A stretch of DNA of 35,134 bases from a virus. Shown piece after piece: positions 1 to 35,134 of the stretch. Location: IMG/VR virus record IMGVR_UViG_3300037264_002225, positions 1-35,134 of that record, one strand, 5' to 3'. How positions within the stretch are numbered: the first letter of the stretch is position 1; each line of letters begins with the position of its first letter. Position numbers and translations under genes: made by a program. The notes under the pieces were generated by a model. The model was not told where the DNA came from, searched no databases, and saw only the letters and a list, made by a program, of their open reading frames with translations.

Positions 1-127
1 AATTCTGTATAGCGGTCTGCATTCTTTCTAAAGTAAGTGTAAGCAGTTTCAACTTTTTCTTTTATTTCTCGAAGGCGACTAGTGTGCTTGCTTGCAAGTT
101 CCATTTGCTTATCTCCATGAGTTCGTT
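1..127. repeat. Terminal direct repeat, copy 1 (circular contig overlap)
   Basis: Identical over 127 bases to the end of the window. It carries the last 19 bases of the terminase gene and the first 104 bases of the portal gene on the minus strand. The length equals a common assembler k-mer, so I read it as an artefact of opening a circular contig, not a biological terminal repeat. P22-like headful packaging gives circularly permuted DNA, which assembles as a circle. Confidence 0.95.
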
Positions 128-1662
128 CTGGCATCCGATTTGTTAGCGAAATCCCTCGCTAACTCTTTGACTAAACTTGTAGAACCTTTAGGTTCAAACG
201 CTTCAGGAGGCAATGCAAAAGTTTGTATCAGAGCTTCTGCCTCATCGGGGGAGCGCACCCCTCGTTTTTTCATGTCATCTTTACCTTCCATGACTAAGGC
301 TGAATTAGAATTATATCTGAATCTAATCCCGCATAAGTCAGCATGGAGCGTGTCTGAATCCGGTAATTGGCAAGGTTCATCTTCAAGCCATGCTTTACAT
401 TCACCCCACATCTCATCCCGTTTTCTATGATATTTCACTGGGTAGAGCGTGGCATTCGCTGCATTGACCGGGACCACAATTTTTCTATGGCCTACCTCGC
501 AAAGTCTATCTACAATGCCAGCACCAAGACCTCCCACATCCACGAATACCTTGGCTGGCTGATGCTGCAGTATGAGATTATTGAGTATGCCAACAATCTC
601 CATAGTATCTTTTTTAACATAGCTTTGTAACCCAAACGCAACCCGACCCTGTCTAATTATAATAGACGTTCTATCGTCTCCGAACCTGGCGGGGTCGCAA
701 CCAATCAAGAGTGGGCCATATCTATCGGCTTTGCCTTTTCGGCAACGAGCAACGACAGCTGAGTCAATGTAGGAGTTGTCGCCAGTTAGCTGGAAGGCTT
801 CGTTTGCATTACAAGGATATTCTTGCTTGAACGCCTTGACGCCGTCTTGCCCGGTTACAACCAGCGCCTGAATCTTGTAGCGTCGCCAGCATAGTTGCTC
901 ATTGGTGAGCCCATATACCTCTTGCAAGTCTTGCTCTTCGGCATCCAGAACAAAGTCTTCTGGAGCTTCCCTCGAGTACTCCTCTTGCCAAAACCAGGGA
1001 ATGAAGATTGCTTGGAAGTCTGTAAGCCCAGCTTCCGCTTGCTGCCATTGCTGATGAAAATAATTTCCTACGCCATTTGCTGTGGACTCAAGAATGATTT
1101 CGGTCCCTTGGGCATCGGGAACGGCTTGCATAATCCCCTTGGCATGCTCAGCCGCATTTGCCCAGAATGCAACCTCTGAGCCATGGAATCTTTGTATGGT
1201 AGAAGAACGTCCTACCGATTTATTTTCAGCTGTTCCGAGTTTATAACCTGAGTCCAATCCGCCGAACTTGAGCTCCTTCGAGTTGTTGGTTGACACCATT
1301 GGACGAACTAAGTCTGGGGTATGCTCATAATAACGTTTCGCCATTTCATAAAGATTGTTGGTTGCTTCTAGCTCATGCGTAAGAATGAATGTTTTGATAC
1401 CAAAGTTGTGAGTTGTTTGATGATAATAACGCGCACCAATGTAAGTAGACATTCCTTGCTGTCTTCCTTTGAGGATTAAGGCGCGAACCTTTCCTGTTCT
1501 GCCTTTTTGTTCTTCTAAAAGTTTATGTGCGTAGATTTGTGCTTTATTAAAAATAAACGGTTGAATAGGGCCATCTTTAGGTCTTATCTTGAGGCATTTT
1601 CTGGCGTAATGCGGTAAATCGTTTTTTAAGAGTAAATGAAGCTGCCTTTGTTCTTCAGTCAC
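109..1662 (-). CDS. terL: Terminase large subunit
   Basis: The DNA-packaging motor: an N-terminal ATPase pumps DNA into the prohead and a C-terminal RNase H-fold nuclease cuts the concatemer. Of 517 residues, 65-73 (KGRQQGMST) form the Walker A-like loop and 188-193 (EIILES) the Walker B and catalytic acid. The nuclease acids are D323 in GCDPARFGDD, D375 in KVFVDVGG and D473 in RSPDEAEA. The start is GTG and overlaps the ATGTGA end of the upstream zinc-ribbon gene, so translation is probably coupled. The portal ATG lies four bases after its stop, and the portal ribosome site (GGAGATAA) overlaps the end of this gene. Assignment rests on motifs and context. Confidence 0.95.
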   Translation of the reverse strand: MTEEQRQLHLLLKNDLPHYARKCLKIRPKDGPIQPFIFNKAQIYAHKLLEEQKGRTGKVRALILKGRQQGMSTYIGARYYHQTTHNFGIKTFILTHELEATNNLYEMAKRYYEHTPDLVRPMVSTNNSKELKFGGLDSGYKLGTAENKSVGRSSTIQRFHGSEVAFWANAAEHAKGIMQAVPDAQGTEIILESTANGVGNYFHQQWQQAEAGLTDFQAIFIPWFWQEEYSREAPEDFVLDAEEQDLQEVYGLTNEQLCWRRYKIQALVVTGQDGVKAFKQEYPCNANEAFQLTGDNSYIDSAVVARCRKGKADRYGPLLIGCDPARFGDDRTSIIIRQGRVAFGLQSYVKKDTMEIVGILNNLILQHQPAKVFVDVGGLGAGIVDRLCEVGHRKIVVPVNAANATLYPVKYHRKRDEMWGECKAWLEDEPCQLPDSDTLHADLCGIRFRYNSNSALVMEGKDDMKKRGVRSPDEAEALIQTFALPPEAFEPKGSTSLVKELARDFANKSDARTNSWR

Positions 1663-1832
1663 ATAGTGTCCAGATCATATTTATTTACTATCTTGCATTC
1701 GTTGCATATTAAAGACACGCGAGCATGATGCCAAAAATAATCAACTCTTTTTGACATGTCTTTGCTACATTTTGGACATGTAGTTTTGACATCGTTTACT
1801 TTTAGACGCATATCTAATACTTCTGGAGTCAT
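1659..1832 (-). CDS. Zinc-ribbon microprotein B (57 aa)
   Basis: Short ORF between the terminase genes. It has two CxxC knuckles (CPKC, CNEC) exactly 20 residues apart and ends with NKYDL. This is the same plan as the protein encoded immediately upstream, so the pair looks like a tandem duplication. Its ATG overlaps the upstream stop (ATGA) and its TGA overlaps the GTG start of the large terminase. Such tight packing inside the terminase operon argues it is translated. The zinc ribbon suggests nucleic-acid or protein binding, perhaps with the terminase; that is inference. No family recognised. Confidence 0.75.
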   Translation of the reverse strand: MTPEVLDMRLKVNDVKTTCPKCSKDMSKRVDYFWHHARVSLICNECKIVNKYDLDTM

Positions 1833-2005
1833 AGCTTTCCCAAGTCATATTTGTTAAATATTCTACAAGGCTCACATTCAAGATATAATTTTATTTGCCC
1901 TTTGTAGTTGTCAAAGTCTCTTTCCATTTCCTCGCGACATATTGGGCATTTCGTTTTAATGCTTTTGTTCTTTAGACGCTTTTCCATTTCGTCATTGTGT
2001 GTCAT
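1829..2005 (-). CDS. Zinc-ribbon microprotein A (58 aa)
   Basis: Short ORF with CPIC and CEPC knuckles separated by 20 residues, followed by IFNKYDL near the C-terminus. It resembles its downstream neighbour along its length: RLK near the N-terminus, K-x-CP-x-C, a charged linker and NKYDL at the end. The start lies 14 bases inside the upstream small gene and the stop overlaps the next start by four bases. It is part of a run of overlapping genes from small to large terminase. Function unknown; a zinc-binding accessory to packaging is a guess from position. Confidence 0.75.
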   Translation of the reverse strand: MTHNDEMEKRLKNKSIKTKCPICREEMERDFDNYKGQIKLYLECEPCRIFNKYDLGKL

Positions 2006-2249
2006 AGCGATGTATCACCGATTCCCAATATTCTTGACGAGCGGGGTAATGCTCAATCATATCTTCAAGCCAGCTAATGTTTGTATCAATAAGGTTCTTG
2101 ATTGCATCATCAAGCGTTTTGATTTCTTCTTTTGGAAAATGTTCCTGGCAGAAAGCCCAGAAGTCGTCCTTAATTGTATCGTTATCGATATTCAATAGGA
2201 CTTCTTTGCCTTTTTTGACATACCATGCGTGTTTTTCTCTTTCGTTCAT
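1992..2249 (-). CDS. Small helical protein next to terminase small subunit
   Basis: About 85 residues, charged and probably helical, rich in acidic and aromatic residues (WAFCQEHF, WLEDMIEHY, EYWESVIHRY). I start it at the ATG two bases after the small terminase stop. A TTG nine bases upstream would overlap that stop instead. The end overlaps the first zinc-ribbon gene by 14 bases. No family recognised. The place between TerS and TerL suggests a packaging or DNA-handling accessory. Confidence 0.7.
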   Translation of the reverse strand: MNEREKHAWYVKKGKEVLLNIDNDTIKDDFWAFCQEHFPKEEIKTLDDAIKNLIDTNISWLEDMIEHYPARQEYWESVIHRYDTQ

Positions 2250-2250
2250 T

Positions 2251-2820
2251 TTATCCAAGTTCCTTTAGTACATCTTCAAATGGGACGATCGTGTGGGTGT
2301 TTTCGGTTTGGACGCGCTCGCCATAAACTTTTGGAAGTAGCTTCGATAGATGCCATTTTCTGGTTTCTACTCTCAATCTAGACCTAGCAACATATTCGGA
2401 ATTCATCTTGATACCATGCTCGGTTTCAATCTCGTCCCAGGTGCTATCGTCAGCAATATCTACGATGTCTTCAGCTAAGACATCTGCCTGTTGTATCTTG
2501 GCTTTCTTATATTGGTCGGAAAATTCTTGATGGACAAAGCGCCATTCCATAATTGTATCATGGTGCGGAAACCACTCAATGCTCTTACAAAGCTTTTTTA
2601 AGCCATCAGGACTACATGCAACCTTTCGACAAATGGCTTCTCCAAGCTCTTTCGTATATTTGGAAGGTCTGCCAGCAGCGTTCTTTATTTTTGGCTGTAT
2701 AGATTCTTTTACCATAGCGTCAGCGACCGCCAGGGCCTCTATTTTCTTTTGTCTTTCTGACTTTTCTTTCTTAACTTTTACAGTTGTTTTGACATCTTCC
2801 TTACTTTTTCTTTTTACCAT
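2251..2820 (-). CDS. terS: Terminase small subunit
   Basis: DNA-recognition subunit of the packaging motor; such proteins form rings and bind the pac site. The 189 residues begin with a lysine-rich tail. Residues about 50-95 form the helix-turn-helix segment (GRPSKYTKELGEAICRKVA, then HDTIMEW), followed by a helical oligomerisation region and the typical VYGER near the C-terminus. The start overlaps the end of the upstream DnaJ-like zinc gene by 20 bases. The pac site of P22-like phages often lies in or near this gene; I cannot point to it here. Confidence 0.9.
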   Translation of the reverse strand: MVKRKSKEDVKTTVKVKKEKSERQKKIEALAVADAMVKESIQPKIKNAAGRPSKYTKELGEAICRKVACSPDGLKKLCKSIEWFPHHDTIMEWRFVHQEFSDQYKKAKIQQADVLAEDIVDIADDSTWDEIETEHGIKMNSEYVARSRLRVETRKWHLSKLLPKVYGERVQTENTHTIVPFEDVLKELG

Positions 2821-3061
2821 GTAAAACTTCCTTTTCTACTGGCTTGTGGGGATGCTTCTCTATTTCGACCGGCTCAACGCATTCGCTTGCAGGGAAGTCT
2901 TCATGAATTGTCATTGTTCCAGAAACTAGAACCTTAGGCTCATCAAGATCGATCGGCTTCAGCACCTTTCCAGTCCCTTCGCAATGATCGCAAGGGGAGT
3001 AAATCAGACCCATTTTCAATATCTCTTTAACGCCTCGACAGGCGGGACATCCTACTTTCAT
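2801..3061 (-). CDS. DnaJ-type zinc-knuckle protein, first gene of the late operon
   Basis: 86 residues. The N-terminal third has two DnaJ-like zinc motifs, CPACRG near residue 5 and CDHCEGTG near residue 24. The rest is acidic and ends in a lysine run. Small CxxCxG proteins are frequent in phages, usually with unknown role. A clear ribosome site (AAGGATTTTTAGT) precedes the ATG. It is the first gene after the divergent control region and its end overlaps the small terminase gene. Function is inferred only from the zinc motifs. Confidence 0.75.
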   Translation of the reverse strand: MKVGCPACRGVKEILKMGLIYSPCDHCEGTGKVLKPIDLDEPKVLVSGTMTIHEDFPASECVEPVEIEKHPHKPVEKEVLHGKKKK

Positions 3062-3088
3062 ACTAAAAATCCTTTTAAGTGTGTAGCT

Positions 3089-3119
3089 TCACTATAAGTG
3101 AGCACTATTATGAAATCAA
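3089..3119 (-). promoter_or_regulatory. Probable late promoter with operator over the -10 box
   Basis: On the minus strand TTGATT (3114-3119) and TATAGT (3091-3096) are 17 bases apart, directed at the gene starting at 3061. The palindrome TCACT-ATA-AGTGA (3089-3101) covers the -10 box. Its half-site ATAAGTGA recurs in the early promoter block at 3134-3163 and in that block's copy at 7208-7237. A shared repressor would fit. This is a sequence match only. Confidence 0.6.
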
Positions 3120-3133
3120 TTATTTTGAGAAAT

Positions 3134-3166
3134 AGTATTGACTTGTAGTGATAAGTGATGCATGAT
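3134..3166 (+). promoter_or_regulatory. Early promoter/operator block, copy 1
   Basis: TTGACT (3138-3143) and CATGAT (3161-3166), spacing 17, drive the gene at 3193. Bases 3134-3163 are repeated perfectly, in inverted orientation, at 7208-7237 before the RecE gene. Both copies are followed by GATTT, GATAACGTT and the same TAGGGGGAATTATG around the start codon. The block holds AGTGA-TA-AGTGA half-sites. Confidence 0.65.
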
Positions 3167-3192
3167 TTAAATAGATAACGTTAGGGGGAATT

Positions 3193-3489
3193 ATGTTTGT
3201 ACTTAAGTTAGAACAAATCAAAGACCATAAATATTTCACGCAGCCAATCTTCTTCAGCCTTGAAAAGGGTCTGGAAGGCAATTGGACATTCATAAAAGCT
3301 TTCGACTTCTATCTCGATATGCGCAATGACGCTTGTGAAGGCGCGTTCGGAATAGAGTCCTTTGACGAATTCATCGAAGACAATTTCTTGACCATGGATG
3401 GCAACCCTATAAAGGTTCCAGATGACTTTGACTTCATGGGATATGACTTTGAGGCTTATGAGTTTGGAGAAGAGCGGCATGATTGGTGA
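3193..3489 (+). CDS. Acidic early protein of unknown function
   Basis: 98 residues, strongly acidic, rich in Phe, Asp and Glu, with no cysteine motif beyond a single Cys. It has its own promoter and an excellent ribosome site (AGGGGGAATT before ATG), both shared with the RecE operon, so it is probably expressed early. Small acidic early proteins of phages often bind host enzymes or mimic DNA; that is only a possibility here. A minus-strand ORF at 3208-3480 is its shadow. No family recognised. Confidence 0.75.
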   Translation: MFVLKLEQIKDHKYFTQPIFFSLEKGLEGNWTFIKAFDFYLDMRNDACEGAFGIESFDEFIEDNFLTMDGNPIKVPDDFDFMGYDFEAYEFGEERHDW

Positions 3490-3553
3490 GGCGACAGTTC
3501 CAGTTTATATGGCGATTTTTTTAATTTCTTTGTACATTTTGTTAAAAAAGTAG
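3479..3553 (+). CDS. Candidate 24-residue membrane peptide
   Basis: Starts within the last codons of the acidic early gene (start ATG, upstream stop TGA six bases later) and has GGAG nine bases upstream. The peptide is one hydrophobic helix (PVYMAIFLISLYILL) with a KK end. Overlap and ribosome site suggest translational coupling. Very short, so confidence is limited. It could be a small membrane-active protein. Confidence 0.4.
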   Translation: MIGEATVPVYMAIFLISLYILLKK

Positions 3554-3562
3554 CTTAATATG

Positions 3563-3591
3563 TCGACGTTATCGTTATATTTTGATACAAT
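3563..3591 (+). promoter_or_regulatory. Promoter for the ribbon-helix-helix gene at 3628
   Basis: TCGACG (3563-3568) and TACAAT (3586-3591) with 17-base spacing, followed by GAGAGG upstream of the ATG at 3628. The -35 box lies next to CGTTATCG, whose complement shares GATAACG with the two early leaders. Confidence 0.5.
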
Positions 3592-3627
3592 TTTAATTTA
3601 TTTTAGCAATGAGAGGTCGGACCAGTC

Positions 3628-3861
3628 ATGATAACAACCGCCATATATACTGCTTGGTTGCAACTCAAGATTTCACCAGGAATGAAGGATGCCCTAGAAT
3701 TGCTGGCTTCTGATATCGGCGTAACGAAATCAGAGATGGTCCGTTTTTTGATTATAGATATGTGTGAGAAGAAAGGCGGTAAGTACTTACAAATGCTCGA
3801 TGTAAGCGAATTGCGACAAGTTAACCCCCTTAAGGCAGCGACCGAAGAAACTAAGAGTTAA
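3628..3861 (+). CDS. Ribbon-helix-helix regulator
   Basis: 77 residues. Residues about 10-49 (WLQLKISPGMKDALELLA, then VTKSEMVRFLIIDMCEKK) have the beta-strand, helix, turn, helix layout of Arc/CopG/MetJ-type DNA-binding dimers. A C-terminal tail of 25 residues has no recognised motif. It has its own promoter and ends four bases inside the convergent membrane-protein gene. Candidate repressor for the palindromic operators near 3.1 and 7.2 kb; which site it binds is unknown. Confidence 0.7.
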   Translation: MITTAIYTAWLQLKISPGMKDALELLASDIGVTKSEMVRFLIIDMCEKKGGKYLQMLDVSELRQVNPLKAATEETKS

Positions 3862-4043
3862 TCTGTCTCTTCTAGCCTCTCAATAAGCTCATGAGGTAGC
3901 CCAAGCTCATGCTCAGCTACCTCGGCCGAAACTTCTTCGACAATTTTATCGGCTTCTCTTTCTTTTGGGGTAAGCGCCAAGCTCCCAAGAGCCAAAGCGC
4001 ACACAAAAATAACTAAGGCAACTATCCCTATTACCAAATCCAT
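3858..4043 (-). CDS. Small single-pass membrane protein
   Basis: 61 residues: an N-terminal membrane helix (IGIVALVIFVCALALGSLAL, residues about 5-24) then an acidic, amphipathic tail. AGGAG precedes the ATG. It follows the basic-protein gene in the same transcription unit, with 11 bases between. Topology suggests the tail in the cytoplasm or periplasm; the sequence does not settle which. Possibly involved in lysis or exclusion, but nothing shows it. Confidence 0.6.
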   Translation of the reverse strand: MDLVIGIVALVIFVCALALGSLALTPKEREADKIVEEVSAEVAEHELGLPHELIERLEETD

Positions 4044-4054
4044 TTTTGCTTCTC

Positions 4055-4360
4055 CTATGTTTTCATATGACCCTTCATCATTGGCTTGCGGGTAGCAACA
4101 GACTTTTTGGGGGCTTTTGAGCCCGGGGGAACTTTGCTTAGAACTTCCATTCCACCTTTGTTGCTCTTTGGGAATTCTTGTAAGCCTATTTTGGCTTTAG
4201 TAGTTTTTGGGGTTTTGAAAGTAGTCTTAGGATTAGGCTGCCCCATATCATAGAGGGTTTTTTTCTTCTTGACCTTTGGCTCAGCTTTGGGTTTCTTTCC
4301 GCCTTTGGTTGGCATAGATGGTTTCTTAGGTTTTGGGTTCATCGGATTCTTGATGCTCAT
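4055..4360 (-). CDS. Very basic Lys/Pro-rich protein
   Basis: 101 residues of low complexity, dominated by Lys and Pro, with few acidic residues (KPKKPSMPTKGGKKPK, then VKKKK). It has an excellent ribosome site (AAGGAGGGATT) and a good promoter, so it is expressed. Composition resembles histone-like tails and suggests nucleic-acid binding and intrinsic disorder; that is inference. No family recognised. It forms a two-gene unit with the membrane protein downstream. Confidence 0.65.
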   Translation of the reverse strand: MSIKNPMNPKPKKPSMPTKGGKKPKAEPKVKKKKTLYDMGQPNPKTTFKTPKTTKAKIGLQEFPKSNKGGMEVLSKVPPGSKAPKKSVATRKPMMKGHMKT

Positions 4361-4387
4361 AATCCCTCCTTGGGTTAGCTATGTCTC

Positions 4388-4417
4388 ATTCTAGAACATA
4401 TGTTAGGATTAACTCAA
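4388..4417 (-). promoter_or_regulatory. Promoter for the basic protein gene
   Basis: Minus-strand TTGAGT (4412-4417) and TAGAAT (4388-4393) with 18-base spacing, upstream of the ATG at 4360. The nearest CATAGATGCTCA repeat lies just upstream of the -35 box. Confidence 0.5.
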
Positions 4418-4424
4418 TTAATAT

Positions 4425-4490
4425 CCATAGATGCTCATCCAGGTCATAGATGCTCAAGCTTTATGTGTGAGCAAGTATGAGCATCTATGG
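4425..4490. repeat. Three CATAGATGCTCA repeats, two direct and one inverted
   Basis: Copies at 4426-4437 and 4445-4456 (direct) and 4478-4489 (inverted). The first and third match over 14 bases (4425-4438 and 4477-4490). They lie between divergent genes, so an operator cluster for both directions is the simplest reading. A role as iterons is possible but the replication gene is 6 kb away. Confidence 0.7.
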
Positions 4491-4508
4491 GTTTACTGGT
4501 AGCACTTT

Positions 4509-4523
4509 GTCGGAATTTCCGAC
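4509..4523. promoter_or_regulatory. Palindrome GTCGGAA-T-TTCCGAC
   Basis: Perfect 7-base arms around one base, 23 bases before the plus-strand start at 4547. Its symmetry suggests a dimeric regulator site. It does not match the LexA box. Confidence 0.45.
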
Positions 4524-4546
4524 GAACTTAAGTAAGGAGAAATCAA

Positions 4547-4744
4547 ATGATGACTTTAGCGGACTTTGCCAAAAACCATAAAAGCAAACTTATCACGGTC
4601 GTCATCCTAACGGTGCTAGGAGTGGGATCTGTTTTTTTCTTTGGCCAAGATAATGATATTGAAGAGCTATCCGAAATGGGCATCAAGGCCGAAACTGGGT
4701 TAGATGTTGATTTAAGCCCGAAGAGTCCTGAAGGTAAAAAATAA
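4547..4744 (+). CDS. Small single-pass membrane protein
   Basis: 65 residues. After a short basic N-terminus (NHKSKL) comes a membrane helix at about 15-33 (ITVVILTVLGVGSVFFF), then an acidic tail. AAGGAG precedes the ATG. It is alone on the plus strand and convergent with the end of the recombination operon, the two stops abutting. The palindrome and repeat cluster just upstream suggest tight control. Topology would fit a holin-like or exclusion protein; no family recognised. Confidence 0.6.
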   Translation: MMTLADFAKNHKSKLITVVILTVLGVGSVFFFGQDNDIEELSEMGIKAETGLDVDLSPKSPEGKK

Positions 4745-4960
4745 TCAATGCTTGCCTTCTTCTTTAACTAGGGACGCAATCTTCTCGTCTATTTCCGTTA
4801 CTTTGGCCAAGGTTAAATTAAAAACAAGTTTTTGAAGTTTAAGAATCGCAACCTTAAGTGTTTCTACTTCACGCTTTAATGAATCACATCGCGTATTTAT
4901 ATTTACGACAGCCATGTTCTGAATATCTAAAAGCTTTGCAATTTCGTCGTTAATTTCCAT
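4745..4960 (-). CDS. Small coiled-coil protein, end of recombination operon
   Basis: About 71 residues, helical, with heptad-like Leu/Ile/Val spacing (VETLKVAILKLQKLVFNLTL). I start it at the ATG preceded by AGAGGG, inside the last codons of the upstream gene; an ATG 12 bases earlier is possible. Last gene of the RecE-RecT unit. Function unknown. Confidence 0.6.
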   Translation of the reverse strand: MEINDEIAKLLDIQNMAVVNINTRCDSLKREVETLKVAILKLQKLVFNLTLAKVTEIDEKIASLVKEEGKH

Positions 4961-5147
4961 GTTCCCTCTCATGTTTTTCTATATCCTGCAGCATTTGCTC
5001 CCTAAGAAGGGTGCTCATCGCTGTATTAAGTTTGTCAATTGAGCGTGACAATTCAACAATTATTTCGCTTTGTTGCATGAAAGCTTCAACAAGACCTTCT
5101 ATTTTATTGTTAAGATATTTAATCTCTGGAGTGTCATTAAGTAACAT
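4950..5147 (-). CDS. Small coiled-coil protein of the recombination operon
   Basis: 65 residues, helical throughout (LNNKIEGLVEAFMQQSEIIVEL and on), and ending in a charged tail. The ATG is embedded in the stop of the upstream gene (TGATG), with GGAG nine bases before it. A TTG three bases upstream is less likely. Coupled translation with its neighbours is clear. Function unknown. Confidence 0.6.
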   Translation of the reverse strand: MLLNDTPEIKYLNNKIEGLVEAFMQQSEIIVELSRSIDKLNTAMSTLLREQMLQDIEKHEREHGN

Positions 5148-5458
5148 CAATTCTTCTCCGCTTTCTTTTGCTCTTGGTCAAGATTCTTCAAAAATAAACA
5201 ATGCTTCTTAACTAGGTCAAGCTTAATTGCTGCAATCTCATCAATTATCATTGGTAGAATTTCAATGAAATTGAAGTCGGGATCTTCTCTTAACAAACTG
5301 AACCGTCGTACTGAAAAATCTTTGAAAGCATTAATGACTGTGTTGAAATCATTATGCAGCACATCCCAAAACCTATTATGGATTCCCATAAGGTCCCTGT
5401 TCTCCTGAGAGAAAAAATCCCTCAGGAGTTCGTTAACTTTTTGTTCTTTGGTTTTCAT
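5147..5458 (-). CDS. Helical protein of the recombination operon
   Basis: 103 residues, predicted mostly helical, with a Lys/Glu-rich C-terminus. GGATG precedes the ATG. It lies nine bases after the RecT gene and overlaps the next gene by its stop. Co-transcription with RecE/RecT suggests an accessory to replication or recombination. No known domain recognised, and it does not resemble known single-strand binding proteins. Confidence 0.65.
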   Translation of the reverse strand: MKTKEQKVNELLRDFFSQENRDLMGIHNRFWDVLHNDFNTVINAFKDFSVRRFSLLREDPDFNFIEILPMIIDEIAAIKLDLVKKHCLFLKNLDQEQKKAEKN

Positions 5459-5467
5459 TTTACATCC

Positions 5468-6337
5468 TTACCAGTTATAGCCTTCTTCCTTCTCGGCTTC
5501 TGTGAGCTCTTCGACAACTGCAGTCTCACCAAATACTTTATTGATGTCTAGCTCAGCCACTTTTGCATCTTTCTTCTGCTTGGCTGCCTTGCGGTCTAGC
5601 ATCATACATACCGAGACCCATTGGTTCCTTGTAATTTCATCAAGCGATTCTATCTTAAGATACTGACAAATATCCACCTCTTCGGTGCTGGTGTCCGCCA
5701 TCTTAGAGCGTAGCAATACAAATTGGTCATGGTCTGGCGATACCGGTTCAGATTGTCCCTCAACAATAGTTCCGTTGAATCGGCTATAGTCCGTTCTTTC
5801 GCTCGGCAAGTCCTGGGCTTCTTCGGCCAGGTACATACCTCTTAGAACATCGCCGAAAGCATCCCTCAGAGCAAAAGCTCGCGCTCGCATCTGAAGCATT
5901 CTTTTAGGGTAGGTTGTCCAAGGTCCTTCTTTCTTCCAAAGTTTGGCTGTTTCTGCGTCTGCTTTAGAGAAATGCCTAATAACCTCTGGCTGAAGTTTTC
6001 TTTTAACAATGCAGGTGGCCTTCATGGTAGCTTCGTCAAGTCTTTCTTCAATCATTTCAAACTCGCGACAATTGCGACAGATTGCCAGCATCGCGTCGCC
6101 CCAGACAGAGGGTCGACCGTTAATGACGGCGATATTCTGAAGCGCCTGCATCGGCTTAAGTCCTAGCTCTTGGCCCATTTGTAACGCAACCAGAATATCA
6201 CCGGGACGATTTTGCATGCCTTTTGGGGCAAACGAAGAAACGGCGATCATCTCACTCACTTTCATCGCTTGTTCGATTGTGTTTAGGACCATGAAGCCCT
6301 GGTTTGGTTCGGTGACCATGATATCTTGATTAGACAT
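5468..6337 (-). CDS. recT: RecT-family single-strand annealing protein
   Basis: Anneals complementary single strands exposed by the partner exonuclease, for phage recombination and concatemer formation. 289 residues from the ATG at 6337. The family core is clear: GLKPMQALQNIAVINGRPSV (about 68-87), WGDAMLA, then YPKRMLQMRARAFALRDAF near residue 145 and MYLAEEA after it. I chose this ATG, which has AAAGGAG upstream, over one 21 bases earlier. It overlaps the end of the exonuclease gene by eight bases, the usual RecE-RecT pairing. Confidence 0.9.
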   Translation of the reverse strand: MSNQDIMVTEPNQGFMVLNTIEQAMKVSEMIAVSSFAPKGMQNRPGDILVALQMGQELGLKPMQALQNIAVINGRPSVWGDAMLAICRNCREFEMIEERLDEATMKATCIVKRKLQPEVIRHFSKADAETAKLWKKEGPWTTYPKRMLQMRARAFALRDAFGDVLRGMYLAEEAQDLPSERTDYSRFNGTIVEGQSEPVSPDHDQFVLLRSKMADTSTEEVDICQYLKIESLDEITRNQWVSVCMMLDRKAAKQKKDAKVAELDINKVFGETAVVEELTEAEKEEGYNW

Positions 6338-7160
6338 TGTCTTCTCCTTTCTTCGCATAATTAGGTAAGCTTAACAGTTGAAACTTTTCATCGTAGCCGG
6401 GCCAGTGACTAGCCTTTAGGCACTCGCTGTAAGTGGCTGCACCGTCTAGATACTCGCGACGACCTTGCTCGATCGACTCTTCGTCCAATGTAAAGCAAGC
6501 TGTCAAGAATGGCGCTTTCTTCTCTACTACAAAGAATGCAAAGAACCTCTTGATGCCGTCAATCTGATACAGGGCATCAATCTGCATGGCTGCTTGACGG
6601 TGATAGCCGTAGGCATAAATAGAGCGACCAAACGCTGGGATTGAGTCTGTTGTCTTCAAATCAATGATGATTTGGTCATTAAAGAAGTCAGGGCGAGCTC
6701 TTAGGCGCGTATTATATATCCCGCTGTCCCAATAAATAGACTGCTCTACTTTTCCTTCTTTGACCTTATCCCACATTGAATTGGTACGAACGGCTCTAGC
6801 GATGTCTTGTATGTCAAACCAATCTTGGGACCTAATGATTTGGCGACCCTGGGCCACATCTTCATATGTGGCATAAAGCTCTTTGCCGACCTTGGTTGTT
6901 AAGTTTACTTTCTCAGGCATAGGTAAAAAATTTTCGTGAAACTTGTCTGGCTCAAGACAGAGCATATGCACGGCTCTGCCCAGCATAAATTTGTCTTTGG
7001 TATTTTTATTGTCTTCTACCATATTGCCGACGTCGGCAATATACTCATGCCAAAACCGCTTTGGGCAATCCATTATTAGGGATATCCCAGTTGAAGATAT
7101 GCCTTCCTCTGCGTGATATTCATCGATGTTGACGTTGTCATATATACCTGGCTCTCTCAT
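6330..7160 (-). CDS. recE: RecE-like PD-(D/E)XK exonuclease
   Basis: Processive 5'-3' exonuclease that makes 3' single-stranded tails for RecT. 276 residues. Motifs of the RecE/exonuclease VIII family: H65 in GRAVH, E139 in KVEQSIYW, D158 in RARPDFF, and D167-x-K169 in IIIDLKTTD. The E. coli RecE is much longer, but its C-terminal nuclease alone is about this size. First gene of a five-gene unit with the duplicated early promoter/operator upstream and AGGGGG before the ATG, so probably expressed early. Confidence 0.88.
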   Translation of the reverse strand: MREPGIYDNVNIDEYHAEEGISSTGISLIMDCPKRFWHEYIADVGNMVEDNKNTKDKFMLGRAVHMLCLEPDKFHENFLPMPEKVNLTTKVGKELYATYEDVAQGRQIIRSQDWFDIQDIARAVRTNSMWDKVKEGKVEQSIYWDSGIYNTRLRARPDFFNDQIIIDLKTTDSIPAFGRSIYAYGYHRQAAMQIDALYQIDGIKRFFAFFVVEKKAPFLTACFTLDEESIEQGRREYLDGAATYSECLKASHWPGYDEKFQLLSLPNYAKKGEDNV

Positions 7161-7193
7161 AATTCCCCCTAGACTTTTGTTGATTGAAACGTT

Positions 7194-7209
7194 ATCCTGA
7201 AATCAGGAT
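7194..7209. promoter_or_regulatory. Palindrome ATCCTGA-AA-TCAGGAT
   Basis: Perfect 7-base arms, lying over the -10 region of the RecE promoter and 45 bases before a divergent ribbon-helix-helix gene. Likely operator for autoregulation by that protein, by analogy with Arc/CopG systems. The copy of the promoter block at 3134 lacks this palindrome. Confidence 0.5.
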
Positions 7210-7237
7210 GCATCACTTATCACTACAAGTCAATACT
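7205..7237 (-). promoter_or_regulatory. Early promoter/operator block, copy 2 (RecE operon)
   Basis: Minus-strand TTGACT (7228-7233) and CATCCT (7205-7210), spacing 17. Bases 7208-7237 are the perfect inverted copy of 3134-3163. The -10 box is poor, so activation or a different -10 is possible. Confidence 0.55.
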
Positions 7238-7253
7238 TTTTGGAGAGAAATAC

Positions 7254-7424
7254 ATGGCAAACACAAAAAAAGATCCCACAATTAAGTTCTACGTCTCAAT
7301 TGATAAAAAAATTCATGATAAGCTTGAGCAGTATGCTACTGAAAATGGTTCTCGTGTAAGTACAACCGTTAGAAAAATAATCATCGAGTTTCTTAATAAT
7401 TTAGAACGCAAAAAAGATAAATAA
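7254..7424 (+). CDS. Ribbon-helix-helix regulator (56 aa)
   Basis: Short plus-strand gene with GGAGAG seven bases before ATG. Sequence TIKFYVSIDKKIHDKLEQYA, then a turn and STTVRKIIIEFLNNLE, matches the strand-helix-turn-helix layout of Arc/CopG proteins, with a basic N- and C-terminus. It is divergent from the RecE operon, and a perfect palindrome lies between them. That is the usual layout for a small repressor controlling both directions. Exact target not shown. Confidence 0.75.
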   Translation: MANTKKDPTIKFYVSIDKKIHDKLEQYATENGSRVSTTVRKIIIEFLNNLERKKDK

Positions 7425-7503
7425 CCAGTATTTATTCGCGGTAAAACTGATAAAATAGAAATCCCATTTGGGGTAAAGGATTGCCTCATGAAAGGGGCAG
7501 GGA

Positions 7504-7692
7504 ATGCTTAGCTTGATTTTTGCCAACGATGAATTTACTAATGAGATGCAACTAGAGATGTCAAAAATTCTCCTTGTTTTTATTGAGGCCAATAAACACC
7601 TATTTTCTCCAAGAATCTTGGAGGCGATCGAAAGGCTGCGCTCAGAAATTGAAGCCCATGAGATTCAAAATCTAACTAAATTGATAAATTAA
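7504..7692 (+). CDS. Small helical protein of unknown function
   Basis: 62 residues, helical and acidic, no cysteines. GGGGCAGGGA precedes the ATG. It follows the ribbon-helix-helix gene by 79 bases on the same strand and abuts the convergent gene at 7693. No family recognised. Confidence 0.5.
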   Translation: MLSLIFANDEFTNEMQLEMSKILLVFIEANKHLFSPRILEAIERLRSEIEAHEIQNLTKLIN

Positions 7693-7995
7693 TTATTTTT
7701 TCTGCTTAGGTTGCAAATAATTATAACTATATCCTATGACAGGCGGCTTATTTGCCAAGGCTTCGTCTTTTACCTTTCTCCAATAAAGCATGGGCGCACT
7801 ATCTTCGGTCTTAACCCCATCTATATCAATTTTTGGCAACGCAGGCTTACGCTTATGCGTGAAAGCGGTATTGATTGAACCAATTGTTAAAGGTGAAGGA
7901 GGGCGCGGACTTCCCGCGGCCTTTAAAGGCGGCGACCCATTTGGCGACTGGCACGGTGCCTTTGATGTATCTAAAGACTCTTTGGTAGCTGACAT
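7693..7995 (-). CDS. Pro-rich small protein
   Basis: 100 residues. The N-terminal half is rich in Pro, Ser and Lys (SPPLKAAGSPRPPSPLTIGS) and looks disordered. The C-terminal part has aromatic residues (MLYWRKVKDEALANKP, YSYNYLQP). AAGGAA precedes the ATG, which lies 25 bases inside the lipoprotein gene. Such an overlap recalls spanin gene pairs, but this ORF has no membrane anchor. Function unknown. Confidence 0.55.
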   Translation of the reverse strand: MSATKESLDTSKAPCQSPNGSPPLKAAGSPRPPSPLTIGSINTAFTHKRKPALPKIDIDGVKTEDSAPMLYWRKVKDEALANKPPVIGYSYNYLQPKQKK

Positions 7996-8192
7996 TCTAG
8001 TTCCTTGACTCTTTTTTCGAGTCTCTTAAGTTTATTCTCGGTTAATTGGTCCTTAAAGACCCTAGAGAAATGCTCATTCTGTTGAATGCAATATTCGCAA
8101 GACTCTTCAGACCAATAAGCCGGGTGAGTAGCGCAGCCAGGAATTACTATCATGACCGCAAGACACATCATAACAAGCATAACGTAGTTCAT
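7971..8192 (-). CDS. Small putative lipoprotein
   Basis: 73 residues. An N-terminal hydrophobic stretch (MLVMMCLAVMIVIPGC) ends in a lipobox-like IPGC near residue 20, with Pro at a position usually taken by a small residue. The mature part is a short charged coiled coil. This fits an outer-membrane lipoprotein such as an Rz1-like spanin or a superinfection-exclusion lipoprotein. GGGGG lies before the ATG. It belongs to a minus-strand group with two other small genes of possible lysis role. Confidence 0.6.
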   Translation of the reverse strand: MNYVMLVMMCLAVMIVIPGCATHPAYWSEESCEYCIQQNEHFSRVFKDQLTENKLKRLEKRVKELECQLPKSL

Positions 8193-8221
8193 AAAACCCC
8201 CAAACTTAGTAACTAGCTATA

Positions 8222-8725
8222 TTAAGTATAGGAGGTTTTTGCAATAGCGTCCTTGAAACAAGAAAATGCTTTATGAAGGAATTGTATTGCGGCAAAAACC
8301 CAAAGGTCATGGGTATCAATCTGAGCCGTTTGCAACTCCGAGGGGGCATTGTATCCAACCATAATATGAAAAGCTTCGGTTTCTATTCTTGTCTGAACTG
8401 TATCCAAAAACATTTCATTTTCTGATATTAATATCTTTCCATCTTTAGCTTCAGTTTTTTCAAATAGATTTAAATCTTTTATCTTTTTCGCAAGTTCTTT
8501 GCCTGTAAGGTGAGCGCGTTGCGGATAAGTTTCTATGGCCTTAATGTAACAATCAAAGTAAATATTTAAAAACACATAGCCTTGCAACAACTTAATTTGA
8601 TTGTATTCTTCGGAATCAAATTTCCTGATGGATTCAACAGAAACCTTCCTCAAATCTTTCAGGGCGTTTATCGCGAAAATTTCATATTGTTCGAATTCTT
8701 TTTCATATTTAATTTGGCTATTCAT
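8222..8725 (-). CDS. Helical protein of unknown function
   Basis: 167 residues, mostly helical, soluble, one Cys pair far apart. A central GKELAKKIKDLNLFEK stretch and a C-terminal aromatic part (DLWVFAAIQFLHKAFSCFKDAI) are its only features. GGAG lies eight bases before ATG, inside the end of the 42-residue membrane peptide gene, so the two are coupled. No family recognised. Confidence 0.6.
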   Translation of the reverse strand: MNSQIKYEKEFEQYEIFAINALKDLRKVSVESIRKFDSEEYNQIKLLQGYVFLNIYFDCYIKAIETYPQRAHLTGKELAKKIKDLNLFEKTEAKDGKILISENEMFLDTVQTRIETEAFHIMVGYNAPSELQTAQIDTHDLWVFAAIQFLHKAFSCFKDAIAKTSYT

Positions 8726-8846
8726 TATCGCTCCAATCTTTGGTTGCTTTGTAACACAACCTACAAATCACATAAGCCATGCCGCATAAGAAGCCACCCA
8801 TGAAGGCGGCAACAATAGTGGCATAGAACTGGAAATTTATCATCAT
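8718..8846 (-). CDS. 42-residue membrane peptide
   Basis: Single hydrophobic helix (FYATIVAAFMGGFLCGMAYVI, residues about 7-27) followed by a basic then acidic tail. AAGGAA precedes the double ATG, and the stop lies eight bases inside the next gene. One short helix with a charged tail resembles small holins such as pinholins, and its neighbours include a lipoprotein. Holin identity is inference. Confidence 0.6.
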   Translation of the reverse strand: MMINFQFYATIVAAFMGGFLCGMAYVICRLCYKATKDWSDNE

Positions 8847-8924
8847 GGCTTTTCCTTGGCTTCGCATAATACACATTACAACTAAGTCAGTTCGCTATGA
8901 GTCAGGAATTTAACATAATCGATA

Positions 8925-9059
8925 TTATGCGAAATCATATGTTTTCAGAAGCATAATGTTTTTGTTTTTCTCTCCTGAATCCCAGTTCATAAATTGATAT
9001 TCAACTACAATTTCAGAATTAATGTTTAATATTGCAGTTAAAAACGCACTCAAAGTCAT
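8925..9059 (-). CDS. 44-residue hypothetical protein
   Basis: Begins right after the terminator at 9076-9104 and has AAGGGG seven bases before ATG. The protein (MTLSAFLTAILNINSEIVVEYQF to the end) has a mixed strand pattern and no motif. The good ribosome site is the main support. Its transcript would need read-through or a promoter inside the terminator region. Confidence 0.45.
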   Translation of the reverse strand: MTLSAFLTAILNINSEIVVEYQFMNWDSGEKNKNIMLLKTYDFA

Positions 9060-9075
9060 TATCTTACCCCTTAAT

Positions 9076-9104
9076 AAAAACGCCCGGCAACCTTTTAACC
9101 GGGC
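9076..9104 (-). terminator. Intrinsic terminator of the small-protein operon
   Basis: Stem GCCCGG (9082-9087) / CCGGGC (9099-9104), followed on the minus strand by GTTTTTATT. It begins inside the last codons of the gene ending at 9095. Confidence 0.8.
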
Positions 9105-9463
9105 AAACCTGTTTTGTCTATAAAGTCAAAATCATAAACCAGAAGTTCTTGAAAATACTCCGTCATTCCATGCTGCTTGCCAATAATTTCAGGAACGCCC
9201 AATTGAAATATATTATTAGCGTAATCCTTTAATAAAAAAGTTCTAAGTAATTCCCAGCTCTTATCGTTTAAAATATATCCCACCTCTTCATCAGAGGCAT
9301 AGGAATTAATCCAGAATCGCTGACCGATTCTATGCTTAATGGGAAAATCAATTGATATTTCTTTTCTTATAATAGGTTGAAATGGCTCTGGAGCTTCATA
9401 GCGCCAGCTTGGGATCATTGGCTGATCCATATATCTCATGGTAAACCTTGGAATATTTTTCAT
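9095..9463 (-). CDS. Hypothetical protein, last of four-gene operon
   Basis: 122 residues, mixed composition with many Trp, Tyr and Pro in the N-terminal half (MRYMDQPMIPSWRYEAPEPF) and a globular C-terminus. ATGA overlap with the upstream gene. Its stop lies in the terminator stem. No family recognised. Confidence 0.65.
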   Translation of the reverse strand: MKNIPRFTMRYMDQPMIPSWRYEAPEPFQPIIRKEISIDFPIKHRIGQRFWINSYASDEEVGYILNDKSWELLRTFLLKDYANNIFQLGVPEIIGKQHGMTEYFQELLVYDFDFIDKTGLPG

Positions 9464-9849
9464 ACCTCAGACTCGGCAAGCTTGACCAGAATTGAATGCT
9501 TGAAATAATGCTGAATATTTTGAATGGCAACTTTCTTCTCTTCTTCGGTAGCCTCACACTTCTCTATCATAGTTAATACCTCTCGCATTACCATGTCGAC
9601 GAACGAGAAGATGGCCATACAGACCTCTTCATGGTTAAATCGTTCCGTACTGGCAAGCAAATAAAATACCCTTTCAAGAACCATTGAAGCTGGAAAAACC
9701 GCCTTATTAAGAATCGGTAAGTTCTCTGAAGTTTTCTTGGTCGTTTCAAAATATTCCAATAAATTAAATTTAAGCGATTGACTCATTGGAACCTTTTCGA
9801 ACTCTGTTGTCACTATCTCGTTGTTAGTGCCCTCTACTCTCATGCTCAT
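9460..9849 (-). CDS. Helical hypothetical protein
   Basis: 129 residues, predicted helical after a short N-terminal tail. Start overlaps the upstream stop by four bases (ATGA) and its stop overlaps the next start in the same way. No cysteine cluster or known motif. Probably an early protein by operon position. Confidence 0.65.
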   Translation of the reverse strand: MSMRVEGTNNEIVTTEFEKVPMSQSLKFNLLEYFETTKKTSENLPILNKAVFPASMVLERVFYLLASTERFNHEEVCMAIFSFVDMVMREVLTMIEKCEATEEEKKVAIQNIQHYFKHSILVKLAESEV

Positions 9850-10133
9850 TCCCTTTGCAACTGAATCTTAACTTTTTTTCCCTTATTTACGGCCAGGTCT
9901 TCAACCTCGTTCTTTAAGCAATCCCAGCATTGTATCTGTGGCTTTACGCCGTTAGCGGTCCATTCCTTTTCTTTATTTAGCTTTGTGTATGTGTACCACA
10001 TCTGATTTTTGCAGCCCGGGCAGTTAACTCGATATGATTCTGTCAAACCAAGATCGTCTGGGGGCGCAATTGGATAATCTTTTACCGGGACGCCAGGAAT
10101 AATGCAAATTCGGCGCGGTTCTTTTTTTTCCAT
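9846..10133 (-). CDS. Zinc-ribbon protein
   Basis: 95 residues with CPGC near residue 38 and CWDC near residue 72, a four-cysteine zinc ribbon, and a basic C-terminus (NKGKKVKIQLQRE). Likely binds nucleic acid or a host protein such as RNA polymerase; that is a family-level guess. Coupled by overlap to both neighbours. Confidence 0.7.
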   Translation of the reverse strand: MEKKEPRRICIIPGVPVKDYPIAPPDDLGLTESYRVNCPGCKNQMWYTYTKLNKEKEWTANGVKPQIQCWDCLKNEVEDLAVNKGKKVKIQLQRE

Positions 10134-10525
10134 CAGTTTTCAGCCGATGAATTGAGGGTTAGATATTTTTTAAAGTTTTCGATAGTCAGCTCAGAATCTA
10201 TGGAGTTTTTAAAAATACGGAGAGCCTCTTCTAGTGGTTTTTCATCTTTCAATCTTAAAAGCATTATGAATAATGCAAACATTTCAGCGCAGAGAAATCT
10301 CGCCGTTTGAGTTGACCAGGTGCAAAGAAAGCCATGCACAATATGTGGCTTTGGATCTTCTTCGCGTTTATTAAGCTCTGTATCCAGTAGCGCAAGAAGA
10401 TTCATTGCAATATCACCCAATTCGTTCTTAATGCTTTCAGACGATGATTGAGCATGCTTTATTATAATTTCGTTCAAGCGAATGAAGGTTTCGTCTTTTA
10501 TGCCGAGTTGTTCGTGATCTTTCAT
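10133..10525 (-). CDS. Helical hypothetical protein, first of four-gene operon
   Basis: 130 residues, helical, with a hydrophobic segment (FLCAEMFALFIMLLRL) in the middle that may pack in a bundle. CTGGAGAG precedes the ATG. Divergent from the replication gene, so probably early. The operon promoter must lie in 10526-10640 but no strong match was found. Function unknown. Confidence 0.65.
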   Translation of the reverse strand: MKDHEQLGIKDETFIRLNEIIIKHAQSSSESIKNELGDIAMNLLALLDTELNKREEDPKPHIVHGFLCTWSTQTARFLCAEMFALFIMLLRLKDEKPLEEALRIFKNSIDSELTIENFKKYLTLNSSAEN

Positions 10526-10781
10526 TAACTCTCCAGATTGAGTTTGATCTATGTCTTTGTATTTGTAGTCTTTCTCCGATTGACGTACCTACATCGAATC
10601 GATTACCGTGTACTTTCGCGTTTGGAAGGTTCCAAATGCAAAAAGCCCGAGATGCTAGGCTCGGGCTTTCTAATGATGTCGAAGGCTATCGATCAACAAC
10701 ACAACACGAGGTTGATTGTCTTCGATAAAAATAAATTTGTCAAGCGTCCTAGCTGCTTGACTTCTATAAGGAGACGATTCA
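10526..10781. other. Divergent intergenic region before the replication gene
   Basis: 256 bases between the minus-strand operon and the plus-strand replication gene. It holds a bidirectional terminator hairpin (10641-10669), an inverted repeat GTCAAGC/GCTTGAC (10739-10745, 10755-10761) just before the ribosome site AAGGAG, and an imperfect ATCGATCAAC/GTTGATT pair (10688-10717). A replication origin could lie here or inside the gene, but I see no iterons. Confidence 0.5.
10641..10669. terminator. Bidirectional intrinsic terminator
   Basis: Arms AAAGCCCGAG (10642-10651) and CTCGGGCTTT (10660-10669) with an 8-base loop. A T-tract follows on the minus strand (CTTTTTGC) and a short one on the plus strand. 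It insulates the small-protein operon from leftward read-through. Confidence 0.75.
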
Positions 10782-11636
10782 ATGACCCACTTAACAACCA
10801 CACAAGCTCATCCATCCGTTCATAACCAACCTTTCACAATGGTTCCCAATACAATTATTGACCACAAACAATTAAGCGCTCTTTCCAAATATTTATTAGT
10901 TTATCTTCTTAGACAAGCCCCAGGTTGGAAAACACACGACTCAGTTTTGAGGGCCGAACTCGGTGTCGGAAGAGATAAGTTAGAATTATTATTTAAAGAG
11001 CTTCGGAGGGAAGGATATGTTCGAATTTTACCAATCTTAGGAGGGGGGGGGAGGTATCTAGGGTCCAACCGTGAGTTCTCCTCTACCCCCCTTTGGCTAA
11101 ACCAAAAACCCTGTAAAAATCAGCTTCTCACCGAGGCCCCAATTTCCAGGGCTCCGGTCGACCAGGGCCCCGGTGAGCCGGGTCTGTATGTTAATAATAC
11201 TATTGTTAATAATATAAATAACAACATACAAGATACTCCGCGCGACCCCTCCCCTGTGGACAAGTCCGAGGAGCTTGTTTGTTTGTTAGAAAAAGAATTT
11301 TTGGAACAAGTGATGAGTTGGGGAGTGAACTACAAGACCGTCAAGTCTTGGGTTACACAGTTCGGGGTAGATGCACTCAGGAACAAGGTGCAAATGCTCA
11401 CAGTTGAACTTTCAAGGGGTACCGGTGTAGCGAGTAGGGGTGGATGGTTAAAACGTGCCCTGGCTGAAAATTGGCAGCCTAATGAGGTCAAGAAAAGCAG
11501 CTCTAAGCATTATACCGTCGAGGAAACCAAAGAAAAGCTTGACCTAATGTTAAACTATGATGCTGCAACACTTGAATCGGCACGCAGCCATATGGAAGAA
11601 ATTAAAAAGACATTGGGAATGATGAGAGGTATCTAA
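10782..11636 (+). CDS. Replication initiation protein with winged-helix domain
   Basis: 284 residues. Residues about 18-85 (FTMVPNTIIDHKQLSALSKYLLVYL to GREFSSTPLW) form the winged helix seen at the N-terminus of phage replisome organisers, including the pattern LSALSKYLLVYLLRQ. A disordered, Pro/Asn-rich linker follows, with a Gly run near residue 90. The C-terminal part has WVTQFGVDALRNKV, then GGWLKRALAENW, like primosome-type helicase loaders. Good ribosome site AAGGAG. The origin often lies inside such genes. It is the only large plus-strand gene. Confidence 0.75.
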   Translation: MTHLTTTQAHPSVHNQPFTMVPNTIIDHKQLSALSKYLLVYLLRQAPGWKTHDSVLRAELGVGRDKLELLFKELRREGYVRILPILGGGGRYLGSNREFSSTPLWLNQKPCKNQLLTEAPISRAPVDQGPGEPGLYVNNTIVNNINNNIQDTPRDPSPVDKSEELVCLLEKEFLEQVMSWGVNYKTVKSWVTQFGVDALRNKVQMLTVELSRGTGVASRGGWLKRALAENWQPNEVKKSSSKHYTVEETKEKLDLMLNYDAATLESARSHMEEIKKTLGMMRGI

Positions 11637-11640
11637 ATGA

Positions 11641-11672
11641 AAAAACCCGGGCAATTCAAGACCCGGGTTCTT
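11641..11672. terminator. Bidirectional terminator between late and replication genes
   Basis: Arms AACCCGGG (11644-11651) and CCCGGGTT (11662-11669), 10-base loop. The minus strand continues with TTTTTT, so it mainly ends leftward late transcription. The plus-strand tail TTCTT is weaker and ends the replication gene. Confidence 0.8.
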
Positions 11673-11796
11673 AGCTTGGCTTCTTTGGTCTGGTCATTTT
11701 GAACGTTGATGCCGCGGGTTAGATAACGTTTCAGGGAATCTGGTTCCAGGAAGGTATCCCGCGACAAGAGCATTGTGCGCTAGAGTTGGTGATAAG

Positions 11797-12522
11797 TCAA
11801 TAAGTCTGTCTGCATGTTCGAGAACAGAATTTTCTTTGCTTGCATGGATGGCCTATAACTTCTTTCTGACATTTTAAGCATGTGTATGTCACCCTTTTCC
11901 TTTTCGACATGCACTTGCATTCGGCGCTACAAAACTTTCTTATCTTGTTTCCTCTATTGGTATGAATAAATTTATTTTTGCAAAATCCACAAACGCTATG
12001 TTTTTTCTTAACTCTATGCTCTGCAAAACATTTTCGATTACAAAAAATTGTTTGCTTTCCTTTTGGGCTTTTAATTAAACCGTCGCAGGTCTTGCAATAT
12101 ATTTTTATTGGGTTGGAAATGGCTATAATTGCGCATTTATTACTGCAGTATTTTCTTTTTCTTATTGGATAGGATGATATTTCTTTGGAGCAAACAAAAC
12201 ATTTAATAAGAACTTTATCAACCCAACTTCTCCCCCTGCTATTAATTCTTTGGGTTCTTCTGTCAGCCCACCTTACATTCTCCGGAACATAATCTGAATT
12301 GTTATCTATCCTATCCAAAGAAAGGCTTTTGGAAGGCCTTTCTCCCACGTCTTCCAAGAAATGCATAAAGCTGCCTTTCCATCTATCGCAAACCCGAATG
12401 CCTCGAGCACCATAATTTTTCCAAGATGGATGTTTTTGATTGGTGCATCTTTGAATCATTGCAACCCAGGCAATATATTCTGGCGTGCCAGACCTTGAAT
12501 GCTTTACCATTAACCTAGTCAT
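11797..12522 (-). CDS. HNH/AP2-type endonuclease with four zinc knuckles
   Basis: 241 residues. Residues about 10-95 (GTPEYIAWVAMIQRCTN, NYGARGIRVCDRW, then LDRIDNNSDYVPENVRW) match the HNH-like nucleases often fused to AP2 DNA-binding domains in phages. The rest is four tandem C2-C2 zinc knuckles, each opening with C-x-x-C and closing with C-x-x-x-C (near YCSNKC, FCNRKC, FCSAEC, FCSRTC). AGGAG precedes ATG. It sits alone between a hairpin and the late terminator. Probably a selfish homing endonuclease. Confidence 0.8.
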   Translation of the reverse strand: MTRLMVKHSRSGTPEYIAWVAMIQRCTNQKHPSWKNYGARGIRVCDRWKGSFMHFLEDVGERPSKSLSLDRIDNNSDYVPENVRWADRRTQRINSRGRSWVDKVLIKCFVCSKEISSYPIRKRKYCSNKCAIIAISNPIKIYCKTCDGLIKSPKGKQTIFCNRKCFAEHRVKKKHSVCGFCKNKFIHTNRGNKIRKFCSAECKCMSKRKRVTYTCLKCQKEVIGHPCKQRKFCSRTCRQTY

Positions 12523-12551
12523 TCCGTTCTCCTGAAAGAATAGTTTGATTA

Positions 12552-12583
12552 GCTAGCGACAATATTGTTCTATTGTCGCTAGC
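12552..12583. other. Perfect hairpin between lysozyme-like and HNH genes
   Basis: Arms GCTAGCGACAATA (12552-12564) and its complement (12571-12583), 6-base loop. No T-tract on the minus strand, so it is not a standard terminator there. It may stabilise the upstream mRNA end or be a processing site. Confidence 0.7.
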
Positions 12584-12585
12584 GT

Positions 12586-13047
12586 TTATGCTTTAACTTG
12601 TTCGAATTCCAAGTAAGCATTAAGATAGCATTTTGGCGTCGCTTTGCCTAGATACGTATTCCAATATTTTTTACAATATACCGCCATGTCGGGAATATTC
12701 GTTGGTATGGGTTCTGGGACTAGCAGATAATGAAATCGTGCCATGACGGTCGATAGAAGTAGGTTCCATTGCATGTCTTCGGCCTTAGGCTCCCTTGTCA
12801 TACTTATCAACGCAGCTATATTTGGATATTTGTTTAGGAGCTTTGGCCAATGGCCGTTGAATGTATTTCGTTCCATTTGGTAGGGCCCAAATGCGGGACC
12901 GTGCCCCATTTGCCGTAAATATTTTCCACCGTCAGTTTCATAGCCCATAGTCATAATAAGGATGTTTTCAGCCGGTTTCGAATAGGCTTGCATAAACTCA
13001 CATACGGGCTGAATAATTATTTCTCTGAATTGGTTTGAGTCGTACAT
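12586..13047 (-). CDS. Lysozyme/transglycosylase-like protein, candidate endolysin
   Basis: 153 residues. The segment MGYETDGGKYLRQMGHGPAFGPYQ (about 33-56), followed by MERNTF, follows the pattern seen in a phage family where a Glu after a hydrophobic helix is followed by YLRQ-G-GPA-G-x-x-QME. It resembles the fold start of goose-type lysozymes and lytic transglycosylases, with E36 as the likely catalytic acid. No signal peptide, so export would need a holin. GGGGGC precedes ATG. It overlaps the upstream zinc-ribbon gene by 31 bases. Confidence 0.6.
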   Translation of the reverse strand: MYDSNQFREIIIQPVCEFMQAYSKPAENILIMTMGYETDGGKYLRQMGHGPAFGPYQMERNTFNGHWPKLLNKYPNIAALISMTREPKAEDMQWNLLLSTVMARFHYLLVPEPIPTNIPDMAVYCKKYWNTYLGKATPKCYLNAYLEFEQVKA

Positions 13048-13202
13048 TTTCGCTGCCCCCTTAAACTGAATAAATATGTTTTATTACAGTTAGAACACTC
13101 AAAGCAATCAAAAGTTTCTTTTAGCGAGTGATTTGGTTTACGCGTAAGTGCGGTTTTACAATGGCAGCAATAATCTTTGTTTATTTTTTCCGAATAAATC
13201 AT
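13017..13202 (-). CDS. Zinc-ribbon protein (61 aa)
   Basis: Two knuckles, CCHC at residues 12-15 and CSNC near 36, make a small zinc ribbon with a basic surface. Its ATG overlaps the RusA stop, and its end runs 31 bases into the lysozyme-like gene. Likely nucleic-acid binding; function unknown. Confidence 0.65.
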   Translation of the reverse strand: MIYSEKINKDYCCHCKTALTRKPNHSLKETFDCFECSNCNKTYLFSLRGQRKCTTQTNSEK

Positions 13203-13564
13203 ATAATTTCTTTTATAGTAATTAGAAGCTTGCCTTTTGGAACGTTATCGCAACGTTTAACAAAGATTTGGTCAATTTGAGAATCGTTTTCAAACAGTCC
13301 TGCGAACTGCAGCGAATCAATCGATACTTTTAAAACATTATCTAAATCTCTGGCTCTTCTGTCTGGCGGATAAGCAAAAATATCAAGCGATATTCTTCCT
13401 AAAATCTTTGGACGTTTCCAAATAAACGCGAGGCCGAGTATCAATTGCTTGTACGCTCTAGCCTCGCGGGATATTAGAATCATTGTGCCAACATGTCGCC
13501 AGTATTTATTAGCGCTTGGTGGCCAGGGTAACTCTATCGGCTGCGTCTGATTACATGCAGCCAG
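13199..13564 (-). CDS. rusA: RusA-type Holliday junction resolvase (start uncertain)
   Basis: Cuts Holliday junctions and branched replication products before packaging. Conserved motifs: PPDRRARDLDN with the catalytic acids, then LKVSIDSLQFAGLFENDSQI. The only in-frame ATG (13483) would give 94 residues and lose the conserved N-terminal segment, which is readable upstream in the same frame as LPWPPSANKYWRH (about 13495-13531). The frame is open to 13579 without ATG, GTG or TTG. I extend to the CTG at 13564 as the best remaining codon. A frameshift from the upstream ORF or a sequence error is possible. Confidence 0.7.
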   Translation of the reverse strand: MAACNQTQPIELPWPPSANKYWRHVGTMILISREARAYKQLILGLAFIWKRPKILGRISLDIFAYPPDRRARDLDNVLKVSIDSLQFAGLFENDSQIDQIFVKRCDNVPKGKLLITIKEII

Positions 13565-13706
13565 AAAGTTTTCCGCGGCTCATAGCTCTAGAGGGCTTCA
13601 TTTTTGGCCCTGGTGCTATGCCAGTTGTGTCACCAAGGCTTGAAAAATGACCTTTGGTTTCTTTTCCTGGAGTATTATATGACTTTCCTTTGCTTGACTT
13701 TTTCAT
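13551..13706 (-). CDS. Small basic protein (51 aa)
   Basis: Lys-, Gly- and Ser-rich ORF (MKKSSKGKSYNTPGKETKGH at the start) that overlaps the upstream stop by ATGA and ends ATGTAA within the RusA coding frame. Composition resembles its upstream neighbour. No family recognised; it may be disordered and bind nucleic acid. Confidence 0.55.
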   Translation of the reverse strand: MKKSSKGKSYNTPGKETKGHFSSLGDTTGIAPGPKMKPSRAMSRGKLSGCM

Positions 13707-13873
13707 TTAGATTTCCCCTTTTTGGATTTAACTTTCGATTTCTTTGATTCTCCAGCTTCGGATAACATGATTGCAATTTGTTGCTTTCTAGGTTTTCCTT
13801 CAGCTTTTAGAATCCGCATATTTTCAGCTTTTCCTTTGCGAGTTTTTGCTTTAGCATTTTTAACCAGCGGCAT
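13703..13873 (-). CDS. Small basic phage protein (MPLVK family)
   Basis: 56 residues from the ATG at 13873, which has GGAG eight bases upstream; an upstream ATG would overlap the previous gene by 59 bases. The core MPLVKNAKAKTRKGKAENMR and GKPRKQQIAIMLSEAG follows a small conserved protein found in many phages, with a Lys/Ser-rich tail. Role unknown. Confidence 0.7.
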   Translation of the reverse strand: MPLVKNAKAKTRKGKAENMRILKAEGKPRKQQIAIMLSEAGESKKSKVKSKKGKSK

Positions 13874-13877
13874 AAGA

Positions 13878-14099
13878 TTACTCCATCGCTCCAGATAACT
13901 TTTTTGGTGCGACTTCCTCCGAAACTTCTTGTGCAAAAAGTTTTGTTAGCATGCCTTCAGCTTCAGACTTGGCACCTAAAATCATATTATGATTTGCAGC
14001 ATTCTGTTCGAAAGATTGCTGAATCTTTTTGTGATTATCCATGCTCGCCTCTAATGCTACCGTTAACTCTGCAATGCGCTTTTCTAAAACTTCTTTCAT
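13878..14099 (-). CDS. Coiled-coil small protein
   Basis: 73 residues, nearly all helical with heptad spacing (LEKRIAELTVALEASMDNHKKI). It follows the appendage gene ending at 14124 by a 24-base gap. Function unknown; may be a chaperone or a minor virion protein. Confidence 0.6.
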   Translation of the reverse strand: MKEVLEKRIAELTVALEASMDNHKKIQQSFEQNAANHNMILGAKSEAEGMLTKLFAQEVSEEVAPKKLSGAME

Positions 14100-14123
14100 T
14101 TTTAATGCTCCAAAAATAAAAGA

Positions 14124-15278
14124 TTATACCTTAGTCACTATATAGTTCAATGTGCTTGCGCCTGGGTCCGCGCTTGATGTAACTGTGAACGAACCTACGC
14201 CCGGCGTTACCGTCAAGATTGATGCAGCATTAGTTTGTGTATTCCAGCTTGCTACAATGTTGCTTGCTGCGGTTACGAAAGCATCAACAACCACTTGAGC
14301 TGCTGCGCCACCGGCAACAACTGCGGCAGCAACAGTTTTAATTTGATAGCCAGCATCAACCATTAAACCGCCCGTACCACTTGCGATTGCAACGTGACCG
14401 GCAGTAAATGGAGTAGCGGTTGCGGCAACCAAAACGCGAGCAACGGCATTGACCGGGTCTGGCAAAGAATAAACTGAAGCTTGACCGATAGCAGTATTGC
14501 TAATTGTTGATGCAAAGTTGCCAGCATTCGCAACCGGAACGAACCGGAAGCTGCCTTGGTTATTGCCAGCAGGAATTGCAACAAAAGAACCTGCAGAAGC
14601 ATTATTAATACCGGAAGTTATTGTGCTGCCAGCAACAATTACGCCTGCTGTAACTTGCAAGCTTCCGAGTGTTAACGTTAAGTTTCCTGTAGCAATTGTT
14701 TGCGTACCGGCACTATTTGTTAGTAAGAAGTTTGTTGCGGCTATGCCAGGGTCGGGCAATGTAAATGTGGTTGTTTGTCCAAGCGCAGCATTTGTAACAA
14801 CTGTATTGAATGCGCCACCGTTTGCTACCGCAGTGATTCTAAAGAATCCTGTATTTGGCGTTGCTGGGAATGATGTTAAGGTTCCCGCTGTTCCCGATAA
14901 ACCAGCTTGAATGCCGCCACCATGTATTGCCACACCAGCAGGGTCACCAATTTGACCAGCAACGTTAGTAAATACCGCTATGTTGCCCACTACCACAGGC
15001 AACAAAACTGCGCCAGGATTTATATTCGCAACTAGAGTTACAACGCCAGCAGCGCTCACGCTAACATTATAAATGTCAACGTCCTGATTTGGTTTGGTTC
15101 CTGTTGATACGATTGCTATTTGATTGTTGCTGTAATTAAAGCCTTCATGTTTGGTGTGATCTAAATATCCGGCAGTCGTGACTTGCGCAGTTGTGTCGGT
15201 AGTATCAATATAAATAAATTGTGGCGTAACACCTTGCAGCCCTGTAGGTTGGTCGGTGACTATGTTTAAAATTGGCAT
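14124..15278 (-). CDS. Tail appendage/fibre protein with internal repeat
   Basis: 384 residues rich in Thr, Ala, Gly, Val and Asn, beta-strand pattern typical of trimeric fibres. Two homologous modules lie at about 135-178 and 231-276: aromatic start, RITAVANGG or RFVPVANAG, then LGQ or IGQ and LPDPG or LPDPV. A C-terminal region has no match. AAGGAG precedes ATG. Last of the five appendage genes; it may be a fibre tip or a separate decoration. Confidence 0.65.
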   Translation of the reverse strand: MPILNIVTDQPTGLQGVTPQFIYIDTTDTTAQVTTAGYLDHTKHEGFNYSNNQIAIVSTGTKPNQDVDIYNVSVSAAGVVTLVANINPGAVLLPVVVGNIAVFTNVAGQIGDPAGVAIHGGGIQAGLSGTAGTLTSFPATPNTGFFRITAVANGGAFNTVVTNAALGQTTTFTLPDPGIAATNFLLTNSAGTQTIATGNLTLTLGSLQVTAGVIVAGSTITSGINNASAGSFVAIPAGNNQGSFRFVPVANAGNFASTISNTAIGQASVYSLPDPVNAVARVLVAATATPFTAGHVAIASGTGGLMVDAGYQIKTVAAAVVAGGAAAQVVVDAFVTAASNIVASWNTQTNAASILTVTPGVGSFTVTSSADPGASTLNYIVTKV

Positions 15279-15303
15279 AAAATTTCTCCTTGAAAAAAAT
15301 CCT

Positions 15304-17556
15304 TTAAGTTAACTCTGATTCTGCAGTCACATGGACTAACGCTGAACCATTTATAGTTCCCCCCGCATTTCCGGTGGCTTGAATATAAAAATATTTCCTA
15401 CTTGTTTGACTTCCGATTACTGTTGCTGACATATCTGCAGCCGCTGTCGCGTCCCTCACTTGAGCATTTGCCACAGAAGGATTAAATGTTGTAAATGATG
15501 GCGCGGCAAACATTTGTGTCGGCAATGAATAAGGGCCAAACGTCATTGCAAGAGCCGCAATACGAGTTATCATAAATAAAATCTCGCCCGTATTAGTGCC
15601 CGCATTTTGAGCCGGGGCAGTAGCATAATTAAATGATTTCCAATAAAACTTTTGACAACGCGCTAATTGTTCGTCAAAACCTCTTCTGTCAAACGCTGTT
15701 TGGTTATTGCTAATCTCTAGCTGAACATCAGTGAAGAAAGCGCTATCATCCGCACCAGCAGTTCCAGTTGGCGTCCAAGAAAACTCCACAGCCAATTGTG
15801 TAATAGTGGCACCTAGAGCAGAAGAGGAAAAAGTATAATTTGTTAAAGTTGTTGTTAAAGCTTGTGTTTGCGAAATTGGTGTCGCATTTCCGGTGAACGC
15901 GCCATTTATTCCTGAGATGTCTGTTGTTCCAGTACCAGAATAGACCGTCACAGTAATGTTGCTACTTGTTGGCGAAAAATTAGCTCCACTTTTAGCTTTA
16001 AAGCTTAAAGTAATAATATTACCCGCTGCACCAATGCACATATCTCTTGTCAAGCTAGTACAGAACCTCATTACCCCAGTTCCTGTTTGTGCATTATTTC
16101 TTTGTACTTGCGCAATAAATGATCCGCTAGTGGCTCCAGCCGCCTGCGTTATAGTAGATGCTTGATTAGCACCCGTTAAAAATTGCCATCTATCGGTGGT
16201 ATATGCTGAGACAGAAGCCGCTTGAGCAATAATCGCAGATCCACCGGCCCCTCTCTGCCAAACTTGCATATCACCGTTTACAACTCTATTTCTTCCTACT
16301 TTAGTAACAATAGTTGGTGTTCCGCTAGTTACTCCATCTATAGATTGAAAGGAAGTTAATGCTAATAAAGAAGGGACGCCAGCAGAACTTGTTATTAAAG
16401 TTGCGCCATTTGCTGTTGCCAAACCAGCAACTGTATTTGCAGCAGACGAATATAATATTTGATTAATTGTAGTAGTAGACGGCCATGTTGCGGTTGAAAA
16501 GCTTGGCGCTGTTGCAGCATTTGATTGCAGCATGTTGCCAGTAGTACCAGGGCCTGCAAGAATTGACGGAACGCCCGCAGAGCTTGTTACTAGCATTCCA
16601 TTATTCGCTGTTGCTAAATCAGAAATGACGTTTGCAGCAGAAGAATAAAGCAAACGATTTATAGTGCTTGTAGCTGGCCATGTAGTTGTAGACCATGCTG
16701 GGGTAGCTGTTGCGCCAGATTGTAACATTTGTCTTGCAGTCGCCGTACCGGCCAATATTTGCATTTGAGTTGCGTTAGACCAAACTATGCCACCATTAGA
16801 TACCTGGGCGCTTGTGTCTGCATTTGTACCACCACGGGCCAAACTTAAAAATCCTGCCCAACCCAACGTCAAAGATGTTGCGCGAAGCAAGGCAGTTAAC
16901 GGTGTCCCACCTAACGTCATCGTTACATTAGTGTCATCTGTTTTCGATAACGCTGCACCTGTGATATCGCCGCCAGCTATAGTAGCCCATGCTGGCGCTG
17001 CCGATACTGCGCCCGTGCCTGTTTGGGATAGATATTGTTTAACGGCAGTTATGTTGCCTGCAAGTTTTGCTAATGTATTTGCAGCTGAAGCATATAGGCT
17101 ATCACCTAATGCATATGTAGTTTGATTTGTGCCGCCATGAATTTCTGTAATCGCTGTCCCTGCCCAAACCCCTGTAGTAATGGTTCCCAATGTTGTTATT
17201 GTATTTTGACCAATATAGGTTGGGTCGATATCAATAACTGGATTTGCTCCAGCTGTGACAGTTATTCGCCCTGCAGTCCCAGTAATCGAAAGTATTGGAC
17301 CCGCTGCATCGATGAATGTAAACCAAGTAACTCCATCTAAAGTGCCTTCCATTTCTACTGTCTGGGAATTAAATCTTATGGTTCCGGCGGCGCCACCGCG
17401 CTGAGCTGTGGTTCCGGTTGGAAGCGTTGCGCCAGCAGTTCCTGGAATGATGGGGTTTGCTGAAATGCTATATATCGGATATAGGCCCGGCGTAACATCA
17501 ACCTGACTGGCTGTCCCGGTTGCCGTTATTAGTGCTGAGAATGCCGAATTAGCCAT
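15304..17556 (-). CDS. Tail fibre protein with carbohydrate-binding-like domain
   Basis: 750 residues. N-terminal beta-rich part, then two tandem modules at about 272-400 (MLQSGATATPAW, TWPATSTINRLLYSSAAN, LVTSSAGVPS), of the type that forms repeating fibre shafts. Residues about 422-612 (RVVNGDMQVWQRG through FFTDVQLEIS) resemble a carbohydrate-binding jelly-roll common in phage fibres. The C-terminal part starts ARCQKFYWKSF and shares C-x-x-x-Y-x-KSF with APAQNAGTNTG and its counterpart in the fibre at 18460. Probable receptor-binding protein. Confidence 0.75.
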   Translation of the reverse strand: MANSAFSALITATGTASQVDVTPGLYPIYSISANPIIPGTAGATLPTGTTAQRGGAAGTIRFNSQTVEMEGTLDGVTWFTFIDAAGPILSITGTAGRITVTAGANPVIDIDPTYIGQNTITTLGTITTGVWAGTAITEIHGGTNQTTYALGDSLYASAANTLAKLAGNITAVKQYLSQTGTGAVSAAPAWATIAGGDITGAALSKTDDTNVTMTLGGTPLTALLRATSLTLGWAGFLSLARGGTNADTSAQVSNGGIVWSNATQMQILAGTATARQMLQSGATATPAWSTTTWPATSTINRLLYSSAANVISDLATANNGMLVTSSAGVPSILAGPGTTGNMLQSNAATAPSFSTATWPSTTTINQILYSSAANTVAGLATANGATLITSSAGVPSLLALTSFQSIDGVTSGTPTIVTKVGRNRVVNGDMQVWQRGAGGSAIIAQAASVSAYTTDRWQFLTGANQASTITQAAGATSGSFIAQVQRNNAQTGTGVMRFCTSLTRDMCIGAAGNIITLSFKAKSGANFSPTSSNITVTVYSGTGTTDISGINGAFTGNATPISQTQALTTTLTNYTFSSSALGATITQLAVEFSWTPTGTAGADDSAFFTDVQLEISNNQTAFDRRGFDEQLARCQKFYWKSFNYATAPAQNAGTNTGEILFMITRIAALAMTFGPYSLPTQMFAAPSFTTFNPSVANAQVRDATAAADMSATVIGSQTSRKYFYIQATGNAGGTINGSALVHVTAESELT

Positions 17557-17564
17557 AATTTATC

Positions 17565-18056
17565 CTAAATTTGTTGGCCAAGTTGATTTTGCCAGAAGCC
17601 GCTAGCAGCAGTATTTGCTACCAAAATAGGCTTACGAATTTGTCCAACGACTGCGGGGGGAACGGCCGTCAAAGCCCCGGCTGTCACTGCATCAAGGAAA
17701 TAAACTGTTCCTGGAATAGCTACGAATCCTAATGCTGATACCAGGCCACCGAATTGAAGAGTGAAATTATTCGCATCTGCAACGGCAATTACTATTCCTA
17801 CCACTTCAGCGTTAACTGCGTTATTTGCCTGGGCTCTTACATATAATAGCCCGTTAAGTCGAACTACGTTGCCAACGACTAAACCATGCGCCGCCTGTGT
17901 AATCGGAAGCGTTAGGGTCGAGTCTGGGCCTGCGCCAGAAATGGCAAAAAGAGTGTCAACGCCATTTCTTAATCCCGCGGCTAAATCTCCGGGGACTGGA
18001 ACGCCACCGTTTACAAATTGAGAGAATTTAATGCCAGGAGAAAAAGGAACGCTCAT
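17565..18056 (-). CDS. Tail appendage protein
   Basis: 163 residues, Gly/Ala/Val-rich beta protein. The start PGIKFSQFVNGGVPVPGDLAAGLRNG resembles N-termini of small fibre-associated proteins in podophages. GGATAA precedes the ATG. Between two fibre genes, it is likely a connector or decoration of the appendage. Confidence 0.55.
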   Translation of the reverse strand: MSVPFSPGIKFSQFVNGGVPVPGDLAAGLRNGVDTLFAISGAGPDSTLTLPITQAAHGLVVGNVVRLNGLLYVRAQANNAVNAEVVGIVIAVADANNFTLQFGGLVSALGFVAIPGTVYFLDAVTAGALTAVPPAVVGQIRKPILVANTAASGFWQNQLGQQI

Positions 18057-18065
18057 CTATTATCC

Positions 18066-18440
18066 TTAGTCAAGAATTGCATAGAAAGCAACCGACATAG
18101 AGCCACCGGCTACACTAAGACAATGAATCGTATCACCGGCTTTGCAATATTTTGCAGGTGGATTTAATTCTGACGGACTAGCCGCAAACGCAGCACCAGC
18201 TGGTGCTGCAGCGGCAGCATTATTCGCCACCCAAAAATCAACAGCTTTTGCATAAGAAAACACCGCTAAGAATTTATTGTTTCTTGTTGCAGCTGGCATT
18301 CCTACTGCAGCTGTCAATGGAACTGCAATTGCTGTATCCGTATTTGCAGCTAATGTTGCCGTAAAAATCTGTGTGCAAAACGGAGAGCCGAAACCATTCA
18401 CGCCTTGTACGAATTTGTCTACATTGTAATTTGTGGTCAT
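18066..18440 (-). CDS. Small tail appendage protein
   Basis: 124 residues, Ala-rich, one likely beta domain ending FYAILD. GGAG lies before ATG. It lies in the fibre cluster, 10 bases before the next gene. No family recognised; virion role inferred from context. Confidence 0.5.
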   Translation of the reverse strand: MTTNYNVDKFVQGVNGFGSPFCTQIFTATLAANTDTAIAVPLTAAVGMPAATRNNKFLAVFSYAKAVDFWVANNAAAAAPAGAAFAASPSELNPPAKYCKAGDTIHCLSVAGGSMSVAFYAILD

Positions 18441-18459
18441 TCATTACTCCGTTAAAATC

Positions 18460-20598
18460 TTAAGGGACGCCCAATCTTCTATCCGCCGTCCAATGGACGC
18501 CCCATCTATCACCATAAATATTTTGTCCAGAAAAACTTACTTGGAATTGTTTTGTTGAAATATTGTTAATTGAAACACCACCACCACTAACGCCAGTGTC
18601 ATAGTTCCATGGATTAGCGTTTGCTTGCGTTGGGTTATAAAGAGTGACTGCAGGAGGTGCAAGCATAGTAGTTTTTAAAACAATTGAAGGAAAATATACG
18701 CCAACAGGATTCGCTGTTTGATATCCAGTTGTTTGCCAATCACCAGTATTGGCACCTACAGCCTGTGCAGGAACCGTTGCCGGCGCAAAAGATTTTTGAT
18801 AATAACGTTCACAATCCATTAAGACAGCAGAAGCCGATTGTGGCGAAGGAATTGTAGGAATCTTTCCAGGGACTAGTGAAATTGAACCAACAGCTATTTG
18901 TCTTGTTGCCAATAAAGTTTCAAATCCAACGACTATGGCAAAAAATGTAGCCGTGTCAGCAGCAATATTATTAGCCGCCGCAACATTCCATCCACTAAAT
19001 CCATAAGTATGAGCAGGAGTAAAGTTACCTCCCGCTGAATTTCCAGTGACAGTAAATGCTGCATCTCCTAAGCTGTTACCAAATGTTGAACCGCCCCTAA
19101 ATACTTCGGTCCAGTTTCCGTTAAATGTCGCAGGCTTTCCCGTGGCATCCAAGGTAGCGACCAAAGAAGCGTTAGCATTTATGTTTGGTAATGCAACGTC
19201 GGTTGTATACCATAGAGATATCTTTCCATTTAGGGTTGTTGCTACTTGGCTTATCACAGTTATAGTTGCAGATATATCGTCGTTTAATATTTTTCTAGCT
19301 GTTGCAGCAGGAAGATATTGAATAATGGCAAACTGGCTATTATTAGTGGCCCCTATCACCAAAGTTTGATTTGGACCCCTGCTAACAGTTGGCCCATTGT
19401 TCGCTGATTGAAATATAATTGTTTGATCCCAAGTATAGCGTGACGTATTTGCTCCGGCACCACTTGCAGCAAAAGTAGAGCCCACCTGTGCTGGATTAAG
19501 CGCAAAGTCCCATCCAACCAAATAGCTTGAAATTGGCTTGTAATTTAACAAAGACTGCCAGTAATTAAAGAGTTGATCGGCCTGCCTATTAACTGGAGTT
19601 TGGTCGTAAACAATATTGATTTGATTTGTATTTAATGGCACTACTTGAACGTTACTGAACGTTGTGGGAGCTCCAACAGGTAGATTTAAAAGAATATCAA
19701 CAAAACCAATGTCAGAGTTTTGTGGATTGTTATCAGGCAATAACTGAACCGTATTATTAAACTGTGCAAACGCACCAGAAATATTATTTGCAGTTAGTAA
19801 AACCTGAACCGCTTGTCCGCTTGGTTGATATTCCATTATCACACTGCTTGCAGGCGCGAGTAGGATCGTCGATGCAAGGTAACCATTTAAGGCGTTAGGA
19901 ATTGCTGGAGCCCAGATATTTGGGTTGTTATTTAATCTTTGCCGTAGCTTAAGAGATGCGATGTTTGCGCCAGGTGTAATAGTAAGCGTATATGGCGGAT
20001 TAAATGGGAAGGCTTGAGTTCCCGCAATAGAATTCCTTTGTATCTGCACGGTACTTGCGCCAGAAGTAACAGTCACTAAATCCCAATCAGGGGCGATCGC
20101 CGTTGTAGTTGTGGCTGCACCAGCAATTGTTATGGTCAAAGGATTGTTTGGTAAAAACGAAACCTGGGCGAACTGAGGATTGCTAAGCTGATTAGCTATG
20201 TTCCCGATCGCATTATTTGGGTTGTCAGCCTCGTTGACATTGGGCGGCCAAGCTTCCCGAGTAAATTGTAATACACCGTTAGCGTTTCGAACCTCAACGT
20301 AATAGAGCTGAACCGCACCTGCATCATCATAAGGATAATAATAGAGGGCTACGTTATTGCCTGCATTATCTGAGATTGTTCCAAAAGCGCCAAGATTTAT
20401 AGGATTTGGTAATGGCTGGAAGTCATAATTAGGAGGATTACCACCTAAATTTACGAGTTGATATACAAGCTTTGGAACATTTCGGTTGGTATCTTGAAAG
20501 AATCGTATAGTTCCGTTAGACAACGGCTGCCCGGTGTCCCGATCAATTAAGAGGGGCTCCAGGTCTAGCGATGCAAAATATCCTGAGTCTACGGCCAT
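18460..20598 (-). CDS. Tail fibre protein with particle-binding N-terminus
   Basis: 712 residues from the ATG at 20598 (AAGGA six bases upstream; the TTG two codons earlier is unlikely). The N-terminus (LEPLLIDRDTGQPLSNGTIR, PLPNPINLGAFGTI, YYYPYDD, LQFTREAWPPN) looks like a domain that anchors fibres to the tail. The middle is beta-rich. The C-terminus (CERYYQKSF, ATVPAQAVGANTG) is homologous to that of the fibre at 15304. First of the appendage genes. The upstream TATAAT (minus strand, 20629-20634) lacks a -35 box, so a late promoter needing an activator is possible. Confidence 0.75.
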   Translation of the reverse strand: MAVDSGYFASLDLEPLLIDRDTGQPLSNGTIRFFQDTNRNVPKLVYQLVNLGGNPPNYDFQPLPNPINLGAFGTISDNAGNNVALYYYPYDDAGAVQLYYVEVRNANGVLQFTREAWPPNVNEADNPNNAIGNIANQLSNPQFAQVSFLPNNPLTITIAGAATTTTAIAPDWDLVTVTSGASTVQIQRNSIAGTQAFPFNPPYTLTITPGANIASLKLRQRLNNNPNIWAPAIPNALNGYLASTILLAPASSVIMEYQPSGQAVQVLLTANNISGAFAQFNNTVQLLPDNNPQNSDIGFVDILLNLPVGAPTTFSNVQVVPLNTNQINIVYDQTPVNRQADQLFNYWQSLLNYKPISSYLVGWDFALNPAQVGSTFAASGAGANTSRYTWDQTIIFQSANNGPTVSRGPNQTLVIGATNNSQFAIIQYLPAATARKILNDDISATITVISQVATTLNGKISLWYTTDVALPNINANASLVATLDATGKPATFNGNWTEVFRGGSTFGNSLGDAAFTVTGNSAGGNFTPAHTYGFSGWNVAAANNIAADTATFFAIVVGFETLLATRQIAVGSISLVPGKIPTIPSPQSASAVLMDCERYYQKSFAPATVPAQAVGANTGDWQTTGYQTANPVGVYFPSIVLKTTMLAPPAVTLYNPTQANANPWNYDTGVSGGGVSINNISTKQFQVSFSGQNIYGDRWGVHWTADRRLGVP

Positions 20599-20685
20599 AA
20601 ACAATCCTTGTACGAGGCTATTGCCATTATAGAATAGTTGAGGTAATCTAGCTATAGGTAACGTACTTAGTAAGGGGAATTACAC

Positions 20686-21048
20686 ATTAACAATACATCA
20701 ACTCACATTGGTTTTTGGGTAATAAGTTTTGTCGGTGGCGCTTTAATTGGCTCCTTATTGACATTAACTAGCCAATTAAATATAAAGTCTAACGCTACAA
20801 AAAAACAAATTTATTCGGAGAACATAATGGGAACCCCATCTAAAAAACATTTACATACTTTGAATTTATATTTCAGCTTTAAAGATGCAGGTTTTACTGA
20901 TGATCAGTCACGCGCTTTATCATATGGACTTAATGATTTATATAACGCTGTTCTTTTAGAAAAGCAGTCGAATTATTCAGATGAAAAATTGTATGAGCCG
21001 TTTAGAGAAAGCCTGCAAAATATAATTAAAGACTCAAAAGAAAAATAA
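20686..21048 (+). CDS. Membrane protein with ATT start and internal ATG start
   Basis: The only well-placed start for the long form is ATT at 20686, eight bases after AAGGGG. It gives 120 residues with a clear membrane helix (HIGFWVISFVGGALIGSLLTL, about 7-27). No ATG or GTG precedes the helix in this frame, which opens after a stop at 20671. A second start, ATG at 20827 with CGGAG before it, gives a soluble 73-residue form. Two products, as in holin/antiholin dual starts, would fit. It is opposite in strand to all late genes and AT-rich. Function unknown. Confidence 0.5.
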   Translation: MNNTSTHIGFWVISFVGGALIGSLLTLTSQLNIKSNATKKQIYSENIMGTPSKKHLHTLNLYFSFKDAGFTDDQSRALSYGLNDLYNAVLLEKQSNYSDEKLYEPFRESLQNIIKDSKEK

Positions 21049-21050
21049 TA

Positions 21051-21323
21051 TTATTTTATAAGATGTGAAAATTTTCTATAAATGTCACTGTCATTTCTTT
21101 TTCCAATTAAATCGATATGTAATATATTATCTAAATGATATATTATTCTATATTCTCCGCTATCTACACGATAATATCCTTCGCAGCCCTTTAATTTGCT
21201 ACTATCGTTTGTAAAAGGATTGTTTCCGAGCTCCAGAATTTTAGAATCTATCTGCAGGAAATGCTTGCATGGTAGCTTTTCCAGAAACTTTCTATTTCTC
21301 TTGTCTATTAGTATTTTTAGCAA
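21051..21323 (-). CDS. RelE/ParE-family toxin
   Basis: 90 residues. The C-terminal half has the family pattern YYRVDSGEYRIIYHLDN, then LHIDLIGKRNDSDIYR. RelE enzymes cut mRNA on the ribosome, ParE members act on gyrase; the residues seen do not separate the two with certainty. It starts 32 bases inside the antitoxin gene, so translation is coupled. It ends two bases from a convergent gene. Likely for phage or plasmid-like maintenance or exclusion of rivals. Confidence 0.85.
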   Translation of the reverse strand: MLKILIDKRNRKFLEKLPCKHFLQIDSKILELGNNPFTNDSSKLKGCEGYYRVDSGEYRIIYHLDNILHIDLIGKRNDSDIYRKFSHLIK

Positions 21324-21570
21324 GATTTAAATTCCTTTTTCTAAGATCGTTCATAAACTTTTCACTTTCCTCAACTGTCCAATCTCCTTCTGCAGAAGAT
21401 TCTTTGGCTTTCATTCCCCAATGAATATCTTCTAAATATTCAAATAACTCGGGAGAAATAATTACAGCAAAAGGTCGTCCTTGTTTGTTAATTTCGACAG
21501 GACTTTTTTGCGCCTGATCAAGCAAGAAGCCAAACTTTTCACGGGCTTCGCTGGCAGTATATGTTTGCAT
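21292..21570 (-). CDS. Phd/YefM-family antitoxin
   Basis: 92 residues. N-terminus MQTYTASEAREKFGFLLDQA is the typical Phd/YefM DNA-binding start, followed by GRPFAVIISPELFEYLE. The C-terminal acidic/basic tail would wrap the toxin. I start at the ATG with GAGG five bases before it, not at the GTG six bases upstream. Upstream lies a repeated TACATTTTGTACA operator, so autorepression is expected. Confidence 0.85.
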   Translation of the reverse strand: MQTYTASEAREKFGFLLDQAQKSPVEINKQGRPFAVIISPELFEYLEDIHWGMKAKESSAEGDWTVEESEKFMNDLRKRNLNLAKNTNRQEK

Positions 21571-21591
21571 ATGCACCTCAGTAAAATATTT

Positions 21592-21630
21592 AATTGTACA
21601 TTTTGTACATTATATACATTTTGTACAATT
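21592..21630. promoter_or_regulatory. Operator/promoter of the toxin-antitoxin pair
   Basis: Two direct copies of TACATTTTGTACA (21597-21609 and 21615-21627) within an outer inverted repeat AATTGTACA (21592-21600) / TGTACAATT (21622-21630). TATAAT lies on the minus strand inside. On the plus strand TATAGT with TATACA upstream may drive the 22-residue peptide. Confidence 0.7.
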
Positions 21631-21667
21631 TAAGATATAGTGGACTTTTAATAATTAGGAGAATGAA

Positions 21668-21736
21668 ATGGATATATTATTTTTGGGTTTTGTTGTGGTA
21701 ATTTGTGGAGCTGTTTATGGATTATGCCAAGATTAA
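21668..21736 (+). CDS. Candidate 22-residue hydrophobic peptide
   Basis: ATG at 21668 with AGGAG seven bases before it. The peptide MDILFLGFVVVICGAVYGLC plus two residues is one membrane helix. It is divergent from the antitoxin, sharing its operator region, and its stop overlaps the end of the ejection gene by four bases. Resembles small type I toxin or YnaJ-like peptides only in size. Needs expression data. Confidence 0.4.
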   Translation: MDILFLGFVVVICGAVYGLCQD

Positions 21737-22992
21737 TCGCCCATAAGATGGCTTGCGCCTCTTCGCGCAAGTTCTCCTGCTGTACCAACACCAGCTACAA
21801 TTCCGACGCCTTTAGCTATTTTTTTGGCCGTTTCTTTAGCTCCTAATTCAGGATAAAAGCGTCGCATGAATTCTTCATGCTCAGGGTTTCCTAATAGCTT
21901 ATTCACCATTTTTCTAGCTTCTGGACTAATCCTTGGGGCATAATCTTCTGCAAATTCTTGAGTAAGCTCAACATAATCACGAGCCAAATCTGGCCTTCCT
22001 GCTTGGTTGAAAGCATTATACATAGTGCCTCTAATTCTTCTTTGTGCATCCATAGCGGCATTTAGTGTTTGGGTTTGAGCGTGAGATAATCGACTATTAC
22101 GATAGCCTGGCATAAGTTTTTGCACAATTTTTCCAAGATCGCTCTGCGCCCAATGTGCAGTTTCAAGATTAGGGTTGTTTTCAAATGCTTCGATGGCATG
22201 ACGATCTTTAGGGCTACTATAGCGAGTAGCTTGAGTTAAATTAGCGCCGCGAGGAACATCAACCAGGGCACCAGCCCTTGTGCCTTCCCCTAAGACATGT
22301 CTATATCTTTCACCGAGCTCTTCCATCGCTTCTCGGGTTTCCCGTTGAAACTTCTCCCCTATAGCCCTGTTTGTCAGCCCACGGCCCCCACCAAATAAAG
22401 CGCCCAAGGTTGCACCGATCCCTCTATTGCCCTCTTTTGTTTCTCCTGTGGCAGCTCCTATTGCACCTCCTTTCAAAATTTCTGATAAAACCCCCAAATA
22501 CCCAGGTGCTCGCGCAATATTTTGGGCTCCTCTTATTGCCCCAATGCCCGGAGCAAACATTGTAGAAAGACTCCCAGCAGTGAACGGAAGCCCACCTGGC
22601 TCTTTCATGTGTTTTTGAAAGTCTAAATGTGGAACTCTTAGATTTGTTCCAAATGCGCTATCAGCCAATTGCAATGGAACATTCCCAACAGAGATTGCAG
22701 TATTTCCCAAGCTCTCGAGCGCGCCACCAGCAAACTTTGGTATCCCAGATGATTCTACAGCTTCCTGAGCGGGTCTTAATAAATTAGCAAAGCCCTCTAT
22801 TCCTTTAGATAGCGCTGGTGATTTTGAGGTAAGTTCAGCAGCCTTATAAAGATAGGGGTGCTCTTCTTTTAATAAGGCCGCCTTTTGTAATTCCACATTA
22901 TCAAAAGTATCAGGCTTATTGATAGCCGAAGGACCTTCTTGTACAAGCTCCCATTCTCCTTCATCAGGACTAACAAATTCCCAATCACTCAT
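21733..22992 (-). CDS. Ejection (DNA-transfer) protein, gp16-like by position
   Basis: 419 residues, third of three adjacent candidate ejection genes as in P22 (gp7, gp20, gp16). A Gly/Ala-rich hydrophobic stretch at about 135-205 (GLPFTAGSLSTMFAPGIGAI and GATLGALFGGGRGLTNRAIG) suits a membrane-inserting injection protein. The C-terminal part is helical, ending GIVAGVGTAGELARRGASHL. No ORF-level match recalled; assignment is by position and composition. Confidence 0.6.
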   Translation of the reverse strand: MSDWEFVSPDEGEWELVQEGPSAINKPDTFDNVELQKAALLKEEHPYLYKAAELTSKSPALSKGIEGFANLLRPAQEAVESSGIPKFAGGALESLGNTAISVGNVPLQLADSAFGTNLRVPHLDFQKHMKEPGGLPFTAGSLSTMFAPGIGAIRGAQNIARAPGYLGVLSEILKGGAIGAATGETKEGNRGIGATLGALFGGGRGLTNRAIGEKFQRETREAMEELGERYRHVLGEGTRAGALVDVPRGANLTQATRYSSPKDRHAIEAFENNPNLETAHWAQSDLGKIVQKLMPGYRNSRLSHAQTQTLNAAMDAQRRIRGTMYNAFNQAGRPDLARDYVELTQEFAEDYAPRISPEARKMVNKLLGNPEHEEFMRRFYPELGAKETAKKIAKGVGIVAGVGTAGELARRGASHLMGD

Positions 22993-22994
22993 AT

Positions 22995-24026
22995 TTATTT
23001 AGCTCCCATTTTTCTTGCTTCTTCGGGGGTAACAAATCTTATTTCGCCTGTTTTAGAGTTCCTTACTTCTCTCAATCCGGATTCTGCCGCTTTTATTCTT
23101 TCCATATTTTTCGCTTTCAAAGCATCGTCTTGGCCAGCAACCTCTTGATTTGGATCCCTTCTGGAAAGCAGGTTTTTAAACTCTTGCTCTCTAACTCCGG
23201 AAGACTCTTTCAATATTTGAGAATGACGTTTATTAATTTTTTCTTGAATATTTTTAGGTAAATTATTCACCGCTACATTCAACCCCTCTGCCCAACCTTG
23301 TTTAAGAGCTTTCTTTTGAGACTCTAAAGCATGAACTGTTGGCTGAATAGATTGCCCAACTAATTGGAACCCGGCAAATTCAGGTGCAAGTTTTGTTGCA
23401 ACGCCAGCATTAACCAAATCCTCTTCTATTTGAAGTTTTTTTACAGGATCTTTTTCATTATTATATGCATGTAGATCGGAAGCGAGAAGAGCATTGCTTC
23501 CAGCGCCTTGATATTTATGTTGCATATACGGGTCTAACAAAAGTCTTTGCTGATTTGCTAATCCAGCGTTTGTTTCTCTTGTTCTTGTTGCCCCAGTTAA
23601 TCCAGAACCAAGGCCGCTTAATTTCTTTGTATATTCATCTATTGCTTGTACCTGCGCAGAATCTTCTCCAAACTCATCGGCCATTTCTGCGCGCTCTCTT
23701 AAAAGTTTTCCCATAGTACTAAGAGCGCCTTGTCTTCCCCCGCCTTGTTGATAGTAATTTTCATGGGCCCTATTTAATGCGATTCTAGACTCAGCTTCAG
23801 GAGCATGTGTTTGCAGATAATCAATTTCAGCCTGTTCACGTGGGCGCCCGAATTCTTTTAACAAAGCATTCTTCATTTCTTGCTCTGAAACCTTTTCTTT
23901 TCCTTCTGCTTGTTCAAGACTATGCTTCTGCCCTGTTTGATAACCTTTAATCATATTAGAAAAGAAATTCTCGTATGGGGCATAGTCTGGCTTCATTACA
24001 GGTGCATTTAAGTAATTAATTGGCAT
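22995..24026 (-). CDS. Ejection (DNA-transfer) protein, gp20-like by position
   Basis: 343 residues, helical and rich in Gln, Lys, Glu and Ala, with coiled-coil stretches in the first 150 residues and the last 80. AGGAG precedes ATG and the gene abuts its neighbours by 2 and 9 bases. Composition and place suit the internal virion proteins ejected with the DNA in P22-like phages. Confidence 0.6.
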   Translation of the reverse strand: MPINYLNAPVMKPDYAPYENFFSNMIKGYQTGQKHSLEQAEGKEKVSEQEMKNALLKEFGRPREQAEIDYLQTHAPEAESRIALNRAHENYYQQGGGRQGALSTMGKLLRERAEMADEFGEDSAQVQAIDEYTKKLSGLGSGLTGATRTRETNAGLANQQRLLLDPYMQHKYQGAGSNALLASDLHAYNNEKDPVKKLQIEEDLVNAGVATKLAPEFAGFQLVGQSIQPTVHALESQKKALKQGWAEGLNVAVNNLPKNIQEKINKRHSQILKESSGVREQEFKNLLSRRDPNQEVAGQDDALKAKNMERIKAAESGLREVRNSKTGEIRFVTPEEARKMGAK

Positions 24027-24035
24027 ATAAACTCC

Positions 24036-24659
24036 TTATCCGCCAGGTCGTGGCATTCCGGTATAAGCTTGTGCCGCGGAACCAATAAGATTGCTAAACA
24101 AGCTCATATTTTGTCCGCGCTCAATCTGATTATTCACGTTTTGTCCATGAGCCCCTTGATAAGCTAAGCTGGCTTGAGATTCAAGGTTCCCGGACAAGAG
24201 TTTCGCGAGAGCATCAGAACCATACCAGCCACGGTTAACTCTATTTTCTTGACCCTGTAATCCCTGGTTTTGAATTCCTAAAATATTAGCTAAGAATTCT
24301 TGCATGTCTTGCCCGAGGGATCCTCTAACCATTTCATTTCGTCCTAAGACGTCATTTTCAGTACCAGCAAAACCACCCGCCGCTGCCGTGTTATGAGCAT
24401 TTTGTTGTAAATATCTTTCCTTAAAGCGGTATCCTTCCGAAGGAGTATAGCCCCGCATAATGTTGTCTAGGAAAGCATTAGGGTCTTGCGACATTTGTCC
24501 GTAGATGGGATTGGCTATTTGTTCTGCTTCCTGCCCGCTTTTTATAAAAGGATTATAATACTCCTTTCCTACTCCAGGAATCTGGGCATGATAAGGGGCC
24601 GCAGCTGCCGCCGGGTCTTGATAGTCGCCACCACCAAATAAATCTGAAAAAAACGCCAT
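24036..24659 (-). CDS. Ejection (DNA-transfer) protein, gp7-like by position
   Basis: 207 residues, with MAFFSDLFGGGDYQDPAAAAAP at the start and a Gln/Asn/Gly-rich helical remainder (LQGQENRVNRGWYGSDALAKLLSGN). AAGGAG precedes ATG. Same size class as P22 gp7 and first of three candidate ejection genes. Helical, Gln-rich, with no signal peptide seen. Confidence 0.65.
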   Translation of the reverse strand: MAFFSDLFGGGDYQDPAAAAAPYHAQIPGVGKEYYNPFIKSGQEAEQIANPIYGQMSQDPNAFLDNIMRGYTPSEGYRFKERYLQQNAHNTAAAGGFAGTENDVLGRNEMVRGSLGQDMQEFLANILGIQNQGLQGQENRVNRGWYGSDALAKLLSGNLESQASLAYQGAHGQNVNNQIERGQNMSLFSNLIGSAAQAYTGMPRPGG

Positions 24660-24674
24660 TTAAAATACTCCTTT

Positions 24675-24968
24675 TTATGGATAGGCTGTTGTAGACACTC
24701 GTCTCAACGCCCCTGCAACTTTAACAACTAAAACTTCTGGCGCTCCGTCAGTTACATACCACAAGCTGCCGTTAGGCATGAAAACTGCGGGCGTGGCTAA
24801 GGTTCCGTCTGGCCATTCGACTGCATTAACCGTAAGGTTAGCATTTGTAATCTGTGGAACGGTCCAACCATTATTGCTCAAGCAGTCACCAATCGTTTGA
24901 TTTAGCTCTTCTTGGTAGTTCTCTTGGGCAAATTCTCCTTGGCCTCTTAAATACGGTGGTACGTCCAT
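24675..24968 (-). CDS. Small tail-machine protein
   Basis: 97 residues from the ATG that overlaps the HNH stop (TAATG); a start eight codons earlier would lie in the HNH gene. DVPPYLRGQGEFAQ and then NQTIGDCLSNNGWTVPQ are followed by a beta domain (WPDGTLATPAVFMPNGSLWYV). Position after the gp10-like gene suggests a tail-machine or fibre-attachment part. It does not look like the long tail needle gp26. Confidence 0.6.
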   Translation of the reverse strand: MDVPPYLRGQGEFAQENYQEELNQTIGDCLSNNGWTVPQITNANLTVNAVEWPDGTLATPAVFMPNGSLWYVTDGAPEVLVVKVAGALRRVSTTAYP

Positions 24969-25711
24969 TATCGTTCCTTGACATGCTTCCAAGTCTTACC
25001 CTTCATTATATTATATATAGCGTTATTTCCTATGTTATATTTTTTAGAAAGCACCTTATAATATATTCCAGATATCAACTCAGATTTAATATTTGAAACT
25101 ATTTCTTCTGTGAGCTTTGCCTTGTTTGTTCTGGTGCCCTGAGGTTGTCTATTTTTAGATACTTTATCAATATTGTTATCTCTATTGGTTCCTAAAAATA
25201 AATGATCAGGATTAACGCAAGAAGGAATATCGCATTTATGTAATACGCATAATCCTTTAGGTATATCACCCTTAAATAATTCATATGAGTATCTATGGGC
25301 CCTATTGCCTTTTCTTTTTTTATGTGGCAAATGAATCATTCCATAATCATTTTTATCGACTGATTTTATCCATAAAAAGCATCCAGATTCAGTGATTGGC
25401 ATATAGTTATTGCAGAATGTTTCTTTAGTAAGATTTTTATTGGCTCGCTTAATAAATGAAGTATCACCATAATTAATCTGCCGCGTATAATGTTTGCTGC
25501 ATAGGAATTTTGCAATTACTTCATGTGGGCAACCGTCTACTTGACATGGGGAATTCTTGACAAACCCATAAGGTAGCATTCCGCTTTCTTCTCGAATTTT
25601 AGCTCTCTTTAATTTCATTTTAAGTAACTTGCAAGACTTGCAATAACCGCTGCTATGATAACTTGGGCCTTTATCTAACCCGCAATTACTACAAAATATG
25701 CTCCTAGTCAT
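24968..25711 (-). CDS. HNH homing endonuclease (between gp10-like and tail gene)
   Basis: 247 residues from the ATG at 25711 (AGGAATC upstream); an ATG at 25783 overlapping the gp10-like stop is the alternative. Order: four-Cys zinc ribbon at the N-terminus, a CQVDGCPHEVIAKFLCSKHY knuckle, then the HNH core (RAHRYSYELFKGDI, VLHKCDIPSCVNPDHLFLG) and a C-terminal helix-turn-helix (LSKKYNIGNNAIYNIMKGKTW). Very similar in layout to the nuclease at 32390. A selfish gene inserted between structural genes. Confidence 0.85.
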   Translation of the reverse strand: MTRSIFCSNCGLDKGPSYHSSGYCKSCKLLKMKLKRAKIREESGMLPYGFVKNSPCQVDGCPHEVIAKFLCSKHYTRQINYGDTSFIKRANKNLTKETFCNNYMPITESGCFLWIKSVDKNDYGMIHLPHKKRKGNRAHRYSYELFKGDIPKGLCVLHKCDIPSCVNPDHLFLGTNRDNNIDKVSKNRQPQGTRTNKAKLTEEIVSNIKSELISGIYYKVLSKKYNIGNNAIYNIMKGKTWKHVKER

Positions 25712-25779
25712 TATAGATTCCTCATTACTACATAAGGTATAATTATAACGTTCTAGGTCATTTTGTACAAGCACTCTAT

Positions 25780-27396
25780 TCATCCTCTAACTTCCAGAAT
25801 CCCATTACTTACGACGAACCGTGTAAGCCCCCAGAATCTAAGTTTAAGTGTAATAGAATTACAGCCACCTAGTCGATTCCAGTTAATCATGTTTTTTCTG
25901 AATCCAATAGGATTTAAGGTTTGTCCTACATAGTTGCTCCAGGTATTTCCGCCATCAATTGATATGGCGAGGTCTACCCTTTGCTCATACGGGATTACAA
26001 AGTTCGGCGCATTGAGCCAAGCCTGTGAGGCGACGATCGGCGTCCCAGATTCTGTTAGTAATGGATAGTCGCCTGGAACCGTAAAGTCTTCCGATATGAT
26101 AGGAATGACATCATCAATTGAAATCCCATTTACACCAGGGTCATAACCTTGTTCCATCGTGAATACAAATCGATTGACAATAAAGTTATCAGAAGTATCA
26201 AGCATCATGTTGTCGGTAATTCGAACCCGCTGCATATCAAATATTAATAATGGGTCTTGCGGATTAGCGCTTGGTAAGTTTTCATTTATGTTTGTAATCT
26301 GTGTGCTCGTTTTGTAAAGAGAGCCGTTGTTTAGAGATACGAAATAAATTGTGTTATTAAAGAACGCGTAGTTTCTAGCTGGATGGTAATTTAAATTCTG
26401 GTCGCTTAAATGAAAGAACTTCTTGGTATTGAAGTCATACATCAACGTAAGATTATCAGCAGGATTTGTGAACGTAAGTTGATATAAAACATGTCCGTCT
26501 ATTCTAACGAACATTGCTGTACTTTGTTCTGGGAATTGAATTGTACTTAAAAGAAAGTCGATACCATCCGATGATATTCTTTCAAAACCTTGTTTTGAAA
26601 ATACCATGATAGATGGTGAATTGCTTTCATTAATTCCTAACCATGCCACGTATTCATCGCTTGCATTAATAGTAGTGACACTAGCGCAACCATAGTCAAC
26701 ACCAACAGCATTAATCTTTCGATAGTTTTGTACTCCCCCGATTTGTTGATGTATTTCGCAAACTGTTGTACCAAACACAATTACGTTAGCCGATTGTCCT
26801 GGGATTCTAAGAACAGCAATAGCAAAGTCAGGCTTTGTTTGTAAGGCAAGTTGCGTTTGCTGAACAATTGTTGTTGGGGTAGCGAATCGATATGCGTACC
26901 ATGCTGCACCATTACCCGTTCTGTCACCGTTGCCAAACAAGAAAAATGTGTTGTGATAACTTACGAAATTAGGTATTAACCCACCGCCTAAAGCTTGGAT
27001 AGTTAAATTTGCAGGCAAGCTCCAGTTATAAATGTAAGCATTAACACCATCGACAATACAAATCTGAGAGTTTAAATTTTCATCAATTGTTACTTCGCCA
27101 AAACTGGTTGCCAATGTCCCTATATTAGTAATGGCAAGATTCGGGTCCAATCTAAAGACAAGGGCATTTACTACCACAAGCAGGAAGTTTCCGCGAGTGG
27201 ATTTGAATATACCCCTACCCTGGCCTGCTGGGGCTAAGTTCAATACACGCTGCCAACCGGCAGTATTAACTAACCAATTGTCAGAAATAAACATATTATA
27301 AGTTTTAGAATTAGAGATTTTGGCGTATCTGCCAAAGGTAGAGCTGCCGACAATATCGACGGGAATGGGTTCTGCTTGAGGCGTTTTCTTACCCAC
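25780..27396 (-). CDS. gp10-like packaged DNA stabilisation protein
   Basis: 538 residues, similar in length to P22 gp10 (472), with the N-terminal part IVGSSTFGRYAKISNSKTYNMFIS and an all-beta pattern typical of the tail hub that plugs the portal after packaging. The start is GTG with AGGGG seven bases before it, overlapping the endonuclease stop (TAGTG). Its stop touches the next nuclease ORF. Function from P22: joins gp4 to the tail needle and keeps DNA in. Confidence 0.75.
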   Translation of the reverse strand: MGKKTPQAEPIPVDIVGSSTFGRYAKISNSKTYNMFISDNWLVNTAGWQRVLNLAPAGQGRGIFKSTRGNFLLVVVNALVFRLDPNLAITNIGTLATSFGEVTIDENLNSQICIVDGVNAYIYNWSLPANLTIQALGGGLIPNFVSYHNTFFLFGNGDRTGNGAAWYAYRFATPTTIVQQTQLALQTKPDFAIAVLRIPGQSANVIVFGTTVCEIHQQIGGVQNYRKINAVGVDYGCASVTTINASDEYVAWLGINESNSPSIMVFSKQGFERISSDGIDFLLSTIQFPEQSTAMFVRIDGHVLYQLTFTNPADNLTLMYDFNTKKFFHLSDQNLNYHPARNYAFFNNTIYFVSLNNGSLYKTSTQITNINENLPSANPQDPLLIFDMQRVRITDNMMLDTSDNFIVNRFVFTMEQGYDPGVNGISIDDVIPIISEDFTVPGDYPLLTESGTPIVASQAWLNAPNFVIPYEQRVDLAISIDGGNTWSNYVGQTLNPIGFRKNMINWNRLGGCNSITLKLRFWGLTRFVVSNGILEVRG

Positions 27397-28031
27397 TATA
27401 TTCCCCTCGAATATTGGAGATATATAATTGCGCTTTCTAAGATGTCAACAGAATCACGAGCCATACCAATCATTGCATTACACTTGTGACACAATAATCC
27501 TCTGACTTTTTTTGTTTCGTGACAATGATCGACCACCAATCTCATGATGTTCTCCGAATTTGGTGCGCGTCTAGTTTCTTCTTCGTTACATATTTTGCAT
27601 TTATGATTTTGTTCTTCGAACATTTTGTCGTAAATGTCTTGAGTAATTCCGTGCATCCGGATGATTTCGCGCGTAATAAGGCCCTCTTTCCCATAGGTTT
27701 GTAATCTTTTTTGATATTCATTTTTATATCTTTTTTCCCATTTTTCAGGATTACTTTTTCTATCGAGAGCAAGCTTCTCATTAAACCATTCTCGATTATT
27801 GTTTCTTTTAGTGTTAGCAGAAGCTCTATGGCACTGTTTACATCTACCATTTGATTTTATGTCCTCTGGCTTTAATCTTCCGTGGGTTTTGCATATGATG
27901 CCGTCCTTCCATGCTCGTTCATTAATGCACTTCTTGCATCTTAGAGTTACGCCAGATACATTCCTAAGGGCCTCTCTCAAAACTGTATCTTTCTCTTCTA
28001 AAGGGCCATGAACCTTGCAAGTTTTAATCAT
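27396..28031 (-). CDS. Recombination endonuclease VII-like nuclease
   Basis: 211 residues. C-terminal half has the T4 endonuclease VII family core: CKICNEEET, then RLVVDHCHETKKVRGLLC and HKCNAMIGMARDSVDILESAI. The N-terminal half carries several C-x-x-C zinc motifs (CKKC, CKQC). In phages such genes serve junction resolution or act as homing nucleases. Here it lies exactly between the gp4-like and gp10-like genes, sharing one base with the latter, and a RusA gene is present too, so homing is the likelier role. Confidence 0.85.
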   Translation of the reverse strand: MIKTCKVHGPLEEKDTVLREALRNVSGVTLRCKKCINERAWKDGIICKTHGRLKPEDIKSNGRCKQCHRASANTKRNNNREWFNEKLALDRKSNPEKWEKRYKNEYQKRLQTYGKEGLITREIIRMHGITQDIYDKMFEEQNHKCKICNEEETRRAPNSENIMRLVVDHCHETKKVRGLLCHKCNAMIGMARDSVDILESAIIYLQYSRGI

Positions 28032-28094
28032 TTTATGTTTCTCCTAGTTAAAGCTAGACAGTAACATAAAATGCGTCCACCCACGACTAAGTTA

Positions 28095-29108
28095 TCAAAT
28101 CGACCAACCCTTACCTAAATTTATTTGGGCATATGACAAAGTTTGATTCTGCCCTAACGTCGATATATTCGTCGCCTTTAAATCCATTTGCTGGCTTCGT
28201 TTGCTAATGGATTGCTGCATTTCATCAAGTTCTTTTTGAACGCTTGCAGGAACGTTATAGTTGAATTCGGAGCAAAGCCTTACCGCAAGCCTATATTTAA
28301 GGTATGAGATATAGAATCTTTCCAGCTCCATTGGCATGAACATTTCACTGTGTTGGCCAGCAATGGTGCTGAAATCTAAGAAAGTGAAAGTGTTAGCCGG
28401 GTCACCAATACCAGATGTAGTAACCGTAATATTGATTCGACCACTAAGCATCAAGTTATTTAACGTATATACAGCGCTTACACCATTGATTGGAGTAAAC
28501 GCGTTAATTGCTAATACCAGAGCATTCACGTCAGCATACGCGCCAGCCATATCCGACCCGTTGATGACGAGCTGCCCTGGTAATAAAGTGCCTGTGCCAG
28601 TCCGAAGAGCGGCCCCAAGGCTAAAATTAGTTAGAGGTGATTCGAGGTCTTGGTTAACGCCAACGCCCTGAAGTTTAAAAAGCCCCCATGCTTCCAAGGG
28701 GTAATTTCTGTCAGGTAGAAAGTAAAGATTAATAGTTGCGCCACCAACCTCGCGCTCAACGTGATATGTAAATGGAAGAGAACGAATGCTGTCCGCTCTT
28801 CCTGTTCCATAATATTGTCTGCGTTGAACTGGATTCATTTGATAACGAATTGTATTTATAAAAAACACAAGGCTATCAACTTCGATTAAGTTTGGAATAA
28901 AGTAGGTTTGTTTTCCAGACTGTGCATTGAAAGAATAACGAGAATAAAATGGAATCATCTCGTTATCGACAGATGTCTCACCTAAAATATCATTCAGGCA
29001 ATCAATCCCATCTTGCATCTGTGAGCCTTGCCCCGTCTGAAAGTCGCGACTAACAATACCAGACGTGTAGTATGCATTAGTAACAAGCTTTCCGACGGTA
29101 TAAGACAT
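28095..29108 (-). CDS. gp4-like head-tail connector with an inserted domain
   Basis: 337 residues, about twice the size of P22 gp4 (166). N-terminal MSYTVGKLVTNAYYTSGIVS and ILGETSVDNEMIPFYSRY fit the family's start. Then residues about 165-255 (LTNFSLGAALRTGTGTLLPG to DFSTIAGQHSEM) form a beta-rich insert, followed by MELERFYISYLKYRLAVRLC and an amphipathic C-terminal helix as in gp4. Forms the ring under the portal. The insert may be an external Ig-like decoration. It follows the head surface gene by 12 bases. Confidence 0.75.
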   Translation of the reverse strand: MSYTVGKLVTNAYYTSGIVSRDFQTGQGSQMQDGIDCLNDILGETSVDNEMIPFYSRYSFNAQSGKQTYFIPNLIEVDSLVFFINTIRYQMNPVQRRQYYGTGRADSIRSLPFTYHVEREVGGATINLYFLPDRNYPLEAWGLFKLQGVGVNQDLESPLTNFSLGAALRTGTGTLLPGQLVINGSDMAGAYADVNALVLAINAFTPINGVSAVYTLNNLMLSGRINITVTTSGIGDPANTFTFLDFSTIAGQHSEMFMPMELERFYISYLKYRLAVRLCSEFNYNVPASVQKELDEMQQSISKRSQQMDLKATNISTLGQNQTLSYAQINLGKGWSI

Positions 29109-29120
29109 CTTAAGGCCCCT

Positions 29121-29921
29121 TTATAGCAAGTCCACAAAACCTTGGACAGTTACAACTGCAGTTACTGCAGCATTCGACGCAGCAATCTGGATTGAATTAA
29201 CACCAGCTGTTGAATCGATTGGAACAGTTAAAGATGTAGTTGTTACTGTACTCGCAGGAGATGATTGGACTACATTACCTGTCGCGCCTTGTGCAACAGT
29301 TGTGCTTGCATTTGCGGAGTAAAGTAATGTTCTTGTCGCACCAGCATCAGCTGTCATTGCAGATGCAATGTGTACGCTTTCAGATGTGGTTGGGATTTGG
29401 GTTGTCAAAACAATTGGTTGAAACGCAGTATTCGCAATAACGATAGCAGTTGTTGCTAAAGCTACCATGTAATACGTATCACGTCTTGAATTGTTTCCGC
29501 GCTGGACAAAGTTTAAAATACCAGTTGCAGCAGCGTTTGCTTTAACGGAACCGATACGTCTAAACATGTCATATCCAGGTGGCAACAGAGGTTGCGTGAA
29601 TGACAATGACAATAATGAACCAGCGGGTTCATATCCTGTTGAATCGCCAATCGCATAAACTGCATACTGAGCATTAGCTGTTAAGGCTGTTCCTTGGTCT
29701 AAACCGTTAACGCGACCAATTGCAGTTGTAGCTGTATTCAAAGTTACAGCAGCGCTTAAAGTAATGTCATTGATGTCGGTAGAGTCCCGAGTTTGACCCG
29801 AAGCGATTCCTAATGTGGTTGCGAACAAACCTGTTCCAACGTCTACAGCACCAGCAGTTAACTGTAATCCGTTTACATAGAGCAAGCCAGCATTAACCAT
29901 GGGGGTTTGTGGTGTAGTCAT
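29121..29921 (-). CDS. Probable head surface (decoration) protein
   Basis: 266 residues, Ala-, Thr- and Val-rich beta protein, no long helices. Sits directly after the coat gene, separated by a strong hairpin. Position and composition fit a capsid decoration or head-fibre protein. No family recognised. P22 itself lacks a gene here. Confidence 0.6.
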   Translation of the reverse strand: MTTPQTPMVNAGLLYVNGLQLTAGAVDVGTGLFATTLGIASGQTRDSTDINDITLSAAVTLNTATTAIGRVNGLDQGTALTANAQYAVYAIGDSTGYEPAGSLLSLSFTQPLLPPGYDMFRRIGSVKANAAATGILNFVQRGNNSRRDTYYMVALATTAIVIANTAFQPIVLTTQIPTTSESVHIASAMTADAGATRTLLYSANASTTVAQGATGNVVQSSPASTVTTTSLTVPIDSTAGVNSIQIAASNAAVTAVVTVQGFVDLL

Positions 29922-29950
29922 AGTAAAATCCTCAAAATTTGTTGATGGAA

Positions 29951-29968
29951 AGGGGGCCGAAGCCCCCT
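29951..29968 (-). terminator. UUCG-tetraloop hairpin after the coat gene
   Basis: Minus-strand AGGGGGC-TTCG-GCCCCCT, a very stable 7-bp stem, followed by only TTTCC. It could be a partial terminator that lowers downstream expression, or a 3' end stabiliser for the abundant coat mRNA. Confidence 0.7.
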
Positions 29969-29973
29969 ACACA

Positions 29974-31224
29974 TTAAAGTGGGAAAATAACAGCCATTGC
30001 ATACTCAGGAACTAATGTCGAACCCCAGATAGCATCATGAATCATCCCTCGTCTATTTTGTCCGAATAAAGAACCGTAGTACTGACGTAATGAAACGCCG
30101 GTTTCAGGATCGTATTCGTTAGCAGTTGGGAATGGGTCTTCATCTGGCAACTGAGGCATTGCTAAGAACAATGGGTCACCAGCTGTAATCATGCCCGCTC
30201 TATGTGATGGCAATACTGTGACAGTCATACCAGCAACAATAGGAGTATTGATGTTTTGGTTATTGACTGGGCCAGATTGTAACGGAGGATTAATCAATAC
30301 CGTTACTTGTTGCGCACCGTTAGTTCCGGCTGTGGCTGTAGCTTGGATTTGAACAGGGTTAGCAGATACTTCATGACCGATAAAGGTTAAGTATCGTACG
30401 TTCTGACGTCCGGCTACACCATCGTTAAATTGGAGCTTATCGTATTGCAAGATAGCAACAGGATCGTTAGCACCAGATGTTGCAGTAAAGGTAATTGCAG
30501 TGATGTTACCTAAAGCATCTTGCGTTACGTTTAATACTGTCATGGTGTTTGCAGGAGCTGCAGCGTTACCTACTGTACCAGAGATATGAACTGGTAATAA
30601 GTTCGATTGATACCAATCGCAACGAGAGAACGCACCAACTTCCCAGCTGTTTGCCATCTTGTCGTTTCGTTCCATTGCGAACTGATTTAAACCAGAGTTC
30701 ACAATCGTAGAAACGGCGATGTCACTTAAATAGCCTTTCGTGTTCTGAGTAGCAGCGCCATAGTTTCTGAAGAAAGCTAAAGCTTGTGCTAATTGACCGA
30801 AGGAGTTAATTGGTGTTACACCATCACCGAAGAATCGGTATGTATTGGTAACAGCATTTAAAGCAACGTTTGCTTCAATCTTCGCACCAATTTCTTGAAT
30901 AGCGCCTTTACCAAACTTTTCCATGTAATCGCGCACATTGAAAATAAATTGCTGTGCGGTGAATGCATAGGAAGTTGATATTTCTTGGTCAATCGTTAAA
31001 GGCTGAACTCTTTGGTCAGCAGGTTGGAAGGTTGCAACTAATGAATTAGTTGTGGTAAATCTTGGGGGTAAATCAAATGTAACTGTATCGCCCAAGTTAG
31101 CTGTTAATCGATCAAAATCTTTAAACTTGGTATTGCTAGTACCAATAAAGCAATTTAAGTTTTGAAGAAATGCAAGTCCAGACATTTGATATGTTTGGAC
31201 GGTTTGTAAAATATTGACTGCCAT
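29974..31224 (-). CDS. P22-type major capsid (coat) protein
   Basis: 416 residues, close to P22 coat (430). N-terminal helical arm, then the HK97-like core with an inserted beta domain in the middle (about residues 215-330, ITAITFTATSGANDPVAILQ and neighbours), and the conserved ends PSHRAGMITAGDPLFLAMP, YDPETGVSLRQYYG and WGSTLVPEYAMAVIFPL. GGAGG nine bases before ATG is among the best ribosome sites in the window, matching high output. Follows the scaffold gene as in P22. Confidence 0.92.
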   Translation of the reverse strand: MAVNILQTVQTYQMSGLAFLQNLNCFIGTSNTKFKDFDRLTANLGDTVTFDLPPRFTTTNSLVATFQPADQRVQPLTIDQEISTSYAFTAQQFIFNVRDYMEKFGKGAIQEIGAKIEANVALNAVTNTYRFFGDGVTPINSFGQLAQALAFFRNYGAATQNTKGYLSDIAVSTIVNSGLNQFAMERNDKMANSWEVGAFSRCDWYQSNLLPVHISGTVGNAAAPANTMTVLNVTQDALGNITAITFTATSGANDPVAILQYDKLQFNDGVAGRQNVRYLTFIGHEVSANPVQIQATATAGTNGAQQVTVLINPPLQSGPVNNQNINTPIVAGMTVTVLPSHRAGMITAGDPLFLAMPQLPDEDPFPTANEYDPETGVSLRQYYGSLFGQNRRGMIHDAIWGSTLVPEYAMAVIFPL

Positions 31225-31285
31225 AGAAGTAAACCTCCGCCAAAGTTGATATTCGGCGTGGTCCTTGCTCTATGGGAAAACGAAA

Positions 31286-31999
31286 TTAGCCCTTCAGCCA
31301 ATCCGCGTTCTTATAGTCTTTCAACCCCATCTTGCCAGAATCCGCGCCAACCGTGGACGATTTAAGGCGAGACAACGGTGCGGCAGTTGTGACATTGTCA
31401 GTCTTGGCTTGCTGGTTCTGCGCAATTGATTGAGATAATTTTGTCATCTCTTTTCTAGCCATCTTTTCAGATCGATTCGCTAGAATTTGCAATTGAGCAA
31501 CCTTGCTGGGGTTGTTGGCGAGCTCATACATTATCTCGGCCGTGTTATCCATCTCAGCGGCAAGAAAGGCTATTGCGGGAAATTCACCAGGCTCAAAATC
31601 CTTCATAACTTCATCGAAGTCGGCGAACTTATCTTTTCCGCCACCCATCTTCAAATGAAACTTATTTGCGGTTTCTTCTAACCTAGCTTTGTTTTTAGCA
31701 TCTTCAGCTTCCATTGCTTTTCGCGCAGCTTCCTGCTGTAGCTTTTCCAACTTAGCGTTGACAGCTTTGTCGACTGTCTCATCTAGATTGTTATTGCTTG
31801 CAGCCATTCCGCCCATGCCTTGAGCTTGAGAGGTCTTTAATCTCTCCATCTCCACAGCATATTCGGCCTGTGCTTCGCGCCTAGCTTTCTCAGCTGCGGC
31901 TGCCTTTTCCCGTTTGACAATTTCATTGACCTGTGACTGACTCAGAGTTTTCTCTGGCTCAGCCGCTGGTGCGACTACTGCATCAGTGTTTTCATCCAT
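31286..31999 (-). CDS. Scaffolding protein
   Basis: 237 residues, highly charged, helical coiled coil (EIVKREKAAAAEKARREAQA, KLEKLQQEAARKAMEAEDAK), with a C-terminal basic helix ending LKDYKNADWLKG that may bind coat. Position between portal and coat is the P22 order. Shorter than P22 gp8 (303). Weak ribosome site, so perhaps coupled to an upstream structure. Confidence 0.85.
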   Translation of the reverse strand: MDENTDAVVAPAAEPEKTLSQSQVNEIVKREKAAAAEKARREAQAEYAVEMERLKTSQAQGMGGMAASNNNLDETVDKAVNAKLEKLQQEAARKAMEAEDAKNKARLEETANKFHLKMGGGKDKFADFDEVMKDFEPGEFPAIAFLAAEMDNTAEIMYELANNPSKVAQLQILANRSEKMARKEMTKLSQSIAQNQQAKTDNVTTAAPLSRLKSSTVGADSGKMGLKDYKNADWLKG

Positions 32000-32081
32000 A
32001 AATCCACTATTACCCCGTGACGGTTAAGCTTCTATCGCTGAATCTGCGCCCCTTGAACCCTTGGGGACAGGTATATCCTAG

Positions 32082-32107
32082 GAGGTGACGGCCTAGTCCG
32101 TTACCTC
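32082..32107. other. Hairpin GAGGTGACGG / CCGTTACCTC
   Basis: 10-bp stem around a 6-base loop, with one G-U pair if transcribed from the plus strand or one mismatch from the minus strand. No T-tract. Lies in the scaffold leader. Confidence 0.55.
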
Positions 32108-32142
32108 AAATACTAGCATATGCACGGATATTAGCAACAGGC

Positions 32143-32196
32143 ATTTTTACTCGAGCATTACTCGAGTTGATACTCGAGTAATGCTCGAGTAAAAAT
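32143..32196. repeat. Perfect 25-bp inverted repeat with four CTCGAG palindromes
   Basis: Arms 32143-32167 and 32172-32196, loop TGAT. Each arm holds CTCGAG twice (ACTCGAGcattACTCGAGT type). T-runs lie at the 5' side and A-runs at the 3' side on both strands, the wrong polarity for an intrinsic terminator. Confidence 0.9.
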
Positions 32197-32244
32197 AGTT
32201 GGCATCGACCATCGGTCTTTGCCGAACTTTTGTGATATAAGCAC

Positions 32245-32273
32245 GCCCCGTGGAACATTATGTTCCACGGGGC
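32245..32273. other. Perfect 13-bp hairpin with 3-base loop
   Basis: GCCCCGTGGAACA (32245-32257), loop TTA, then the exact complement (32261-32273). GC-rich and very stable, no T-tract on either side. Lies 49 bases from the larger inverted repeat. Confidence 0.8.
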
Positions 32274-32389
32274 CGATTTCGTTCTGGCAAAACCATAGTA
32301 AATTCGGGCATAATGCCATACTAAGATTTACAACTAAGATGGAGATTTCCAGATGATGTTCATAAGCAACAATTTGAGACTTGTTTATT

Positions 32390-33001
32390 TCAGGCATTGT
32401 TCACCTTTAAATGTTTCCAGCCTTTTCCACTACGTGCTCTACATATGGTTGAATGTGAAACATTATATTTTTCGCACATCAACTTTAAATCGCCATAACT
32501 ATAGTCTTTATTTCGAATATCAATAACATCCTGCTCTGTTAGCTTTACCGCTCTATTCCGAATCCCGATAGCATGACGCTTTTTGGCTCTCATATCATTA
32601 AAGTTTTCAATTGCCGTACCGAGAAACAAATGATCCGGGTTAATACAGGAAGGAACATCACATTTATGGCATACAAAATATCCGGGCTCTATTTTACCTT
32701 TAAATAGTTCATATGAAAATCTGTGAGCTGCATAACGCTTGTTGTCCCATGTCAATACTCCGTAACCTGATGGAATGCGGTTCTTTTTCCAAATCCAACA
32801 ACCTGTCTCCATTATTATTTCATAGCTATCTTCAAACCTAGAAATAATGTCGGGATATTTTCTAGTGCATGAGCTACCGCGATTTGGAGGGTTAACTATT
32901 TCAGGGTCTCCATACCTTCTTTTTCTAGTGTAATGTTTCACGCATAGGCCCAAGCCTTTTAGCTTTCCATCACACTGTGGCATTGAGCACTTATTATTCA
33001 T
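32390..33001 (-). CDS. HNH homing endonuclease (after portal)
   Basis: 203 residues from the ATG at 33001, which overlaps the portal stop; a GTG start 30 bases earlier is possible. Layout: CSMPQCDGKLKGLGLCVKHY knuckle, then GCWIWKK and the HNH core (AAHRFSYELFKGKI, VCHKCDVPSCINPDHLFLG), and a C-terminal helix-turn-helix (LMCEKYNVSHSTICRARSG). Close relative of the nuclease at 24968 over the core. Inserted between portal and scaffold, where P22 has none. Confidence 0.85.
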   Translation of the reverse strand: MNNKCSMPQCDGKLKGLGLCVKHYTRKRRYGDPEIVNPPNRGSSCTRKYPDIISRFEDSYEIIMETGCWIWKKNRIPSGYGVLTWDNKRYAAHRFSYELFKGKIEPGYFVCHKCDVPSCINPDHLFLGTAIENFNDMRAKKRHAIGIRNRAVKLTEQDVIDIRNKDYSYGDLKLMCEKYNVSHSTICRARSGKGWKHLKVNNA

Positions 33002-35111
33002 CCTTCCCCGCGTTGTCTTTGTTTCTTTCACTGTGGTGTTTTGCTAAGTCTATTGCTGTCTCGATCGCAGTCCGCGCATTTTCGCTGTCGATTCTCTCTT
33101 GGTCGATAGCAACTTTAGCGTTTTTTACTTCAATATCGTTAAGAATCTGCAATATTTGCATATCCACTTTTTCTTTCTCTACCGCAACTTTAGCCGCTTC
33201 AATAGCAAGCTTACCTTCAGATTCGCGAGCCTTCTGCTCAACTTTCTCATGCTCGACCATGACAAGCCCAATATTGGCCTGAGCTGTTTGCTCCTCAGGC
33301 GTTGGCTTCCCAGCTTTCTCTTGCTGTTGCTTCTGTAAGCCTTGCATGAATTGAGCTGCCATGACCTTCAGGGTTTCGATATTGCGAATATCCAGGTTAT
33401 CGAGGATGATTTCAAGCCCCATCGTATTAATGAACTGTGCGAATAGAGGGGAAGCCTGCATCATCTTGATGATTTGGTCTAGAGCTACTTGCTTTTGAAT
33501 AGCCGTATTGACTCCAGCTTCGACCTCAACGTTCAATTGATTTGAGTTATAGCCAACCTGAACGCTCTCGGGGTGCTTTGGGTTATTGATAATTTTGTAA
33601 TCGCGCTTTCCGTCCATGGTCATAACTGGAATTGAGCGTGGGGTAACGTAGTACTTGGGTATCAAGTCCACCACTACCTGACAGATTCTATTTAGGCCCT
33701 TAATGTAATTAACTAGATAAGGGGTTGAGGCGGCACTAGAGAAGATCGCTCCCTGGGTGACTGCTTTACCTGAGACGTCCTGGTCGTTGGTGCCAAGCGC
33801 TCCTTCATATGAGCCCAGGATTGCTTGAGTTACGCGGTCTGACCCCAGGAATGTGCTCTCAACAATTGGAGGGGTTGGGGTTCTTTGGATTTCCATTGGA
33901 GGAGTTAAAGGCACGTTCGGGTTTCCATCTAGGAAAGCATTGTAGAGCAATACGTCCTGCTGTTGGACGTTTCTATAGGCATCCTTGTAGTCATCAGGAA
34001 CAGACTCAACGCTGACTTTCCACTTATGCATGACCATATTTTCAATTTCAGCAGCCACTGTTTGACCTGCGAAGTTCTTGAGCTTTTGAATGCCCTTGGC
34101 TTGATAAGCGTAGGGGCGAGTCATTTGTGATGAGCTTGAATTGTCTGAATCCCTAATCTCAACTGAGTTACCATCAACAAATATCAAAGGCAAGTATTTA
34201 AAGTTAGTAGAGGTATGGGATAGAATTTTGGTTTCGCAGAGCTGAATGCGATCGATACTTACAAGCTCTGTCATACGCTCTTCAATAATGATGGGTGGCT
34301 GCTCAATGAAGCCACGCTTATTCCATTCCTCTAAAAGTTCTTTGAAGTGAGCTTTTGTTACAACGTGACCCGTTGATAACTTAACAATCTTTGTTTTCTT
34401 TTTTACTTTCTCAAAGAAGTCACAGATAAGCAAAACATCTTCTTGTTCATTCATGTAGGACCAATTGAATCCACCTAGACCTCGAGCGAACATCATTCCC
34501 TCTAATGCGTCAGGGCCAAACTCAAGTTCAAATTCTTCTTTAGTTCTTGGATAGAGTTGAAAGCAAAACCCGCCGTCACCTTTATGTGACTCGCGCGCAA
34601 GCGGGTCAAACCCCGTTAATGTTGGGTCGAATACGCGCTGCACTAAAATCTTTTGGTCAAATGACATGTCATTTATGTAATCGGTAAATACTTCTAGAAC
34701 CGAATAACCACCAGCAGTAATGTCTCTGTAAACATTGTATTGAAGGCCATCATTAGCAGTGTTGTTTAAGATTTCACGCAAGTGAGATTCAATCACGCCA
34801 ATCATATCAATGAATTCTTTATTCAAATCTTGAATACGAACGCTGTCAGATGCTCGAACCTTTATGCCGGGCTCGTGCTTTGCAAACTCACCACATAAAC
34901 GATTAAGCATTGATTCAATCACGTTGAATTCAAGCGTAGGTTTATTTAATACTTGTAGCTTTGTAATATCTTCGTTTGTAAGAGATGTAGAAAATACAAA
35001 GCGCATAAATTCTGTATAGCGGTCTGCATTCTTTCTAAAGTAAGTGTAAGCAGTTTCAACTTTTTCTTTTATTTCTCGAAGGCGACTAGTGTGCTTGCTT
35101 GCAAGTTCCAT
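32994..35111 (-). CDS. Portal protein, P22 type
   Basis: 705 residues against 725 in P22. Forms the 12-mer ring for DNA entry and exit. N-terminal helical segment (YTEFMRFVFSTSLTNEDI), the core with EIENMVMHKWKVSVESVPDD, YEGALGTNDQDVSGKAV and TPYLVNYIKGLNRI, and a C-terminal coiled coil at about 600-700 (VEHEKVEQKARESEGKLAIE), which matches the helical barrel of P22. GGAGATAAGCAA precedes ATG, which lies four bases after the terminase stop in the circular genome. Confidence 0.93.
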   Translation of the reverse strand: MELASKHTSRLREIKEKVETAYTYFRKNADRYTEFMRFVFSTSLTNEDITKLQVLNKPTLEFNVIESMLNRLCGEFAKHEPGIKVRASDSVRIQDLNKEFIDMIGVIESHLREILNNTANDGLQYNVYRDITAGGYSVLEVFTDYINDMSFDQKILVQRVFDPTLTGFDPLARESHKGDGGFCFQLYPRTKEEFELEFGPDALEGMMFARGLGGFNWSYMNEQEDVLLICDFFEKVKKKTKIVKLSTGHVVTKAHFKELLEEWNKRGFIEQPPIIIEERMTELVSIDRIQLCETKILSHTSTNFKYLPLIFVDGNSVEIRDSDNSSSSQMTRPYAYQAKGIQKLKNFAGQTVAAEIENMVMHKWKVSVESVPDDYKDAYRNVQQQDVLLYNAFLDGNPNVPLTPPMEIQRTPTPPIVESTFLGSDRVTQAILGSYEGALGTNDQDVSGKAVTQGAIFSSAASTPYLVNYIKGLNRICQVVVDLIPKYYVTPRSIPVMTMDGKRDYKIINNPKHPESVQVGYNSNQLNVEVEAGVNTAIQKQVALDQIIKMMQASPLFAQFINTMGLEIILDNLDIRNIETLKVMAAQFMQGLQKQQQEKAGKPTPEEQTAQANIGLVMVEHEKVEQKARESEGKLAIEAAKVAVEKEKVDMQILQILNDIEVKNAKVAIDQERIDSENARTAIETAIDLAKHHSERNKDNAGKDE

Positions 35112-35134
35112 TTGCTTATCTCCATGAGTTCGTT
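35008..35134. repeat. Terminal direct repeat, copy 2 (circular contig overlap)
   Basis: Exact second copy of bases 1-127. The complete portal gene starts inside this copy, while the large terminase gene is complete only at the left end. Removing one copy joins terminase stop and portal start in their natural order. Confidence 0.95.

Follow-up and report, generated by a model that had tools for sequence, protein, structure and literature searches.

A duplicated promoter-like block before two putative early units, and a related dyad at the terminase promoter, in a phage encoding RecE- and RecT-like proteins

Genes surrounding the repeated block

The window analyzed here, which is the entire 35,134-base IMG/VR record, begins and ends with the same 127 bases. 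This exact terminal direct repeat (1-127 and 35008-35134) indicates that the genome is complete and circularly assembled, with a length of about 35.0 kb; 127 bp is also a k-mer length that assemblers commonly use. The minus strand near the left end carries the genes for the terminase large subunit (109-1662; relatives with up to 73% identity) and small subunit (2251-2820; PF20901, E = 2.5e-29), as well as the first gene of the late operon (2801-3061), which encodes a CxxC, zinc-finger-like protein with a weak DnaJ zinc-domain match and precedes terminase in 11 loci. An acidic protein of 98 amino acids (pI 4.1, charge -15) is encoded on the plus strand at 3193-3489. No relatives of this protein were found in viral contigs or phage records, and because its AlphaFold model, generated without an alignment, was too poor to use (pLDDT 45), we make no claim that it is a DNA mimic. 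A RecT-like annealing protein (5468-6358; PF03837, E = 2.6e-6) and a RecE-like exonuclease (6330-7160; PF12684, E = 9e-29, and PF12705) are encoded on the minus strand. Gammaproteobacteria were the main source of related terminases from bacterial genomes and of the best matches among phage records, which makes sigma-70 boxes meaningful in this genome. Alignment of RecE in bacterial genomes returned no relative.

Among the structural genes, a YefM/Phd antitoxin (PF02604, E = 9.5e-11) is found beside a ParE/RelE-type toxin candidate at 21051-21576, the toxin match (PF05016, E = 0.0013) falling under the cut-off. Several open reading frames that resemble HNH-type endonucleases are dispersed among the structural genes at 11797-12522, 24968-25783, 27396-28031, and 32390-33031.

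The repeated promoter-like element and its candidate operator

A 30-bp block at 3134-3163 is an exact inverted repeat of 7208-7237. This recurrence, the starting point of the original prediction, was confirmed and is well above the longest exact inverted matches in dinucleotide shuffles (13-18 bp, n = 10). Copy A, on the plus strand, comprises a -35 box (TTGACT), the whole 17-nt spacer with two AGTGAT heptads, and the beginning of the -10 box; copy B is the same element on the minus strand, facing RecE. The corresponding promoter candidates are early promoter A (TTGACT-17-CATGAT, 3138-3166, plus strand) and early promoter B (TTGACT-17-CATCCT, 7205-7233, minus strand), which rank 50 and 180, respectively, when all 351,030 placements in the genome are given a simple sigma-70 score. 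Both -10 boxes are weak, and a consensus scan of the region gave 13 promoter-like sites against 10.9 expected, so that single promoter calls are themselves weak. The two copies share the -35 box and are identical at 17/17 spacer positions but differ in their -10 boxes, a pattern for which the best reading is an operator embedded in a promoter, beyond mere promoter strength. Exact searches of IMG/VR with stretches of 26 and 20 bases taken from the block returned no match.

The two units also share their ribosome site and start codon, TAGGGGGAATTATG, which is repeated exactly at 3182-3195 (plus strand) and 7158-7171 (minus strand); this element is 14 nt long, and no other site in the window matches it with fewer than 2 mismatches. 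Between the block and TAGGGGGAATTATG, the copies differ in both bases and length. Of the further leader elements that had been proposed, GATTT and GATAACGTT are indeed present in both leaders, but GATAACGTT was ruled out as a specific shared element, as GATAACGTY has 5 exact sites genome-wide. The search for RNA structure or an attenuator in the leaders gave folding no better than shuffles and no Rfam match.

Within the spacer, the candidate operator core consists of two contiguous heptads, AGTGATA-AGTGATG at copy A (3147-3160, plus strand; reverse complement CATCACT-TATCACT) and the equivalent GTGAT pair at copy B (7211-7224, minus strand). These are the only two GTGAT pairs in the genome. 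A wider definition, AGTGA/TCACT pairs spaced 5-9 bp apart, recovered three sites genome-wide where 0.19 were expected, and these coincide with the late, early A, and early B promoters; the half-site length and spacing range were picked post hoc, after the block had been seen, and the counts are guides rather than formal tests. The genome holds 37 AGTGA/TCACT half-sites in total, roughly half the number expected from base composition, the expectation itself being a rough estimate. Placement of the two early units under one operator-like element, as originally envisaged, is supported, and a shared operator on both early promoters appears likely to us. This estimate, like those given below for RHH binding and three-promoter control, is a judgement and not a computed value.

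Two other explanations bear on the duplication itself. The block may be merely a strong early promoter and leader, repeated to serve the host RNA polymerase right after infection with no phage repressor involved. The TTGACT -35 box, the 17-bp spacing, and the identical ribosome site in both copies would all suit such a role, yet spacers are normally unconserved and here the spacer is identical while the -10 box differs. Tandem heptads in that spacer, and half-site pairs on the late promoter too, also argue against a plain promoter, and we regard this explanation as improbable. Alternatively, the copies may be the footprint of a recent duplication or recombination event, or else the arms of a 4-kb segment that can invert, and the two units would not be controlled jointly. 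Perfect inverted 30-bp arms around a 4-kb segment, and a block that is single-copy in relatives, are what would be expected of it. However, the copies are identical only in the promoter spacer and the ribosome site, and what lies between has diverged in sequence and length, as expected for selected elements. Moreover, because both copies face inward, an inversion would still leave the same promoters before both units. An invertible element would pair its inverted repeats with an invertase gene, and no tyrosine or serine recombinase was found in the complete genome with the integrase and recombinase profiles PF00589 and PF00239. We consider a duplication or inversion footprint very unlikely.

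A promoter-embedded operator, our preferred reading of the block, may extend to a third site. The terminase operon is preceded by a late promoter candidate (TTGATT-17-TATAGT, 3091-3119, minus strand) that ranks 9 of the 351,030 placements, and its -10 box is covered by the dyad TCACTATAAGTGA at 3089-3101, a candidate operator. The dyad reads TCACT-ATA-AGTGA, which bears out the proposal of a back-to-back late promoter with a related dyad over its -10 box. Compared as TCACTTATAGTGA with TGACTTGTAGTGA inside the block, it matches at 11/13 positions, and no other 37-mers in the genome came within 2 mismatches. The proposed tie between early block and late dyad therefore exists, but ATAAGTGA is a poorer link than TGACTTGTAGTGA.

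Candidate regulators and the RecE locus in relatives

Two small plus-strand genes near the block, whose products had been put forward for binding tests on the palindromes, encode candidate RHH-type regulators. The evidence is good for the gene at 7254-7424, whose 56-residue product (the 7254 protein) matches the Arc-like family phrog_582 (E = 3.6e-6) over nearly its full length; it also matches phrog_876 and phrog_3180. Its Pfam RHH matches fall under the gathering score, and its best PDB sequence matches are small RHH proteins, all of them weak. In an alignment with Arc, its strand (contact) residues differ from those of Arc. The evidence is weak for the CopG-like RHH candidate at 3628-3861 (the 3628 protein; phrog_7325, E = 7.5e-4), whose AlphaFold model without an alignment was too low in confidence to use (pLDDT 57). 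Neither protein has relatives in phage records, and neither matched the Omega repressor family in a Pfam scan up to E = 1.

From its profile match and its position divergent from RecE, the Arc-like 7254 protein is the likeliest binder of the block, and we lean toward an RHH protein binding at the shared sites. The binder could instead be the 3628 protein or a host protein, in which case the 7254 protein might be limited to a local 16-bp palindrome, ATCCTGATTTCAGGAT, that lies over the -10 box of promoter B (7194-7209) and is missing at promoter A. This palindrome, found at one promoter only, would fit such a division of labor; it is weak when taken alone, since about 6% of shuffled regions score equally. 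The location of 3628 downstream of promoter A, together with its weak CopG-like match, points in the same direction. On the other hand, the promoter candidate of 3628 itself (TCGACG-17-TACAAT with a TG, 3563-3591, plus strand, rank 32) has no AGTGA pair, 3628 is the weaker RHH call, and the conserved position beside RecE belongs to 7254. A different reader of the shared sites is consequently an unlikely alternative in our estimate. The 7254 gene has its own weak promoter candidate (TAGACT-17-TATCCT, 7170-7198, plus strand, rank 294), which overlaps promoter B.

We compared the RecE locus across relatives: each of the six loci with >50% RecE identity (the window, L003, L032, L094, L095, and L096) has an RHH-like gene beside RecE. 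It is divergent from RecE in five of these and co-directional in L096, where it is weakly scored. Apart from the RHH pattern, the RHH-like proteins have little sequence in common, and several of the matches are weak. In L003, L094, L095, and L032, RecE is preceded by TTGACA/T with 16-17 spacing in the same place as promoter B, and the divergent gene starts 10-20 nt from the -35 box. A perfect 7+7 dyad, ATGTCAG/CTGACAT, lies over the RecE promoter of L032; dyads over the relatives' RecE promoters are suggestive only, as about 6% of shuffled regions are as good. Three more distant RecE loci (L015, L017, and L021) likewise have a divergent gene for a small DNA-binding protein upstream of RecE, but there it looks like a Cro/YdaS-type helix-turn-helix gene, an assignment made by eye and not by profile, whereas the clade of the window carries an RHH gene.

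Co-conservation of the block in related phages, which had been suggested as a check, was not found: the duplication is missing from all five relatives in which the RecE locus is present. This makes the second copy specific to this lineage, and the orphan status of the acidic protein fits a unit that was added under an existing early operator. Operator words common to early and late promoters were not found in the relatives either. In L054, a terminase relative, we observed a 30-nt exact inverted repeat, GAAATCGCCTTCATATCCGCGATTGGCAGT, at 7399-7428 and 13191-13220, nearly 6 kb apart.

Proposed temporal control of early and late genes

The original prediction described a compact switch without a CI/Cro pair. 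The second half of that description is borne out, given that HTH_3 and Peptidase_S24 models had no match in the complete genome. A switch in the lysis-lysogeny sense is nevertheless unlikely, because integrase was not found here or, with PF00589, in any of 11 related records, a set that includes fragments. The components of a CI/Cro lysogeny switch, namely an HTH repressor pair with S24 and an integrase, were thus not detected. With no integrase, serine recombinase, HTH_3, or S24 match found, an early/late temporal regulator is likelier than a lysogeny switch.

Under the mechanism we propose, each early copy would be a sigma-70 promoter whose spacer serves as a repressor operator made up of a contiguous pair of 7-bp heptads. 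The Arc-like 7254 protein would most likely bind this operator as cooperative dimers, shutting off both the RecE/RecT operon and, 4 kb away, the unit of the acidic protein; it probably represses its own gene too. It may also occupy the terminase promoter, at the degenerate inverted half-sites that cover its -10 box, where it would hold the late genes back or tune their timing. In this apparently integrase-free phage, the 7254 protein would act as a temporal regulator and not as a lysogeny switch. We judge the chances of the whole explanation, early shut-off plus late hold-back by the 7254 protein on heptad operators, to be evenly balanced. Control of all three promoters by one regulator has at best an even chance and perhaps slightly less. 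The most tentative step is the extension of shared control to the late promoter, of which the relatives give no sign. A bolder version, in which the 7254 protein is the sole transcriptional timer, silencing two early units and holding the late promoter via the same half-sites, and took the place of a Cro-type regulator at the RecE locus as the group evolved, seems doubtful to us.

Regulation of this kind has precedents. Arc of phage P22 acts at operators overlapping promoters and, like the 7254 protein, is a small phage RHH protein. P22, however, is temperate and carries Arc in immI, whereas here the site is duplicated on the RecE and orphan units and is built of AGTGA half-sites. The omega protein of pSM19035, also of the RHH class, recognizes contiguous direct ATCAC heptads (WATCACW) over the promoters of several units (PMC9499535, PMC4803016). 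The CATCACT-TATCACT pair in both early promoters, unique in the genome, resembles these sites, but there are only two heptads per site, no match to an Omega-family protein, no partition system, and no detectable similarity between the 7254 protein and omega. F55 of SSV1 and SvtR of SIRV1 are RHH repressors of several viral promoters including their own; F55 binds tandem repeats of early promoters, and SvtR also acts on a structural-gene promoter (PMC5569661). Those viruses and their promoters are archaeal, and F55 maintains lysogeny, in contrast to this phage with no detected integrase. The regulation would therefore be of a known kind (Arc, F55, SvtR, omega) in a new arrangement, a modest variation on viral gene timing.

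If correct, the arrangement would give a minimal timing circuit for early and late genes, open to experimental test, in which a single tiny regulator acts at three mapped operators. It would also provide a natural case of a change in regulator class at one locus, RHH versus Cro-like, in which the divergent gene arrangement was retained. The orphan acidic protein, co-controlled with recombination, would become a candidate early host-takeover or anti-defence factor.

A separate repeat cluster was observed between the divergent genes at 4055-4360 (minus strand) and 4547-4744 (plus strand). It spans 4425-4490 and contains CATAGATGCTCA twice in direct orientation (4426 and 4445) and once inverted (4477-4490); it is iteron- or operator-like and different from the 30-bp block.
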